Source: an uncultured Burkholderiales bacterium
Lineage (GTDB): Bacteria > Pseudomonadota > Gammaproteobacteria > Burkholderiales > Burkholderiaceae
DNA: 64,000 nucleotides
Reading direction: 5' to 3'
NCBI GenBank assembly: GCA_946480465.1
Contig: CAMLJY010000006.1
Span: 62,001-126,000, forward strand
Shown here: positions 1 through 64,000 of the stretch, in pieces
Position numbering within the stretch: the stretch's first letter is position 1
How the letters are laid out: every line of letters begins with the position of its first letter
Translations under genes and position numbers: made by a program
Notes under the pieces: generated by a model
Told to the model about the DNA's origin: nothing
The model's input: only the letters and a program-made list of their open reading frames with translations
Databases searched by the model: none

Positions 1-350
1 TGCACGCGCGGGTGCAGCAGCGCCAGCTCGTTGATCGCGCCGGCGCTGGGGCCGAAGTAGCTGTGCACCACGTCGGGCCTGAAGCGGCGGATCAGCCGGT
101 CCGCCGCCAGCATGTAGCGGCCCAGTTCCAGCGCCGGCGCGCCGGCCGGGTTGGGCAGGCCGGTGTACAGCGCATCGCTCTCGCCGAGAAAGGCCTCGAC
201 GGCGGCTTCGCGCTTGAAGCCATCGAAGGCGACCAGCGCCGTGCCGCCCGCCGCCGTGACGACCAGCGCCTGGCGCGCCATGGCCAGCTCCAGCGTGCTG
301 AAGTTGTTGATCGGGTAACCCATGAACCGCAACAGACGCATCAGGCCCAT
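1..350 (-). CDS. Glycosyltransferase, N-terminal part (cut by window edge)
   Basis: The first about 116 residues of a protein that continues past base 1. After a short start it reads MGYPINNFSTLELAMARQAL, and later RPDVVHSYFGPSAGAINELA, which resembles the N-terminal (acceptor-binding) Rossmann region of GT-B glycosyltransferases. Its ATG overlaps the stop of the upstream polymerase/ligase-like gene by ten bases, so it is the last visible gene of the exopolysaccharide operon and probably adds sugars to the lipid-linked repeat unit. The catalytic domain is not visible, so the sugar cannot be named. Confidence 0.6.
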   Translation of the reverse strand, partial: MGLMRLLRFMGYPINNFSTLELAMARQALVVTAAGGTALVAFDGFKREAAVEAFLGESDALYTGLPNPAGAPALELGRYMLAADRLIRRFRPDVVHSYFGPSAGAINELALLHPRV

Positions 351-2107
351 CCTGCTCGAGTCGAAGAAGGGCCGCCCCCGAAGACGCTCGAGCCTTCGGG
401 GAGGCGGCCGCCGGCGCCCAGGTGGGCGAAGGCATGGCCATAACGTGGATGATGCGCGGCCAGGCGCCCGTGCGGCATCGGCTGCGTGTCCTCGAAGGCC
501 GCGGGCGCCGCGTCCGGCGACCAGCAGCGCGATGCCACGGCGATGCCGCCCAGCGTCAGCATCCACAGGCACTGCACGCTGAGGGCATTGAGCAGGCTGT
601 CCGAATAGAACAGCAGCAGGCCGAACAGCAGCAGCCCGACGCGGGCGGCCAGCATCGCCGCGCGCGACCAGCCATCGGGCGCGCGCTGCAGGGCCCGTCC
701 GGCACGGCGCCAGGCCAGTGCCATGATCCCCAGCACGGCCAGGAGGCCCACCAGGCCCAGGTCCCACAGGATGCTGGACGCCGCGGTGAGCCCGATGCCG
801 ATGTAGCCGTGAGCCCGCGCCACGTGGCCGTAGACGAGCGACGCGGGCGCGAAGTACGAGCTGCCGAGCCCATGGCCGAACAGCAGCTCGTGCGGGTTCG
901 ACCAGCCGTGGTGCGCCCACCAGTGGGTGAGCACCGTGCTGCGGTTCAGGCTGTAGCTGCTGAGGTAGCCGACCGAGCCGAAGTTGTAGGCGATGGTCTC
1001 GCGCAGCCGGTCGGCGACGCTGAGGCCGCTGCGGCCGAACTGGGTGGCGTAGATGTAGAACAGCAGTGCCGTGCACCCGACGCCCAGCAGCAGCATCAGC
1101 AACGAGGTGACCGGCGCGCGCTTGAAATAACGCCCGAAAAGCACGAGCAGCATCAGCGGCAGGAACAGCACCACGACCTTGGTTTCGCCGATGCCCATCG
1201 GCAGCGCGAACAGCAGCGCCAGCAGCAGGCACCAGCCGCCCTTGAGCACCCCTTCGCGCCAGGCGGCGATGACCAGGGTCAGCGCCATCGTCAGGAACAG
1301 CACCATGCCCGAGCTGTTGCCGCCGCCGAGGAAGGACGCCTCGAAGGTGCCGGACACGACGTCGATCGGCACCACGCCGTTGCCCATGCCCTCGCGCCGC
1401 GGCACCAGCACGATGCGCTGGTACAGCGCGAAGGGCAGCTGCAGCGCTGCCAGCACCAGCAGCAGGCGCGTGATGCGCGCCAGGTCGGCCGTGTCGCGCA
1501 TCAGCCCGGCGCAGGCGAACATCACGCCCCAAAGCTGGAAGCAGCGCTTGGTGCCGGCCGCCACCTCGGGCAGCGAGCTGCCGGCGACCGGCGCGAGGCC
1601 GATCGCCAGCATCATCAGGGCCAGCGCCAGCCAGACGTAGCCGGGTGTGCTGCGGCGCAGGTCGGGGTGGGCCAGCAGGCTGAACACCGAGGCCAGCGTC
1701 AGGAAGAAGCCCAGCATCGAGAACAGCCAGGTGATCTTGCTGAGCGCCGGCAGGAACAGCGAGACGATGCCCGACACCAGCAGCGAGCCGATCACGCACA
1801 GCCACAGCGCCAGCCGCGGCACCATCAGCAGGAAGCCCCCGAGCACCAGCCCGGCGAAGAGGCCGATGACCACCGGGCTGTTGGTCACGGCGGCGAAGGA
1901 CGCGGCCACGCAGGCCACGCCGATGACCAGCATGAAGAGGCCGCCGGTGAGCACCGGCCCCAGCGCATCCAGCGCGCCGCCCAGGCGCGCGCCGGCGGCA
2001 GCAGGTTGCAGGCCCCGCAGGCCCGGCAGGTGCGGCCAATGCGCCTTCACCGCGCGCGCCCCCCGCGGCGCAGCGCGCCGGCGCCCGCCTGGGCAGGGCC
2101 CCTGCAC
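341..2107 (-). CDS. Polytopic membrane protein, O-antigen polymerase/ligase-like
   Basis: A protein of about 570-590 residues with roughly ten or more hydrophobic segments and a longer loop in the second half (around NRSTVLTHWWAHHGWSNPHE). This layout fits Wzy/WaaL-type polymerases or ligases of polysaccharide clusters. By position in an epsDEFG-xrtB-epsI operon it most likely polymerises the exopolysaccharide repeat unit in the inner membrane. There is no ATG: the reading starts at GTG 2107 or, after an arginine-rich leader that looks non-coding, at GTG 2050. The exact start is unsure. It sits eight bases after epsI. Confidence 0.65.
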   Translation of the reverse strand: MQGPCPGGRRRAAPRGARAVKAHWPHLPGLRGLQPAAAGARLGGALDALGPVLTGGLFMLVIGVACVAASFAAVTNSPVVIGLFAGLVLGGFLLMVPRLALWLCVIGSLLVSGIVSLFLPALSKITWLFSMLGFFLTLASVFSLLAHPDLRRSTPGYVWLALALMMLAIGLAPVAGSSLPEVAAGTKRCFQLWGVMFACAGLMRDTADLARITRLLLVLAALQLPFALYQRIVLVPRREGMGNGVVPIDVVSGTFEASFLGGGNSSGMVLFLTMALTLVIAAWREGVLKGGWCLLLALLFALPMGIGETKVVVLFLPLMLLVLFGRYFKRAPVTSLLMLLLGVGCTALLFYIYATQFGRSGLSVADRLRETIAYNFGSVGYLSSYSLNRSTVLTHWWAHHGWSNPHELLFGHGLGSSYFAPASLVYGHVARAHGYIGIGLTAASSILWDLGLVGLLAVLGIMALAWRRAGRALQRAPDGWSRAAMLAARVGLLLFGLLLFYSDSLLNALSVQCLWMLTLGGIAVASRCWSPDAAPAAFEDTQPMPHGRLAAHHPRYGHAFAHLGAGGRLPEGSSVFGGGPSSTRAGWA

Positions 2108-2114
2108 GCGTGCC

Positions 2115-2807
2115 TCATGCCGCCGCCCCCGGCTCGCCGCCGACCAGGCGCCAGCGGTCCTGCGCCGGCACCGCGGCGACCAGGCCGTTCATGAAGGCAT
2201 CGTGCAGGCGGTAGGACGCCTGAGCGTCGCGCGAGATGTTGGACACCCGCATCAGCAGTCCGTCCGGGATCAGCCCGCGGGTGCTGTAGCGCAGCTGCGC
2301 CAGCTTGGTTTCCAGCCCGGTGCGCGCCACCTGCGTGCCGATCGTCATCCAGTAGGTGATCGGCTCGTTGCGCGGACCCTGCGTGGCGACCAGGCGTCGC
2401 ACCGGGATGCGGCGGCCGGGCAGCTCGAGCTGGCCGTCCTGCAGGTCGCGGGTCGAGAAGCCCTGCGCGGCGTAGCAGACCTCGGGACGGTGCGCGCGCA
2501 GGCCGTCGCTCTGGTCGCCGCCGTAGGCGATCGACAGCATGATGCGTTCGCCGCGGGCGTTGATGTAGGTGCGCGAGACGACCTGGTTGTAGATGGCGTC
2601 GAGCTTGGCCTGCACGTCCGGCGCCGGCAGGATCACCGGGATCGAGCGATCAACGGCCCAGCCGTCGAACTGCGGTGGCACCAGCGCATCGAGCTGGCCG
2701 ATCGGGTTGCGGTCGGCGATCTTGCGCTGCGGCACCAGCGCCATCGACAGGCCCGAGGCCAGCACGCTGCCACCGAAGAAGACCGCCGCGCGGCGACGCA
2801 GGTTCAT
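2115..2807 (-). CDS. epsI: Exosortase B-associated protein EpsI
   Basis: 230 residues with one N-terminal membrane anchor (residues about 8-25) and a periplasmic domain. HRPEVCYAAQGF, with its conserved Cys, is typical of the EpsI/DUF3485 family that accompanies exosortases; in many genomes it is fused to the exosortase C-terminus. It is thought to assist exosortase/EPS function, but its biochemical role is unknown. The start is fixed by an ATGA overlap with the xrtB stop. Confidence in family is high because xrtB is directly upstream. Confidence 0.9.
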   Translation of the reverse strand: MNLRRRAAVFFGGSVLASGLSMALVPQRKIADRNPIGQLDALVPPQFDGWAVDRSIPVILPAPDVQAKLDAIYNQVVSRTYINARGERIMLSIAYGGDQSDGLRAHRPEVCYAAQGFSTRDLQDGQLELPGRRIPVRRLVATQGPRNEPITYWMTIGTQVARTGLETKLAQLRYSTRGLIPDGLLMRVSNISRDAQASYRLHDAFMNGLVAAVPAQDRWRLVGGEPGAAA

Positions 2808-3712
2808 GGCGCCCCCCGCCGGCGGAAGACCAGCCCGAGCAGCTTGTCCACGCCGAAGATCAGCACCAGCGCGACCAGGAACAGCACCATCCCCGCGAAG
2901 CCGTGCACGAAGCCCTGGCCCGCCTCGTCGCCGGCGTAGTAGGTGACGAGCACGAGGATCATCACGCGCACGACGTTGGCGATGAAGGAGATCGGGATGA
3001 TCAGCAGCGCCAGCGTGACGTTGCGCGCCACGTGGGTGTGGTTCATCAGGTTCATGTAGAGCAGGCCCAGCGCTTCGAGCGTGAACATCGAGTTCAGCCC
3101 CGCGCAGGCATCGGCCACCAGCAGCTGGTAGGGCCCGACGAAGAGGGTGACGCCACTGCGCGCGACCGGATAGCCCAGCGCGTACAGCAGCTGCTCGGCC
3201 ACCTGCGACACCGCGGACTTCAGCGGCGTGGTCACCGCGGCCACCAGGGTCTCGGGCAGCGGCACCATGAAGAGCAGGAAGAAGAGCGGGAACCAGATCA
3301 GCCGGGCGCCGGCCCAGCCGCGGAACAGCAGCGCCAGCGCCAGCAGCATCGAGACCTGCGAGCCGACCTCGAACAGCCAGATCGACTGCGAGCGGCCGAA
3401 CACGTACAGCAGCAGCGACAGCAGCGCGAGCACCGTGCCGCCGGCCGTGTCCGGGCGCGCGGGCAGCGCCGCCAGCGCGTCGCGCCGGCGCCAGATCAGC
3501 CAGCCGCTGACGAGCAAGATGATCGGCCCATGGCCTTGCTCGTCCGTGGGCCAGACGGTGTGCGCCAGGCCCCACCAGGTCGGCAGGTACAGCAGCGCGA
3601 AGCCGGCCAGCACGAGGCCGAGCGTCCAGGCATCGGCACCGCGCGGCAGCAGCTGCGCGAGCGGCGCGGCGCCCGGGTTGCCGAGCGGCGGGCGGGACAA
3701 GGGCTCCGACAT
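2804..3712 (-). CDS. xrtB: Exosortase B
   Basis: 302 residues, about eight membrane segments. Exosortases are membrane cysteine transpeptidase-like enzymes that recognise the PEP-CTERM tail of exported proteins. The expected catalytic residues are visible: Cys203 in ADACAGLNSMF, Arg249 in NVVRVMILV and His270 in FVHGFAGM. The short form without an EpsI fusion, followed by a separate epsI, matches the XrtB subtype. Likely substrates in this window are the PEP-CTERM proteins at 9633, 10422, 29222 and 36927. The ATG at 3712 lies 23 bases after the epsG stop. Confidence 0.95.
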   Translation of the reverse strand: MSEPLSRPPLGNPGAAPLAQLLPRGADAWTLGLVLAGFALLYLPTWWGLAHTVWPTDEQGHGPIILLVSGWLIWRRRDALAALPARPDTAGGTVLALLSLLLYVFGRSQSIWLFEVGSQVSMLLALALLFRGWAGARLIWFPLFFLLFMVPLPETLVAAVTTPLKSAVSQVAEQLLYALGYPVARSGVTLFVGPYQLLVADACAGLNSMFTLEALGLLYMNLMNHTHVARNVTLALLIIPISFIANVVRVMILVLVTYYAGDEAGQGFVHGFAGMVLFLVALVLIFGVDKLLGLVFRRRGAP

Positions 3713-3735
3713 GAGGAAGCGACGCCGGCCGCGGC

Positions 3736-4686
3736 TCAGAACTCGTTCATCACCACGCCGGCCAGCCGCGCCGGGCCTTCCGACAGGTTGGCCACCAGGT
3801 CCTGCAGCTCGGACAGGCGCGAGCGCCCCTGCCGCGCGATGACCAGCGCCGCGCCGCAGCGCGCCGCGATCACGGCCGCGTCGGCGCCGTAGACGGCCGC
3901 CGGCGTGTCGACCACGACGTGCTCGAACTTCGACAGCAGCTCGCGCATCAGCAGGCCGAAGGCCGGCCGCTCGACCAGCTCCAGCGGGTTCGGCGGCGTG
4001 ATGCCGACCGGCAGCACGAACAGGTTGTTGACCCCCGGCACGGGCTGGATCACCTTGGCCTCGGTGCGGCCGGACAGCACGCCGGACAGGCCCACCGTGT
4101 TGTCGATGCCGAACACCTCGTGCTGGCGCGGGCCGCGCAGGTCGGCATCGACGATCAGCGTGCGGCCGCCCAGCTGCGCCAGGGTGATCGCCAGGTTGGC
4201 CGAGAAGAAGGTCTTGCCGTCCTGCCCCTCGGGGCTGACGACGGCGATCGCGCGGCGCTCGCCGGCCTCGCTGGCCAGCCGCATCATCAGCTGGCTGCGC
4301 ACCGCACGAAAGGCCTCGGCCTGGGCCGAGAACGGCTGGTTCAGCGCGATCAGCTCGGGGCTGGCCTTGCGCTGCTCCTCGGCGGCGTAGGGGTAGTGGA
4401 ACTGCTGCGACAGCGCGTACAGCACGTCGTCGGTGCTGGCGAAGCCGAGCGCGATGGCCGCCTCGCCGAAGCGCAGCCCGCGTTCTCGCTGGTAGGCCAG
4501 GATGCGCTCGACCTGGTCGGGCGACAGGCCGCGCTGCTCCGCGATGATGGCGCCGATCGCGCGGTCGGTCGTGGTGGCGCGGGCCGCACGCGGGCCCCAC
4601 GCGGTCTCGCTCTCGCGCGCCGGCTGCGCGCGCGGGGCTTCGTCGACCTCGATGTCGTCGATGGTCGTGTGTCGGAACTTCGCCAT
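3736..4686 (-). CDS. epsG: EpsG, chain-length-determinant tyrosine kinase
   Basis: 316 residues. The N-terminal about 115 residues resemble a GspE-N/MshEN-like domain (LSPDQVERILAYQRERGLRF). The C-terminal part is a BY-kinase P-loop domain with a deviant Walker A (SPEGQDGKTFFSANLA), Walker A' (TLIVDADLRGP) and Walker B (HVVVDTPA). Such kinases act with the Wzc-like membrane protein, here EpsF, to control exopolysaccharide chain length and export. No tyrosine-rich tail is present. The ATG overlaps the epsF stop by one base (TGATG), implying coupling. Confidence 0.92.
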   Translation of the reverse strand: MAKFRHTTIDDIEVDEAPRAQPARESETAWGPRAARATTTDRAIGAIIAEQRGLSPDQVERILAYQRERGLRFGEAAIALGFASTDDVLYALSQQFHYPYAAEEQRKASPELIALNQPFSAQAEAFRAVRSQLMMRLASEAGERRAIAVVSPEGQDGKTFFSANLAITLAQLGGRTLIVDADLRGPRQHEVFGIDNTVGLSGVLSGRTEAKVIQPVPGVNNLFVLPVGITPPNPLELVERPAFGLLMRELLSKFEHVVVDTPAAVYGADAAVIAARCGAALVIARQGRSRLSELQDLVANLSEGPARLAGVVMNEF

Positions 4687-6113
4687 CAGGCCCTCCGCAG
4701 TGGCGCCGGCAGACCGACGATGCGGTGCGGCATGTGGGCGATGCGCCGGCCACCGGACAGGCGCTTCGCGTTCGGCTTGGGCAGCACGCCGATCACCGGC
4801 AGGCCCAGGCCCTGCACCAGGTCGGTGGTGGAGCGCACGCGGCGGTCGCGCAGCTCGAGCAGGATGGCGCTGCCGATGGCCAGCAGCAGGCCCAGCACCA
4901 CCGACAGCGCGATGTTCAGCGACACCCGAGGCGACGAATGGCGCGACGGCGGCGCGGCCACCGTCAGCACGTTGGCATAGCTCTGCGTGGTCTGGCTCTC
5001 CAGGCTGGTCTGGTTCAGGCGGGTCATCAGCGAGTCGTAGGTGCGCTGGGCGCTCTCGACGTCGCGCACCAGCACCATGCCGGCGTCGCGCACCGCCTTC
5101 ATCTGCAGCATCTTGGCGCGCTGGGCATCCAGCTCGGCGCGCACCTGGCTCTCGCGCTGCTTGTTGATGGTGGCGGTCACGCCGACGCCGCTGGTGATGC
5201 GCGAGGTTTCCGCGGCGATGCGGCTGCGCAGCTCCTGCGCGTTGGCACGCGCCTCGATCACCTGCGGGTGGCGGTCGCCGTAGCGCGCGCCCAGTTCCTT
5301 CAGCTTCGCCTCGGCGCGGTTCAGGTCGACCTTGAGGTTGGCCACCACCGGGTTGTTCAGCACCTCGGCCAGCTGCTCCCCGCTGCTGCCGCGGGCCTGC
5401 GACTGGCGGCTGCTGGACTCGGCGGCCACGGCCTGGATCGCGACCAGCTGCGAGGACAGCTCGTTCAGGCGCTGGTTCTCGACGTCCAGACGCTCGTCGG
5501 TGGCGATGATGCCTTTCTCGCGCTGGAAGGCGCTGAGCTTGGCCTGCGCCTTCTCCAGCGCCTCGCGCGCTTCCTTGGTGCGGCCGTCGAAGAACGCGGT
5601 GTACTGGCGCGCCGGGTCGACCTTCAGCTCCAGCGTGGTCGAGATGTAGGCCTGCGCGAAGGCGTTCGCCAGGCCGGCCGCGAAGCGCGGGTCGGGCGCC
5701 TGGTAGTCGATGTTGATGACGTTGCTCTCGCGCGAGGGCCGCACGCTGAGCTTGCGCTGCACCAGCTCGACCAGCCACTGCTCGTAGGTGCCCTGCCCGC
5801 CCGCCTCTTCCTGCCACTGGCGGCGCACGCTCTCATTGGACGTCAGCTTCAGGTCCTTGATCACGCGCAGCGCCACGCGGTCGCTCTGGATGATGTCGAT
5901 CTGCGTCGCCATGAAGGCCGGCGATGCGAGGCCGGGGTACAGCATCGCCGACACCGGGTCGGGCTTGACGTCGACGACGACGCTGGCGCTGGCGGTGTAC
6001 TGCCGCGGCATCAGCAGGCTCACCACCAGCGTGATCACCACGGTGGCGGCCATCACCGCCGCCACCACGATCCAGCGGGCCCGCAGGATCGACATGAATT
6101 GCGCGAAGTTCAT
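4686..6113 (-). CDS. epsF: EpsF, polysaccharide co-polymerase (Wzz/Wzc-like)
   Basis: 475 residues. An N-terminal membrane segment (residues about 14-35), a Wzz-type periplasmic domain with long coiled-coil helices (residues about 150-390) and a second membrane segment near residue 420 (LNIALSVVLGLLLAIGSAIL) give the classic two-TM co-polymerase topology. The cytoplasmic tail lacks a P-loop, because the kinase is the separate epsG. It should set chain length and couple synthesis to the EpsE pore. The start is the ATG after a GGGAGCC-type ribosome site. Confidence 0.92.
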   Translation of the reverse strand: MNFAQFMSILRARWIVVAAVMAATVVITLVVSLLMPRQYTASASVVVDVKPDPVSAMLYPGLASPAFMATQIDIIQSDRVALRVIKDLKLTSNESVRRQWQEEAGGQGTYEQWLVELVQRKLSVRPSRESNVINIDYQAPDPRFAAGLANAFAQAYISTTLELKVDPARQYTAFFDGRTKEAREALEKAQAKLSAFQREKGIIATDERLDVENQRLNELSSQLVAIQAVAAESSSRQSQARGSSGEQLAEVLNNPVVANLKVDLNRAEAKLKELGARYGDRHPQVIEARANAQELRSRIAAETSRITSGVGVTATINKQRESQVRAELDAQRAKMLQMKAVRDAGMVLVRDVESAQRTYDSLMTRLNQTSLESQTTQSYANVLTVAAPPSRHSSPRVSLNIALSVVLGLLLAIGSAILLELRDRRVRSTTDLVQGLGLPVIGVLPKPNAKRLSGGRRIAHMPHRIVGLPAPLRRA

Positions 6114-6150
6114 CGCTTGGCTCCCTCGTTGCCCCGGTGTGCGGCGGCGC

Positions 6151-7059
6151 TCAGAACAGGCTTTCGCGCACGAACACCACGTCGCCGTCGCGCATGCGTT
6201 CCTGCATCGCCGGCTGCAGCACCTGCACCTGCCCGTCACCGTTGCGGCGGTGCACCTTGATGCCGCGCTCGGTGCCGCGCTGCGTCAGCCCGCCGCCGGC
6301 GGCCAGCGCCTGCATCAGCGTCATGCCGCGTTCCAGCCGCAGCGGGCCGGGGCGCTGCACCTCGCCGTAGATGTAGACCTGCGGCTGGCGGTCGACCCAG
6401 ACGGTGTCGCCGTTCTGGATCAGCATGTCCTTGCTGCGGCTGCTGTCGGCGAAGAGCGCGGGCAGATCGATCTCGGTGCGGAAGGGCCGGCCCTCGCGGA
6501 TGCCGGTGACCACGAGCGTGTCGGCGCCGCCGACCGCGGTACCGCCGGCCGTGGCCAGCAGGTCCGACAGGCGCATGCCCGCCACTTCGATCGGATAGCG
6601 GCCCGGCCGGTTGACCATGCCCAGCACGCTGGCCTGGTTGCCGCGCACCTGCGTGACGACGATGGACACCTGCGGCTGCTTGACGAAATGGCCGTTGCGC
6701 AGGCCGTCGGCAATCTGCTTCTCGGCCGCGGTCACGGTCTGCCCGCCCAGGCGCAGGTTGCCCAGCAGCGGATAGCTGACGATGCCGGCCTCCGTGATGC
6801 GGGTCTCGAGCGTCAGGTCCGGGTTCTGGTAGACGGTGATGCGCAGCACGTCGCCGCCGCCCAGGCGGTATTCGGGCGCCTGGCCCGCGGCCGGTGCGGC
6901 AGCGGGGGCGGGTGCGGGGGCAGCCGTGGCCGCGGCCCCCGCGGGCGCGCCCTGCGCGGCGACGCCCGCCGGCAGCAGCACGGCCGCCGCCAGCGCCAGG
7001 GTCGGCAGCCACCGCGGCGCGGTGCGCCGCGCGATGTGGTCGAGGTGATGCACGTTCAT
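6151..7059 (-). CDS. epsE: EpsE, polysaccharide export outer-membrane protein (Wza-like)
   Basis: 302 residues with a signal peptide (cleavage near AAQG, residue about 36), an Ala/Pro-rich linker, then a poly-export domain (YRLGGGDVLRITVYQNPDL) and two SLBB-type domains (NQASVLGMVNRPGRYPIEV; VYIYGEVQRPGPLRLERG). It forms the periplasm-spanning and outer-membrane channel for the exopolysaccharide. No lipobox cysteine is seen, unlike E. coli Wza. Its ATG overlaps the epsD stop (ATGA). Confidence 0.92.
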   Translation of the reverse strand: MNVHHLDHIARRTAPRWLPTLALAAAVLLPAGVAAQGAPAGAAATAAPAPAPAAAPAAGQAPEYRLGGGDVLRITVYQNPDLTLETRITEAGIVSYPLLGNLRLGGQTVTAAEKQIADGLRNGHFVKQPQVSIVVTQVRGNQASVLGMVNRPGRYPIEVAGMRLSDLLATAGGTAVGGADTLVVTGIREGRPFRTEIDLPALFADSSRSKDMLIQNGDTVWVDRQPQVYIYGEVQRPGPLRLERGMTLMQALAAGGGLTQRGTERGIKVHRRNGDGQVQVLQPAMQERMRDGDVVFVRESLF

Positions 7060-8072
7060 TTGCCGATCCCCATGCCCTTGTTGATCTCGCTGGCGGTCAG
7101 GCCGCCGGCCGGTGGCACCGCGGGTGCGTCGGCTGGCTGGCCGGCCTGCGCGGTGGTTTGCGGCGGCGCCATGGTCGTGGCGGCCGGCGCCGCGGCGGTC
7201 TCGGCCTGGCCCGCGGTGACGGCGAACTTGCCGACGTACTCGATCTTGGCCGCGGCGCGCATCGCCTTCACGTCCTCTTCCATCAGCTTGCGCTTGCGTT
7301 CGTTCAGCAGGAATTGCTCGATCGCCGGGCGCGCCTGCTCCAGCCCGATGGGCTGGCTGCGCGAGCTGGCGAGCACGATCACGTTGGCGCCGGTCGGCGT
7401 CGGCGTCAACAAGGCCTGGCCGTCCTTCATGCGCGCAAACGTGTCCAGGCTTTGCAGCGGCAGCTGCTCCGCCGCGCGCGTCGCCTGGTTGGCCACGTGG
7501 CGCACGCCCTGGGCCTTCAGGTACTCGGTGAAGTCGCCGAAGGTCTTGGCCTGCGCCAGCTGGGCGCGCAGCCCCGCCACCTGGTCGGCGCTGGCCTCGA
7601 TGGCCAGTTCCTGGATGTTGTAGATGCGGCGTTCCTTGAAGAGCGCCGGCTGGTCCTCGTAGTACTTCTCGATCTCTTCCGGCGTCGGCTTCACCGCGCC
7701 CTCGCCGACCTTCTCCATGTAGGCGCGGGCGATGATGTCGCGCCGTGCCGCTTCCAGCTGCTGCACGACGCGCGGATCACGGTCGAGCTTCATGTCGTCC
7801 GCCCGCTGCAGAGCGAGCTGCTGGTCGATCAACCGCTCCAGGATCTGCCGTCCGGCGGCCTCGGCCTGCTCGGACTTCAGGTTGCGCTGCTGCTGCAGCA
7901 CGTGGTTGATCTGGTGGACGGTGACTTCGTCCTTGTTGACCTTGGCCGCGGTCTGCGAGGCGGTGGCCTCGCGTTTCGAGCCGCAGCCGGCCAGCATGGC
8001 CAGCGACAACGCGGCGACCAGGGCGGCCACGGGCGCCGACGGGCGGCGCGTGGAGGTTTGCAGCTTGTCCAT
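7056..8072 (-). CDS. epsD: EpsD, peptidyl-prolyl isomerase-like lipoprotein
   Basis: 338 residues. The lipobox LAGC at Cys30 predicts a lipoprotein. The rest resembles SurA/PpiD-type proteins: an N-terminal chaperone helix region (residues about 45-140) and a parvulin-like domain (QELAIEASADQVAGLRAQLA onward). EpsD-type proteins open PEP-CTERM/exosortase exopolysaccharide operons and are presumed to fold EpsE or related envelope proteins; that role is inferred. The C-terminus is a low-complexity Ala/Pro/Thr tail. It is the first gene of the operon and lies about 55 bases below a sigma-54 promoter match. Confidence 0.88.
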   Translation of the reverse strand: MDKLQTSTRRPSAPVAALVAALSLAMLAGCGSKREATASQTAAKVNKDEVTVHQINHVLQQQRNLKSEQAEAAGRQILERLIDQQLALQRADDMKLDRDPRVVQQLEAARRDIIARAYMEKVGEGAVKPTPEEIEKYYEDQPALFKERRIYNIQELAIEASADQVAGLRAQLAQAKTFGDFTEYLKAQGVRHVANQATRAAEQLPLQSLDTFARMKDGQALLTPTPTGANVIVLASSRSQPIGLEQARPAIEQFLLNERKRKLMEEDVKAMRAAAKIEYVGKFAVTAGQAETAAAPAATTMAPPQTTAQAGQPADAPAVPPAGGLTASEINKGMGIGK

Positions 8073-8138
8073 GGGTTCTCTCGCTCCAAGCTCGGGGACT
8101 CGCGAAGACCTGAAGGCCTTCCCGAAGCGCACCCCGGT

Positions 8139-8154
8139 GGCAATCACCGTGCCT
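8139..8154 (-). promoter_or_regulatory. Sigma-54 (-24/-12) promoter of the eps operon
   Basis: Read on the minus strand the site is AGGCACGGTGATTGCC. The -24 half GGCACG and the -12 half TTGC are separated by exactly four bases, which matches the RpoN consensus TGGCACG-N4-TTGC at all but the first base. The predicted start near 8127 leaves a leader of about 55 bases before epsD. RpoN control of PEP-CTERM/exosortase gene sets through PrsK/PrsR-type regulators is known from other betaproteobacteria; an enhancer-binding site was not identified here. Confidence 0.75.
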
Positions 8155-8315
8155 GTCGCGCCATTCAGACGCCAGTGGCGGTGATTCGTATCGAACTGCG
8201 TCTGACGTCCGTCCACGCACCAGCCGCCCGGGGCTGAACCACGGGCCGATCGGCGATCGGGGAAGGCGCGGCAGCCGCGCGAAGGGTCAGGCGCGCGTGG
8301 GCGCCATCACCAGGA

Positions 8316-9047
8316 TCAGCACTTGATGCCCGCGTGCAGAGCCACCACCCCGGCGCTGAGGTTGTGCACGTCGACGTGGCCGAAGCCGGCGGACTTCATC
8401 ATGCCCTTCAGGGTGTCCTGGTCGGGATGCATGCGGATCGATTCGGCGAGGTAGCGGTAGCTGTCGGCGTCCTTGGCGATCAGCTTGCCCATCAAAGGCA
8501 GAACATTCATGGAATACCAGTCATAGGGGCGGCGCAGCGGCTGCGCCACCTTCGAAAACTCCAGCACCAGCAGGCGGCCACCGGGCTTCAGCACGCGGCA
8601 CATCTCGGCCAGCGCCGTGTCCTTGTGCGTCATATTGCGCAGGCCGAAGGCGACGCACACGCGGTCGAAGCTGGCGCTGCGGAACGGCAGGCGCTCGGCG
8701 TCGCAGGTGGCGGTGGGCAGCACCAGGCCGTCGTCGAGCAGCCGGTCGCGGCCGGTGCGCAGCATCGTCTCGTTGATGTCGGTGTGCACCACCAGGCCCT
8801 CGGGCCCGGCCTGACGCGCAAAAGCCTTGGCCATGTCACCGGTGCCGCCGGCGATGTCCAGCACGCGGTGCCCCGGCTTCACCTGCGCGACGGCGACGGT
8901 GTAGGCCTTCCATGCGCGGTGCAGGCCCATCGACATCACGTCGTTCATCAGGTCGTAGCGCGCGGCCACGGAGTCGAACACCCCGCGCACCTTGCGCGCC
9001 TTGTCCGCCTCGTCGACGGTCTGGAAGCCGAAATGGGTCTGGGCCAT
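8316..9047 (-). CDS. ubiE: Ubiquinone/menaquinone biosynthesis C-methyltransferase UbiE
   Basis: 243 residues, the usual length. The SAM-binding motif I is [16 protein letters not shown], followed by [18 protein letters not shown] and [15 protein letters not shown], all diagnostic for UbiE. It methylates the benzoquinol ring of demethyl-ubiquinone precursors in the cytoplasm. It ends about 240 bases before the eps operon start and follows the DUF971 gene, an arrangement common in Burkholderiales. Confidence 0.96.
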
Positions 9048-9086
9048 GCTGCTCGCTCGATGGATGCGACGGTGTGCGCCGTGGGT

Positions 9087-9503
9087 TCAGTGGTGGTGCC
9101 CGCAGGCGCCCGCGCCGGGCTGGGGCATCGGCGCGTCGCGGTCGGTGCCGGCATCGGCCACGCGCTGCAGGTAGCGTTGCCACAGGCTGTCCTGCTGCGA
9201 ACCCAGCCGGTGCAGGTACTCCCAGGTGAACAGGCCGGAATCGTGGCCGTCGCTGAAGGTGGGCTTCACCGCGTAGTGGCCGACGGGCTCCAGCGCGACG
9301 ATCTGCACCTCGCGCTTGCCGGTCTGCAGCACCTCCTGGCCGGGGCCATGGCCCTGCACCTCGGCGGAAGGCGAATACACGCGCATCAATTCGAACGGAA
9401 TGCGGAAAACGGCGCCGTCGTCGAACCCGATCTCGAGCACCCGCGAGGACTGGTGCAGCGTGAGGGCGGTCGGCTGAGGCTTGGACGGGCTGGCGCGAAC
9501 CAT
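9087..9503 (-). CDS. DUF971 (GBBH-like N-terminal domain) protein
   Basis: 138 residues. The DUF971 fold is recognisable from LEIGFDDGAVFRIPFELMRV and AVKPTFSDGHDSGLFTWEYL. This domain also forms the N-terminus of gamma-butyrobetaine hydroxylases; the free-standing form is often linked with Fe-S or ubiquinone genes but has no settled function. The tail is His/Gly rich (GACGHHH) and may bind metal. It lies 39 bases upstream of ubiE and is probably co-transcribed with it. Confidence 0.88.
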   Translation of the reverse strand: MVRASPSKPQPTALTLHQSSRVLEIGFDDGAVFRIPFELMRVYSPSAEVQGHGPGQEVLQTGKREVQIVALEPVGHYAVKPTFSDGHDSGLFTWEYLHRLGSQQDSLWQRYLQRVADAGTDRDAPMPQPGAGACGHHH

Positions 9504-9632
9504 GTCGATGAGGCGAGGCGTGGGTCGCGGCAGTTTAGCGCGCGGCCCCGCCGCGGCCGGCCCGCCTGGCAGGAGCCGGGCGGCGGCGAGCGACGGGACC
9601 GCGCTGCGGGTCGAGCCAGGCTCAGGCCCGGT

Positions 9633-10130
9633 TCACTCCGGACGGCGGCGGCGGGCCATGAAGCCCACCGCGCCCAGGCCGGCCAGCATCATCGCCAGCG
9701 TCTCGGGCTCCGGCACCAGCGCCGCGGTGGCGACGAAGGTGTACAGCCCACCGCCGATGCCACCGGCGTTGCCGGAGACTTCGAAGCTGTAGTTGGCGCC
9801 CGACAGCAGCGACCAGGTCACGGCCGACGACTCACCGACGGTGCCGGTGCTCAGCAGGTTGTGTCCCGCGTCGTAGAGGCTGACCGTGAGGCCGTTGATG
9901 TTCAGGATGTTCGCGCCGACGTCGACCGAAAGCGCCGCTCCGGTGCCGCTGTAGCCGCTGCCGGAAGGAGCGACGAACGAGAACGTGTCCATGAAGCTGC
10001 CAGCGGGAACGCTGACGGTTTGCACGAACGTGGTGGGGGCGATGGGCAGAACGCCGATGTCGTACGTGGCAGCTTGCGCAGCCACGCCTACCGCGGCCAG
10101 CGCGCTGGCCGCGATCACTTGTTTCAGCAT
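9633..10130 (-). CDS. FxDxF-type PEP-CTERM protein (paralogue A)
   Basis: 165 residues: signal peptide (residues 1-21, cleavage after AQA), a beta-rich extracellular domain containing FMDTF (the FxDxF signature), then the sorting tail ALVPEPETLAMMLAGLGAVG followed by FMARRRRPE. The tail has the PEP motif, a hydrophobic helix and basic residues expected for exosortase processing. It is 292 bases downstream of a close paralogue with the same orientation. Its role in the biofilm or floc matrix is inferred. Confidence 0.9.
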   Translation of the reverse strand: MLKQVIAASALAAVGVAAQAATYDIGVLPIAPTTFVQTVSVPAGSFMDTFSFVAPSGSGYSGTGAALSVDVGANILNINGLTVSLYDAGHNLLSTGTVGESSAVTWSLLSGANYSFEVSGNAGGIGGGLYTFVATAALVPEPETLAMMLAGLGAVGFMARRRRPE

Positions 10131-10194
10131 GGGGATTTCCTCCGTTGATGACGAACGGACGCGTGACATGCGTCACGAGCCCGGGCGGTCCGGA

Positions 10195-10259
10195 GTTATA
10201 CGTGGCAGGGGACAGGGAAAGTCGTAGCGAAGTGTTCGCTAATGTGAGCGGCCGCACAT
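10195..10259 (-). promoter_or_regulatory. Shared upstream control block of PEP-CTERM paralogue A
   Basis: On the minus strand, in order: ATGTGCGGCCGCTCACAT (10259-10242), a CRP/FNR-type site matching TGTGA-N6-TCACA with one mismatch; the perfect palindrome TAGCGAACACTTCGCTA (10241-10225); and a -10-like TATAAC (10200-10195) without a clear -35. The CRP-like site would be centred near -62, the usual class I activator position. The same order and spacing recur upstream of paralogue B, which argues for function. Confidence 0.6.
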
Positions 10260-10421
10260 GACGGCACGGTGACGAGTCGCGATCATGACACAACCGCTCA
10301 TCTTTTCTGCTATTGGAGCAGCACCGAGTGGGGAACCAGGCAGCGCCAGCCTGCGTTCGATGCCACGGGCAAGGGCCAGCGCAGCCAGGGCTCGGGGCTC
10401 AGGCGAGGCTCGGTGCGCGAC

Positions 10422-10937
10422 TCATGCCGGACGGCGGCGGCGGGCCATGAAGCCGACGGCGCCCAGGCCGGCCAGCATCATCGCCAGCGCCTGGGGTTCA
10501 GGCACCAGCGCCGCGGTGGCAGTGAAGGTGTACTGGCCGCCGAACGGGTGTTCGGTGAAGCCCCACACTTCGAAGCTGTAGCTGGCGCCGGGCAGCAGGG
10601 GCCACGTCACGCTGGATTCAAGGCCAGAGTGGCCGAGGTGTTCCGAGCCGACGGACAGCAGCGTGTGGCCGGCGTCGTACAGCTTGACGATGACGATGTG
10701 CAGGCCCTCGCCAGGTCCAAGGGGCACCTCCTTCACGGTGCCGGTGCCGGCATAGCCACCGCCGCTGGGCGCGACGAAGGTGAAGGTGTCGGAGAAGTTG
10801 CCGCCCCCGACACCCACCGTGAGGCCCTGGACGAACGTGTCCGGCGAGGCCGGCAGGACGCCGATGTCGTAGGTGGCGGCATGGGCCGCAAAGACCGCCG
10901 AGGCCAGCACGCTGGACGCGATCACTTGTTTCAACAT
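10422..10937 (-). CDS. FxDxF-type PEP-CTERM protein (paralogue B)
   Basis: 171 residues, strongly similar to the protein at 9633 throughout: the same start (MLKQVIA), signal peptide, TYDIGVLP, FSDTF (FxDxF), SYSFEV and an almost identical C-terminus ALVPEPQALAMMLAGLGAVG plus FMARRRRPA. Differences cluster in the middle. The two genes look like a tandem duplication that includes the promoter region. It is probably exported and processed by XrtB. Confidence 0.9.
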   Translation of the reverse strand: MLKQVIASSVLASAVFAAHAATYDIGVLPASPDTFVQGLTVGVGGGNFSDTFTFVAPSGGGYAGTGTVKEVPLGPGEGLHIVIVKLYDAGHTLLSVGSEHLGHSGLESSVTWPLLPGASYSFEVWGFTEHPFGGQYTFTATAALVPEPQALAMMLAGLGAVGFMARRRRPA

Positions 10938-11002
10938 GGTGGGAATCTTCCGTGGCGAATGAACCGGGCGCCCGGATGCATCACGCGTCCGGGCGGCCGG
11001 CG

Positions 11003-11066
11003 GTTATACGTGCCCGGGGCCGCCAATGCCGTTGCGAAGTGTTCGCCAATGTGAGCGGCAGCACAT
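11003..11066 (-). promoter_or_regulatory. Shared upstream control block of PEP-CTERM paralogue B
   Basis: On the minus strand: ATGTGCTGCCGCTCACAT (11066-11049, CRP-like), the imperfect palindrome TTGGCGAACACTTCGCAA (11049-11032) and the -10-like TATAAC within CACGTATAAC (11012-11003). Distances to the ATG (about 66 bases) and between elements match paralogue A to within one or two bases, while the sequence between them has diverged. Confidence 0.6.
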
Positions 11067-11129
11067 GACTCGAATAGGGAGCGGCCACGCGCTCCCGATC
11101 GAGGACCTCGGTCTACTGCAGGCGCCTCG

Positions 11130-14100
11130 CTACACCAGCACCCGCTCGATCCCACCGGCGTTGGCGCGCGCGACGTAGTCGGGCATCCAGTTCTCGCCAA
11201 GGATCTTGCGCGCCATCTCCACCACGATGTAGTCGGCCTCGAGCAGGCCGTTGCTCAGGTCGTCGCGGTAGCGGTTCAGGCCCATCATGCAGCTGGGGCA
11301 GGAGGTGAGGATCTTCACGTTCTCCTGCGTCTGCACCAGGCCCCTCTCTCGCAGCGCGGCCTCGCCCTTGCGGATCTCTTCTTCCTTGCGGAAGCGCACC
11401 TGGGTGGAGATGTCGGGCCGGCTCAGCGCCAGGCCGCCGCTTTCGCCGCAGCAGCGCTCGCTCTTGACCACACCGTCGCCCACCAGCGCCTTCACCGTCT
11501 TCATCGGCTCCTGCTGCTTCATCGGGCTGTGGCAGGGGTCGTGGTACAGGTAGGCGCCGGCCATGTCTGCGCCCAGCGTGATGCCCTTTTCCAGCAGGTA
11601 CTCGTGGATGTCGATGATGCGGCAGCCGGGGAAGATCTTCTCGAATTCATAGCCCTGCAGCTGGTCGTAGCAGGTGCCGCAGCTGACCACCACGGTTTTG
11701 ATATCAAGGTAATTGAGCGTGTTCGCGACGCGGTGGAACAGCACCCGGTTGTCGGTGATGATCTTCTCGGCCTTGTCGAACTGGCCCGAGCCGCGCTGCG
11801 GGTAGCCGCAGCACAGGTAACCCGGCGGCAGCACGGTTTGAACGCCCGCATGCCACAGCATGGCCTGCGTGGCCAGGCCCACCTGGCTGAAGAGCCGCTC
11901 GGAACCGCAGCCCGGGAAGTAGAAGACGGCCTCGGTCTCGCTGGTCGTCGCCTTCGGGTCGCGGATGATCGGGACGTAGTCGCGGTCCTCGATGTCCAGC
12001 AGCGCGCGCGCCGTCTTCTTCGGCAGCCCACCCGGCATCTTCTTGTTGATGAAGTGGATCACCTGCTCCTTGATCGGCGCGGTGCCCACGGTGGCGGGCG
12101 GCGCCACGGTCTGCTTGCGGGCCACGACCTTCAGCACCTCGTTGCCCAGGCGCTGGGCCTTGAAGCCGAGGTCGGTCAGCGTGTGCGCCACGCGGATGGC
12201 CTGCGGCGAGGTGGTGCCGATCATGAAGCCCTGCAGCGCGGCCGCGGGGCGGAAGCTCTTCTGCCCCATCTTGCGCAGCAGGTTGCGCATGTTCATCGAC
12301 ACGTCGCCGAAGTCGATCTTCACCGGGCAGGGGCTCAGGCACTTGTGGCAGACCGTGCAGTGGTCGGCCACGTCCTCGAACTCTTCCCAGTGCTTGATGC
12401 TGACGCCGCGGCGGGTCTGCTCTTCGTACAGGAAGGCCTCGACCAGCAGCGAGGTGGCCAGGATCTTGTTGCGCGGGCTGTAGAGCAGGTTCGCGCGCGG
12501 CACGTGCGTGGCACACACCGGCTTGCATTTGCCACAGCGCAGGCAGTCCTTGATCGACTCGCTGATGGCGCCGATGTCGCTCTGCTGCATGATCAGCGAC
12601 TCGTGCCCCATCAGCCCGAAGCTGGGCGTGTAGGCGTGGCTCAGGTCGGCGTGGTGCACGTCGTCGCCCAGGCCCTTCAGCGCCGCGCCGCGCAGCAGCT
12701 TGCCCTTGTTGAAGCGGCCCTCGGGATCGATGCGGGCCTTGTACTCGCTGAAATCGCGGGTCTCGTCCTCGGTCAGGAACTCGAGCTTGGTGATGCCGAT
12801 GCCGTGCTCGCCCGAGATCACGCCGCCCAGGCCACGCGCCAGCACCATGATGCGGGCCACCGCTTCATGCGCGGTCTGCAGCATCTCGTAGTTGTCGCTG
12901 TTGACCGGGATGTTGGTGTGCACGTTGCCGTCGCCGGCATGCATGTGCAGCGCCACCCAGGTGCGGCCGCGCAGCACCTCTTTGTGGATGCGCTTGGTCT
13001 CTTCGATGATGGGCGCGAAGGCCGCGCCCGCGAAGATGCCCTGCAAGGGCTTCAGCACCTGCGTCTTCCAGCTGGCGCGCAGCGTCTTGTCCTGCAGCTG
13101 CTCGAAGTAGCTGCGGCCGCCCTCCCCACCCTCAGGCAGCGGGGCGATGTCGAGGTTGGTCAGCCAGTGCTGCCACAGCGCGCGCACCTCGCGGATCTCG
13201 GCCAACGCCTGCTGCACGCGGTCTTCCAGCAGCTCGGCCGTGGGGATCTCACCGGCATCGTCGGCCCGGCCCAGCGGTAGCGAGCCCTTGGCGAAGAACT
13301 CTTCCAGCCGGTCCAGCAGCTGCAGCTTGTTGCGCAGCGACAGCTCGATGTTGATGCGCTCGATGCCCAGCGTGTATTCGCCCATGCGCTCCAGCGGGAT
13401 CACCACGTCTTCGTTGATCTTGAAGGCGTTGGTGTGGCGGGCGATGGCGGCCGTGCGCTTGCGGTCGAGCCAGAACTTCTTGCGCGCGTCGGCGGACACG
13501 GCCGTGAAGCCTTCGCCCGAACGGCTGTTGGCGATGCGCACGACCTCGCTGGCGGCGCGCGCGACGGCCGCGTCGTCGTCGCCGACGATGTCGCCGATCA
13601 GCACCATCTTCGGCAGCGAGTTGCTGCCGCCCGAAGCGCCGCGCTTGCTCTTCGTCGTGTAGCCGACGGCCTTCAGGTAGCGGTCATCGAGGTGCTCGAG
13701 GCCAGCCAGGATGGCACCGCCCTTTTTCTGCTCCTCGAACATGTAGTTCTTGATCTCGACGATCGAAGGCACCGCCTCGCGCGGGTTGCCGAAGAACTCC
13801 AGGCACACCGTGCGCACGTGCTTGGGCATGCGGTGCACGATCCAGCGCGCGCTGGTGATGAGGCCGTCGCAGCCTTCCTTCTGGATGCCCGGCAGGCCGG
13901 CCAGGAACTTGTCGGTGACGTCCTTGCCCAGGCCTTCCTTGCGGAACACCGAGCCGGGGATCTCCAGCCATTCCTTGCGTTCCAGCTTCTGGCCCGAGGC
14001 ATCAAACCAGCGCAGCTCGAAGCGGGCCACCGGCGCATCGTGGATCTTGCCCAGGTTGTGGTCCTGGCGCACGACTTCGAGCCACTTGGCCTCGGGCGTC

Positions 14101-15080
14101 ACCATGCGCCAGCTGGCCAGGTTGTCCAGCGCGGTGCCCCACAGCACGGCCTTCTTGCCGCCCGCGTTCATCGCGATGTTGCCGCCGACGCAGGAGGCTT
14201 CCGCCGAAGTGGGGTCGACCGCGAAGACATAGCCCGCGCGCTCGGCCGCATCGGCCACGCGCTGCGTGACGACGCCGGCGCCGGTCCAGATGGTGGCCAC
14301 CGGCTGCGCGACGCCGGGCAGGTCGACCAGCTCGACCTCGGTCATCTGCTCGAGCTTCTCGGTGTTGATGACCGCGCTCTTCCACGTCAGCGGCACGGCG
14401 CCGCCGGTGTAGCCGGTGCCACCCCCGCGCGGGATGATGGTGAGGCCCAGCTCCACGCAATCGCGCACCAGCTCCGCCATCTCGGCCTCGCTGTCGGGCG
14501 TGAGTACGACGAAGGGGTATTCGACGCGCCAGTCGGTCGCATCCGTCACATGGGACACGCGCGACAGGCCGTCGAACTTGATGTTGTCCTTGGCGGTGTG
14601 CCTGGCCAGCACCTTGCGGGCGCGCTGGCGCAGGTCCCACACGGTAGAGAAGTGCTTCTTGAAGCGCTCGACCGCGGCGCGCGCGGCTTCGAGCAGCTCG
14701 CCGACCTTGGCATCGCGGTCGGGATCGACCTCGGGTGTGCGGCGCCGCTGCACCTCGTTCAGGCGGTGGTGCAGCGCATCCACCAGCATCTGCCGGCGCT
14801 TGGGGTTGTCCAGCAGGTCGTCTTCGAGGTAGGGGTTGCGCTGCACGACCCAGATGTCGCCCAGCACCTCGTACAGCATGCGGGCGGAGCGGCCGGTGCG
14901 GCGCTCGTCGCGCAGGGTGTTCAGCACTTCCCAGGAGCGCGCGCCCAGCAGCCGGATGACGATCTCGCGGTCGGAGAAGGAGGTGTAGTTGTAGGGGATC
15001 TCGCGCAGGCGGGGCGCGGCGGCGTCTTGTTCGCCGTGAGCTGTCAACTTGGGCAGTACGAGTGGTGCGTTCATCTTCAT
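11130..15080 (-). CDS. Fused FAD-linked oxidase / Fe-S / CCG-domain oxidoreductase (D-lactate dehydrogenase type)
   Basis: About 1316 residues. The N-terminal half has a PCMH-type FAD domain ([40 protein letters not shown]) and an FAD-oxidase C-terminal domain ([24 protein letters not shown]). It is followed by two 4Fe-4S motifs ([11 protein letters not shown] near 845, [12 protein letters not shown] near 907) and two CCG cysteine-rich domains ([15 protein letters not shown]). This is a GlcD-GlcF style fusion. Large homologues with an N-terminal DUF3683 extension are common in Burkholderiales and are annotated as FAD/FMN-binding oxidoreductases. Substrate is probably D-lactate or another 2-hydroxyacid. 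The ATG at 15080 was chosen; 15074 is possible. Confidence 0.9.
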
Positions 15081-15166
15081 GCTCACGTGCGAAGCGCCAC
15101 CGTCGTCGAACGAATCCGCGGCTCGTCCAGTGCGCGCCGCGGAACCGGCTCTGCCGGGCCGCTGGT

Positions 15167-15216
15167 GCGGCCCCCTCGAGGGGAAAGCGCCGACAGGCGC
15201 TTTGGGGGTGGGCCGA
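15167..15216. repeat. Structured intergenic repeat
   Basis: Contains CCCCCTCGAGGGG followed by the perfect hairpin AAAGCGCC-GACA-GGCGCTTT (15184-15203) and GGGGGTGGGCC. Sequences of this pattern are dispersed through Burkholderiales genomes, so this is probably a member of a repeat family. It sits between the divergent oxidoreductase and ugpB and could terminate or stabilise transcripts. The rest of 15081-15387 shows no gene. Confidence 0.45.
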
Positions 15217-15295
15217 TATCCTACCGCAGCACCGCATTTACCCTAGGGTGCGCCCTGGTTCGACGGGTTTCCCCGCTGCAGCAGCCGCGCGCTTT

Positions 15296-15317
15296 ATGAC
15301 AGAAACGGGTGTGTCAT
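15296..15317. promoter_or_regulatory. Operator-like inverted repeat upstream of ugpB
   Basis: ATGACA-N10-TGTCAT is a perfect inverted repeat 71 bases before the ugpB start. Each arm resembles half of a PhoB recognition unit (CTGTCAT), but in opposite orientation rather than as the usual direct repeat, so it is not a canonical Pho box. It is a candidate regulator site for the ugp operon. Confidence 0.3.
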
Positions 15318-15387
15318 CAACAGCCGACACACTGCGCGCTCCTGCGGCTCCAGCGGTACCGCCGCATCCTGTTTCCACGGAGATCCC

Positions 15388-16701
15388 ATGAAAGCAACGA
15401 TCCGCCTCGTCACCGTCGCAGCCACGCTGGCCGCCTGCTCCCTGCCGTCGCTGGCCCAGACCGAGATCCAGTGGTGGCATTCGATGACCGCGGTCAACAA
15501 CGAGTGGGTGAACGACCTGGCCAAGGAGTTCAACGCCTCGCAGAAGGACTACAAGATCGTGCCCACGTACAAGGGCAGCTACGACGAGTCGATGACGGCC
15601 GCCATCGCCGCCTTCCGCGCCGGCACCGCGCCGCACATCCTGCAGGTGTTCGAGGTCGGCACCGCGACCATGATGGCCAGCAAGGGCGCCATCGTGCCGG
15701 TGGGCCAGGTGATGAAGGACGCCGGCTTCAAGTTCGACCCCACGGCTTACGTGCCCGCGGTGGCGGGCTACTACACCGCACCGAACGGCCAGATGCTGAG
15801 CTACCCGTTCAACAGCTCGACCACGGTCTTCTACTACAACAAGGACGCCTTCAAGGCCGCCGGCATCGACCCGGCCAAGCCGCCCGCCACCTGGCCCGAA
15901 GTGGCGGTGGCCGCCGCCAAGCTGAAGGCCAGCGGCCACAAGTGCCCCTTCACGCCCGCCTGGCAGGGCTGGACGCAGCTGGAGAGCTTCTCGGCCTGGC
16001 ACAACGTGGAGTTCGCGAGCAAGCGCAACGGGCTCGACGGCATGGATGCGCGCATGAAGATCAACTCGCCGCTGCACGTGCGCCACATCGAGAACCTGGC
16101 CAACATGGCCAAGCAGGGACTGCTGGTCTACAAAGGACGCGGCAGCCTGGCGCAGGCGTCCTTCACCTCGGGCGAATGCGCGATGATCACCACCTCGTCC
16201 GGCTTCTACGGCGACGTCAAGAAGAACGCCAAGTTCGCCTACGGCCTGGCGGCCCTGCCCTACTACCCGGACGTGCCCGGCGCGCCGCAGAACACGGTCA
16301 TCGGCGGCGCCAGCCTGTGGGTGATGTCGGGCAAGAAGTCCGCCGAATACAAGGGCGTCGCGGCGTTCTTCAACTTCCTGTCCAGCCCCGAGGTGCAGTC
16401 GGCCAGCCACAAGCGCACCGGCTACCTGCCCATCACCACCGCCGCCTACGAGCTGACAGAGAAGTCGGGCTTCTACAAGGAGAACCCGGGCACCGACGTG
16501 GCCGTGACGCAGATGATCCGCAAGACCACCGACAAGTCGCGCGGCATCCGCCTGGGCAACTACCTGCAGATCCGCGCGATCGAGGACGAGGAGCTGGAAC
16601 AGGTGTGGGCCGGCAAGAAGTCGGCGAAGGACGCGCTGGACGACATCGTGCGCCGGGGCAACGAGCAGCTGGAACGCTTCCAGAAGGCAAACAAGGGCTG
16701 A
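15388..16701 (+). CDS. ugpB: sn-glycerol-3-phosphate ABC transporter, substrate-binding protein
   Basis: 437 residues with a signal peptide (residues 1-22, cleavage after SLAQ). The mature start TEIQWWHSMTAVNNEWVNDL and the motifs TYKGSYDESMTAAIAAFRAG and YYPDVPGAPQNTVIGGASLW are characteristic of UgpB. It is a periplasmic binding protein that delivers glycerol-3-phosphate, and in the family glycerophosphocholine, to UgpAE. It is first in the ugpBAECQ order. A 250-base spacer with repeats and a strong hairpin separates it from ugpA. Confidence 0.95.
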   Translation: MKATIRLVTVAATLAACSLPSLAQTEIQWWHSMTAVNNEWVNDLAKEFNASQKDYKIVPTYKGSYDESMTAAIAAFRAGTAPHILQVFEVGTATMMASKGAIVPVGQVMKDAGFKFDPTAYVPAVAGYYTAPNGQMLSYPFNSSTTVFYYNKDAFKAAGIDPAKPPATWPEVAVAAAKLKASGHKCPFTPAWQGWTQLESFSAWHNVEFASKRNGLDGMDARMKINSPLHVRHIENLANMAKQGLLVYKGRGSLAQASFTSGECAMITTSSGFYGDVKKNAKFAYGLAALPYYPDVPGAPQNTVIGGASLWVMSGKKSAEYKGVAAFFNFLSSPEVQSASHKRTGYLPITTAAYELTEKSGFYKENPGTDVAVTQMIRKTTDKSRGIRLGNYLQIRAIEDEELEQVWAGKKSAKDALDDIVRRGNEQLERFQKANKG

Positions 16702-16769
16702 CGAGGACTGCGCCGTCTTCAGCCCGTCGCGCCGGCCTTCGGCCCGCGCGACATGGGCGGGATTGATGG

Positions 16770-16871
16770 CCGAGCGGGGAGCGTCATGGGGCACCCCTCC
16801 CCGCCGCACCCCGCCGAGCGGGGAGCGTCATGGAGCACCCCTCCCCGGCCCTCCCCGCCGAGCGGGGACGG
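16770..16871. repeat. Tandem GC-rich intergenic repeats
   Basis: CCGAGCGGGGAGCGTCATGG recurs with a 44-base period (from 16770 and 16814), each time followed by a CACCCCTCCCC segment, and a third partial copy (CCGAGCGGGGACGG) starts at 16858. GGGGAG and CTCCCC within a unit can pair. This resembles a REP-like intergenic repeat; it has no coding role. Confidence 0.55.
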
Positions 16872-16903
16872 AGCAAGACACGAACTTTGGCGTTGGAACC
16901 CCT

Positions 16904-16930
16904 GGCGCCGCGAGCGGTCATCGCGGCGCC
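16904..16930 (+). other. Strong intra-operon hairpin before ugpA
   Basis: GGCGCCGCGA-GCGGTCA-TCGCGGCGCC is a perfect ten-base-pair stem with a seven-base loop, 22 bases upstream of ugpA and without a following T-run. In a co-transcript it could protect the ugpB message from 3' decay or attenuate read-through, giving more binding protein than permease. That role is inferred. Confidence 0.5.
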
Positions 16931-16951
16931 GCAAGACATGAACTGTGAACC

Positions 16952-17839
16952 GTGGCCGCTGAAAAACGCGTCGTCTTCCGGTCCGCCTGGCTGCCGTGGG
17001 CGCTCATCGCACCGCAGGTGCTCATCATCGCGGTGTTCTTCTTCTGGCCCGCGGGCCAGGCGTTGCTGCAGTCGTTGCAGCAGTCGGATGCCTTCGGCAC
17101 GTCGGTCGAATGGGTCGGGCTGGAGAACTTCCGCCACCTGTTCAACGACGAGAGCTATCTCACGTCCTTCCAGACCACCGCAGTCTTCTCCGTGCTGGTC
17201 GCGGTGTTCGGCATCGGCCTGTCGCTGCTGCTCGCGGTCTTCGCCGACCGGGTGGTCAAGGGCACGCAGGTCTACCGCACGCTGCTGATCTGGCCCTACG
17301 CGGTGGCGCCGGCGGTGGCGGGGGTGCTGTGGCTCTTCATGTTCGCGCCCAGCATCGGTCTCATCCCCTACGCCCTGGGGGAACTGGGCTACACCTGGAA
17401 CCACCTGCTGAACAGCGACCAGGCGATGGGGCTGATCGTGATGGCCGCGGTGTGGAAGCAGATCTCCTACAACTTCCTGTTCTTCCTGGCCGGCCTGCAG
17501 AGCATCCCGAAGTCGCTGATCGAGGCGGCGGCCATCGACGGCGCGCGGCCCTGGCGCCGCTTCTGGACCATCCAGTTCCCGCTGCTGTCGCCCACCACCT
17601 TCTTCCTGCTGGTGATCAACGTCGTCTATGCCTTCTTCGACACCTTCGGCATCATCGATGCGGCAACGCAGGGCGGCCCCGGCAAGGACACCAGCATCCT
17701 CGTCTACCGCGTCTACTACGACGGCTTCAAGGCGCTGGACCTGGGCGGCTCGGCGGCGCAGTCGGTGGTGCTGATGGTGATCGTCGTCGCGCTGACGGTA
17801 ATCCAGTTCCGTTTCGTCGAGAAGAAGGTCACCTACTGA
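16952..17839 (+). CDS. ugpA: sn-glycerol-3-phosphate ABC transporter permease UgpA
   Basis: 295 residues, six membrane segments. The EAA loop is [20 protein letters not shown]. It starts at a GTG shortly after a weak ribosome site; no better start fits the family length. The end, RFVEKKVTY, matches UgpA. It pairs with UgpE in the inner membrane to form the channel for glycerol-3-phosphate import. Confidence 0.95.
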
Positions 17840-17866
17840 TGGCCGCCTCTTTTGGAAGTCATCACC

Positions 17867-18721
17867 ATGGTTGAGCGCCGCCCCGGCCTGGACCTGCTGG
17901 CCCACGCCATCCTGCTGCTGGGCGTGGCGGTGGTCGCGTTCCCGGTCTACATCACCTTCGTCGCGTCCACCCACACCACGCAAGCCGTGGTGCAGCAGCC
18001 GATGCCGCTGTGGCCGGGCGCGCACCTGGTCGAGAACTACCTGGCCGCGCTGCAGGGCACGCGCACCGGCAGTTCCGGCTCCACCGCGGCCGTCGGCCGC
18101 ATGATGTTCGTGAGCCTGGTCTCGGCGCTGGTGATCACCTTCGGCAAGATCCTGATCTCGCTGCTGTCGGCCTTCGCCATCGTCTACTTCCGCTTCCCGT
18201 TCCGGATGACGGTGTTCTGGGCGATCTTCATCACGCTGATGCTGCCGGTGGAGGTGCGCATCGCGCCCACCTACAAGGTGGTGGCCGACCTCGGGATGCT
18301 GAACAGCTTCGCCGGCCTCACCGTGCCGCTGATCGCCTCGGCCACCGCCACCTTCCTGTTCCGCCAGTTCTTCCTGACCGTGCCGGACGAGTTGACCGAG
18401 GCCTCGCGCATCGACGGCGCCAGCCCGATGCGCTTCTTCATCGACGTGCTGGTGCCCTTGTCGCGCACCAGCATCGCCGCGCTCTTCGTCATCCAGTTCA
18501 TCTACGGCTGGAACCAGTACCTGTGGCCGCTGCTGGTGACCACGCAGGAAGACATGTACCCGGTGGTGATCGGCATCAAGCGCATGATCGCCGGCGGCGA
18601 GGCGCAGAACGAATGGAACCTCGTGATGGCGACCGCCATCCTGGCCATGATCCCGCCCGCGCTGGTGGTGATGCTGATGCAGAAGTGGTTCGTCAAGGGC
18701 CTGGTCGACACCGAGAAATGA
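17867..18721 (+). CDS. ugpE: sn-glycerol-3-phosphate ABC transporter permease UgpE
   Basis: 284 residues with six membrane segments and the EAA loop ([20 protein letters not shown]). [13 protein letters not shown] is the typical UgpE start; an in-frame TTG at 17852 is possible but less likely. It lies 27 bases after ugpA and partners it in the permease. The conserved end [14 protein letters not shown] supports the assignment. Confidence 0.95.
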
Positions 18722-18755
18722 CGCGCTAAGAACGCGCAGCGCACAACACGAACAC

Positions 18756-19817
<1,062 letters not shown>

Positions 19818-19822
19818 AACGC

Positions 19823-20563
19823 ATGAGCCCCTGGCCCTACCCCCGCTGGATCGCGCACCGCGGCGCCGGCAAGCTGGCGCCGGAGAACACGCTGGCCGCC
19901 TTCCGCCTGGGCGCCGCGCACGGCTGGCGCGCCTTCGAATGCGACGTGAAGCTCTCGGCCGACGGCGTGCCCTTCCTGCTGCACGACGCCACGCTGGAAC
20001 GCACCACGTCCGGCACCGGTACCGCGGGCGACCTGCCATGGAACCCGCTGTCGCGCCTGGACGCCGGCGGCTGGCACAGCCGCGCCTACGCCGGCGAACC
20101 GCTGCCGACCCTGGACGCCATCGCCACCTACGTGCTGCGCAATGGCTTCGCGCTGAACATCGAGATCAAGCCGACACCGGGCCAGGAGGCGCCGACAGGC
20201 GCCATGGTGGCCGCGCACGCCGCGCGGCTGTGGCATGGCCAGCCCGTACCGCCGCTGCTCAGCTCCTTCCGGCCCGAGTCGCTGGCCAGCGCCCGCGACG
20301 CCGCGCCGCAGCTGCCGCGAGCGCTGCTGGTGGACGAGCTGTGGGACGGCTGGTTCGACATGGCGCGCAGCCTGCAGTGCGTGGCCGTCGTCACCAACCA
20401 CCGGCTGATGGACGCCACGCTGCACCAGCAGCTGCATGGCGCCGGGCTGCGCACGCTGTGCTACACCGTGAATGACGCGGCCGATGCCGATCGCCTGCTG
20501 GCGCTGCCGGTCGACGGCCTGATCACCGACGCGGTGGATCGCTTCGCGCCAGCCCTGTCCTGA
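19823..20563 (+). CDS. ugpQ: Cytoplasmic glycerophosphodiester phosphodiesterase UgpQ
   Basis: 246 residues, no signal peptide. The GDPD signature is complete: IAHRGAGKLAPENTLAAF, AFECDVKLSADGVPFLLHDATLERTTSG, and INIEIKP-like LNIEIKPTPG. It hydrolyses imported glycerophosphodiesters to glycerol-3-phosphate and an alcohol. The gene begins six bases after ugpC, so uptake and hydrolysis are co-expressed. Confidence 0.95.
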   Translation: MSPWPYPRWIAHRGAGKLAPENTLAAFRLGAAHGWRAFECDVKLSADGVPFLLHDATLERTTSGTGTAGDLPWNPLSRLDAGGWHSRAYAGEPLPTLDAIATYVLRNGFALNIEIKPTPGQEAPTGAMVAAHAARLWHGQPVPPLLSSFRPESLASARDAAPQLPRALLVDELWDGWFDMARSLQCVAVVTNHRLMDATLHQQLHGAGLRTLCYTVNDAADADRLLALPVDGLITDAVDRFAPALS

Positions 20564-20684
20564 CCGCGCCAGGACGAGGCATCCGTCCGAATGATGATCC
20601 CGGCAACCGCCCGTTACGCATCGCCCAACGCCGGACAACAGCGGCCAGCCTAGACTCCGCCTCCGCCAGGCAGAGGAGAACGAG

Positions 20685-21161
20685 ATGGCGGTTTCACAAC
20701 AGGCGCTCGCCGGCTACGTCGGCAAGGGCATCGAGGACATCTGCTCGAACGGCTTTTCGTCGCCGTCGCAGAACCACTGTGCCCACTTCGTCAGCCACGC
20801 GCACGGCATCCAGCTCGGCATGCTGTGCGGCGACATGGCGTTCAAGACCCGCAAGACCGGTGCGTCGATCCGCTGCGACGAGCTCTACAACGCGCTGGGG
20901 CGCCGCGGCAAGTGGTCGGACCTGGCGGTGCCCGAGAACGGCACGTTGATCTTCGTGCTGTCCGCCCGCAACGTGGTGGGCGACCGCATGCAGAACGTGC
21001 CGCAGAAGCACGTGGGCATCTACTTCGGCGGGCAGGTCTACAACTTCTCGAACGGCCAGCACAAGGTGGTGGCCGATGCCTCGGTGGATGCCTTCCACCA
21101 GAAGTTCAAGCGCGCCTACGCCGGCGACGACATCTCGCTCTTCTACGGCATCGCGCCGTGA
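20685..21161 (+). CDS. Putative NlpC/P60- or CHAP-like amidase (candidate effector)
   Basis: 158 residues without a signal peptide. NHCAHFVSHAHG (Cys32) and QKHVGIYFGGQVYNFSNG (His109) have the Cys ... His arrangement of papain-like peptidoglycan amidases. A clear ribosome site (GAGGAGAACGAG) fixes the ATG. The next gene overlaps its stop and encodes a secreted protein, an arrangement typical of an antibacterial amidase with a periplasmic immunity partner. Delivery by type VI secretion is inference; no T6SS gene is in the window. Family assignment rests on motif spacing only. Confidence 0.55.
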   Translation: MAVSQQALAGYVGKGIEDICSNGFSSPSQNHCAHFVSHAHGIQLGMLCGDMAFKTRKTGASIRCDELYNALGRRGKWSDLAVPENGTLIFVLSARNVVGDRMQNVPQKHVGIYFGGQVYNFSNGQHKVVADASVDAFHQKFKRAYAGDDISLFYGIAP

Positions 21162-21547
21162 ATCCGGCCACTGCAGCACTCGCGCTGGTCGCGGCCCTCT
21201 GCGCCGGCTGGGGCGCGGCGGCCCACGCAGCGGCCGACCCGGCCGCAACGCAGGCCGCGCTGCGCCCGCTGCTCGCGGCGGCCGACCTGCCGCTGCACCG
21301 GGCCGAAGGCTGCCAGGGCGACTACGGCCAGCGCGGCCGAGCCCGCCTGGGTGACCTGCTGGCCTCGCAGCTGGCCTTCATGCACGAGGGCGGCACCAAC
21401 GTCGTCGAAGGCCGGTGCGACGGCCGGCGCTGCGAACTCGGCATCCGGCGCCGCGCCGGTGAGGACGTGTCTTCCGCGACGATCAGCTACCGCCTGATCG
21501 GCGGTCGCGTGGACCCGGCCAGCCTGCGCTGCGTGATGACACCCTGA
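21158..21547 (+). CDS. Secreted small protein, possible immunity partner of the amidase
   Basis: 129 residues starting at a GTG that overlaps the previous stop (GTGA). Residues 1-28 form a signal peptide (cleavage near AHAAA). The mature domain contains three cysteines (GCQGDYG, GRCDGRRCELG) that probably form a disulfide, suiting a periplasmic location. No family was recognised. Tight coupling to a peptidoglycan-hydrolase gene suggests an inhibitor of that enzyme. Confidence 0.5.
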   Translation: MNPATAALALVAALCAGWGAAAHAAADPAATQAALRPLLAAADLPLHRAEGCQGDYGQRGRARLGDLLASQLAFMHEGGTNVVEGRCDGRRCELGIRRRAGEDVSSATISYRLIGGRVDPASLRCVMTP

Positions 21548-21701
21548 GCGGCGCCCGACCGGGGCCTGATGGGCACCTGCTTCGCGCCTGCTTCCCGCCT
21601 GATTGCTTGGCGCCTGCTTGGCGCCTCGGGCGCGCGCCCGGAACAGCTGCCAGGCCCGACGCGAGGCCCTGCAACGCGCGCAGGCCGCCGGTCTCTCGCC
21701 T

Positions 21702-22385
21702 TCAGGGCGCCAATCGCTCGAGCACCTGCGTCGGCCCACGGGCCGCCGGGCGCGCCACCAGCACCAGCGCGCTGCCGCGGGCATCGCCCTGCCGGGCGCC
21801 CCAGTCGATGCGCAGCAGCCAGTCTTCGTTGCCATCGCCGTCGAAGTCGGCCCGTGCGAGCCGGTGGAACAGGGCCGTGACCTCGGCGCTGTTCACGCGC
21901 ACCGCACCATCGGCCGCCTGCGTGATGTGGCGGGCACCCGCCTGCCGGCCCAGCGTGCTGACCGCGCCGGAGGCCGCCTTGCCCTGATCGGCCGGCCCCA
22001 GCACCGGCAGCAGGTCCGCCGGCATCTTCGCCACCGCGGACGCGGACCAGCGGGCCGGCAGGTGCCTGTGCTTGGCGGGCTGGCTGCCGGCGTAGCGCTG
22101 CACGGCCAGGCAGTTCAGCCGCAGGATCTCGGCCAGCGCCGCCTGCGAGGGCACCACCTGCGCCAGCAGCCCCGGCTGCACCTCGCGGCAGTGATTGAAG
22201 CGCAGCAGTCCGCCGCCCGTGCGATCGAAGTCGATGTCCAGCGTGGCATCGTCCTCGCGCGTGATCAGCTTGGCGGTCAGGCCGGTGAAGTGCCGCGCCT
22301 CGAACTCGCGCTGCGGCGCGGCCCCAGCCCAGCACGCGCCCGCCAGCAGAAGCGCCAGGCCCGCCGCCCATCGATGCGCGCGCAT
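21702..22385 (-). CDS. Periplasmic protein, possible inhibitor of the adjacent lysozyme
   Basis: 227 residues with a signal peptide (residues 1-22). A single EF-hand-like or FG-GAP-like calcium motif (ARADFDGDGNEDWLLRIDWG) lies near the C-terminus. No enzyme motif is seen. It starts four bases after the lysozyme gene, in the same direction, so the two are co-translated; by analogy with effector/immunity pairs it may neutralise the lysozyme in the periplasm. That function is not demonstrated by the sequence. Confidence 0.5.
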   Translation of the reverse strand: MRAHRWAAGLALLLAGACWAGAAPQREFEARHFTGLTAKLITREDDATLDIDFDRTGGGLLRFNHCREVQPGLLAQVVPSQAALAEILRLNCLAVQRYAGSQPAKHRHLPARWSASAVAKMPADLLPVLGPADQGKAASGAVSTLGRQAGARHITQAADGAVRVNSAEVTALFHRLARADFDGDGNEDWLLRIDWGARQGDARGSALVLVARPAARGPTQVLERLAP

Positions 22386-22389
22386 CCGC

Positions 22390-22989
22390 TCAGGCCTCGC
22401 TCTTGGTGGTCAGCAGCAGCTTCTTGACGTATTCGTTGCGCGCGCCACTGACCTGGCTGCGGTGGCTCTGCTCGGCTGCCTTTTTCCAGTCGCTGGCCTT
22501 GATGGCGGCATTGAACTGCGTGAACTTGGTCAGTCCGGTGGGGCCGACGTTGAAGATCAGGTCGAACAAGGCGAGCTGCACGTTGTGCGGCAGGCCATCG
22601 AAATCCTTCGGGTAGCCCTGGGCCTTGGTGTAGGCCTTGGCCAGCTTGGCATGGAAGCTGTCGATGTGGGCGACGAGCAGCGCATCGATGTCGGGGTCGC
22701 GCATCGTCAGCTTGGCGTGCTTTTCGTACCAGCCGGCGCGGTAGCCCTTGGGCTGCTTGGCGATGGCGTCGTACTCGTCCTGCTTTTCCTTCAGCGTGGC
22801 CGCCCGCATCGGCGCCCCGGCGCCGCCGACCATCAGCGTCAGCGATCCGGTTTCATTGCGGTTGGCGATCAGGTGGCCGACACCGACGGTGACACGGCCC
22901 ACGCTGTCCACGTAGAGGTGCGGAATGCGCCCCTCGTACTCTTCCAGCTTCACGATCAGCGATTTGCGGACATCGGCATGCAGGGCCAT
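22390..22989 (-). CDS. GH24-type (T4-like) lysozyme without signal peptide
   Basis: 199 residues. The N-terminal motif EEYEGRIPHLYVDSVGRVTV followed by GVGH is the GH24 active-site pattern (Glu ... Asp ... Thr, then GxGH). The second half has the NVQLALFDLIFNVGPTGLTKF motif of phage lysozymes. There is no holin or other phage gene near, so it is not a simple lysis cassette; the adjacent secreted protein suggests an interbacterial effector. The ATG at 22989 was chosen because the upstream extension is Arg/Pro-rich and unlike the family. Confidence 0.75.
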   Translation of the reverse strand: MALHADVRKSLIVKLEEYEGRIPHLYVDSVGRVTVGVGHLIANRNETGSLTLMVGGAGAPMRAATLKEKQDEYDAIAKQPKGYRAGWYEKHAKLTMRDPDIDALLVAHIDSFHAKLAKAYTKAQGYPKDFDGLPHNVQLALFDLIFNVGPTGLTKFTQFNAAIKASDWKKAAEQSHRSQVSGARNEYVKKLLLTTKSEA

Positions 22990-23065
22990 GCAATAACTCC
23001 CGAGGAAAGCGTCAAAAGGCAGCCTGGGAGTATGCCGATACCGCCGGCCGGCTCGGGGTGTCGAA

Positions 23066-24424
23066 CTAGGGATGGAGGCGCACCGCATCGTCCGCCGCCA
23101 GGTCGGCCGGGGCGGCGCTGTCGGCCGGCGCCGGCTGCGGATGCGGCTCGGGCAGCTTCCGGGTGTGCCGGATCTCGGGCCGGCGCCAGGCCAGCACGGC
23201 CAGCAGCAACGCCCCCAGCCCCGCGAACAGCAGCGTGCTGCGCAGCCCGGCCTGCTCGCCGAGCCAGCCGCCGAACAGCGCGCCCGGGCCGGCGGGAATC
23301 AGGATCAGCCAACGCATCGTGCTCGTCATGCGGCCCAGCAGCGGCTCGGGTGTCACCGCCTGGCGCAGCGCGAGGAAGTTGATGAACACCAGCACCGCGC
23401 CGACGCCGAACAGCATCAGCATCGCGGCGAACGCAGCCACGCCCCAGGCGCCGGCAGGCACCAGCGCGGCCAGCAGCCAGCCGAGACCGCAGGTCGCGAA
23501 GCCGGCCACGAGCGTCGGTCCCGAGCCCAGGCGCTGGCTGATGCGGTGGCCGAACACGCTGGCGCTGATGGTCCCGACGCCGAGTCCGACGTAGCACAGG
23601 CCGATGGCGTTCTCGCTCAGGTGCAGCTCGCGCGTGGCGTAGAGGATCTGCACCACCAGGGCGGCGTTGTGGAAGGTCTGCCAGCAGCCGACCGCGACCG
23701 CCAGCGCCACCAGCAGCCGGTGGCCGCGCACGAAGCGCACACCCTCCTTCAGGTCGCGCCAGAAGTCCGGCTCGGGATGCGGCTTGCGCACCTCATGCAC
23801 CTTGACGCCGCGCAGGATAAGCGCCGAAGTGAGCAGCATCGCCGCATCCAGCAGCAGCGCCAGCGGCGGGCCGGCCAGCTTGATCAGGGCGCCCGCCAGG
23901 CCGGGGCCGACCACCTCGGCGCTGGAATTCGCCAGCGCATTCTTCGCATGCGCCTCCACCAGCCGTTCGCGCGGCACCACCTGCGTCAGCACGATCTGCG
24001 AGGCGCTGCCCGCAGTGGTGTTGACCGTGCCGAGCACGAAGCCGACGACGTAGAGCCAGCCCATCGACAGCAGGTCCAGCCACCAGGCCAGCGGCACGCT
24101 GGCGACGGCCAGGCCGATCGACACCTCGCCGACGATGTAGACCGGCAGCTTGCGCACCCGGTCCAGCCAGACGCCGGAGGGCAGCGAGAACAGCACGAAG
24201 GGCAGGATCTCGAGCGCCGTGAGCCAGCCCATCTGCGTCGGCGTGGCCTGCAGCAGCAGGGCCGCCGTCAGCGGCAGCGCCAGCATGGTGACCTGGCCAC
24301 CCACCGAGGCGATCAGGATCGAGCTCCACAGGCGCCGGTAGGCGGCGTCGCGCAGCAGGTCGGTGGGCGGCAGCGTCAGGCGTCGGCGCAGCGCAGCACC
24401 CAGCGTGTGGCTCTGGTTCTGCAA
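23066..24424 (-). CDS. MFS transporter (MFS_3, exporter-like)
   Basis: About 452 residues with 12 predicted membrane segments. The TM2-3 loop motif (LPSGVWLDRVRKLPVYIVGE) and the general layout match the MFS_3/enterobactin-exporter group of drug and siderophore exporters. The start is a TTG preceded by GAGGGGAC; no ATG fits. The C-terminal about 35 residues are Pro/Ala-rich and cytoplasmic. Substrate unknown. The 319 bases between it and argJ (24425-24743) hold nothing recognisable. Confidence 0.82.
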   Translation of the reverse strand: MQNQSHTLGAALRRRLTLPPTDLLRDAAYRRLWSSILIASVGGQVTMLALPLTAALLLQATPTQMGWLTALEILPFVLFSLPSGVWLDRVRKLPVYIVGEVSIGLAVASVPLAWWLDLLSMGWLYVVGFVLGTVNTTAGSASQIVLTQVVPRERLVEAHAKNALANSSAEVVGPGLAGALIKLAGPPLALLLDAAMLLTSALILRGVKVHEVRKPHPEPDFWRDLKEGVRFVRGHRLLVALAVAVGCWQTFHNAALVVQILYATRELHLSENAIGLCYVGLGVGTISASVFGHRISQRLGSGPTLVAGFATCGLGWLLAALVPAGAWGVAAFAAMLMLFGVGAVLVFINFLALRQAVTPEPLLGRMTSTMRWLILIPAGPGALFGGWLGEQAGLRSTLLFAGLGALLLAVLAWRRPEIRHTRKLPEPHPQPAPADSAAPADLAADDAVRLHP

Positions 24425-24743
24425 TCGTGTCCCCTCGTCGCCGCCGCGCGCCCTCGTGGGACGCGCCTGGGGCGGACGGCCATTGTGTCGGATCCCGCGC
24501 TGCCGGCATCGGCTGCAGGGATGAAGCCGCACCGGCAGAACGCGATGTCCGCCCGCTGCGGAAGGACCCGGGATGGCCGAGGAGCCGGCGCCGTCGGCCG
24601 GGCCGGCGCCGCGTCACGAGGGACGGCAGGGCAGCCAGGAGCTGCCGGCGGGCGCGCCCGCCAAGAACGTCCGCATCGGCAGGGCCATCACCCGCAAGCG
24701 AGCCGGTGGCACCGGCCGCCCTGGCGCCTCGACGCGGACGCTC

Positions 24744-25973
24744 CTACGAGCGGTAATCGGCGTTGATGCTGACGTAGTCGTGCGACAGGTCGCAGGTCCA
24801 CACGGTGGCGCTCGCCGGCCCGCGGTGCAGGTCCACCCGCACGGTGATCTCGCTCTGCTTCATCACCCGCTGGCCGTCTTCTTCGCGGTACTGCGGATGC
24901 CGGCCGCCTTGGTGGGCCACGTGCACGTCGTCCAAGTACAGGTCGATCAGGCCCTGGTCGAGGTCCGCGATGCCGGCATAGCCGACGGCGCAAAGGATGC
25001 GGCCCAGGTTCGGGTCGCTGGCGAAGAACGCGGTCTTGACCAACGGCGAATGCGCGATCGCGTAGGCGGCGCGGCGGCACTCGTCGGCATCGCGGCCGCC
25101 GTCGATCTGCACGGTGATGAACTTCGTCGCCCCCTCCCCGTCGCGCACGATGGCCTGGGCCAGCTGCTGCGCCAGGGACACCAGCGCCGCCCGCAGCGCC
25201 AGGCCGTCGGCGCTGTCCAGCGCGGTGATCTCGGCATGGCCGGCCTGCCGCGTGGCGACCAGCACGAAGGAGTCGTTGGTCGAGGTGTCGCCGTCGATCG
25301 TGATGCGGTTGAAGCTGGCATCCGCCGCCTCGCGCACCAGCGGCTGCAGCAGCGCCGGGGCGATCACCGCGTCGGTGGCGATGAAGCCCAGCATCGTCGC
25401 CATGTTCGGCCGGATCATGCCGGCGCCCTTGCTGATGCCGGTCAGCGTGACGGTGCGGCCGCCGATCACCACCTGGCGCGAGGCGGCCTTCGGCAGCGTG
25501 TCGGTGGTCATGATGCCCTCGGCGGCCTGGGCCCAGCCCGCCTCGGTGCGCGCCCCCAGCGCCACCGGCAGCGCGGCCTCGATGCGCTCCACCGGCAGCG
25601 TCTCCATGATCACGCCGGTCGAGAAGGGCAGCACCTGCTGCGCATTCAGCCCCAGCAGGCCGGCCAGCGCGACGCAGCTGCGCTCGGCGCGGGCGAAGCC
25701 GTCGGCTCCGGTGCCGGCGTTGGCATTGCCGGTGTTGATCAGCAGCGCACGGATCGGCTGGCCCGAGGCCAGGTGCTGCTGGCACAGCTGCACCGGCGCG
25801 GCGCAGAAGCGGTTGGTGGTGAAGACGCCGGCCGCGGCGCTGCCTTCGGCGAGCGTGAAAACGACGAGGTCGCGGCGATTGGCCTTGCGCACGCCGGCCA
25901 TCGCAACGCCGATCTGGACGCCGGGCACCGGCAGCAGCGAAGCGGGATCAGGAGCAGTCAGGTTGACGGGCAC
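24744..25973 (-). CDS. argJ: Bifunctional ornithine acetyltransferase / N-acetylglutamate synthase
   Basis: 409 residues, the standard length. The self-cleavage site that separates the alpha and beta chains is in PNMATMLGF, with the nucleophile Thr193. [19 protein letters not shown] and the end [11 protein letters not shown] are family hallmarks. It transfers acetyl from N-acetylornithine to glutamate in arginine synthesis. The start is a GTG after GAGAGGTG. In related genomes argJ lies beside secA; here a protease/PEP-CTERM pair lies between them. Confidence 0.97.
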
Positions 25974-26192
25974 GGGGCACCTCTCGGAGAAATGGGGGCT
26001 TCCAGATCGCACGTCTGCGCGGGCGGGGCCGGGCAAGGCGACCGGGCCCTCGGACGCCCGGAGATCGGCGGTGGCGGCGAGGCGCGCATTGTAGGAAGCC
26101 CCTCGCCCCTGCGACCCACGCCCACGCATGGACGCGCGCCTGCGCTGGCGCCGCCGGCAGCGCCACGCCGGGGCACCCGGCGAGCGCCGCCA

Positions 26193-29100
26193 TCAGCGCA
26201 CCGGCTTCAGCCGCAACACCGGCGCACTCGGCATGCCGGCCGCGGCGCTGGCGGCGGGCGCGGTGTCGATCGCGACCTCGGTCTGCCCCAGCAGCGCAGC
26301 GCCCACGCCCTGGCGGTACTGCACCAGGCCCAGGTAGCGCGCCCCCACCGGGACGTTCCAGCTGAGGCCGATCGTCGCGGTGCCGCCCATGTAGGCCTGG
26401 CCGGGTCCGAAGGCCTTCAGCGTCTGCGCGCCGGCGGCCGGGCCCAGCACCCAGTGCGACAGCGTGAAGCGCGCCGATCCACCCGCCGGATCGTAGGGCT
26501 CGACGCAGGCGTTGTAGGCCCCGGAGGCCGGCTGCTCGAGGTTGACGAGCTCGTCCGAGCCGGCCGAGTAGCTGCCCGCCACCGCCACGCCATCGCGGTA
26601 CAGGGTGATGTCCAGGTCGCTGGTGGAGCCGCCGTCGGTCTCGCGGTTCAGCAGCTGCACCCGCAGCAGCTGCGCGCCCGCCGCCACGCTGACCGGGAAG
26701 CAGACCGCTTCGCCCCCCAGCACCGCGGTGCCGGTGCGCCGCGTGGCCGGCACCAGGCCGACGCCGCTGACCTGCATCGGGCCCGCGAAGCCGGTGCCGA
26801 CGGTGAAGACCTTGGAGCCCACCGGGCGCACGTCCGTCACCCGGGCCACGCCGGCGAAGGCCGAGGCTTTCACCTGCAAGGGGCTGCGCAGGCTGCGGCC
26901 GTCACCCTGCCATACCAGCTCGCCGAAACGCCAGGCATCGATCGGCGCATCGGTGCGGGTGACGGTCACCGTGTAGCGGCCGCTGGCACCCGGCGCCAGG
27001 TTCAGGCTGGACGGCGAGACGGCCACGCTGTAGCCCGGCAGGCGGGCCGACGCGGTGTAGGTGACGCTGCCGCGGCCGGTGTTGGTCAGCGTGCGCACCG
27101 AGCGGCCGATGCCGACCACGTCGGCGCGCGTGATCGAGGCCAGATTCAGGTCCGCTCCCGGCAAACGCCCCTGGACATAAGCCATGAAGTCAGCGGCCGG
27201 GCTGTCGTACACGAGCCGGGTGTCCAGCGCGCCGGCCGGGTTCAGCTGCCCGGCGCCGTAGCCCCAAACGTCGGGGTCGGCGCTGCCATCCGCGTGCCGG
27301 AGCGTCGGCGTCGCGCTGGTCATCAGCGCGGACTTGATCGCCGCCGGCGACCAGTCCGGATGCGCCTGCTTCAGCAGCGCCGCCACGCCGGCCACGTGCG
27401 GCGCGGCCATCGAGGTGCCGGAAATCATCGCCACCGCCGGCTGGCCGCGGACGCCGCCGGCGACGATGGCGTCGCGCCCGGCACGGTCGAGCGTGACGTC
27501 GGCAAAAGCCGCCAGGATGTCGGTGCCCGGCGCCGCAAGGTCCGGCTTCAGCACGTTCGGGTCGGCCTTGTTCGGCCCGCGCGAGGACGTCGCGGCCACC
27601 ACCGGCGCCACCCGCCCCGGCACCTGCCGGCCGGGCGTGAACTCGGCCGTCGCACCCGGCAGCGCCGCGTGCGCCAGCACCGCCGCGGCCGCTTCCGCCG
27701 GCAGGTGCACGGTCGGCAGGGCCTGCAGCACGCTGGGCAGGTCGGTCTCGCCGCCGGGCAGGTTCAGCAGCACCATGCCGGCAGCGCCGGCGGCCAGGGC
27801 GTTGGCGCCCTTGTCCACCAGCGCATTGCCGCCGCGGCTGCAGACCAGCACCTTGCCGCGCACCTTGGCCGGATCGAGCTGCGGCGCCAGGCCGTCAGCG
27901 GCGCCGCGGCATTGCGCCAGGGCGGTCGCGTCCGCGCCCGCTCGGCCGGCTGCAGAGGCGGCCACCAGCGGCCGCGCCGCGAGCCCCGCGGTCTGGAACG
28001 AGGCGCCTTCGAACGCCGCGCCGTTGCCCAGCACCACGCGCGCGGCGGTGAATCGGTCGTGCGTGGCGTTGGCGACGGTCGTGAGCCACGGCCCCAGGTG
28101 CGCCACCGTGTTGCCCGGCCCGCCGTTGCCGGCCGACGCGGCGACGAAAACGCCGGCCGCGGCAGCGTTCAGCAGCGCCACCTCGACGCCGTCGAGCACC
28201 TCGGTCTGGCTGCCGACCACCGAGAAGTTCAGGACGTCGACGCCGTCGGCCACGGCCTGCTCGATCGCCGCAATGCTGTCCGAGGGCATGCAGACGCCGG
28301 GCCCGCGCTGGCCGTCCGGCGTGCGCGGGCTGTAGCAGGCTTTGTACGCGGCCACGCGGGCGCGCGGCGCCATGCCGGACAGCCCGGAGACGCCGATGGC
28401 CGGCGCCGCCACCCCGGCATTGCCGCCGGAGGTGCTGAGCGTGTGGCTGCCGTGGCCCTCGGCATCACGCGGCGAGCGGTACTCGGTGTCGTAGGCCACG
28501 TTGCCCGAGGCATCCCAGCCGGCGCTGAACCAGCGCGCGCCGACCAACTTGCGGTTGCACATCGAGGCGCTGAAGCCCTCGCCCGCCTGGCAGATGCCGC
28601 GGTAGCGCCCGGGCGGCAGCGGCTCGTAGACGACCATGCCCGGCTCATGAGCCGGCACCGGACGGCCCTGGGCGTCGACCTTGTCGGAAAAGGACGGGTT
28701 CTCGGGCCACACGCCGCCATCGACGTGGCCGATCACCACGCCTTCGCCCTGCAGCGCGCGCCCGGCCGCATCGGTGCGCGCCCACACGCCCTGCGGCCCG
28801 GCCAGGCCGAGGAACTGGGGGGTGTAGTGCGTCGCCAACCGGCGCGGCTCGTCCGCGGTGATCGTGCGCACGCCGGGATGCGCGGCCAGCTTCTGCAGTT
28901 CGGCGGCGGACAGGCGCGCGGCGAAGCCATTGAACACCGCGCCATAGCGGTAGTACACCGGCGCCGCCGGCACCGCCCCGGCCACGGCCGCCTGCCGCCC
29001 GTTCAGGTAGCGCAGGTAGGTCTGTACCTCGGCCGCGGTGACGTTGAGCCGCCCCCCGGGTGCCGGGCGCGTGGCGCGCAGGCCCCCCAGGCTGCCGTCA

Positions 29101-29225
29101 TAACTCGCCGCAGGCGCGTCCACGAGCTGGACCACGTAGTTGCGGCGCGGCGTGCCTTGCGCGACGGCGCTCGCCGCCAGCACCGCCAGGCCGAGGACAA
29201 CGGCCAGGGCATGGTGCCGCTTCAT
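26193..29225 (-). CDS. Secreted subtilisin-like serine protease (S8) with PA domain
   Basis: 1010 residues: signal peptide (1-22), an I9 propeptide (NYVVQLVDAP ... VRTITADEP), then the catalytic domain with Asp169 (IGHVDGGVW), His258 (GHGSHTLST) and Ser605 (SGTSMAAPHVAG). A PA insert domain lies between His and Ser (around KVRGKVLVCSRGGNALVDKG) and a fibronectin-III-like domain follows near 730. A C-terminal beta domain (about 850-1010) may bind cells or matrix. This plant-subtilase-like architecture is common in exopolysaccharide-forming bacteria. Its ATG overlaps the stop of the PEP-CTERM gene upstream. Confidence 0.93.
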   Translation of the reverse strand: MKRHHALAVVLGLAVLAASAVAQGTPRRNYVVQLVDAPAASYDGSLGGLRATRPAPGGRLNVTAAEVQTYLRYLNGRQAAVAGAVPAAPVYYRYGAVFNGFAARLSAAELQKLAAHPGVRTITADEPRRLATHYTPQFLGLAGPQGVWARTDAAGRALQGEGVVIGHVDGGVWPENPSFSDKVDAQGRPVPAHEPGMVVYEPLPPGRYRGICQAGEGFSASMCNRKLVGARWFSAGWDASGNVAYDTEYRSPRDAEGHGSHTLSTSGGNAGVAAPAIGVSGLSGMAPRARVAAYKACYSPRTPDGQRGPGVCMPSDSIAAIEQAVADGVDVLNFSVVGSQTEVLDGVEVALLNAAAAGVFVAASAGNGGPGNTVAHLGPWLTTVANATHDRFTAARVVLGNGAAFEGASFQTAGLAARPLVAASAAGRAGADATALAQCRGAADGLAPQLDPAKVRGKVLVCSRGGNALVDKGANALAAGAAGMVLLNLPGGETDLPSVLQALPTVHLPAEAAAAVLAHAALPGATAEFTPGRQVPGRVAPVVAATSSRGPNKADPNVLKPDLAAPGTDILAAFADVTLDRAGRDAIVAGGVRGQPAVAMISGTSMAAPHVAGVAALLKQAHPDWSPAAIKSALMTSATPTLRHADGSADPDVWGYGAGQLNPAGALDTRLVYDSPAADFMAYVQGRLPGADLNLASITRADVVGIGRSVRTLTNTGRGSVTYTASARLPGYSVAVSPSSLNLAPGASGRYTVTVTRTDAPIDAWRFGELVWQGDGRSLRSPLQVKASAFAGVARVTDVRPVGSKVFTVGTGFAGPMQVSGVGLVPATRRTGTAVLGGEAVCFPVSVAAGAQLLRVQLLNRETDGGSTSDLDITLYRDGVAVAGSYSAGSDELVNLEQPASGAYNACVEPYDPAGGSARFTLSHWVLGPAAGAQTLKAFGPGQAYMGGTATIGLSWNVPVGARYLGLVQYRQGVGAALLGQTEVAIDTAPAASAAAGMPSAPVLRLKPVR

Positions 29226-29932
29226 GCGGACCGCCCCCGCGGCACGGCGCGGCGGCCCCGCGCGGCGGCCGCCGCCAGGCCCAGCGCCACGACCGCCAGC
29301 GCGAGGGACGGCGGCTCGGGCACGACCGCGATGTCGTCGATCGCGAACTGGTTCAGGTTCAGGAAGGGCGCCACGCAATCGCCGCCGATGTCGAAGGTGC
29401 AGGCGCTGAAGGTCAGGGACCACAGGTCCAGCCCGGCCAGCCGCCCCAGCGCCGTTCCGCCCAGCAACTGGAAGGCGAAGCGGCCGCCGTCGTCGGCGGG
29501 GCCCCAGGTCGCCTCGATGCGGTAAGCCGCGCCGTCGGTCGCCAGCGCCTCCAGCACCAGCGCGCCCGGGTCCAGACCGGGCACCGCCACGCCACCCAGC
29601 GGCGAGACGAAACCGTAGGCCAGCGCCGCCAGCCGGAAGGCGCCGCCGCCGTCGCGCGTCATCGTCACCGCGCTGTCGTTGAAGCCGGCGAAGAACTGCG
29701 TCGCATTGCCCTGCGGCGCGTTGCCGAAGAGGCTGAAGCTCTCGGCATCTGCCACGCCGCCGAAATCGCCCGCCTGCGTGAAGCGGAAACCGCCGCTGAC
29801 GACGTTGTCGCCATCACCGTGAAAGCCGAGCAGCACGTCGTCGAAGGTGACGACGCCCGCGCGTGCGTCCGGCGCCGCCGCGAGCACCCCTGCGACCGCG
29901 CACGCCAGCGCGGCTCGAGCCACTGTGTCCAT
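29222..29932 (-). CDS. PEP-CTERM protein, translationally coupled to the S8 protease
   Basis: 236 residues: signal peptide (1-25), a beta-rich domain with GVVTFDDVLLGFHG and a two-Cys segment (SACTFDIGGDCVAP), and the sorting tail VVPEPPSLALAVVALGLAAA followed by an Arg-rich end. An ATGA overlap with the protease gene makes a two-gene operon. The protease could process this protein or act with it at the surface; that is inference. The 263 bases to secA contain no gene. Confidence 0.88.
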   Translation of the reverse strand: MDTVARAALACAVAGVLAAAPDARAGVVTFDDVLLGFHGDGDNVVSGGFRFTQAGDFGGVADAESFSLFGNAPQGNATQFFAGFNDSAVTMTRDGGGAFRLAALAYGFVSPLGGVAVPGLDPGALVLEALATDGAAYRIEATWGPADDGGRFAFQLLGGTALGRLAGLDLWSLTFSACTFDIGGDCVAPFLNLNQFAIDDIAVVPEPPSLALAVVALGLAAAAARGRRAVPRGRSA

Positions 29933-30195
29933 CGTCCCCACCTTCCGATGCGCCCGTGCGGCGGCTGCCGCCATGCTGCGCCCTACGCTCGTTAGCAAAG
30001 AGGGCTGGCAGTGTGGAGCGAAGGACGTGCCTGCTCAGGCCGGAGTGGTTACAAGAAGAACGCGCGGCCCCGCGGGTCCGGCGGCAGCGGGGCAGGCACC
30101 TTGCCTGCGCCGCCGGCAGTGACACCTTCCGGGCCGGCAACCGGCGGGCGGCACGCCGCCTGCGGGCCGGCGCGGATCAGGCCGGCCGAGGAGGA

Positions 30196-32940
<2,745 letters not shown>

Positions 32941-33217
32941 GCGGGGTGCGGGGCCAGTGGATGGAGGCGTCCTGGAGCCGGGCGCCCGACCCCGCTGCAT
33001 GCGGGCCGACGGGGAGGCGGCTTGGACCGCGAAGTTCGGGTCGCTTGCGGCGAACGTTGGCGGATCAGTCCGGACGGACCCGCCGGCCCGCCGCCGACGG
33101 CACGCTGCGCTTTCGGCGTGGCGCACCGGTCGTTCGCGACCAGATGGGGCCAGTTGGGGCCGCTCGGGCAACCTGCAAGCCCGCGCGCCGCAAAGTCGTC
33201 GAGTCTATCACCGGGGG

Positions 33218-34168
33218 TCAGCGCGCCCGGGCCAGCTGAGGGCCGTCCGCCGCGGCGGCGAGGAAGCGCGCCGGATCCTGGGGCGCCCCCTCCACCAGCA
33301 CCTCGAAATGCAGGTGCGGGCCCGTCGAACGCCCGGTGCTGCCGACCTCGCCCACGCGCTGGCCGCGGCGCACCAGGTCGCCCGCGCGCACGTGCAGCTT
33401 CGACAGGTGCGCGTAGCGCGTCACCAGACCCCGGCCGTGGTCGATCTCCAGCTGCTGGCCGTATTGCGCATGCCACTCCGCCGCCAGGACGACCCCACCG
33501 GCGGCGGCGACCACCGGGCTGCCGGTGTCGGCCGGGAAGTCCAGCCCGGCATGCAGCGCGGGGCGTCCAGTGATGGGATCGGAGCGCACGCCGAACCCGG
33601 AGCCCACCGGCCCGTCCACCGGCGCCACGCTGGGCACCAGCAGGCGCTGCAGGCGCGACTCCAGCAGGCGCGACTCGACCAGGGTGAGCAGGTCGGTGCC
33701 CAGCTCGGTGCGCTCGTCCAGCTGCAGCAGCAGCTCGTTCAGGTGGTCGACGGCCGGCAGGCCCACCGGCAGGTAGGGCCCGCCCTCGCCGCCGCGGGTC
33801 GGCGCGGCTTTGGGTGCCGGCTTCAGGCCGCCGTGGTCGACGCCCGCGAGCCCGGACACCCGGTCGCCCAGCGCCTCCATCCGGACCAGCTTGGCCTGCA
33901 TTTCGCCCAGGCGCTGCGCCATCGCATCCAGGCTGGCGCGCACGTGGCGCTCGCGCTGGGCCAGCTCGGCGTGCACGATCGGCCGCACCAGATGGCTGAC
34001 CACTGGCCAGCCGTCGCGCACTGCCTTCAGGAACACGAAGTGGTAGACCGTGCCCGACAGCAGCACCATCAGCCCGGTGAGCGCCGCCAGCGCCGCCAGC
34101 AGTTGCAGCCGGCTGAACTGCAGCACGCGCGTGCGGGCCACCGTGCCGTGGGTGATCATGATCTGCAT
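33218..34168 (-). CDS. M23 (LytM) family metallopeptidase, membrane-anchored
   Basis: 316 residues. A single membrane segment (residues about 22-45) precedes a coiled-coil region (70-110) and a C-terminal LytM domain with the zinc-site motifs HAGLDFPAD and GPHLHFEV. These enzymes cleave peptidoglycan cross-bridges or, when inactive, activate amidases; the metal ligands here are present. Position upstream of secA and divergent from dciA is conserved in betaproteobacteria. MIMITH-like internal Met codons leave the start uncertain by three residues. Confidence 0.9.
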   Translation of the reverse strand: MQIMITHGTVARTRVLQFSRLQLLAALAALTGLMVLLSGTVYHFVFLKAVRDGWPVVSHLVRPIVHAELAQRERHVRASLDAMAQRLGEMQAKLVRMEALGDRVSGLAGVDHGGLKPAPKAAPTRGGEGGPYLPVGLPAVDHLNELLLQLDERTELGTDLLTLVESRLLESRLQRLLVPSVAPVDGPVGSGFGVRSDPITGRPALHAGLDFPADTGSPVVAAAGGVVLAAEWHAQYGQQLEIDHGRGLVTRYAHLSKLHVRAGDLVRRGQRVGEVGSTGRSTGPHLHFEVLVEGAPQDPARFLAAAADGPQLARAR

Positions 34169-34308
34169 CAGGGATCGGCCGCGCGGGCCGCGGGACGCAA
34201 AGGCCGGCGAGGCTACGCCAAAGCCCTCCCCCGGGCAACCCGGGCCAACGCGGGGCGGGCGCGGCCGGCCGGGATGCCCCCCGCTCGAGCCGACCCTACA
34301 CTGCCGCG

Positions 34309-34620
34309 ATGCCCGCGCCGCCGCCCCGTCCGTCGACCCCGATCGAGGCCGCGCTGGCGTCCTGCGACGCCTTGACGCGCCTGTCGGACCGCCTGCGCCG
34401 TTCCAACGCCTGCTTCGCGCAGATCGCGCCGCTGCTGCCCGGCCCGCTGCGCGCGCAGGTGCGGCCGGGCCCGATCGACGACGAAGGCTGGGCGCTGCTG
34501 GTGCCGCATGCCGCCGCGGCGGCCAAGCTGCGGCAGCTGCTGCCGGTGCTGACGGCCCGGCTGCAGGCCGCCGGTGCCGGCCCGGTGGCAATCCGGGTCC
34601 GCATCCTGCCCGATCGCTGA
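34309..34620 (+). CDS. DciA-like protein (DUF721)
   Basis: 103 residues. The region from LRRSNACFAQIAPLLPGPLR to KLRQLLPVLTARLQ has the KH-like pattern of the DUF721/DciA domain, which loads or controls the replicative helicase DnaB in bacteria lacking DnaC. It is short, keeping only the core domain. Divergent placement next to M23-secA is typical for dciA in Burkholderiales. The match is weaker than for longer homologues. Confidence 0.7.
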   Translation: MPAPPPRPSTPIEAALASCDALTRLSDRLRRSNACFAQIAPLLPGPLRAQVRPGPIDDEGWALLVPHAAAAAKLRQLLPVLTARLQAAGAGPVAIRVRILPDR

Positions 34621-34717
34621 CCGGTCAATTGACAAGTTAGGGGGGAGGGCCTCCGGAGACGGCAACATCCCGCTATCGTCGCGGGCCAGCCCCGCCCTCC
34701 GCCCCGACGCGACCCCG

Positions 34718-35845
34718 ATGAGCCTGTCGATGTCCCTGCCGAGCGGCCCCGCCGCGCTCGCCGACCGGCCCGAGGCCGACACCGCCGGCAGCGACGCCTC
34801 CTGGCGCCGCTGGGCCGACGCGATGCCCGACATCTGCCTGTGGCTCGACCCCCACAGCGGCCGCATCATCGACTGCAACCGCGCGATGTTCGGCACCCTG
34901 GGCTACACGCGCAGCGAGGTCTGCGGCTGGCCGCTGCACGCCTTCGCCGAAGCGCGCAACCTCGAACTCGCCGCCGGCACCTGGCAGCAGCTGGCCCGCG
35001 GAGGCGTCCTGCGCGATGCCGACTGCACCGTGCGGGCGCGCAACGGCTTCGAGCTGGCGATCAGCGCCAGCAGCCATCCGGTCACCGACGCCGATGGCCG
35101 CGTGATCGCCGCGCTGGTGATCTGGCGCGACATCACCGGGCGCCGCAAGCGCGAACAAGCGCTGCAGGCCCGCAAGCGCCAGCTCAAGAGCCTGGCCTAC
35201 GAGCTGGTCGCCACCGACTCGCGCGAGGCCGCGCGCAGCGGCCAGCGCCTGCAGAACGAGGTGGTCGCCCTGCTGGCTCGCGCGCAGACGCGCATGCGCC
35301 AGCTCGGCAAACCCGGCGGCGCCACGCTGGGCGAGATCGAAGACCTGCTGAGCCGCGCCACCATCGCGGCGCGCACCGAGGCCGCGCAGCTCAGCGCCAG
35401 CGATCCGGGCGACGACACGCTGCAGGGCGCCATCGAACGCCTGGCCCGCGCGGTGACGCGAGAGGGGCCGCTGGTGGCGCGCGTCGAAGGGGAGCTGCCG
35501 CCCACGCTGGAACTGCCGCAGCCGATGCGCGCCGTGCTGATGCGGGTGCTGCAGGAGCTGGTGCTGAACGCACGCCGCCATGCACAGGCCCGCCAGCTGT
35601 GGATCCGCCTGCAGCTGGAGGACGACCGCCTCGCGATCGCCGTCGGCGACGACGGCATCGGCTTCGACGTCGCCCGGCTGCCGGCCTCCACCGATGCCGA
35701 TGGCGGTTCCGGGCTCTATTCCGCCGAGGCGCGCATGCAGGCCATCGGCGGACGCCTGGTGCTGCAGTCGCGGCCCGGGCGCGGCACGCGCGCGGTGGCC
35801 ACCGTGCCGGTCGTCGCCGAGCCACCGCCGACCACGGTCAGCTGA
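34718..35845 (+). CDS. PAS-domain sensor kinase (NarX/HisKA_3 type) with degenerate phosphoacceptor box
   Basis: 375 residues, no membrane segment. A PAS domain (about 30-150; ICLWLDPHSGRIIDCNRAMF) is followed by a HisKA_3-like dimerisation region and an HATPase_c domain (ELVLNARRHAQA; GDDGIGFD; GSGLYSAEARMQAIGG). Where the family has LHDE, this protein has LQNE, with Gln179 in place of the phosphorylated His. It may therefore be a pseudokinase, a phosphatase, or bind ATP without relaying phosphate. No response regulator is adjacent. Confidence 0.8.
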   Translation: MSLSMSLPSGPAALADRPEADTAGSDASWRRWADAMPDICLWLDPHSGRIIDCNRAMFGTLGYTRSEVCGWPLHAFAEARNLELAAGTWQQLARGGVLRDADCTVRARNGFELAISASSHPVTDADGRVIAALVIWRDITGRRKREQALQARKRQLKSLAYELVATDSREAARSGQRLQNEVVALLARAQTRMRQLGKPGGATLGEIEDLLSRATIAARTEAAQLSASDPGDDTLQGAIERLARAVTREGPLVARVEGELPPTLELPQPMRAVLMRVLQELVLNARRHAQARQLWIRLQLEDDRLAIAVGDDGIGFDVARLPASTDADGGSGLYSAEARMQAIGGRLVLQSRPGRGTRAVATVPVVAEPPPTTVS

Positions 35846-35939
35846 CGGCCGTGGCCGGCACCGCCGGACGCCCGGCCCGCTGCTACGATCGCTGCGCCTC
35901 CCGCCGCCCTGGGCGCGGCAGCCGACAAGGGGCTGCACC

Positions 35940-36911
35940 ATGACCACCTGGACCCTCTTCAAGCCGCTCGACCTGGCGCGCTTCGACCTCTGGCGCGGCC
36001 GGGGCGATGCCGAGGCCACCCTCGCCACCTCCAGCCAGTACCGCCTGAGCAACGGCCAGCAGACCCTCAGCCTGGGCGGCCGCGGCCTGCTGTACCACGA
36101 CGGCGAGCTGCTGCCCTTCGGCGACATCTTCCGCATCGACCTGTTCGACGCGCTCGACCAGGCGCTGCAGGTGCTGGACATCGCGTGGGACCTGCTGCAC
36201 GTCCTGTCGTACTACAACCCGCTCACCGACCGCTGGGACCTCGAAGGCCTGCGCGACTACCTGTTCGAGGAAGCCGACTGGTTCGACGGCTCCGAAGGCG
36301 ACGACAGCCTGCAGGGCTTCGGCGGCGACGACGTGCTGAAGGGCGATGGCGGCATCGACAGCGCCCACTACCGCGGCGCCCGCAGCGACTACCAACTCAC
36401 CCGCGCCGAGGGCGGGTGGCACGTCGGCGATCGCCAGGGCGGCCGCGATGGCACCGATCGGCTCGAAGGCATCGAGCGGCTGCGGTTCAACGATGGCGCG
36501 GTCGCGCTCGACCTCGACGGCCATGCCGGCACCGTGGCCCGGCTGGTCGCGGCGCTGTTCGGTCCGTCGGCGCTCGCGCGCGCCGACCTGATGGGGATCG
36601 GCCTCGGGCTGCTGGACGATGGCATGGCCGCCGACCAGCTGGCCTCGCTGGCCGCCGCCAGCGGCCATTTCTCCGCACTGGCCGGCTCACATGCGGACGC
36701 GGACTTCGTGCGGCAGGTCTACCGCAACGTGACGGGCGCCGAGGCCGATGCCAGCGCGGTGGCGTACTACACCGGGCTGCTCGCCAGCGGCGAGCAGACG
36801 CAGGGCACGCTGGCGCTGTGGGCCAGCCAGACCGACCTGGTCGCGCAGCGCATCGACCTGGTCGGCCTGGCGGACAGCGGCATCGCCTACGACATCGACG
36901 CCGCGGGCTGA
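35940..36911 (+). CDS. RTX-like secreted protein with DUF4214 domain
   Basis: 323 residues with no N-terminal signal. Short glycine/aspartate repeats (GSEGDDSLQGFGGDDVLKGD) are haemolysin-type calcium-binding nonapeptides. They are followed by the alpha-helical DUF4214 module (FVRQVYRNVTGAEADASAVA) found near the ends of type I-secreted surface proteins. Export by an ABC-type (type I) system using a C-terminal signal is likely. The C-terminal about 200 residues are clearly homologous to those of the much larger protein at 44834 in the mobile element. Confidence 0.78.
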   Translation: MTTWTLFKPLDLARFDLWRGRGDAEATLATSSQYRLSNGQQTLSLGGRGLLYHDGELLPFGDIFRIDLFDALDQALQVLDIAWDLLHVLSYYNPLTDRWDLEGLRDYLFEEADWFDGSEGDDSLQGFGGDDVLKGDGGIDSAHYRGARSDYQLTRAEGGWHVGDRQGGRDGTDRLEGIERLRFNDGAVALDLDGHAGTVARLVAALFGPSALARADLMGIGLGLLDDGMAADQLASLAAASGHFSALAGSHADADFVRQVYRNVTGAEADASAVAYYTGLLASGEQTQGTLALWASQTDLVAQRIDLVGLADSGIAYDIDAAG

Positions 36912-36926
36912 TTCAGGCCGGCGTCA

Positions 36927-37907
36927 TCACAAGTTCGCGGCCCGGACGCCGCGGCGTACGGCATGGCGGCGCGCCAGTCCCAACGCGGCCAGGGCCAGCA
37001 GCGCGATGCCCAGCGACGCCGGCTCCGGCACTGCCTGCAGCATCACCTCGCCGAGGTAGCGGTGCGCCACGGCGCCAGGGTGGATGCGGTCCCAATACAG
37101 GTACTCGTCGGGCGTGCCGCACTGCGTTCCGGCCACGCCCACGAAGCCGCTGAAGCAAGCACCGGTGACGTTGCCGAGGCCGTGGGCGCCGGGATGGTCG
37201 ATTAGCTCGTGCTGCGCGGCGAAGATGTCGACGAAGACCATGTCCGCCCCGGGCAGCACCACCTCCAGCGCGCCGAGCGCTGCCATCAAGTTGGCATTGA
37301 AGAACGCGGACAGCCCCGTCAACCCATCCGACGCGCCCGAGGCGAGGCCGCCCGGCGTCGCACCGAGGTCCGCCAGGCCGGGCACCATGAAGTGCCGCGC
37401 CCCCAGGCCGTAGAGCACCTGGATGGCCGACACGAGGTTGCTGATTGCGGACGCCGCGACCTCGCCGGTGAAGCCCTCGTACTGGAAGTCATTGGCGCCG
37501 CCCCAGATGAAGTACAGCGCGTCGGCGTCGGCGCTGCCGCCGCCCAGCGCATCCTGGAAGAAGCCGACCTGCGACCAGATGCCGGTCATCTCCAGCGGCG
37601 TCCCGGCCAGCGCGCCATTGGCCAGGCCGGTCTTCGCGCCTCCGTAGGCATGGTTCACCAGGCTGGCGCCCAGCCCATCGGCCAGGTGCTCCACGGCCAC
37701 GCGGCCGTTCGAGAAGCGGCCTTCGAAATAGTCACCCGGCTGCGGTGCGGTACCGCCGGTGGCGGCGAAGACATTGCCGGTGTCCGACAGACTGTCACCG
37801 AACGCGTAGACCGTGGTGTAGCCGGCGCGCGCCGAAGGGCTGGCGCCCAGCGCCAGGACGAGCAAGAACAGTGCGGCCACCCAGTGGCCGATGCAGCGAT
37901 GTGCCAT
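36927..37907 (-). CDS. PEP-CTERM GDSL/SGNH-family lipase/esterase
   Basis: 326 residues: signal peptide (1-28), then SGNH block I (YAFGDSLSDTGN), block III (WGGANDFQYEG) and block V (DRIHPGAVAHRYLG) with catalytic Ser, Asp and His in place, and the sorting tail AVPEPASLGIALLALAALGL followed by Arg-rich residues. It is an exported hydrolase processed by the exosortase. It ends 15 bases from the DUF4214 gene, tail to tail. It is the last chromosomal gene before the mobile element. Confidence 0.92.
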   Translation of the reverse strand: MAHRCIGHWVAALFLLVLALGASPSARAGYTTVYAFGDSLSDTGNVFAATGGTAPQPGDYFEGRFSNGRVAVEHLADGLGASLVNHAYGGAKTGLANGALAGTPLEMTGIWSQVGFFQDALGGGSADADALYFIWGGANDFQYEGFTGEVAASAISNLVSAIQVLYGLGARHFMVPGLADLGATPGGLASGASDGLTGLSAFFNANLMAALGALEVVLPGADMVFVDIFAAQHELIDHPGAHGLGNVTGACFSGFVGVAGTQCGTPDEYLYWDRIHPGAVAHRYLGEVMLQAVPEPASLGIALLALAALGLARRHAVRRGVRAANL

Positions 37908-38027
37908 GGAACTCCTTCCCTCTCCGGCCACACGGCCGGCGGGGCCGGATTCTAGGCAGGGAAATGAGCGGCAGCCGGTACTTTCGGCCACTGCCGACAG
38001 TCATCGGCAGAGGGGGCCGCCAAGGCG

Positions 38028-38077
38028 TGGTGCCGGCTTTCGGAATCGAACCGAAGACCTTCCGCTTACAAGGCGGA
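38028..38077 (-). pseudogene. 3' fragment of tRNA-Thr(UGU): element attachment site
   Basis: On the minus strand this is a perfect tRNA 3' part: anticodon stem TCCGC/GCGGA with loop CTTGTAA (anticodon UGU), variable AGGTC, T stem TTCGG/CCGAA, loop TTCGATT, acceptor strand AGCCGGC, discriminator A and encoded CCA. Bases 5' of the anticodon stem do not form a D arm or matching acceptor strand, so the gene is cut. The integrase begins 137 bases away. This fits the attachment duplicate left by insertion into tRNA-Thr; the intact gene should be at the other end, outside the window. Confidence 0.85.
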
Positions 38078-38164
38078 CCGCTTGGCATCCGAAGATGTCC
38101 GCAGACATCCGCAACTCACTGATTTCACAGGCGAACGAGTTCGGTAGCGTCCTTGCTGGTCCGC

Positions 38165-38202
38165 TGGTATCCGGCTAGAGTGGTATCCGACGTGGTATCC
38201 GG
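38165..38202. repeat. Three direct repeats TGGTATCCG before the integrase
   Basis: TGGTATCCGG (38165), TGGTATCCGA (38181) and TGGTATCCGG (38193) lie between the att site and the integrase start. Their number and position fit arm-type integrase sites or an autoregulatory operator. They extend to within 12 bases of the integrase ATG, so they could overlap its promoter or leader. Confidence 0.5.
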
Positions 38203-38213
38203 ACCATCCCAGG

Positions 38214-39482
38214 ATGAGCAAGAAGGCGACGAGTTGGACGGACGCCAAGGTGCGCGCGGTGAAGCTGCCTGAGGGCAAGACTGAGCAGCGTGTGCGGGTC
38301 GATGCCGGGCTGTACCTGTACCTGCGCAAGCGCGCTGGCGACGAGCTGTCCAAACAGTGGCAGTACCGGGCTCAGGTGAACGGGGCTCGTCGCTGGCTGG
38401 CGCTGGGGACCTTCCCCGCCGTTGGTCTCGCAAAGGCGACCGAGGAACGGCTCGCGCATTCGAAGGTCGGCGTGGCCGCCAAGAAGGGCGAGGCCGACCA
38501 CCCTGCCATCGTGGCCCGCCAGGAGCGCCGGACCAAGAACGCGATGCCGACCGTCGCGGAGCTGTTCGAGGAGTGGGTCGCCGACAAGCGCATGGGCAGT
38601 TCGCGAAAGGGCGGAGCTCCCGTGCGCGAGCGAACCATCACCGTGCTGAAGGAGAACTTCGATCTCGACATCAAGGACAGGGTCGGGGCCTCGAAGGTCG
38701 CGCTGCTGACGCGCCAGGCACTGCAGGACTGCATCGACGCGCCGCGGCGGCGCGGCGCCCCCGGGGCTGCTGCTCACGTCTACCGGACGCTCCGGGGGCT
38801 CATCAACTTCGCCATGAAGCGTGGCTACCTGGAAGGCGCCGATCCGATGCGCGGCATCGAGAACCCTCGGCCCTACCGTCCCGGCCCGGTGGTCGCCGCC
38901 AACGATCAGGAACTCCTCGCGCTGTTCGCGGCGCTGGACGCCTCCAAGAGAATGTGGCCTGCGACGAAGCTGGCGATCGAACTCCAGTTGCTGACCGGCG
39001 CCCGTCCCGCGGAGGTTCGGCTGGCCGAGTGGGGCGAGATCGACCGGAAGCGGAACGTCTGGACCATCCCGGCCGAGCGCGTGAAGACCGGCCGGCCGTT
39101 CCGGATCGCTCTTTCGCCGGCCGCGCTTGCAGTGCTCGACCGGGCAGCGTCCTTGAAGGTCGATGGCTCGTCGATCGTGTTCCCGGGAGCCAAGGGCAAG
39201 GCGATGGAGAAGACCGCAATCGCCCGCGCGCTGCGGCGCCTCGCGGCGAAGGCCCCCGCGGACGACGGCAAGAGACTGCGACCTCACGATCTACGCAGGA
39301 CGTTTCGAACGATGCTCTCGCGCCTCGGCGTCGCACCGCACATCGCAGAGCTATGCATGAACCATCTCGAGACCGAGACGATGCGCCGGGTGTACGACGG
39401 GCACGACTACAGCGAAGAGATGACGAATGCGTGGCGGAAGGTCGGGGCGCACATTGCGAGCGTCCGGCTCGGGCCCCCATAG
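38214..39482 (+). CDS. int: P4-type tyrosine integrase (DUF4102 arm-binding domain)
   Basis: 422 residues. The N-terminal DUF4102 arm-binding domain (VRVDAGLYLYLRKRAGDELS; LALGTFPAVGLAKA) is followed by a SAM-like core-binding domain and the catalytic domain with Arg264 (TGARPAEVR), His358 and Arg361 (HDLRRT), His384 (MNHLETE) and the nucleophile Tyr394 (RRVYDGHDY). It integrates the element into the tRNA-Thr 3' end. No good ribosome site precedes the ATG. The gene points into the element. Confidence 0.95.
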   Translation: MSKKATSWTDAKVRAVKLPEGKTEQRVRVDAGLYLYLRKRAGDELSKQWQYRAQVNGARRWLALGTFPAVGLAKATEERLAHSKVGVAAKKGEADHPAIVARQERRTKNAMPTVAELFEEWVADKRMGSSRKGGAPVRERTITVLKENFDLDIKDRVGASKVALLTRQALQDCIDAPRRRGAPGAAAHVYRTLRGLINFAMKRGYLEGADPMRGIENPRPYRPGPVVAANDQELLALFAALDASKRMWPATKLAIELQLLTGARPAEVRLAEWGEIDRKRNVWTIPAERVKTGRPFRIALSPAALAVLDRAASLKVDGSSIVFPGAKGKAMEKTAIARALRRLAAKAPADDGKRLRPHDLRRTFRTMLSRLGVAPHIAELCMNHLETETMRRVYDGHDYSEEMTNAWRKVGAHIASVRLGPP

Positions 39483-39580
39483 GGTGCATCCAGGGTCCGC
39501 GCTCGTCACTCTCGCCACGCAGCCGTAGTCCAGGCAACAGCGGGATCGCATCCTCGCGGGCATTGCGAGACACTCGCTCG

Positions 39581-39805
39581 ATGATCACCTACAGCTTGCT
39601 CAACCCCACCTGGCCGAAAGCGGAAGTGGCCGCCGATGAAGCGCGCCTTCAGTTCCGAGAGCAAGGACGGTTGCTGAGCTTGGAACTAGGCGTGACGTTG
39701 GGCAACGGTGCGTCGGTCAACGTCGCCCAAGCGGCGCAGGAGTTACACGCCTTTGGGAGCCGGCCGATCACCGTCCAGATCTGCACCACTGCCCGGTCCG
39801 CCTAG
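39581..39805 (+). CDS. Small hypothetical ORF after the integrase
   Basis: 74 codons. The product (MITYSLLNPTWPKAEVAADE ...) has no recognised domain and no clear ribosome site. It could be a small cargo protein or a chance frame. Between its end and 40213 (about 400 bases) no gene is recognised except the hairpin at 40039. Confidence 0.3.
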   Translation: MITYSLLNPTWPKAEVAADEARLQFREQGRLLSLELGVTLGNGASVNVAQAAQELHAFGSRPITVQICTTARSA

Positions 39806-40038
39806 ACGGGAAGCGCCAACTTCCGGAATCAACCCCCCCGCCCGCCCGCGCTTCGCGCTTCGATCAGCAGCGCCATCACCTCGTGTGGCCGTGGGAAGCG
39901 ACCTCGGCACCAAGAGCCCCGTAGCGGGACGAGCGGTACTGCGCCGCACTCTGAACGGCCGCCTGACCGCCCGGCGGAAACGTAGACTGCCGCCCGCCGG
40001 CCCCCACTTCTCCCTCCCTTATCCGGGCCGGTTTTTCT

Positions 40039-40064
40039 CGCCCCGCTGGCTTCGCCGCGGGGCG
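40039..40064. terminator. Terminator-like hairpin
   Basis: CGCCCCGC-TGGCTTCGCC style stem-loop closing with GCGGGGCG, a perfect eight-base-pair stem, preceded by GTTTTTC and followed by ATCTTCTTC. It may end rightward transcription from the integrase or leftward transcription from the 40214-40956 pair. The U-run is weak on either strand. Confidence 0.4.
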
Positions 40065-40213
40065 ATCTTCTTCGTGCTGGGCCGGGCTGCAGCGGTGCCC
40101 GTAGTGTCGGCCCATGTGCTTGAGGTCGGCCACTTCGGCCTGATCGCGCTCAGCGCGCGGTTGAGTTGCCCCGAAGTTGCGCCCAGATGCATGGGCGGCC
40201 CCCCGCCAGCTTG

Positions 40214-40423
40214 TCAGCGGCGCTCCTGGTCGAACACGCTGGCGGCGCGCCACGCATCGACGCCCCCGGCAGCAGCGATCTCGTCGTCAAGCTCCCGCTG
40301 AACCCGATCGACGCCCTTGAATGCCTCCGGCCCATCAACCACCACGCGATCGTCGTCGCTGAGCTGTTCCCACGGCTTGGACACCACGGAGCCGTCTGCC
40401 AGCCTGATCAACACGTCGCTCAT
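40214..40423 (-). CDS. Small hypothetical protein coupled to the JAMM gene
   Basis: 69 residues, acidic (MSDVLIRLADGSVVSKPWEQ ...). The ATG overlaps the stop of the JAMM-family gene (ATGA), so the two are translated together. No family was recognised. A substrate adaptor, inhibitor or antitoxin-like role is possible but not shown. Confidence 0.6.
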   Translation of the reverse strand: MSDVLIRLADGSVVSKPWEQLSDDDRVVVDGPEAFKGVDRVQRELDDEIAAAGGVDAWRAASVFDQERR

Positions 40424-40956
40424 GGTTCTCTCCGGTAAGTGAACGAAAGCTTCTGGGACACGCGCTGCCAAGCGCGGTGTCGCACTTCGATCCCGAAGTC
40501 GGCGGGGTGAAGCTTGTTCTGGATTACGTCATGACGAAGGAGCAACTTGAGCGCCTGCTCCGCATCGTCGTACTCAACCGGCAAAGGAACGACCGGCACG
40601 CTGTGGAGCTGCCACACCGCATGCCGATGCCTGCGGGTCACAACCCGCAGTTCAGCGATCCCGAACTGGGCGGCCAAGACCACGTCTTCGACGCTCGGCC
40701 CTGAATCACGGGGGTGATTGTGCGTGAATATCCCTCCGGCTCCCTTACGAAGCTCGGCCACCGTGAAGTCGATGGAGTCGAAGATTCCTTGCCGCTGGAG
40801 GATCACGTTCCCAGCCGGATCGATAAGAACGCCGGTCTCGAACGGGTTCCCGCGAATGGTGTCCTCGATGGCCTCGGCTGTCTGCCGGGCGGCTGCGGTG
40901 GAGTGCGGGTTTGGATCCACGAATGTTCGCGATGATTGTCGCGAAGGCGACTTCAA
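40420..40956 (-). CDS. JAMM/MPN(RadC-like) metal-dependent hydrolase
   Basis: 178 residues. GGIFTHNHPRDSGPSVEDVV shows the H-x-H-P ... S-x-x-D signature of JAB/JAMM metalloenzymes (RadC and deubiquitinase-like folds). The upstream acidic residue is probably in the TGVLIDPAGNVI strand region. In mobile elements such domains occur alone or in polyvalent proteins, where they are thought to cleave isopeptide bonds or protect entering DNA. First gene of a two-gene unit. Confidence 0.75.
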   Translation of the reverse strand: MKSPSRQSSRTFVDPNPHSTAAARQTAEAIEDTIRGNPFETGVLIDPAGNVILQRQGIFDSIDFTVAELRKGAGGIFTHNHPRDSGPSVEDVVLAAQFGIAELRVVTRRHRHAVWQLHSVPVVPLPVEYDDAEQALKLLLRHDVIQNKLHPADFGIEVRHRAWQRVSQKLSFTYRREP

Positions 40957-41212
40957 CGCACGCGTGGTTTCCCGAGGCGCCGGTCAGATGCCGCGCACTT
41001 TGGGTGTACGCGCTAACGCCCGCGCCACTTGCTGGTTGCTGCTGACTTCCGCCAGTTCACGATCGCCGACGCCGGTCGCGCCGGTGGGCGATCAGCATCT
41101 CCATCACCGCGCGCTTCATGCGCACCCAGCGCAGCATCACTTTCCCTGGGCCTTCAGTCGGTCCACCAGCGACACGTACCGCCCGGTCGGCTTGAACCTT
41201 GGGTTTCAAGCC

Positions 41213-41375
41213 TTAAACTGATGTGGCCGGCGCCAGCGGCTGTACTCCGAGCTTGTAGCCCAGCACGCCCAGCACCTTCACGATCGTGGCCAGCGACGGG
41301 TTGCCCGTAGGCGCAAGTGCTCGGTGCAGACCTTCGCGGCTTAGCCCCGCATCACGCGCCACGGCCGCCGCTCCG
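41213..41375 (-). pseudogene. C-terminal remnant of an addiction-module antidote (HigA-like)
   Basis: One frame reads AAVARDAGLSREGLHRALAP, TGNPSLATIVKVLGVLGYKL and GVQPLAPATSV before a stop, which is the classic C-terminal two-thirds of the putative addiction-module antidote family (Xre-type helix-turn-helix). No start codon or N-terminus exists upstream and no toxin gene is adjacent. The rest of 40957-41387 has no recognisable gene. Confidence 0.7.
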
Positions 41376-41387
41376 CCGGCGGGCCCA

Positions 41388-41531
41388 TCAACCCTTGCGT
41401 CGCGCCTCGAACGCCTCGCGCTGGGCGGGCGTTGCCTTCTTCACGCGGTCCTCGACTTGCTTGCGCATCGCCGTCCGCTCGGCTTCGGTTCTGGGCTTCC
41501 GAGCAGGCTTGCCGAGGGCGGGAGGCTTCAT
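41388..41531 (-). CDS. Small basic protein, free-standing paralogue of the nested ORF in the giant gene
   Basis: 47 residues, Lys/Arg/Glu rich (MKPPALGKPARKP ... TPAQREAFEARRKG). GGAG six bases before the ATG is a good ribosome site; in-frame Met codons upstream (41543, 41672) would extend it to 52 or 94 residues. Its counterpart at 51142-51300 shares GKPxRKP, RKQVExRV, ATPxQR and the RRKG end. Differences in the shared core fall almost only at third codon positions, which argues that this frame is translated. Function unknown; the charge suggests nucleic-acid or protein binding. Confidence 0.6.
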   Translation of the reverse strand: MKPPALGKPARKPRTEAERTAMRKQVEDRVKKATPAQREAFEARRKG

Positions 41532-41672
41532 GTGCATCTCCATCGCCGCGATTCTGCGCCAGGACGCCGATGCTGGCCCCGAGACGCCAAGGGCGCCTCC
41601 AGCGTATCCGATCAGGTCGGATTGCAGCGCGACAGACACGCGCCGAGGATCGGTGGCATGAACCTCCCGCAC

Positions 41673-41981
41673 CGCCCACCGCTCCCCCCGCTGCCCTGCC
41701 CTCCCCGTGCTCCGGGCTCAAGGCCGACGAGGTGCCCGCCACCGCCCAACGGTCAGCGACGGCTACCGCCTGAAGCTGACGCCTGGGCAGAAGCGGCGGT
41801 GCGCGCCGCGGTACGCCGCTCGTGCCTCATGGCGGCCTCCGAGCTGGCGCTCATTGCGGCGCGCATGTGAAACAAGGTCGGTGACGATCAACAGATCACC
41901 CGCTCGCTCGACGCTGGCCTTCGGTCGCGCAACCCTGGCGACAGCGACCGTCTGCCGCTTCACGGCCAATCCGCTTCGTCG
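41673..41981. other. Interval without a confident gene
   Basis: Only weak frames occur here, such as a TTG-started frame on the minus strand from 41969 and an ATG-started 37-39-codon frame from about 41870, rich in Arg/Ala/Ser. Neither has a convincing ribosome site or homologue that I recognise. Confidence 0.4.
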
Positions 41982-42674
41982 TCAGCGCTGCCCACTCGCC
42001 ACTTCCGCCAAGAAGCGCTGCAGCGGCAGGTCAAGCTTTGCAGCCTCCACACGGAGGCGCCGCGCCCGATCGAGGACCGGGCTGCTTCTGAGCTGCCCGC
42101 GCATGATCGTCGCCCGCCTGAGCGTCTCGACGATCTCAGACATCAGCTCGTCGACTTCGGCCAGCGAGCCAGGGTCGATCATGAAGCCCGAGGCGTGGCC
42201 CTCTAAGTACAACTTCCGGGCCATACCGTGATTGTTCGACACCATGTCCACGATGCCTTGGCGAAACTCGGCGGCCGTCTTCGGGAGCCACTGCTGGCGC
42301 TCCAATGCAGCGGCCTGGGCGTGGAGGTCAGCGCATCTTCTCAACGCGGCCGCTTCGTCCTCCACAAGATCGTCAAACGCCCTGATTGCCGCCGTTTCAT
42401 CCCGCGTGAGATTGATGCGCACGCGCACCCGGCGACTCGTTGCGCGCTCAACGTTCACGCGGCGTCCACTCTCGAACTCGAAGAAGTTGCTCTTCCGGCT
42501 CTGCCCTGGTTCACCGGGGATGCCTCGGCCCGCCAGCAAACGAGATGACGCCGCCGCATCAATGGTCCCAACGAAGTGAAGGAACCACGGGCCGGCATGC
42601 TCGCGCTGAAGGGGGGCGGCAATGGCGTCGAATCGGCGGCAGATGTCCGCCAGGGGATTGGTCGCTGCTTTCAT
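41982..42674 (-). CDS. Hypothetical protein, 230 residues
   Basis: The sequence is mixed alpha-helical with no signal peptide or membrane segment, and shows a charged helical stretch (DLVEDEAAALRRCADLHAQA). No family recognised. Its ATG overlaps the stop of a 37-codon ORF, which in turn overlaps the next gene, so genes from 43655 down to 41982 form one coupled unit. By position it is a late or accessory gene of the element. Confidence 0.65.
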   Translation of the reverse strand: MKAATNPLADICRRFDAIAAPLQREHAGPWFLHFVGTIDAAASSRLLAGRGIPGEPGQSRKSNFFEFESGRRVNVERATSRRVRVRINLTRDETAAIRAFDDLVEDEAAALRRCADLHAQAAALERQQWLPKTAAEFRQGIVDMVSNNHGMARKLYLEGHASGFMIDPGSLAEVDELMSEIVETLRRATIMRGQLRSSPVLDRARRLRVEAAKLDLPLQRFLAEVASGQR

Positions 42675-42784
42675 GCCGGGTCTCCGCTCCGAGAGCCATG
42701 CGAGCGACGCTGTCCGGCATCCACGGCCTCTGCAGCTTGCTGGAGCGCTCGTGCGGCCAGCGTTTGCATGCTGGTGCTGGTCAT
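42671..42784 (-). CDS. 37-residue ORF coupled on both sides
   Basis: MTSTSMQTLAARALQQAAEA begins the product, which ends GSRSGDPA. Its ATG overlaps the stop of the 188-residue gene (ATGA) and its own stop overlaps the ATG of the 230-residue gene (ATGA). Double four-base overlaps without gaps suggest a real, translationally coupled small gene rather than chance. Function unknown. Confidence 0.5.
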   Translation of the reverse strand: MTSTSMQTLAARALQQAAEAVDAGQRRSHGSRSGDPA

Positions 42785-43347
42785 GCTGCGCTCCTCGGCG
42801 AAACGAATTCGACCTCGACCCACTGCGGCCCGTGCTTTCGCCGCCATGCGGACTTAGCGGCCCAGGAAGCAGCTTCCGAGGCGTCCTCGAAAGGCACCCG
42901 GATAACGCCCCGTTCCCCCATTCGCATCGCCCATTCGGTTGCCCGGAGGAGAGCCTTTCGGCCGCTGACGATCAGCGCTATCGGAACGTCGTGCGCCAGA
43001 TCGATCTCTGCCGCCTCCCTCGGCGTAAGGGCGGTGACGAGTTGCCGGCAGTCGATCACCTGCGCAGCCGTACCGCACTCCGAAAGCCAGAGCCGATTGG
43101 TTCGGAGCGCTTGCCGAAGCGACGTTTGGTCGAGCACGCCCCTGAGCCGCGTAATGGAAACGTCCGCCTCACCGCGCCTGCCGAACTGCTCGAACCGGAC
43201 GCGCTGCACGGTCGATGAAGCGCTGCAAGTGGGGAGACGCCACATCGCCAGACTCGAAGAGGCATGGGACCGGAGGCGCTCGATGAAGGAACGAGTCTCG
43301 ACCGCAGCTCGCTGCTCGGCTGCGTCGACGTGTTGGGGCTTGCTCAT
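42781..43347 (-). CDS. Hypothetical protein, 188 residues
   Basis: A soluble mixed alpha/beta protein. The middle (LIVSGRKALLRATEWAMRMG) and the end (WRRKHGPQWVEVEFV) are regular enough to be a folded domain, but no family was recognised. It overlaps neighbours on both sides by ATGA junctions. Confidence 0.65.
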   Translation of the reverse strand: MSKPQHVDAAEQRAAVETRSFIERLRSHASSSLAMWRLPTCSASSTVQRVRFEQFGRRGEADVSITRLRGVLDQTSLRQALRTNRLWLSECGTAAQVIDCRQLVTALTPREAAEIDLAHDVPIALIVSGRKALLRATEWAMRMGERGVIRVPFEDASEAASWAAKSAWRRKHGPQWVEVEFVSPRSAA

Positions 43348-43655
43348 GCTGCCCCCCCGTTACGAGTGAACTGCGGACTGCGCTGCGCCACGTCGACGGC
43401 GGCCGCGGCCTCGATCAGCGCGCGGGCGAGGATGCGGGCTTGCACCGGCGCGAGCATGCCGCGCAGCAGGTCGCTGCCGGCGGCGTCAGCCACCTGCAGG
43501 TTGACGCCGATGCACTCGTGCACGCGGCGCGAGGCCACTACAGTGAAGACGTGGCCGTCGCCAAGCACGACAGCGCCGTATTCACGGCGCGTGCGCGTGA
43601 CGACGGGGACGTGGTGAAGATGGAGCGCCGAAGCACCCAGGGAAGTACCAGCCAT
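43344..43655 (-). CDS. Hypothetical protein, 103 residues
   Basis: A small protein with a beta-rich first half (EYGAVVLGDGHVFTVVASRR) and a helical second half (LAPVQARILARALIEAAAAV). It heads the coupled unit 43655-41982. No family recognised. It lies downstream of a region with several hairpins (43757-43912). Confidence 0.62.
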   Translation of the reverse strand: MAGTSLGASALHLHHVPVVTRTRREYGAVVLGDGHVFTVVASRRVHECIGVNLQVADAAGSDLLRGMLAPVQARILARALIEAAAAVDVAQRSPQFTRNGGAA

Positions 43656-43756
43656 GTGCGGCTCCTTGTGCGTGGTCCAAGGCTGCCGCCGTCGCTGCTA
43701 TTCAACGGGTGGCAGCCCGAAACGGGGTAGCAGACCGGACACAAGGAACCGGCAGG

Positions 43757-43912
43757 CCCGAAGGCCTCCCCGCCCGGGCCGCCGTTGATCGGTGGTCCGT
43801 GCGTGCGCGCGGCCGCTTCGACAGCGAAGCGGGCATGAAAATGCCGCTCTTGAGGCGGCCGCACGCCTTGTGATTCCGGGCTGCTATTCCCGACCGCTGA
43901 TGTGCAGCGGCG
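43757..43912. other. Cluster of small perfect hairpins
   Basis: In order: AGGCC-CGAA-GGCCT (from about 43759); CGCTTCG-ACAG-CGAAGCG (43816-43833); GGCAT-GAAA-ATGCC (43834-43847) with a GNRA loop; and CCGCT-N7-AGCGG near 43896-43912. GCGGCCGC copies at 43811 and 43858 can close an outer stem round the middle two, making a compact branched fold. No convincing gene covers this interval (43656-44021). Possible structured RNA or phage control region. Confidence 0.45.
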
Positions 43913-44021
43913 ATGCAACTCTAGGCGATGCGCCGGAGGAACGCAAGCATTGCGCTTGGACGCTGATATTAAGCACTAGGCATTTCGCATCTGAACGTGA
44001 CGCCAGCGCGTCGCCGTGCCC

Positions 44022-44528
44022 TCATGGGCCAGAAGCTGCCTTTGAGGTGGGAAAGCCTGCGTGGGCTCCAGGGGTCGCGGCAACGACTCTCCGTTCGATG
44101 AGCGACGGCGCCACCAGGAGCAAGATCCACAAGACCAGGCTCGCCCCGTACAGGAACCGAGTAATAGGAGCAGCTCGCGCCTTCCGGAGCGGACGGAAGT
44201 CGGTCTCCCGCGACTTGTAAAGCTCCATCCCCAGTAGGACCTGAATCTCTTCGGCCCGGTTCCGCGCGCCCTTCGAGTACGCATAGACGCGCTCGTGCAA
44301 AACGAGGAACAGGATTGCCAGGAAACCACCGACGACCGCGAAGAACCGGATGGCGTCGTTGTCCAGCAGTGGCAGACCGACCATGCGATGGAGGAGCGCC
44401 CCTGATGCACCCAGGAAGACGGTAATCTGGCCAAACATCAGCCCTACATGCAATCGATGCAGGTGCCCCGCTTCCTTGTACTCCTCAAGGAGAGCCTTGT
44501 GCAGGTCGCCATCGATTGCGTCGGCCAT
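44022..44528 (-). CDS. Three-helix membrane protein, 168 residues
   Basis: Hydrophobic segments at about residues 28-48, 60-82 and 122-142, with a soluble middle stretch (YAYSKGARNRAEEIQVLLGM) and an acidic/basic N-terminus. The layout recalls SLATT-like or other small membrane effectors found in accessory regions, but no signature residue allows an assignment. A long hairpin lies just upstream of its start. Confidence 0.6.
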   Translation of the reverse strand: MADAIDGDLHKALLEEYKEAGHLHRLHVGLMFGQITVFLGASGALLHRMVGLPLLDNDAIRFFAVVGGFLAILFLVLHERVYAYSKGARNRAEEIQVLLGMELYKSRETDFRPLRKARAAPITRFLYGASLVLWILLLVAPSLIERRVVAATPGAHAGFPTSKAASGP

Positions 44529-44543
44529 GTTGACACCTCGCGA

Positions 44544-44579
44544 GAGCCCGCGCCCGCCGCCTGGTTGGCGCGCGGGCTC
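44544..44579 (-). other. Leader hairpin upstream of the membrane-protein gene
   Basis: GAGCCCGCGC and GCGCGGGCTC form a perfect ten-base-pair stem with a 16-base loop, ending 16 bases before the ATG at 44528 when read on the minus strand. No U-run follows, so it is more likely a 5' leader structure than a terminator. The remaining bases to 44833 hold no recognisable gene. Confidence 0.4.
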
Positions 44580-44833
44580 GCCCGATACTAGGGCTGCGCA
44601 TCGGACCGAATCATCATCACACTTGACGACAGATCGGCCGACACGCTTGACTTGCGGCTGCCGGATGAGGACGAACTGCTCGAACGACTGGCTCGCTAAA
44701 GGGCGAAGCGCACATCCTCAACTTGAGGCATGACCGGTAGGAACCCAGGAGAACGGAACGATTGGCGAACCTCCCGCCACCGGCATCAGCCGTCCGGTGC
44801 TGACGCTCCAAAGGCCCCGGGGATGTCGCCTTT

Positions 44834-47062
44834 TCAACTGGGCAAGAACCCAAGACCAGTCGCCGCAAGACCGAGAAGGTCAACACTCTGCACGTTGTAC
44901 TCGGACTGGCAGGCCAGAAGCGCCAAGCTCTCCCGAGTCATCGCACCACCATCGACGAGTCCGACGAAGTCATGCAGTTCACCCGGGCTCGGCTCCTGGC
45001 CAATCACATTTCTGTATAGGTGGCGTACAAATGACTCAGTTGATCCGCTCCCTGCGAAGGTCGGAACGAGCGTCGAGCCGAGTGCTACAAGGTCGCCGTA
45101 GCTCATGCCATCGTCCAAGAGCCTGAGCGCAAGGCCCACGTACCTCTCCTCCGCGAGAAAAGCGGGCCCAAAAATCGCGCGGATGATCTGGGCAGCCTGT
45201 CCGGCGTTCCCGCTGGCATGTGTGTCGAGGGCTATCGCCGCGTCTGCAAACGTCAGCCGCTCGATGCCCACCAATGAGTCGACCCCCTCAGCGCCGGACG
45301 AGTCAGTCACCTGCCAGCCAATTCCACTCTTCTCGATGACGTACTCAGATAGAGCACCAGCAAACCTCGCTGTGTCGATCCCATCCCCGCCATCGAGGGA
45401 ATCGTCTCCTCCGCCCCCTGCTACGCTGTCGCGGCCAGCCTTGAGCTGATACGAATCAGCGCCAGGGAACCCTTGCAGGTCCTCGGCTTGTTCAGTGCCG
45501 AGGAATGTGTCACTGACACTCGTGATTGACAGGTTGACCGTGTAGACCTCGCTGCTGGCTTTGCCGTCCGTCACCCTGAACATGAACGAGTCGCTGCCAG
45601 AGTAGTTGTTCGCTGGCATGTAGGTGAACGCGCCCGACGGCGTGATAGTCACCACTCCGTGGGAAGGATCGCTAGCCTTGACATAGGTGACAGGGTCTCC
45701 TTCTGGGTCAACTGCGGCAGGGAGAACGCTGCTGATGGATCCGTCCTCCTTTCCCTGAAAAGCTGCGGCCGTTGCTGCAGGAGGCGCGTTCGTTCCTGGC
45801 GCGATCTCCAGGTTGAACGAGTCGCTGACGGCGAGAGATCCATCGGAAGCCGTCACCTTGATCGATACCGTGCCCACATTCGCAGGCGAAGGCGTTCCGG
45901 AGAACGACCGCGTTGCCCCGTTGAAAGTCAACCAGGTTGGCAGGGCCCCACCGTTGCCCGCAACTGCCGTTAAGGTCAGAGCACTGTCAACGTCACTGAA
46001 CGTGTTCGACGGGATCACGAACTGGAAGGGCACCTTAGCTGTCCCGAGCTGATCCGGAATCTGCGAAGTGACGACAGGGGCATCATTCACGGGCGCAACT
46101 GTGATGCTCACTACGCCTGAATTGGAGTCGAGGGAGCCGTCGTTTGCGACAAACACAAAGGAATCGGAACCTGCGAAGTCCTTCTGGGGCTGGTACGTGA
46201 ACGCACCATTTGACCCCAATTCCACGGTCCCGTGCAGCGGGGTGGTGATCACCCGCAAGAGAACCTGCGGGGTGTCAGCATCGGTGACTGACAACGTTCC
46301 CTGGAGGACGCCGTCCTCGGACACATTCTTCGATTGAGGGTACGAGACTGGCGCGTCGTTTACGGGCCGCACCACCACGCTCATGGTGTACGTGCTTGAG
46401 CTGCCGAGTGAATCGGTGACTTTGAACTGAAAGGAGTCGGGTCCGCTGTAGTCCGGAAGGCCAAGGTAGACGAAACTGCCGTCCGCCTTTATCGCAACGC
46501 CACCGTGCAGAGGTTGTGAAGCAATCGAATATGTGATCGCATTGCCCTCAGCATCAAGGGCCAAGGGCAAAATGCCGGCGCCTGGCGTGTCCTCATCAAC
46601 TGCCCAAGTTCCATTGCTGGAGACCGGTGCCGTGTTGAGGGGCTCCTGATACTTGATGGTCAGGGCATAGCTCGTGGTCGCGAAGCCGGAGAGCTTCACC
46701 GATAGGTCGTCGCTTGATCCGTACCAGTTGAATGATATGGCTGCATCGCCTCCGACGGTGCTCGTGGTGAACAAGTTGGAGCCGTAGCGATCAAGCAGTG
46801 TCACCGAAAGCGTGCCGTATGCATTCGCCCAGGCCTCCCCGAGGGGCTTGTTCGCTGGGTCGGTGCTCACGTATAGCGTGTAGCGGCCTGCCCCTGAGAG
46901 GGAGACAGAGTAACGGTCGTAGTCGTAGGACGGCGAGATCGCTCCGACCGACACCCAGTCTCGTTGGACCTTGTACAGAGACGATGTGTAGAAGTCAGGA
47001 GCGTCGCTGTACTTTTCATCCCAGATCGAGCGAAGTCCGCCGAGATACATGACCGCCCCCAT
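44834..47062 (-). CDS. Large secreted cadherin-like/RTX protein with DUF4214 end
   Basis: About 742 residues. An N-terminal PPC-like beta domain (YSVSLSGAGRYTLYVSTD) is followed by repeated tandem-95/cadherin-like domains (each with SGPDSFQFKVTDS or AGSDSFVFVANDG-type ends), an Ig-like putative domain (TLTAVAGNGGALPTWLTF), a short RTX block (GGGGDDSLDGGDGIDTARFA) and a DUF4214 module. There is no N-terminal signal, so type I secretion is likely. Base composition looks lower in GC than the flanks. ATG 47062 or 47050 is the probable start. Cargo adhesin of the element. Confidence 0.78.
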   Translation of the reverse strand: MGAVMYLGGLRSIWDEKYSDAPDFYTSSLYKVQRDWVSVGAISPSYDYDRYSVSLSGAGRYTLYVSTDPANKPLGEAWANAYGTLSVTLLDRYGSNLFTTSTVGGDAAISFNWYGSSDDLSVKLSGFATTSYALTIKYQEPLNTAPVSSNGTWAVDEDTPGAGILPLALDAEGNAITYSIASQPLHGGVAIKADGSFVYLGLPDYSGPDSFQFKVTDSLGSSSTYTMSVVVRPVNDAPVSYPQSKNVSEDGVLQGTLSVTDADTPQVLLRVITTPLHGTVELGSNGAFTYQPQKDFAGSDSFVFVANDGSLDSNSGVVSITVAPVNDAPVVTSQIPDQLGTAKVPFQFVIPSNTFSDVDSALTLTAVAGNGGALPTWLTFNGATRSFSGTPSPANVGTVSIKVTASDGSLAVSDSFNLEIAPGTNAPPAATAAAFQGKEDGSISSVLPAAVDPEGDPVTYVKASDPSHGVVTITPSGAFTYMPANNYSGSDSFMFRVTDGKASSEVYTVNLSITSVSDTFLGTEQAEDLQGFPGADSYQLKAGRDSVAGGGGDDSLDGGDGIDTARFAGALSEYVIEKSGIGWQVTDSSGAEGVDSLVGIERLTFADAAIALDTHASGNAGQAAQIIRAIFGPAFLAEERYVGLALRLLDDGMSYGDLVALGSTLVPTFAGSGSTESFVRHLYRNVIGQEPSPGELHDFVGLVDGGAMTRESLALLACQSEYNVQSVDLLGLAATGLGFLPS

Positions 47063-47186
47063 CGGTTCGAAGGATCCGCATTCTGCCCCTGTGCTACAAA
47101 AGGTTACAAGCAGGAAGTGGAACATTCCCTGCTCTGCGTCAAACCAGCAGTGAGGGGGCAACGGGCCGTCGCGGGTGCGGACGGCG

Positions 47187-47444
47187 TTACAGAAGCGACG
47201 GGTTGCGCACGATGATCACGATCGCCGTCCACATGCCAACCATGCAACCCAACAGCGTGAACTGCACAGTGCGCGGCTCGATGCGAAAGCCGCCAAGAAG
47301 CAGTACGCCGGCCAACAGTACCTCGACCAGGAACCATTCCCGCAGCGCCAGCGTCGCGATCGCTGCAACGACACCTCCGCAAGCACACGCCGCAGCCTCT
47401 CGCCAAGGGCTGGGCCAGCGCCAAGGTGCAGCCTGATGGTTCAT
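47187..47444 (-). CDS. Small membrane protein, possibly holin-like
   Basis: 85 residues with two or three hydrophobic segments (ACGGVVAAIATLAL; FLVEVLLAGVLLLGGF; FTLLGCMVGMWTAIVIIV). Position just after the giant virion-type gene, beside another tiny membrane protein, matches holin-like genes of podophage late operons. No endolysin is adjacent, so the lysis role is tentative. Confidence 0.55.
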   Translation of the reverse strand: MNHQAAPWRWPSPWREAAACACGGVVAAIATLALREWFLVEVLLAGVLLLGGFRIEPRTVQFTLLGCMVGMWTAIVIIVRNPSLL

Positions 47445-47454
47445 GCTGCCGCGA

Positions 47455-47589
47455 TCACCACCGCCCCCCGATCCAGTTCATCAGAGCGTAGAAGAGCCCG
47501 AACACCACCACCACGATGAACAGCACCGGCGAGAACGCGCCGAAGAACAGCGCGGTGACCAAGGCAGCAACAGCGAGTTCGGCCTTCAA
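47455..47589 (-). CDS. 44-residue single-span membrane protein
   Basis: The TTG start follows GGGAG at a six-base spacing, and an in-frame stop lies just upstream. The product is almost entirely one hydrophobic helix (LFFGAFSPVLFIVVVVFGLF) ending in GGRW. It lies 10 bases before the holin-like gene and after the giant gene; probably a lysis or inner-membrane accessory protein. Confidence 0.55.
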   Translation of the reverse strand: MKAELAVAALVTALFFGAFSPVLFIVVVVFGLFYALMNWIGGRW

Positions 47590-47734
47590 CGCTCACTCCC
47601 AAGTAGCGCCACCCAGCCGCGCCCTCGCGGCTGACCCCATCTCCGGGCTTGCTCCCTTTCGGGCTACCCGTGGACCGTTGCCGGCTGCCGCTCCGGGGTC
47701 AGGCGCGAGGGCACGACCGGTGAGTATCGCTAGC

Positions 47735-50700
47735 TCAGTCCACCTCCGCAAACCGCCCTTCCGCTCGGAAGTGGTCGCGGGTCTTCGGCAGGTAGGTGCC
47801 GTCGGCCGTTTGCCGCTCCCGCCGCTGTCTGGCGATGACCGAAGCTGCGATGTTTGAGCCGCGAATGGCCTCCTTCGGGTTGCGCCGGTTGAACTCGGCG
47901 ATGTCTTCCATGGCCTCGCGCGTGCCGTCGCTGTCGCCGTGGATGCGAGCTTGGGCGGCACGAGACAGCAGGCCCTTGCGCTTCTCCAGCACGGCGGTCT
48001 CGGCGTTCTTGATGGCCCCGGTGGCCTCGTACATCTCCGACACGCGGGCCGGCGTAAAGCCCAGCAGCTTGCCCAACACCTCGGCGCCGGTCACGTCCAT
48101 GCGGTGCTCGCCGCTGAACGTCGTCACGCCCTCGCCCGAGAACCGGCCCGCCTGGATGGCGTCGCGCACGAACTTCGGCACGATCGCCTCGGTGGCCTTG
48201 GCGTAGTTGCCACGACCGAGGTGCTCGGATGCGGTGTACCAGCCCAGGATCGTGCCGGCCGTGGGCCCAAGCAGGTTCGTGAGGTCAGTTGCGAACGCCT
48301 CGCGTGGCGACTGCCCCTCGCGGTCGTTGGACCGCAGCCAGAGATCACCCAGCCCGACGCGGTTCGCCACATCCCAAGGGATCAGCGCGCGCATCAAGCC
48401 GTGCGACAGCACTTCGCCCACGTCCTGGCCGGCCACGTCGGACGCTAGGTTGCGGAACTCCGTCTTCCAGTCCCAAGGCTTGTCGTCATCGTCCAGTGCG
48501 CCGACCAGCATGCTCAGCAACCCGCCGGCCATGCTCAGACCCGGCAGGCCCAAAGTGCCGGCCATCGCGAACGTTGCAGCGAAGGTGGCCATGAGCTGCC
48601 GGCGCGCGATGCCGCGCACTTCGGCGTCCTCGCCCTTCAGCGCGAGATACGCAGCGCGGCCGATGAAGTAGGTCATGTTCTGGCTGAAGGTCTTGAACTG
48701 CAAGACGACCCTGGCCAAGTTGCCCTGCATGTAGCGCGCCCGGTTCGAGGCCGAGTAGTCGAAGTGACTGCGCTTGATCGTCTCGCGGGCGGCATCCTCG
48801 GCCCTTGCCTGATCCCCTGACTTGGCCAGCTCCAGGCGGAACGCGGTCAGGGCCGCGATCTGGCGGTTCATCACCTCCGGAATGTGGAAGGTCCATCCCA
48901 CGATCTTCATCGCCCGGGACATCGCAAACGCAGCCTTCGAGCGGGCGACGTTGCCGCGGTCGATGCTGGTGGCCGAGGCCAGGTCGTGCGCCTGGGTTAG
49001 GTCGATGACGCCCTCGTCCTGGAGCTTGCGCATCACCTCCCGCTCGACCGGCGCCAGCTTGGGGCTGTCGGCAGCGTTCCACCCGGACTCCCGGTTCATC
49101 TTCGCGCCAAGGATGTCCTTGGAGGCCCTGCCCATGGCCGCAGTCGCGCTGCCGAAGCCGTAGCGCGCGCCGAGGTAGGGCAGCGTCACCATCGGGTTCT
49201 GCAGGAGCTGGATGAGGCCGGCAGCCGGCGAGGCGCCGAGGTACATCACGAAGCCCACCTGGTTGAGGAGCGCGGCAATGGGGTGCGTGTTCGGGTTCAT
49301 GACCGCGTCGTGCCGCAAGGCCAGTTCGTTCAGCACTTGGCTGGGCGCGTTGAAATCGCCGTCGGGCGCCTTGTCCAGGGTGCGGTAGGCGTCTTCCAGG
49401 GCGAACGACATCTGGTCAGCATGGTTGAGCCTGGCGATGTGGCTCGCCGCATGGAACGCGCTCGACGCAAAGCCACGCATGACGTCCGAGCTGAAGCCGG
49501 GCGTGTTCTTGCGATGGGCAAAGTGCTTCCGGTAACTGAGGTCAGGCAGCGACCGGATGAACACCTGGTTGATGTCGTCGAGCAGCTTGGACTTGAGGTC
49601 CGAGGCCTTCCCGTTGATGGCCGCGTCCTGGAAGTCAAGCGCCTGCAGCGTCGTCAGCACTTGGCCAATGAACTTGCCCGCAGAGCCGTCCAGCGCACGG
49701 CTGTACTCGCGTGCCGTCTTGGTCTTCACCGTGAAGCCGTCCTGCCGCAGCGCTCGGGCAGCGGTGGACTGCTCCCCAGCAGTCTCGTAGCTCGCCACGA
49801 CCCGTTCCCCGTCCGCGCGCTCGCCGATGACCAGGTAGTCCCCGAACCGGGAGAGTGGGAAGTACGGCCCATGCTCGGCGTACTGGTCGAAGGCCTGACG
49901 GATGCTGGTCAGCGCCGCTGCACGGGCCTCGCCGTTCTCGATCTGCCGCTGCAGCCGCTTCTCCAGTGCTTCGCGAAGCTGGCCGAGGATGCCGGCGTGG
50001 AAGTCGCGCACCCGGCGGTACATCGCCTGCGCCTCCTCGGGCAGGGCTGCGAACTCCCGTGCGAGCCGCGCGTGAACGAGCTTGCGCCGCGCCTCGATGG
50101 TGCCGTCGTTCCCCGTGATGGTGTTGAACTCTCCATCGGGATGGACGCTGTTGACCGTGGCGTCGAGCATCACCCGGGCGAGCTTGTCGTTCACCACCGA
50201 GCCGAGCTTGGACCAGTCGTTGTAGATGGTGTCGGCGTCCTGCGCGATCTTGCTGCGCTGGTTCTCCATCGACCGGGTGAGACCGTCGTATTCCTTCACC
50301 GCAGGGATGTCCTTGCCGTAGATGTCGGCGAGCTGGTCCCGCGTGAGGGCGCCGAGCCAGAACGGGCGAGCGCCGTCGACCACCGAGCGGATGCGGTCCT
50401 GGCGCGTGGCGCCAAGTCGGTTGAAGTCGAAGACACCTCCACCGGCCGGCGCAAGGTCTTGAGCTGTCGACCTGGACTCAGATCTGCTCAGCGACGTGTC
50501 CTGCGACGCGCTCGCGGTCACGCGAGTGTCGAGGCCTGCACGAGCCACGCCGGCCACGAAGTCCGAGACCATCTCGTCGGTCCACGTGAGGCGGAACCCA
50601 AGCGCGTCCGTCACCTTGTCGAGCCAGGCACGGATGAGCGTGAGCAGCTTGGTCCAGCCGCGGAGGTCTCGCGCCTCGCCCTTGCCTGCCAGGTCCGCCA

Positions 50701-53700
50701 AAGCTTCCTCGATCGCCTCGTCCTGGCCAATGCCATGGCGCTCCATCTGAACCTGGGTGAGGGTGCGGAGCTTCGCATTGGTGGCGTGCATCCACTGCAG
50801 CACCTTGCGTGCGTCTGGCCCAAGCGTCTTGACCAAGCCGCGGTGGAAGGACTCATGCAGCGCGACGAAGGTTGCTTCGGCTTCGCTGTAGAGGTTGCCG
50901 GCGATCAGGTAGGCCTGGTCACTGGCCTTGAAGTACGCCCCGCGGATCTTGCCGTCAGCGGCCTTGTCGAGTGCCGCACGACGCTCGGTCGGCGGCAGGT
51001 CGTCCACGGACTCGACCACCTGCATGTGCGTGCCGACCTTCGCGGCGATTTCGCGGACTCGCTCAGGGCTGAGCGTGCGGTCGAGCAGCCGATTGATGGT
51101 GTCCTCTGGCAGGGCCATGATCGCCTCTGCCTCGGCGCGCGTCAGCCCTTGCGGCGTGCGCGCTCCTGCAGCGCCTCGATCTGCGCGCGCTGTTCCGGCG
51201 TCGCGTTCCTGACCCGCTCCTCGACTTGCTTTCGCGTCTGAGCGCGCTGCTCCGGCGTCACGGGCTTCCGCGTAGGTTTGCCAGTTGAGGGTGCCGTCAT
51301 ATGCTTCTCCTGCTCCGGCGTTCTGCTCGGGAACGCCCATCTTCGCCCAGAACCCGCGGGCATCGGGGACGATGTTGCTGATGTTGAGATTGCCACGGGT
51401 GGATGCCAGCACTGTCTCAATGACCTTGCGGCCCGCGCCATCGCCCCGGTGGTACATCTCGATGTCGATCAGAGACACAGGCTGACCGTCCTTCAGCAGC
51501 AGCACGACGTGACCGAGCACGTCGAATCGGTCGCTCGGCATCACGGCATAGCTCACCACCTGTTCGCCCTCGTCCTCGATCACCTCGAAGCGTTCCGTGA
51601 CCTGAGGGGCAGCCAGCACGATGCCCGCTTCCGCGTTCGCATAGGTCGGCAGGCCGTCGTCGGTGGAGACGACCTCGACGAAGGGCGCGGCACGGCTGAA
51701 CAGCGCGACATTGCCGGCTTCGTCCTGCCGCGTCTCGATCACCCGGAAGAACTCGTCGAATGCCGCGCGCACGGCCGGCATCTCGTCAGCCGTCGGGTAC
51801 AGATAGGTGCCTGTCGCATCGTCGGGGTCTCGGCCCAGCGCGATGGCGCGCATGCCCTCAGTCGCGTCCCATGCCTGCTGGCTCACGACGTTGGCGAGGT
51901 AGTCGTTCGCGGCGTTCTGGTCTTCCAGCTTGGCGATGACGTAGGTCTCGAAAGACCGGGCCGACAGTTCCTCGTGTTTGCTCCAGTAGGGCGTCGAGCG
52001 GCGCTCATCCAGCTCCATCGACCGATTGTTCAGGCCCGACGCCTGCGTCGCCTTCTTGACCGCCTCGAACGCCAAGCGCATCTGCTCGCGCATGTCCGCA
52101 CGTGCGCCCGCCGTGACGAAGCTGCGGCCGTCACCGGCGAAGTAGTTGTCCAGCGCGTGCCACCACTCGTGTGCCAGGCTCCCAGGCCCACCGCCCTTGG
52201 TCAGGTTGATGACGACCTTGCCGGGCTCGAAGTGCGCGGCCGGCGCGCTCTTCCCGCCGCGGCCGCGCGCGCCGAAGGCCAGCCCCAGCCGGCCATTGAG
52301 GGACAGCGCGCGCGCCGGGATGCCTAGCACCCCCGCCATGTCCATCAGTGCGTCGAAGGCCTCGTTCAGGTCTGACTGCCGGCGGCCCTGCTCGACGTAG
52401 TTGCCGAACTGCACGCCCCGGAAGCCGAACGCGTCGGCGAAGGCCTCCGGCGTGACCGGCGCGCCGTTGCGGTGGTCGTCGCCCACGCGCGGCTGGTTCT
52501 CTGGCCGGCGCTCCAACGGCGTTTCCTTGTACGAGGCCAGCAGCGCTTCCAGTTCGGCCGTGTTCTCGGCCATGTAGGTGCGGGCCTTGGCCACGTCATC
52601 GACGCGCTTCAGGTCGACGTACTGGCGCCCGATCTTCTTGCCGATCCAGGCGCCCTCCTGCCCGCGCTTCGTGTAGATGACGAACTGCGGCTGGCCCTTG
52701 GCCTTGGGGCCCAGGTCCAGGCTGTCGAGCTTGGCCTTGAACTGCGCCAGCGCCTCTTCCTTGGTGTCGGCGATGGCCAACTCGCGCGGCCAGTTGCTGA
52801 ACATCGTGGCTTTGGCCTTCTGCTCGACCACCCACTTGCGGACGTTCTCCTCATCGCGATAGCGGGTGTAGTGATGCTCCTGCAGCGTCACGCCCTTGAG
52901 CGAGCGCTCGTGGCCCACCTCGCGGTACAGCTCGGCGCGGCCACCGATGGCCGACCGCACGTTGCGGAACTCGGGCATCCAGAGCTTCGCCTCGACCGCC
53001 TCACGCGTGATGCTGCCGTCCAGCAGGCGCGTAGACACGTCGCGCAGGAGCTTGACGTTCTCCACCCAGCCCTTGAGCTTCCACGACGACTGCGGCTTCG
53101 TCGGCACCTCGTCGCGCGCGGCCCGTACGAAGGACACCATCCACGGATCAGCGCCGCCTTCCAGCAGCTTCGCGTAGTCGGGCTCGGGCCACGACTTCGA
53201 CAGCGGCTCGGCGCCGAGGTCAACAGCAGCGGCCTCGGCCATGCGGTCCTTGAGCGCCGCCGCGTAGTCCTTGCGGGCGCCGGCCAGCTTCTCGCCGAAG
53301 TCCTCGATCTTGGCCGGCGCTGGCGCCTCATCCAGCTTGCCGCTGTTCAGCACATCCAGCCGCGAGCGCACAGCCTGCATGGACGCGTCGCGCGTGGGCT
53401 TGCCGCCGCGCCGCAGCTTTGCGGCGCTTGCCAGGATGGCTGCCCTGTCGCTCGGCTCGATCGCACTTCCCGCCTTCCGCAAGCACAGCGTCAGACTGCC
53501 GCCGGCAACGCACTGCGCCAGCTCCTCCAAGACGCGCTTGCGGGCATGCACCTTGTCGCCTGCGGCCTCTGACACCGCCGCGGCAAGCGTCGTGCGGCGC
53601 TTGTCTTCTCGCCGCGCAGCCAGGCGCTCGGCGAGATGGGGCTGCGCGCCTTGCGCGCCGAGATCTTCCTTCAGCGCTTCCGCCGTCGGTTCGATTCCTG

Positions 53701-56248
53701 TTCGAGGATTCGAACCGGCATCGCCCTCTGCTTCCGCCTCAATGCCTGAGCCTTCTTCCTGCGGGGCCTGTGTTGCGGGTTCGACTCCCACGCCGGGATT
53801 CGAACTGCTCCCGCCAGCTTCATCGGTGTGCCGGGGCTGCGTGTGCTCGCGCTGCCCGTGTTGCGCTTCCGAAGCCCTTCCCCCGGCGCCCAGCACCTGA
53901 CCAGACGCACCGTCGTGCAAACTGGGCTGTCCCTTCGGCGTCTTCGCGTATCGCACGGCGAAGTTCCAGCCGTCGGAGTCATTGAAGATGACGCGGGACC
54001 GGCCATCCTCGCTCTTCGCACGCATCACGCGGCCCGTCACGCTGACGATGGTCCACTTGACGCCCTGCTGGGTGAACACGTCGCCTGCGGAGGGCAAGCG
54101 AGGAGATGCGTCTTCCGCTTCGGGCGTGCTTGGGCCAGCGGCGGCCGGCGCACTCGCCGGGATAGGAGCGGGGGGCTTCAGGAGGGTGTACGTGTACTTC
54201 CCGGAACGATTGCGAATCCTGACCACCTCTGATCCCGGGATCTTCGCGGCTTGCGTCTCGGCACCCAGCTTGGACATGGGGCGCATGTCGGGGGTGCGCG
54301 GCACGATGCGCGGCTCGGCTGCGGCAACTGGTGGCACGGCTGGCGCCTGCGCGCCGGCATCAGGCGGCAGCGGAGCGGCTTGCGATCCGGTTTCAGCGGT
54401 CGGCATGGCCCGGCGCAGCGCCGCAGCCATCGGGCTTTCGCCTTCCAGCGTCGCCGCGCGGGCCACCGCCGCAGCCTGCTCATCCTGCGCGCGCACGTCC
54501 GCCGGCATGCGCTCCAGGTCCGCGGCCTTCTGTGCTTCAGCGCGGGCCGCCTCGGCATCGAGCGTGATGCCGGCAAGGTCGCGCTCCAACGTCCGGCCAC
54601 CGGGCAGCACCGGCAGCGCGGCATCGCCGCTTGGCGCAAGGGTGCGCGGCGCCAGCGCCTCGCTGCGGATGCGCGCGTTGTTCTCGGCCTCCCAGCGGCC
54701 CGCCGCGAGCGCTTCGTCTGCGTAGGCGTCCATGCCTGGCGCGCCGACCACCCACTCACTGGGAACAGCAGTCCAGCCCGTGCCGTCGGGCAGCGGGATC
54801 GCCGTCAGTCGACGGTTCTGCTGCTCCTGCGCGACGGTCACCATCTCCCGGGCGCGCCCTTCGGACATGGGCTCTGCGCGCGCAGCCCAGCGGTCGATGT
54901 TGCCGCGCGCGCGCTCGTCCGCCGCGGCCGGCGTCAGCGTCACCTGCCAGCGATCGCCGACCAGCACGGCTTGGTACTGGCCCAGACCGCCGTCACTTTG
55001 GCCGATCCAGACATCCGCGGCCTGTTTCGAGCCGAAGGCGGGCAACGCGCCAGCCTGCCCAAGCACGGGCCTGCCGGTGAAGAGTGGGTCGGCCTCGAAT
55101 GGGATGCCGTCGCCCGGCGCCTTGGCGCCAAGTTCAGTGGTCGGCTCCTTCTTGGTGTCGCCGAACAAGGCGTCGGTCGAGAACTCGATGGCCCTGTCGA
55201 TGTCCGGCGCGGCCAGGATGGCCGGTACCGGGTCGTGTTCCCTGGGGCCGCGCAAGGCGCCGCCAGCAGCACCTATGGCTGTGCCGCCGAGAGCACCAAG
55301 CGCAGCCGCATCGCGGGCCTTCGCCAGTGTTTCAGGGCCAAAGGCATCTCTCCCCTGGCCGTATTCCTCCAGCATCGTCTGGCCGAACTCCGTGCCGGCC
55401 TCAATGGGTGCTGTGCCTGCAGCCGCAATGCCACCTCGTGCCACGCGCCCGGCGAAGCCCTGCATAGCCTGTGCAGGCTTCAAGAAGGGCGACTTGCCGA
55501 GAGCGATGTCCAGACCGATCTTGTCGCCGACGAACTCCAGGCCGCCTGCCGCCAGGGTTGCGGCGAAAGCCTTGCCCAACTCGGCGCCGGTCAGCGAGCG
55601 GCCTTCTTTCTCGGCCTCCTGTGTGAGGCCGCCGAAGACTTCGCCGCCCTCTTGTCCGATGGCTTGGCCAGCCAGCGCCGTGCTCGCTCCGATCGAAGCG
55701 AACTTCGCGGCGACGGCTTCGGTGGCCTGCTTGGCGACCTGCTCTGCGGTCAGCTTGCCGGCAGACTCGGCGCCGATGCGCGCAGCCTCCTTCGCGACCA
55801 TGCCCTCGGCGATCTGCTTCGCGGCAGTGCCGGCAACGAACTTGCCGCCGATGGCGCCAAGGCCAGCCGTGGCCAACGCCTGAAGGCCTTGGCCGCCGAC
55901 ATAGCCCAGGCCATGCTGCAGCCAGTCAACCAGCGCGCCGAAGTCGCCCTCTTTCGCGCGGTCATAGCTGTGTGACCACGAGTCGCTTTCCTTGGCCTGG
56001 CTGGCGATCTTGTCGCCCCACTCGGTGTAGCCGCGGACACCGGCCTTCTTGATGCCAGTGGCGATGCCACCCTCACCGAACGCGGCTTCACCGGCAGCAC
56101 CGACGCCAGCCAGCACGCCGTACCCGAGCTGCGGGAGCTGCTGGAAGGATTCCTTGAAGCCACGGCCAAAGTCACCGCTATCAGGCGGCACCGGCGGCGG
56201 GAGTCCAGGACTGGGGTTCAGGCCGTAGAGATCGAACAGACTTGGCAC
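47735..56248 (-). CDS. Giant polyvalent phage protein (LPD5/LPD1 zincin, GNAT-like, PLxRFG)
   Basis: 2837 residues. The first about 340 are Gly/Ala-rich with amphipathic helices (GYGVLAGVGAAGEAAFGEGG), like membrane-penetrating ejection proteins. Later come an LPD5-like segment (TPEAFADAFGFRGVQFGNYV, near 1280), an LPD1-like zincin (SLAHEWWHALDNYF, His1360-His1364), an acetyltransferase-like region (about 1550-1640), a second HExxH-type site (ALHESFHRG, His1798), the PLxRFG motif (FPLSRFG, Pro2131) and a helical C-terminus. Such proteins are carried in virions and enter with phage DNA. The frame is intact. It lies 9 bases below the coiled-coil gene. Confidence 0.88.
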   Translation of the reverse strand: MPSLFDLYGLNPSPGLPPPVPPDSGDFGRGFKESFQQLPQLGYGVLAGVGAAGEAAFGEGGIATGIKKAGVRGYTEWGDKIASQAKESDSWSHSYDRAKEGDFGALVDWLQHGLGYVGGQGLQALATAGLGAIGGKFVAGTAAKQIAEGMVAKEAARIGAESAGKLTAEQVAKQATEAVAAKFASIGASTALAGQAIGQEGGEVFGGLTQEAEKEGRSLTGAELGKAFAATLAAGGLEFVGDKIGLDIALGKSPFLKPAQAMQGFAGRVARGGIAAAGTAPIEAGTEFGQTMLEEYGQGRDAFGPETLAKARDAAALGALGGTAIGAAGGALRGPREHDPVPAILAAPDIDRAIEFSTDALFGDTKKEPTTELGAKAPGDGIPFEADPLFTGRPVLGQAGALPAFGSKQAADVWIGQSDGGLGQYQAVLVGDRWQVTLTPAAADERARGNIDRWAARAEPMSEGRAREMVTVAQEQQNRRLTAIPLPDGTGWTAVPSEWVVGAPGMDAYADEALAAGRWEAENNARIRSEALAPRTLAPSGDAALPVLPGGRTLERDLAGITLDAEAARAEAQKAADLERMPADVRAQDEQAAAVARAATLEGESPMAAALRRAMPTAETGSQAAPLPPDAGAQAPAVPPVAAAEPRIVPRTPDMRPMSKLGAETQAAKIPGSEVVRIRNRSGKYTYTLLKPPAPIPASAPAAAGPSTPEAEDASPRLPSAGDVFTQQGVKWTIVSVTGRVMRAKSEDGRSRVIFNDSDGWNFAVRYAKTPKGQPSLHDGASGQVLGAGGRASEAQHGQREHTQPRHTDEAGGSSSNPGVGVEPATQAPQEEGSGIEAEAEGDAGSNPRTGIEPTAEALKEDLGAQGAQPHLAERLAARREDKRRTTLAAAVSEAAGDKVHARKRVLEELAQCVAGGSLTLCLRKAGSAIEPSDRAAILASAAKLRRGGKPTRDASMQAVRSRLDVLNSGKLDEAPAPAKIEDFGEKLAGARKDYAAALKDRMAEAAAVDLGAEPLSKSWPEPDYAKLLEGGADPWMVSFVRAARDEVPTKPQSSWKLKGWVENVKLLRDVSTRLLDGSITREAVEAKLWMPEFRNVRSAIGGRAELYREVGHERSLKGVTLQEHHYTRYRDEENVRKWVVEQKAKATMFSNWPRELAIADTKEEALAQFKAKLDSLDLGPKAKGQPQFVIYTKRGQEGAWIGKKIGRQYVDLKRVDDVAKARTYMAENTAELEALLASYKETPLERRPENQPRVGDDHRNGAPVTPEAFADAFGFRGVQFGNYVEQGRRQSDLNEAFDALMDMAGVLGIPARALSLNGRLGLAFGARGRGGKSAPAAHFEPGKVVINLTKGGGPGSLAHEWWHALDNYFAGDGRSFVTAGARADMREQMRLAFEAVKKATQASGLNNRSMELDERRSTPYWSKHEELSARSFETYVIAKLEDQNAANDYLANVVSQQAWDATEGMRAIALGRDPDDATGTYLYPTADEMPAVRAAFDEFFRVIETRQDEAGNVALFSRAAPFVEVVSTDDGLPTYANAEAGIVLAAPQVTERFEVIEDEGEQVVSYAVMPSDRFDVLGHVVLLLKDGQPVSLIDIEMYHRGDGAGRKVIETVLASTRGNLNISNIVPDARGFWAKMGVPEQNAGAGEAYDGTLNWQTYAEARDAGAARSDAKASRGAGQERDAGTARADRGAAGARTPQGLTRAEAEAIMALPEDTINRLLDRTLSPERVREIAAKVGTHMQVVESVDDLPPTERRAALDKAADGKIRGAYFKASDQAYLIAGNLYSEAEATFVALHESFHRGLVKTLGPDARKVLQWMHATNAKLRTLTQVQMERHGIGQDEAIEEALADLAGKGEARDLRGWTKLLTLIRAWLDKVTDALGFRLTWTDEMVSDFVAGVARAGLDTRVTASASQDTSLSRSESRSTAQDLAPAGGGVFDFNRLGATRQDRIRSVVDGARPFWLGALTRDQLADIYGKDIPAVKEYDGLTRSMENQRSKIAQDADTIYNDWSKLGSVVNDKLARVMLDATVNSVHPDGEFNTITGNDGTIEARRKLVHARLAREFAALPEEAQAMYRRVRDFHAGILGQLREALEKRLQRQIENGEARAAALTSIRQAFDQYAEHGPYFPLSRFGDYLVIGERADGERVVASYETAGEQSTAARALRQDGFTVKTKTAREYSRALDGSAGKFIGQVLTTLQALDFQDAAINGKASDLKSKLLDDINQVFIRSLPDLSYRKHFAHRKNTPGFSSDVMRGFASSAFHAASHIARLNHADQMSFALEDAYRTLDKAPDGDFNAPSQVLNELALRHDAVMNPNTHPIAALLNQVGFVMYLGASPAAGLIQLLQNPMVTLPYLGARYGFGSATAAMGRASKDILGAKMNRESGWNAADSPKLAPVEREVMRKLQDEGVIDLTQAHDLASATSIDRGNVARSKAAFAMSRAMKIVGWTFHIPEVMNRQIAALTAFRLELAKSGDQARAEDAARETIKRSHFDYSASNRARYMQGNLARVVLQFKTFSQNMTYFIGRAAYLALKGEDAEVRGIARRQLMATFAATFAMAGTLGLPGLSMAGGLLSMLVGALDDDDKPWDWKTEFRNLASDVAGQDVGEVLSHGLMRALIPWDVANRVGLGDLWLRSNDREGQSPREAFATDLTNLLGPTAGTILGWYTASEHLGRGNYAKATEAIVPKFVRDAIQAGRFSGEGVTTFSGEHRMDVTGAEVLGKLLGFTPARVSEMYEATGAIKNAETAVLEKRKGLLSRAAQARIHGDSDGTREAMEDIAEFNRRNPKEAIRGSNIAASVIARQRRERQTADGTYLPKTRDHFRAEGRFAEVD
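51142..51300 (-). CDS. Nested 52-codon gene inside the giant gene (alternate frame)
   Basis: A basic product beginning MTAPSTGKPTRKPVTPEQRA and ending ERARRKG, on the same strand as the giant gene but in another frame, opposite codons about 1650-1703. GGAG lies six bases before the ATG. It is homologous to the free-standing ORF at 41388-41531 and differences between them fall mainly at third positions of this frame. In the giant protein the same DNA encodes a low-complexity Ala/Arg linker between the acetyltransferase-like and second zincin domains, a spot tolerant of overprinting. Translation is inferred. Confidence 0.5.
   Translation of the reverse strand: MTAPSTGKPTRKPVTPEQRAQTRKQVEERVRNATPEQRAQIEALQERARRKG
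53688..53716. repeat. tRNA T-arm-like inverted repeat in the giant gene
   Basis: GGTTCGATTCCT and AGGATTCGAACC flank GTTCG, forming a near-perfect palindrome. A second, diverged copy (GTTCGA ... TTCGAAC) with the same 29-base span lies about 90 bases further at 53778-53805. In the protein they encode SNPRTGIEPTAE and SNPGVGVEPATQ. They sit in a linker region and look like inserted repeats rather than tRNA genes. Confidence 0.4.
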
Positions 56249-56257
56249 GCTTTCTCC

Positions 56258-57535
56258 TTACGGGCGAGCGGTGCGGCCAAAGGCCGCACGATCACTGCCG
56301 GCAGGCAGCGATTCCTCGTATGCGGCTTTCGCCTCGCGCAGCTTTTGCAGCGCGGCCTCATACCGACCAGCCACGCGCTCGAATTGCGTGGGATTCGCTT
56401 CGCGCTGCGAGCTGCCCCACTTCATCAACTCGGCCTTTGCGGCCAGGGCTTCCTGCCGTGCGGCGTCGTAGGCTTTGGCGGCCGGGGGTTCCTCAGCCGG
56501 CGGCGCGTCGAACTGCGCCAGCATTCCCTTCTTGGCAGGCCCCACCTTGCCGCCGCCCACTTCACCAGTTTGGCCGTTGATGTCGAAACGGTACGTCCCG
56601 TCACCGGCGGACTTCGCTGCGGCCGCGATGGACGCCATCTTGTGCTCAGTAGAGGCCGCCTTCTCCGCCACCGGTTGCAGGGCCCTGCTGAAGTCGGAAG
56701 CGTAACGACCACCGATCAACTTGGCCTGGTCAAGGCTCGCCTGAATATCAGCCGGCGTCATGCCTGCATCGATGAGGCGTTGTGCATCCTCGGCACCGTC
56801 GAGTGCGCCCTCGTTGGCGAGAAGACGCAGCTTGGAGATGGCGCCCGCCTGGCGTTGTTGCTGCAGGTACTGGAACCTGTCGTAGCCGGGGGATGGCTTG
56901 CCGTCCGGCCCGGTAGGCGACGCGGTGAGCGTGCCATCCGCAATTCCTTTGTCGATCAGTTCCTGAATCGAAGAGTCGCGCTTCTCGATGGCTGCAAGCT
57001 GCAGTCGGCCGGCTTCGCTCAAACGTTCAACTTTGGCCGAGCCCTTGAGGCCTTCACGATACGCGGTCAAGCTCGCCTCCGCCGGTGTCTGTCGGGTGTT
57101 CTCGCCGATCATGCTGCCGCCCATGAACCGCTGCTGTCCCGGGTTCAACTCGTACGGAGTGTTGAGCGCGCGCTCGCGCGCCACCTTGCCTTCGTAGGCG
57201 GCTCGCGCGTCGCCCGTTCCTTGCAGTCGCTCGATCTCCGCGTCGATGCCTGCCTGTCGCAACTCCGGGCTCTTCGCCTCAGCCACCTTCGCAGCCAGGG
57301 TTGACGCGCTGCGAGCCTCCGCATCCTTCGCATCTTCAGCTCGCACAAGCGCCCGGCGTTCGGGGCTGTTCATGTACTCGTCGGTCTTGACGACCCGAGC
57401 CTGTGCGAGCTCTTCGTGCAGCCGCGCTCGGTTCGCATAGTCCTCTTCCTTGAGGTAGTGGGTCGCCAGGGAGGACACACCCGCTCCAAAGCCAGCCAGT
57501 GCGCGCCCGAAAGCGCCTCCGATCATCCCAGCCAT
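56258..57535 (-). CDS. Coiled-coil virion-type protein upstream of the giant gene
   Basis: 425 residues. A Gly/Ala-rich start (MAGMIGGAFGRALAGFGAGV) precedes long charged helices (residues about 25-160, 170-260 and 350-415). Proteins of this size and composition directly precede the giant polyvalent gene in podophage late operons and are likely internal virion or scaffold proteins. No enzymatic motif. Start fits an AGGATCTTCAC-type leader. Confidence 0.72.
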   Translation of the reverse strand: MAGMIGGAFGRALAGFGAGVSSLATHYLKEEDYANRARLHEELAQARVVKTDEYMNSPERRALVRAEDAKDAEARSASTLAAKVAEAKSPELRQAGIDAEIERLQGTGDARAAYEGKVARERALNTPYELNPGQQRFMGGSMIGENTRQTPAEASLTAYREGLKGSAKVERLSEAGRLQLAAIEKRDSSIQELIDKGIADGTLTASPTGPDGKPSPGYDRFQYLQQQRQAGAISKLRLLANEGALDGAEDAQRLIDAGMTPADIQASLDQAKLIGGRYASDFSRALQPVAEKAASTEHKMASIAAAAKSAGDGTYRFDINGQTGEVGGGKVGPAKKGMLAQFDAPPAEEPPAAKAYDAARQEALAAKAELMKWGSSQREANPTQFERVAGRYEAALQKLREAKAAYEESLPAGSDRAAFGRTARP

Positions 57536-57553
57536 GTGAAGATCCTTTACTTT

Positions 57554-57931
57554 TCAGTGCCGCAGTGCTGGCGGCGCGTTGTTGAAATCGCAGCCAGGCA
57601 GCGGCTGAGCCCTGACACCGGCAGACCGCGCAGCCATAGCCATCGCCACATCCGGCAGCGGCACGGTGCGGAAGCTCCCATCGCCCACAGGCACGGCGAC
57701 TTCGAGAGTGGGCCCCTCGCCCAGCAACACGGCCATGTCGAAGGCGTTGGCGATCTCCAAGAAGGCTGGCGCAATCTCCTCCAGCGTTGATCGCGCCAAG
57801 TCGACCATCGCAGCGTGAGCCACCGGGTTGGTCGGCTCGCTCGTCAGTGACTTGTACGGCGTCACCCAGCGGATGCCAGTGCCGCCCTCAATGCGGTACA
57901 TGGCGCGCTTACTTTGCAGGTTATGACGCAT
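57554..57931 (-). CDS. Hypothetical phage-type protein, 125 residues
   Basis: A soluble protein with a helical middle (LARSTLEEIAPAFLEIANAF) and no recognised domain. Its ATG lies inside the preceding 62-codon gene (11-base overlap), supporting both. It is 18 bases above the coiled-coil gene and shares its likely late transcription. Confidence 0.62.
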   Translation of the reverse strand: MRHNLQSKRAMYRIEGGTGIRWVTPYKSLTSEPTNPVAHAAMVDLARSTLEEIAPAFLEIANAFDMAVLLGEGPTLEVAVPVGDGSFRTVPLPDVAMAMAARSAGVRAQPLPGCDFNNAPPALRH

Positions 57932-58109
57932 GGTCTTGCTCCGACGGCAAGTTGTCGCCGTTTTCGTCAAGACCAAGCGCCACCAGCATCTCGGCCGGCG
58001 GCAGCGCGCGCAGCGCTTTGAGCGCCGCGAGCCGTTCATGGAGACCAGCGAGTTCAGGCGCTACGGCGCCTTCACCGGCAGGGGTGTCAGAGGGAAGAGA
58101 ACGGTTCAC
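57921..58109 (-). CDS. Small hypothetical protein, 62 residues
   Basis: GTG start after GGAG at a suitable distance. The product has a leucine/alanine-rich helix (LAGLHERLAALKALRALPPA) and an acidic end (LGLDENGDNLPSEQDHAS). It overlaps the 125-residue gene and is the first of the late-type cluster, so this may be where structural genes once joined. Function unknown. Confidence 0.58.
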   Translation of the reverse strand: MNRSLPSDTPAGEGAVAPELAGLHERLAALKALRALPPAEMLVALGLDENGDNLPSEQDHAS

Positions 58110-58148
58110 AGGATGGACTCCGATTCAGTGGTGAAAGGCAGCGGCTGC

Positions 58149-58481
58149 TTACGTCGGACGTGAGCGACATAGACAACGTGGCCAGCGCCGAAGAGGCGTT
58201 CGGACCGGTGCAGATGGGAGCGTTCCGCTGGAAACCCCGGTTGGAAACCTGGTGGCGGAAACGTCTCTGCGATGGCTTGAAGTGCTGTTGTGGTTCGTTG
58301 TGGTTCTGTTGCATCGGCCTACGTCGACAGGGCGACCAGGAAGTGCCCGTTTGCTGTTAACCGAGCTGTTCACCGCGCACCCGACGGATGCGCGCTTCTG
58401 GTGGATACCGCGTTGGATTCTGGCCATCTTGATACCGGGCCCTTGGAGGGCGGGTTCGGCGCTAACCTGCTCGTGAACCAT
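58149..58481 (-). CDS. Doubtful ORF over a repeat-rich control region
   Basis: 110 codons, coupled to the upstream gene by TGATG, but the product is Ser/Thr/Arg-rich and unordered (NRTTTNHNSTSSHRRDV) and its C-terminal part overlaps direct repeats. A rightward 74-codon frame with hydrophobic stretches (58252-58476) competes. The interval may be mostly regulatory. Low confidence that it is translated to full length. Confidence 0.3.
   Translation of the reverse strand: MVHEQVSAEPALQGPGIKMARIQRGIHQKRASVGCAVNSSVNSKRALPGRPVDVGRCNRTTTNHNSTSSHRRDVSATRFPTGVSSGTLPSAPVRTPLRRWPRCLCRSRPT
58230..58306. repeat. Direct repeats between replication and late-type genes
   Basis: GGAAAC occurs three times at 13-14-base spacing (58230, 58243, 58257), followed by a perfect tandem duplication of GTTGTGGTTC (58287-58306). 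Such arrays are typical of initiator, repressor or late-regulator binding sites. They lie in the only sizeable low-coding stretch of the leftward gene set. Confidence 0.45.
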
Positions 58482-58753
58482 CACGTCCCAGCCTTTCCGG
58501 TAATGGCTAGGTGGCCGGCCCGGATCAAAGCATCGATGACCTCGGCCTTTGCCATTTCGGGGCGTGATGCATGCACAGCGGCGATTACCGGAAGCACGTC
58601 CGCCGCAGGCGCGTAGTCGATGCGCGGGTTTGCCTTGCGCCACTTCGCGACGCGCGCGCGGTTCGCTGCCGCGGCGTCGAGCGATTTGCTCCAAGCCGGA
58701 GAAGCCTTCACCGGCTGAGTCACAGGCTGAGCATCTGGCGCAAAGCTGAGCAT
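58481..58753 (-). CDS. Small helical protein, 90 residues
   Basis: The core (SLDAAAANRARVAKWRKANP, then VIAAVHASRPEMAKAEVIDA) looks like a short DNA-binding helical protein. The ATG at 58753 is one base after the stop of the preceding gene; longer versions starting at 58768 or a GTG at 58828 are possible. No family recognised. Confidence 0.55.
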   Translation of the reverse strand: MLSFAPDAQPVTQPVKASPAWSKSLDAAAANRARVAKWRKANPRIDYAPAADVLPVIAAVHASRPEMAKAEVIDALIRAGHLAITGKAGT

Positions 58754-58754
58754 T

Positions 58755-59345
58755 TCACAGCCGCCCATGGGGTTCGCTGACGCCTCGGCGCTGTGCACTG
58801 CAAGGTTGGGATGGGCGGCGTTGGTCACGATGGCTCACGGTTTCATGGGGTTTCGAATGGAGTTCGGGTCGGGTTCGCTTCAGGCACCGGCCGTTCAGCG
58901 CCGAGCGAGCCTTGCCGTCTGCCGTGCGGGGCCCGGTGCTCAAGCCGCCATGCAGCGGACACCTCCCGCTGCCATGGATGTCTCGGCGCTTGCACGGGTT
59001 GCCCGCACGCGTCCTCGCGCCGCAGCGCAGGTCTGCGAACGCGGTCCAGTCGCACCGGGGCCAGCCAGCGTCGCCAGGCAGCAGGCCGCGGCGCTCAGCC
59101 TTTTCGATGGCTGCGTCCCATGCGCGGACGGCGGAGACCCACGAACGGCGGAGGGCGTGCTGTGGATCGCTCGTCTCGCGTGCGTGCGCATGCGCGTACA
59201 TCGCGGGCGCGTACGTATGAGCGGAACCCGTAGCCGCCGAGCCCTTGGTGCCCGAAGCAATTTCCGGAAACGGGCACGTCATGGCGCTGCCGGAAGCGGG
59301 CGTAGCAATGTCCTTCGCGTTTCCGGTAATCCTGGACACCATCAC
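58755..59345 (-). CDS. Zinc-motif protein with HGG box
   Basis: 196 residues. CGARTRAGNPCKRRDIHGSG followed by RCPLHGGLSTGPRTADGKAR is the C-x(n)-C ... C-x2-HGG-x-STGPRT motif seen in many small phage and mobile-element proteins, presumably a zinc-binding nucleic-acid module. The start overlaps the dnaC-like stop (ATGA). Function unknown. Confidence 0.68.
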   Translation of the reverse strand: MMVSRITGNAKDIATPASGSAMTCPFPEIASGTKGSAATGSAHTYAPAMYAHAHARETSDPQHALRRSWVSAVRAWDAAIEKAERRGLLPGDAGWPRCDWTAFADLRCGARTRAGNPCKRRDIHGSGRCPLHGGLSTGPRTADGKARSALNGRCLKRTRPELHSKPHETVSHRDQRRPSQPCSAQRRGVSEPHGRL

Positions 59346-60127
59346 GCCTCGCTCCGATCGCTCATCGCGAGCTTGCGTGCCGTCGGCCTGTAGCTGTCCC
59401 AGTCGAAAGGAATCCAGCGGCAGGTTTCGACCAAGCGATCGAAGGTGCGGTCGCCCACGAATTGCTTCAGGCCCACCTTGTCCTGATTGGTCAGCAAGAT
59501 GGTGGGCTTCACCTCCCGATACCGCAGGTCGATCACGTCGAAGACGATGGACTGCACGTTGTCTGTTTCAGTCCTTGCGCCCAACTCGTCGATCACCAGC
59601 AGGTCGAGGCGCTCAAGGTAGCGAAGCAGTTGGGCCTCAGTGCGCTCGCTGTCCTTGCGCCAGGTCTCACGTACCGCGCGGACCAAGTCGGAACAGGTGA
59701 CGTAGCGAACGTCGGTCGACAGGACAGCCTGCAAGGCCGCCGAGGCCAGGTGCGACTTGCCGGTACCGGGGCGCCCCGCGAGGATCAGTCCAGCCCCCCG
59801 ACCGGCGAAATCGCTGAAGCGTTCGGCGTAGTCCCGGCAGACCGAGAGCGCATAGCGCTTGTCGTCGCTGTCGGCGATGAAGTTGTCGAACGAGCGACCG
59901 CGGAAGCGCTCGGGAATTCGTGCCTCATCGAGCATGCGCTGATGGCGCCTTTCGGCAGCGAGTTGCGCCTTGACGCGTTCTTCCTGCTCACGTTCGGCGG
60001 CAGCATCGGCCGCGCATGACTGGCAACGCGTCCAGAGACGGCTCACGACATGGCGGCTCAGGAACGGGCCGTGCCGCTCGCAGATCTCTTCGCGAGACTT
60101 GGGGCCGTCAGAGAGTGATGGTTCCAT
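59342..60127 (-). CDS. DnaC/IstB-like helicase-loader ATPase
   Basis: 261 residues. A Cys/His cluster near the N-terminus (CERHGPFLSRH ... CQSCAA), Walker A GRPGTGKSHLA, Walker B LLVIDELGA and sensor LLTNQDK are intact. It should load the host DnaB helicase at the element's origin, which lies in the gene just upstream. The ATG at 60127 has GGAG nine bases before it; 60142 and 60205 are alternatives. It overlaps the replication-protein gene. Confidence 0.88.
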   Translation of the reverse strand: MEPSLSDGPKSREEICERHGPFLSRHVVSRLWTRCQSCAADAAAEREQEERVKAQLAAERRHQRMLDEARIPERFRGRSFDNFIADSDDKRYALSVCRDYAERFSDFAGRGAGLILAGRPGTGKSHLASAALQAVLSTDVRYVTCSDLVRAVRETWRKDSERTEAQLLRYLERLDLLVIDELGARTETDNVQSIVFDVIDLRYREVKPTILLTNQDKVGLKQFVGDRTFDRLVETCRWIPFDWDSYRPTARKLAMSDRSEA

Positions 60128-61022
60128 CTTCAGAGACTCCATCGCGGTAGTTGCGGGTGGCGAAGCCGGCGTGCACGCCACTGCGCTGTTGAGTGCGTTG
60201 ACCATCGGAGCGAGCGTCCGGGGCTCGATACCCCGTGCGCATCTGCGTCAGCAGGGCTTGGGCGTCGTTGAGGAGCAGGTCGAGCGGATGAAGCTTGGCC
60301 ACGTAGAACGCGCGATCCAGGCCGACGTAGAACGTGGCCAGCACGGGCGCCACCTCTGCACCCACGGTGTCCACGAGCCGTCCAACCAGGCTGTTGGCCT
60401 TCGCGCTGCGCAGCGGCACGTCTGCGTAGCGAAGGGCGTAGGCCTTTGAGTAGGCCTCCCAGGTGGCTGTCGACTTCGATTCCGGCTTGCGAGCTGACGG
60501 CTTGGCCGTCCTTACCTCAGCCGACGCCTTCGACTGGTCCGCAGCGGCGTCGATAGACGCCGGTGCAACCTGTCTTTCTGATGTCTCATACGTCTCATAC
60601 GTATTGGGTGCACCTGGCGCACTGGTTTGTGCAGGAGGTGCACTGGTTTTGGCAGGAGGTGCACCGGTGCTGGCCCTGCACTGGTGCGCCTCCTGCACCG
60701 GTGCATCGCGTGCACCGGTGCTTTGCGTGCACTGGTCTTCGGTGCCTCGAACGCCCGCGGCCTGCCGAATTCGGTCGAGCTGAAGAACCATCGCACTCTT
60801 CGCGCCGAACCGGCGCTCAACCTTCACGAATCCCGCGCTCTCCAGCCACGCGACGGCATCGATCACTGCGCGCCGGCTCAGGCACGTCCATTCCACGATC
60901 AGCGCTTGGCTGTAGCGGTAGAGCCCGTCGTCATGGACGAAGTCAGCCATGGCCATGAGCACTGCCTTCTGCGGCGGAGACATCGCCAGCGGCCGGCAAA
61001 GAGTCGTGATGCGCACGCTCAT
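60108..61022 (-). CDS. Lambda-O-like replication initiator
   Basis: 304 residues. An N-terminal winged-helix domain (LSRRAVIDAVAWLESAGFVK) is followed by a disordered linker (about 90-170) encoded by the iteron array, and a C-terminal helical domain (TWEAYSKAYALRYADVPLRS) of the type that contacts the helicase or loader. This matches the initiator-with-internal-origin design of lambda O. It is followed by the DnaC-like gene, as P follows O. The start overlaps the previous stop (ATGA). Confidence 0.82.
   Translation of the reverse strand: MSVRITTLCRPLAMSPPQKAVLMAMADFVHDDGLYRYSQALIVEWTCLSRRAVIDAVAWLESAGFVKVERRFGAKSAMVLQLDRIRQAAGVRGTEDQCTQSTGARDAPVQEAHQCRASTGAPPAKTSAPPAQTSAPGAPNTYETYETSERQVAPASIDAAADQSKASAEVRTAKPSARKPESKSTATWEAYSKAYALRYADVPLRSAKANSLVGRLVDTVGAEVAPVLATFYVGLDRAFYVAKLHPLDLLLNDAQALLTQMRTGYRAPDARSDGQRTQQRSGVHAGFATRNYRDGVSEDGTITL
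60608..60736. other. Replication origin iterons inside the initiator gene
   Basis: Seven copies of (G/C)(C/T)GCAC(T/C)GGT start at 60617, 60638, 60659, 60676, 60693, 60710 and 60727, plus a weaker copy at 60608. Steps are 21, 21, 17, 17, 17 and 17 bases. Several extend to the palindrome TGCACCGGTGCA. A repeated GTCTCATAC and TACGTATTGG stretch, relatively AT-rich, lies next to the array (60572-60606) and could be the unwinding region. Confidence 0.75.
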
Positions 61023-61321
61023 GTAGGAGCCCAGACGCAGCCGGCAGCGGCGATTTCGATCGCGCGCGAGATGGGCGGGATGATCACGAGCCGATCGACT
61101 TCGGGCGATTCGGGATCGGAGGGGAGGAAGACGCCGAACTTGGTGCCGTCCACGTAGACGACGACCTCAAGGAGTCCGAGCAGCTCCTCCAACCACGGAA
61201 CGTCAGCCAGCGCTGCCCTGGCACGCGCCACAAGCTCGGCGTGCTCAGCGCCATCGGTAGGAGCGTCGAATTCGGCCCGCCAGGGGCTCGTCCAGTGCTT
61301 CGCGGAGATGGTCATGCGCAC
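61019..61321 (-). CDS. Hypothetical early protein, 100 residues
   Basis: A small soluble protein (ALADVPWLEELLGLLEVVVY, then VDGTKFGVFLPSDPESPEVD) without a recognised domain. It overlaps the initiator gene (ATGA) and the 68-residue gene upstream, so it is part of the early leftward unit. MRMTIS gives two possible Met starts six bases apart. Confidence 0.62.
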   Translation of the reverse strand: MRMTISAKHWTSPWRAEFDAPTDGAEHAELVARARAALADVPWLEELLGLLEVVVYVDGTKFGVFLPSDPESPEVDRLVIIPPISRAIEIAAAGCVWAPT

Positions 61322-61518
61322 ACCCCCATGGACCGCAGAAAGCGGCGCACCTGTTGCAGGTCACCGAACTCGCGACTCAGGTTCCAGCGCGCGACCAAGA
61401 AGCCGCCGGACGCCAATTCGTGGAGTTGGCAGCCGGCCAGCGCTGCCACTGCCCGAGTTGTAGCGAACGACTTGCCATCGCTCGTGAGATCGGTACAGTC
61501 CGTGGTGTCCGCTTTCAT
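61312..61518 (-). CDS. Small early protein, 68 residues
   Basis: The start MKADTTDCTDLTSDGKSF has the ribosome site GGGGAAGAA before it. The rest (LVARWNLSREFGDLQQVRRF) may be a small DNA-binding helix set. It overlaps the next gene by ten bases. No family recognised. Confidence 0.55.
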   Translation of the reverse strand: MKADTTDCTDLTSDGKSFATTRAVAALAGCQLHELASGGFLVARWNLSREFGDLQQVRRFLRSMGVCA

Positions 61519-61613
61519 TTCTTCCCCGACGAGGCCCGCGTTTGCACCGCGGGCCTCGTCATTTCTGGGGTCGCCGGGCGGACCGGCTTGTGGGTAGTGG
61601 ATGCCGCCGGTCA

Positions 61614-61859
61614 TCAGGCGGCCTCCTGACGAGCCGCGTGCAGGCGGGCGACAAGCGCGGCGATCTGCGCGTCGCTTTGACCGGCGACGTAGGCCCTGGC
61701 AACGGCCTCAACCTCGTAGTCCGGAAGGGCCGATGCCCGCGCGTCCCCAAGCTTGATCGGACGCGGCAGCAAGCCCTTCGCAATGCGCTCGTACGCGACA
61801 GACTTCGACAGGCCAAGTCGCTTGAAGGCAACCGGCGGGCGGAGCAGCGTGGTGGACAT
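61614..61859 (-). CDS. AlpA-family transcriptional regulator / excisionase-like
   Basis: 81 residues. RPPVAFKRLGLSKSVAYERI and AKGLLPRPIKLG follow the AlpA/MerR-like winged-helix pattern (recognition helix, then LLPxPIKLG). In P4-like elements AlpA-type proteins activate excision or early genes. It heads the leftward early unit. Its ribosome site lies within a long hairpin (61861-61918). Confidence 0.85.
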   Translation of the reverse strand: MSTTLLRPPVAFKRLGLSKSVAYERIAKGLLPRPIKLGDARASALPDYEVEAVARAYVAGQSDAQIAALVARLHAARQEAA

Positions 61860-61860
61860 C

Positions 61861-61918
61861 GGAGACTCCTTTTGGTTCCGCTGACGGCCTGTTTAGGCCT
61901 CAACGGAACAGAGTCTCC
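61861..61918 (-). promoter_or_regulatory. Nested hairpin covering the alpA ribosome-binding site
   Basis: GGAGACTC/GAGTCTCC, GTTCCG/CGGAAC and GGCCT-GTTT-AGGCC nest into one 58-base stem-loop. On the minus strand AAGGAG, the ribosome site for alpA (about 61871-61866), lies at the inner edge of the 3' arm. Folding would hide it, so the hairpin can control alpA translation, or the DNA palindrome may be an operator. Confidence 0.6.
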
Positions 61919-61933
61919 GGACAATTCAGCACT

Positions 61934-61971
61934 CGAAGTTCCCGCCATCTCGCCAAGTTTTCAGAACTTCG
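61934..61971. promoter_or_regulatory. Operator-like inverted repeat between divergent genes
   Basis: CGAAGTTC (61934-61941) and GAACTTCG (61964-61971) are perfect eight-base arms 22 bases apart, in the 178-base gap between alpA (leftward) and the gene at 62038 (rightward). It is well placed to bind a repressor or AlpA itself. Confidence 0.45.
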
Positions 61972-62037
61972 CGGGAAACTGCGCCGGTTGGGTGTACGCT
62001 TCGCCGCAGGATTCGGCGGATGACTCAGCGAGGCTAG

Positions 62038-62742
62038 ATGGGAAAGCGAAAGCCTAGGTTCAACGGCGACAGCACTGGAGAGTTGGTTCCGGACTTTCCT
62101 GCCTCCGTGAAGGCCGAACTACGCCGGCACCTTGCACCGTGGTTCGACGATGGCGACATGGGCACGATGCGCGCTTTCCTCAACGGCGCTGGCGGCAACG
62201 CCTGGAGGTCAGGCGACGGTTCCGACGAGTTGGTGAGCTGGCTGGTCCACGATGCCTACGACCTGAAGGTTGATATGGCGGACCGTAAGGCCCTGGCATT
62301 GACGAAGGGCGAGCTGGTGGCAGAGTACGCACGTCTGATCAAGTCGATGCAGTTCGCCCACGATCACTTGCGCTCCGTGTCACGCGACCTGGACCGAATG
62401 CTGGAGCTTGATCCGACCACTCGGGTAAACGTCGAGTCCGGCTTGGCGTGTCTGCTCAAACAAGCGAGCCGCCGAGAGGCGGCTGTTGCGGAGTCGGCAA
62501 CCTACCAGCGAACCAGGGTGTTTGAGCATGCCATCAAGCTTCGGCTGGTCGAGCTTGTCTCTGAGCGCCTCCTCGGCAATGGGATCCCCATCAGCGGGAG
62601 AGAAACCCCTCTTTTCAAGGTCCTAGATTGCCTTGGCCGGGCACTTGATCTCAGGCTGACCGAGGAGAAAACATGGCGCAACGCAGTCTCGGAGCTGAAG
62701 GCTGAAGGCAGGGGCAAGCCAAACCAGAAAGCGGCCACTTAG
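62038..62742 (+). CDS. Hypothetical protein, 234 residues, divergent from alpA
   Basis: A mainly helical, charged protein (LTKGELVAEYARLIKSMQFA, then HDHLRSVSRDLDRMLELDPT) with no membrane segment. No clear helix-turn-helix or repressor motif was seen. Its divergent position opposite alpA is where elements often place a repressor, but this is not supported by a recognised motif. Confidence 0.65.
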   Translation: MGKRKPRFNGDSTGELVPDFPASVKAELRRHLAPWFDDGDMGTMRAFLNGAGGNAWRSGDGSDELVSWLVHDAYDLKVDMADRKALALTKGELVAEYARLIKSMQFAHDHLRSVSRDLDRMLELDPTTRVNVESGLACLLKQASRREAAVAESATYQRTRVFEHAIKLRLVELVSERLLGNGIPISGRETPLFKVLDCLGRALDLRLTEEKTWRNAVSELKAEGRGKPNQKAAT

Positions 62743-62839
62743 GCACCAGGCCATCATTGATCTTCGCCCGCCATGACGGCGCCGGAGAATGCCAGCGCTT
62801 CCCCTAGCCGGCAGGACTTGGGGCATACCCTGCGCGCAC

Positions 62840-63622
62840 CTACTCTGAAAGCCCAAGCCCGCAGCGGAGCACCTCTCGTTCGGCCATCAGGGCCGGAGGT
62901 TCCCCAATTGAATCTTCCAGGTCAAATATTGCGGACAATGGCATTAGGGCAAGCAGGCAATTGGATGTAAGGCCATCGAGCAGATGGCCGGGTGATTCTG
63001 GGTCCGGACCCCATGTCAGTCCGAGCAATTTCTTCTCGTCGCTCAACCGAAAGTGACGCTGAAGGTCGTTCGGCAAGTGGTGCGCAGCACCAGAAAGATG
63101 CGCGTACTTCGTAAGATATAGCTTGTGCACTGAAGTGCCAGTAGCAACCGCTTCAAGGTTCAGGACTTGGGCTCCCTCGGCCATGGCGGGCGCCTGCCTC
63201 TCCATCTGCTCGAACCATTCTGCGGATGCGATCGCGGCACGCTCGTCTGCCGGGACGCATTTCAGCTTCCGCAGGAGCTTGGGTCTACGCGCGTCATGCG
63301 AGCGCACATATGCCTCCACCTGCCCCTCCTTCTCTGCAAATCCGACCAGCAGGATGAGAGCTTCGAAGCCGTATCGATCAATGACCGACGCCTCTGTCAG
63401 CAGGCCTCGCGAAGCGAGCGCCAATCCAGCCTCAAGACTGCGAACGATCCTTGAGTACATGGCAGCGGAATAAACCGCCTTCATGTCGTTCGGCGAGAAC
63501 CGCAAACTGAGGGCGACTGACGAACAGTGCTCCGCCACACGGCCAGCGAAGGAGAACCATTCGGGACAGCGTCCCTGGATGTCGCTCAGTGCAGCGTCGG
63601 GATGCTGGCCTAAATATCGCAT
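62840..63622 (-). CDS. DUF5677-like protein
   Basis: 260 residues, helical. RSLEAGLALASRGLLTEASV and IDRYGFEALILLVGFAEKEG resemble the DUF5677 family (helical proteins of unknown function, frequent in accessory regions). The C-terminal half has YLTKYAHLSGAAHHLPNDLQ with conserved-looking His residues. No signal peptide. Probable cargo; a defence link is possible but unproven. Confidence 0.65.
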   Translation of the reverse strand: MRYLGQHPDAALSDIQGRCPEWFSFAGRVAEHCSSVALSLRFSPNDMKAVYSAAMYSRIVRSLEAGLALASRGLLTEASVIDRYGFEALILLVGFAEKEGQVEAYVRSHDARRPKLLRKLKCVPADERAAIASAEWFEQMERQAPAMAEGAQVLNLEAVATGTSVHKLYLTKYAHLSGAAHHLPNDLQRHFRLSDEKKLLGLTWGPDPESPGHLLDGLTSNCLLALMPLSAIFDLEDSIGEPPALMAEREVLRCGLGLSE

Positions 63623-63655
63623 GAATGTTGGATTGGGCAGGCAACTACTGATTGC

Positions 63656-64000
63656 TCACTGACCTAGTTGCAACGCCAGTTCGACGCTATCCGCAGTGCG
63701 CCGGTGCTCTGTGAACCCTAGTCCGGCGTAAAGCCCAAGAGCAGCGTCGTTTCCACGGTGCACATCGAGAAGCACTCCAACGGCGCCTCGCCACTTCGCG
63801 AACTTCGTGCAACGCCGAATCAGTTCCTTCCCAATGCCACGGCTGCGGTACTCAGCATGAACCCCGACAAGGCGGACGGCCATTACCTTGCCCGGGGGCG
63901 TATCCGGCGTGTCGCCCACCCATGCGGCGCCAACCAGGCGCCCTTTCCGGAACGCGCCGACGACGCGCGCCAACTTGGGAGCGTCACCGATGTCCTCGAC
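63656..64000 (-). CDS. GNAT-family N-acetyltransferase (5' end beyond window)
   Basis: At least 114 residues are visible. VGVHAEYRSRGIGKELIRRC is acetyl-CoA motif A (R-x-x-G-x-G/A) and LYAGLGFTEH is motif B. The frame is open to base 64000 (start codon not visible). It probably acetylates a small molecule or protein; substrate unknown. It follows the DUF5677-like gene in orientation but with a separate leader. Confidence 0.8.
   Translation of the reverse strand, partial: VEDIGDAPKLARVVGAFRKGRLVGAAWVGDTPDTPPGKVMAVRLVGVHAEYRSRGIGKELIRRCTKFAKWRGAVGVLLDVHRGNDAALGLYAGLGFTEHRRTADSVELALQLGQ

Follow-up and report, generated by a model that had tools for sequence, protein, structure and literature searches.

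Small genes nested in another frame of a phage gene are exemplified by Rz1, which lies inside Rz in tailed phages; the two encode lysis proteins and are separate genes in some phages. In the GNAT toxin-antitoxin modules TacT and AtaT, the antitoxin is a ribbon-helix-helix protein encoded by a separate gene. Gene callers tend to discard frames nested in long genes, and overprinted genes are therefore likely to have been overlooked in giant phage genes. Overprinted (nested) genes of viruses and bacteria have been reviewed (PMC8227390) and described in a case report (PMC4683798). Large polyvalent proteins of phages and conjugative elements were introduced by Iyer et al. 2017 (PMC5512222), and the PLxRFG domain is treated in PMC9505181. 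The main text of PMC5512222 uses the word "overlap" 0 times, and its passages on these terms mention no second gene in another frame. We found no report of an overprinted, overlapping or internal-start gene in polyvalent proteins in the open-access literature, which is not proof of novelty; the claim of the sequence-only reading that such a nested gene is undescribed is consistent with that literature.

We analyzed a 64,000-nucleotide stretch of DNA (the window), which contains part of a prophage with an integrase (38214-39482, plus strand), a C4 RNA, a DnaC-like loader and an O-like replication protein. A giant gene of 2837 codons occupies positions 47735..56248 on the minus strand. Its product was assigned to the large polyvalent proteins because it carries the LPD5 (E 2e-37), LPD1 (8e-18) and LPD39 (3e-30) domains together with a PLxRFG domain (2e-184). 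It is also very long and multidomain and lies on a phage element, as expected of this class. Adjoining the giant gene at 44834-47161 (minus strand) is the gene for a 775-codon protein with Ig/cadherin-like repeats and a match to DUF4214 and RTX repeats. The C4 antisense RNA and its a1/b1 target, at 43705-43789 and 43873-43924 on the minus strand of the GC-rich prophage, scored 72 and 48 bits, respectively. A C4 antisense RNA with an a1/b1 target is the arrangement of P1/P7-type immunity control.

Within the giant gene lies a nested small gene of 52 codons with an ATG start and a TGA stop (51142..51300, minus strand). It is read in frame +1 of the giant gene, such that position 1 of a small codon is position 2 of a giant codon. 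A Shine-Dalgarno-like GGAG (51307..51310, minus strand) stands six bases 5' of the nested ATG. A free-standing copy of 47 codons was found at 41388..41531 (minus strand), again with a GGAG (41538..41541, minus strand) six bases 5' of its ATG. Both open reading frames, their start codons and their GGAG sequences were exactly where the sequence-only reading had placed them, and its proposal that the two peptides are homologous was borne out by 51% identity on alignment. It had further stated that, across the shared core, almost all base differences between the copies fall at third positions of the small frame. Counted per small-frame positions 1/2/3, this was accurate for the core (0/2/8 over codons 23-38) but not over the 47 aligned codons (11/11/22).

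The nested gene begins within the final part of a GNAT-like domain, which spans residues ~1540-1667 of the giant protein (51248..51631, minus strand). A protein search with giant residues 1540-1800 retrieved 36 proteins, the window's own included. In alignment A1, composed of 16 chosen segments, A-Y-x-G was invariant, and the D, T and L of DGTLN were nearly so. We named the domain only "GNAT-like" because 8 of these 16 members matched Pfam Acetyltransf_7 (PF13508) at E ≤ 0.1 (best 1.9e-4), with no match for the window's own row. Acetyltransferases made up 7 of the 9 PDB sequence matches of the domain, all of them weak (E ≥ 0.047). The alignment of relatives placed the conserved end of the domain, AYDGTLNWQTYAEA, at 51263..51304 (minus strand, giant frame), where it overlaps the first ~14 nested codons. 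The earlier view that the giant protein is only linker here was therefore incorrect for this part, but it held for the remainder of the nested gene (51142..51262, minus strand), over which relatives showed a poorly conserved giant frame and a conserved small frame.

Both the nested ATG and its GGAG are built out of frame from codons of this conserved domain end (AYDGTLNW). In the window, the ATG consists of the last two bases of the Tyr codon TAT and the first base of the Asp codon, while the GGAG is formed from the giant codons for A-G-E-A. The GGAG would presumably serve as a ribosome site. On the minus strand, the surroundings of the nested and free copies contained no promoter-like site. 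A single plus-strand promoter-like match near the nested start was taken as chance.

Scans of virus contigs yielded 13 distinct records with a relative, and further viral scans produced no additional one. Seven records with the motif or AYEG (L001-L005, L020, L029) were kept, giving eight loci with the window. The other six (L006-L010, L016/L030), whose GNAT matches were distant and lacked the motif, were excluded; of these, L007 and L009 lie in long open frames, and their +1 frames gave no match to the small family. All 7 kept viral loci are within giant frames that extend beyond the nested stretch or to the contig end. Two genome scans found no relative, and nothing was recovered when the region, the GNAT-like domain and small proteins were used as queries against phage and plasmid collections at the DNA and translated levels. 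When L020 DNA was used as the query, 2 plasmid and 34 phage records matched, and the matches listed (2 of 2, and the best 20 of 34) were outside the nested stretch.

At every one of the eight loci the slot holds an ATG and the small frame is open, as expected of an overprinted gene, whose open frame and start inside another gene are kept in relatives. The sequence-only reading had staked its case on homologous giant genes having neither stops nor a missing start in the small frame, and neither defect was seen. The start codon is drawn from different giant codons: it is TAT|G in the window, L003, L004, L020 and L029, whereas L001 and L002 use GAT|G one codon later and L005, with the motif AYEG, uses CAT|G. 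Within the giant frames of these loci, TAT accounts for 5-19% of Tyr codons and GAT for 13-38% of Asp codons. Among 1000 synonymous re-encodings that preserved the giant proteins, all eight ATGs were never reached; the maximum was 7 of 8, obtained twice. A GGAG- or GAAGG-like stretch precedes the ATG at each locus.

In the window (ORF 51142-51441), as in L001-L004 and L020, the small frame is also open for some codons 5' of the ATG, which would permit entry from upstream. Ribosomes could thus slip out of the giant frame, and the product would then be a shortened giant protein whose C-terminal part is the GNAT-like domain followed by a basic helical tail. We consider such frameshifting improbable, since the ATG is kept at all eight loci, mostly from rare codons and behind a GGAG- or GAAGG-like stretch, and since the window's free copy has its own start without the GNAT motif. 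The favored reading is independent initiation, in which an ATG and ribosome site supplied by codons of the GNAT-like end would open a +1 frame of ~50 codons. The conserved ATG and the GGAG-like sites suggest that ribosomes most likely initiate there on the giant mRNA, yielding a small, basic protein, a putative two-helix hairpin separate from the giant protein.

Homology of the small frame was assessed with an HMM from which each copy and its near relatives had been removed before scoring. All 6 tested copies matched among 6141 ORFs: the nested (3e-16) and free (2e-15) copies of the window, and L001 (2e-8), L002 (3e-14), L003 (5e-11) and L004 (7e-8). Five of the 7 viral relatives had a clear small-frame homologue, L005 was marginal (HMM E 0.025-0.39), and L029 was not significant, showing no match to the small-family HMM. 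Counting the window, small-frame homology was clear in 6 of 8 loci. Relatives in protein databases were reached only with an alignment, as a search with the nested peptide as a single sequence found nothing. In global alignments of the linker only, the mean z was 4.3 for the small frame, 1.34 for the giant frame and 0.88 for the third frame, with the small frame above the giant in 27 of 28 pairs (near-identical L004/L020 included). The summed small-frame similarity of 7 loci was reached by 13 of 1000 giant-preserving re-encodings and was modestly above the null; this result is weaker, as much of the small frame is already dictated by the giant codons.

These comparisons also bear on a chance open frame in GC-rich DNA. 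The viral records have a GC content of 63-68%, and 6-48% of giant-preserving re-encodings per locus yielded an ATG-started frame of at least 45 codons, so chance is possible for single members such as L029. As an account of the whole set it is scarcely credible in the face of the small-frame homology, the start-codon test, and the synonymous-site test and shadow scan described below.

Selection on the small frame was clearest between L004 and L020, which share one block that counts as one comparison; 414 of its codons were compared (364 upstream, 50 nested). Among degenerate identical codons, giant-synonymous changes were found in 1 of 42 nested versus 87 of 311 upstream codons (Fisher p 8e-5). 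By giant position 1/2/3, differences numbered 28/18/106 upstream and 5/3/1 in the nested stretch after the motif, for third-position shares of 106/152 and 1/9 (p 7e-4). Across codons 17-49, limits that were picked after the sequences had been seen, the small frame had 5 silent changes and 1 replacement (pS 0.23, pN 0.01), and the giant frame had 0 and 6 (pS 0, pN 0.08). The contrast was weaker over the whole nested frame (small pS 0.16, pN 0.06; giant pS 0.03, pN 0.10), as codons 11-16 contain a cluster of small-frame replacements. When the full L004/L020 alignment was scanned, which pairs largely unlike sequences, a third-position share as low as that of the nested stretch was seen in 3 of 1787 alignment windows, every one of them located there, and silent changes were equally few in 9 of 1787.

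Per 50-codon window, the giant frames of L004 and L020 are 12-34% identical before L004 codon ~1745 and 74-100% identical in the block after it. The block runs to the end of the L004 giant frame, with the matching part of L020, and includes the GNAT-like domain. This abrupt change in identity indicates domain shuffling between giant genes.

Between the window's two copies, pN/pS was 0.45 in the small frame (core 0.26) but 1.31 when their DNA was translated in the giant frame. In more divergent sets, differences per small position were 0.43/0.40/0.50, a modest third-position excess, and the giant wobble position varied least, the reverse of an ordinary gene. Relatives beyond the window, through synonymous-site and small-frame conservation, thus support the earlier proposal of selection on the small protein, although selection on the protein of the second frame, as expected of an overprinted gene, was seen in one close pair (L004/L020). 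Equal variation at all positions, which had been named as evidence to the contrary, was not seen in that pair, but the divergent pairs depart from it only by the small excess given above.

Depletion of giant-synonymous changes in the nested stretch would equally be expected if the DNA or RNA itself were conserved, as a structure, a binding site or a recombination site, and not a protein. Such an element is very improbable. Of the 6 changes in codons 17-49 of L004/L020, 5 leave the small protein unaltered, and in nearly all pairs the peptide is kept while the DNAs diverge at between one third and well over half of the sites of a codon position. Moreover, the free copy has the same peptide. A protein-coding nested stretch, its DNA shaped more by the small frame than by the giant frame, would account for these patterns.

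We also looked for the small frame behind giant proteins, using a shadow test that considers every synonymous encoding of a protein and scores how closely its +1 frame can match the 28-column core of the small family. Compared with shuffled linkers (200 shuffles), 27 of 31 motif-bearing giants had a shadow at p ≤ 0.05, 26 with z > 2, and the other 4 had none at p ≤ 0.05. Controls, run with 40 shuffles each, gave z > 2 in 0 of 31 cases for the other frame and in 3 of 74 for other low-complexity stretches of the same proteins (4 of 74 at p ≤ 0.05). When 36 giants were scanned along their full length (199,106 position-frame combinations), each of the 19 highest-scoring places was in the +1 frame and followed the motif by 13-25 codons. 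The 20th (P0030) followed a YDGQI variant of the motif. The test is not fully independent, because the window's protein is among the 31 giants (and gives one of the top 19 places) and some training peptides may derive from giants in the set.

The 21st best shadow place, at residue 516 of P0013, is away from the GNAT-like motif and is either chance or a second nested copy. In P0024, P0026, P0027 and P0029, the shadow lies 25 instead of ~15 codons past the motif, as if the N-terminus of the small protein were longer. L005, with its CAT|G start, resembles this subgroup.

On this evidence, we put the probability of a conserved, translated overprinted gene inside a giant phage gene at about 0.88, a figure that excludes its role.

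The free-standing copy retains a trace of its origin. The 60 nt directly 5' of it (41532..41591, minus strand) are identical at 37 of 60 positions to the GNAT-coding DNA before the nested copy, compared with 29 of 60 for the best of 2000 random window places. As ~60 nt of the GNAT end still precede the free copy, whose other frame lacks the GNAT motif, the free copy came from a nested parent and not the reverse. Directly 3' of the free copy, at 41213-41362 (minus strand), an HI1420-type addiction-module antidote is represented by a C-terminal piece (PF21716 positions 49-89 of 90). The missing N-terminal half of this antidote may mark the join where the free copy entered. The antidote adjoins the free copy, but its family differs from that of the small protein.

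Other free-looking forms emerged from the alignment search, which returned 23 small proteins. One of these, the Spy/CpxP-like P0060 (E 1.8e-3), was a likely chance match and was dropped, leaving 22 clusters. Half of them (11 of 22) are able to encode the motif in an overlapping frame, and the other 11 are not; the chance level was 42 of 2507 Met positions in giants compatible with the motif. Kept among the 11 non-encoders were P0051 and P0059, which have truncated-looking starts, and P0049 and P0052, which are near the limit of the motif rule. Inability to encode the motif suggests a free-standing gene but is not proof of one, because the window copy alone was seen as DNA. Clusters P0053-P0057 are free-looking, and P0046 (A. 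commune) could encode the motif. A tree of 19 sequences, in which 4 of 15 inner branches were well supported, placed the non-encoding forms in two clades that also hold nested ones. We conclude from the sequence flanking the free copy that escape from the giant gene certainly occurred in this prophage. It probably occurred a second time, in another clade of free-looking relatives. The other free forms would likewise derive from nested copies.

AlphaFold2 modeled the small protein with helices at 16-31 and 35-51 (pLDDT 84.6, pTM 0.45), and the predicted product is a basic two-helix hairpin. Net charge (K+R-D-E) is +7 and +9 for the two window copies. Within the limits used, the nested and free proteins had no match in Pfam, PHROGs, NCBIfam or PADLOC. 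A fold search with the predicted structure found nothing in the PDB, and among viral structures nothing better than E 5. Sequence matches of the small family in the PDB (19 at E ≤ 1; the best, at 3e-6, to a designed helical protein) were not taken as relatives.

What the product does is more speculative. The basic, helical character of the product would suit an independent peptide for host takeover or nucleic-acid binding that arose at this place and is unrelated to the GNAT part. We give this possibility about even odds; it differs from our best explanation in role only, and the two confidences overlap. Small proteins incapable of encoding the motif are in line with it, including P0054, whose longest contig is 0.43 Mb. 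The 20 best shadow places, by contrast, all follow the GNAT-like motif and suggest a lasting tie, though common origin could explain this as well.

We nonetheless lean toward a partner of the GNAT part: the small protein would be made alongside the giant protein yet separate from it, and the best shadows come after the GNAT-like end. It might act in the producing cell as an inhibitor, an antidote, or a folding or loading aid. This is a guess, and a rather doubtful one; overall, an unrelated small phage peptide is more likely than a role as GNAT partner or antidote. One version, which we regard as unlikely, casts the nested protein as an antidote that shields the producing cell from a GNAT effector destined for injection, and the free copies as orphan antidotes against related incoming phages. 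If so, the gene of the silencing peptide would lie inside the codons of the polyvalent protein's effector domain, with the peptide holding that effector inactive until delivery, and free copies (e.g. the one near the integrase here) would protect lysogens or hosts.

The locus offers a testable case of gene birth by overprinting followed by release: the nested gene can be followed through many relatives, its start codon and pattern of selection are visible, and so is at least one escape. It also provides a candidate partner for phage effectors of a class believed to be injected. Because it reads a hidden-frame profile from protein sequences alone, the shadow test is usable on any protein database.

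Compared with the TacT and AtaT modules, the locus would share the pairing of a GNAT domain with a small helical neighbor if the antidote reading is right; unlike the antitoxins of those modules, the nested protein matched no family in Pfam, PHROGs, NCBIfam or PADLOC. It resembles Rz/Rz1 in the nesting of a small phage gene, and we claim no relation in sequence or role. With the systems of PMC5512222 it has in common the LPD1, LPD5, LPD39 and PLxRFG domains and a GNAT-like domain of a kind listed there. Like the overprinted genes treated in PMC8227390 and PMC4683798, it would yield a second protein from another frame of an older gene. It differs from those known cases in that the host is a giant multidomain gene, the nested gene is tied to the end of one domain across many relatives, and a free copy exists.
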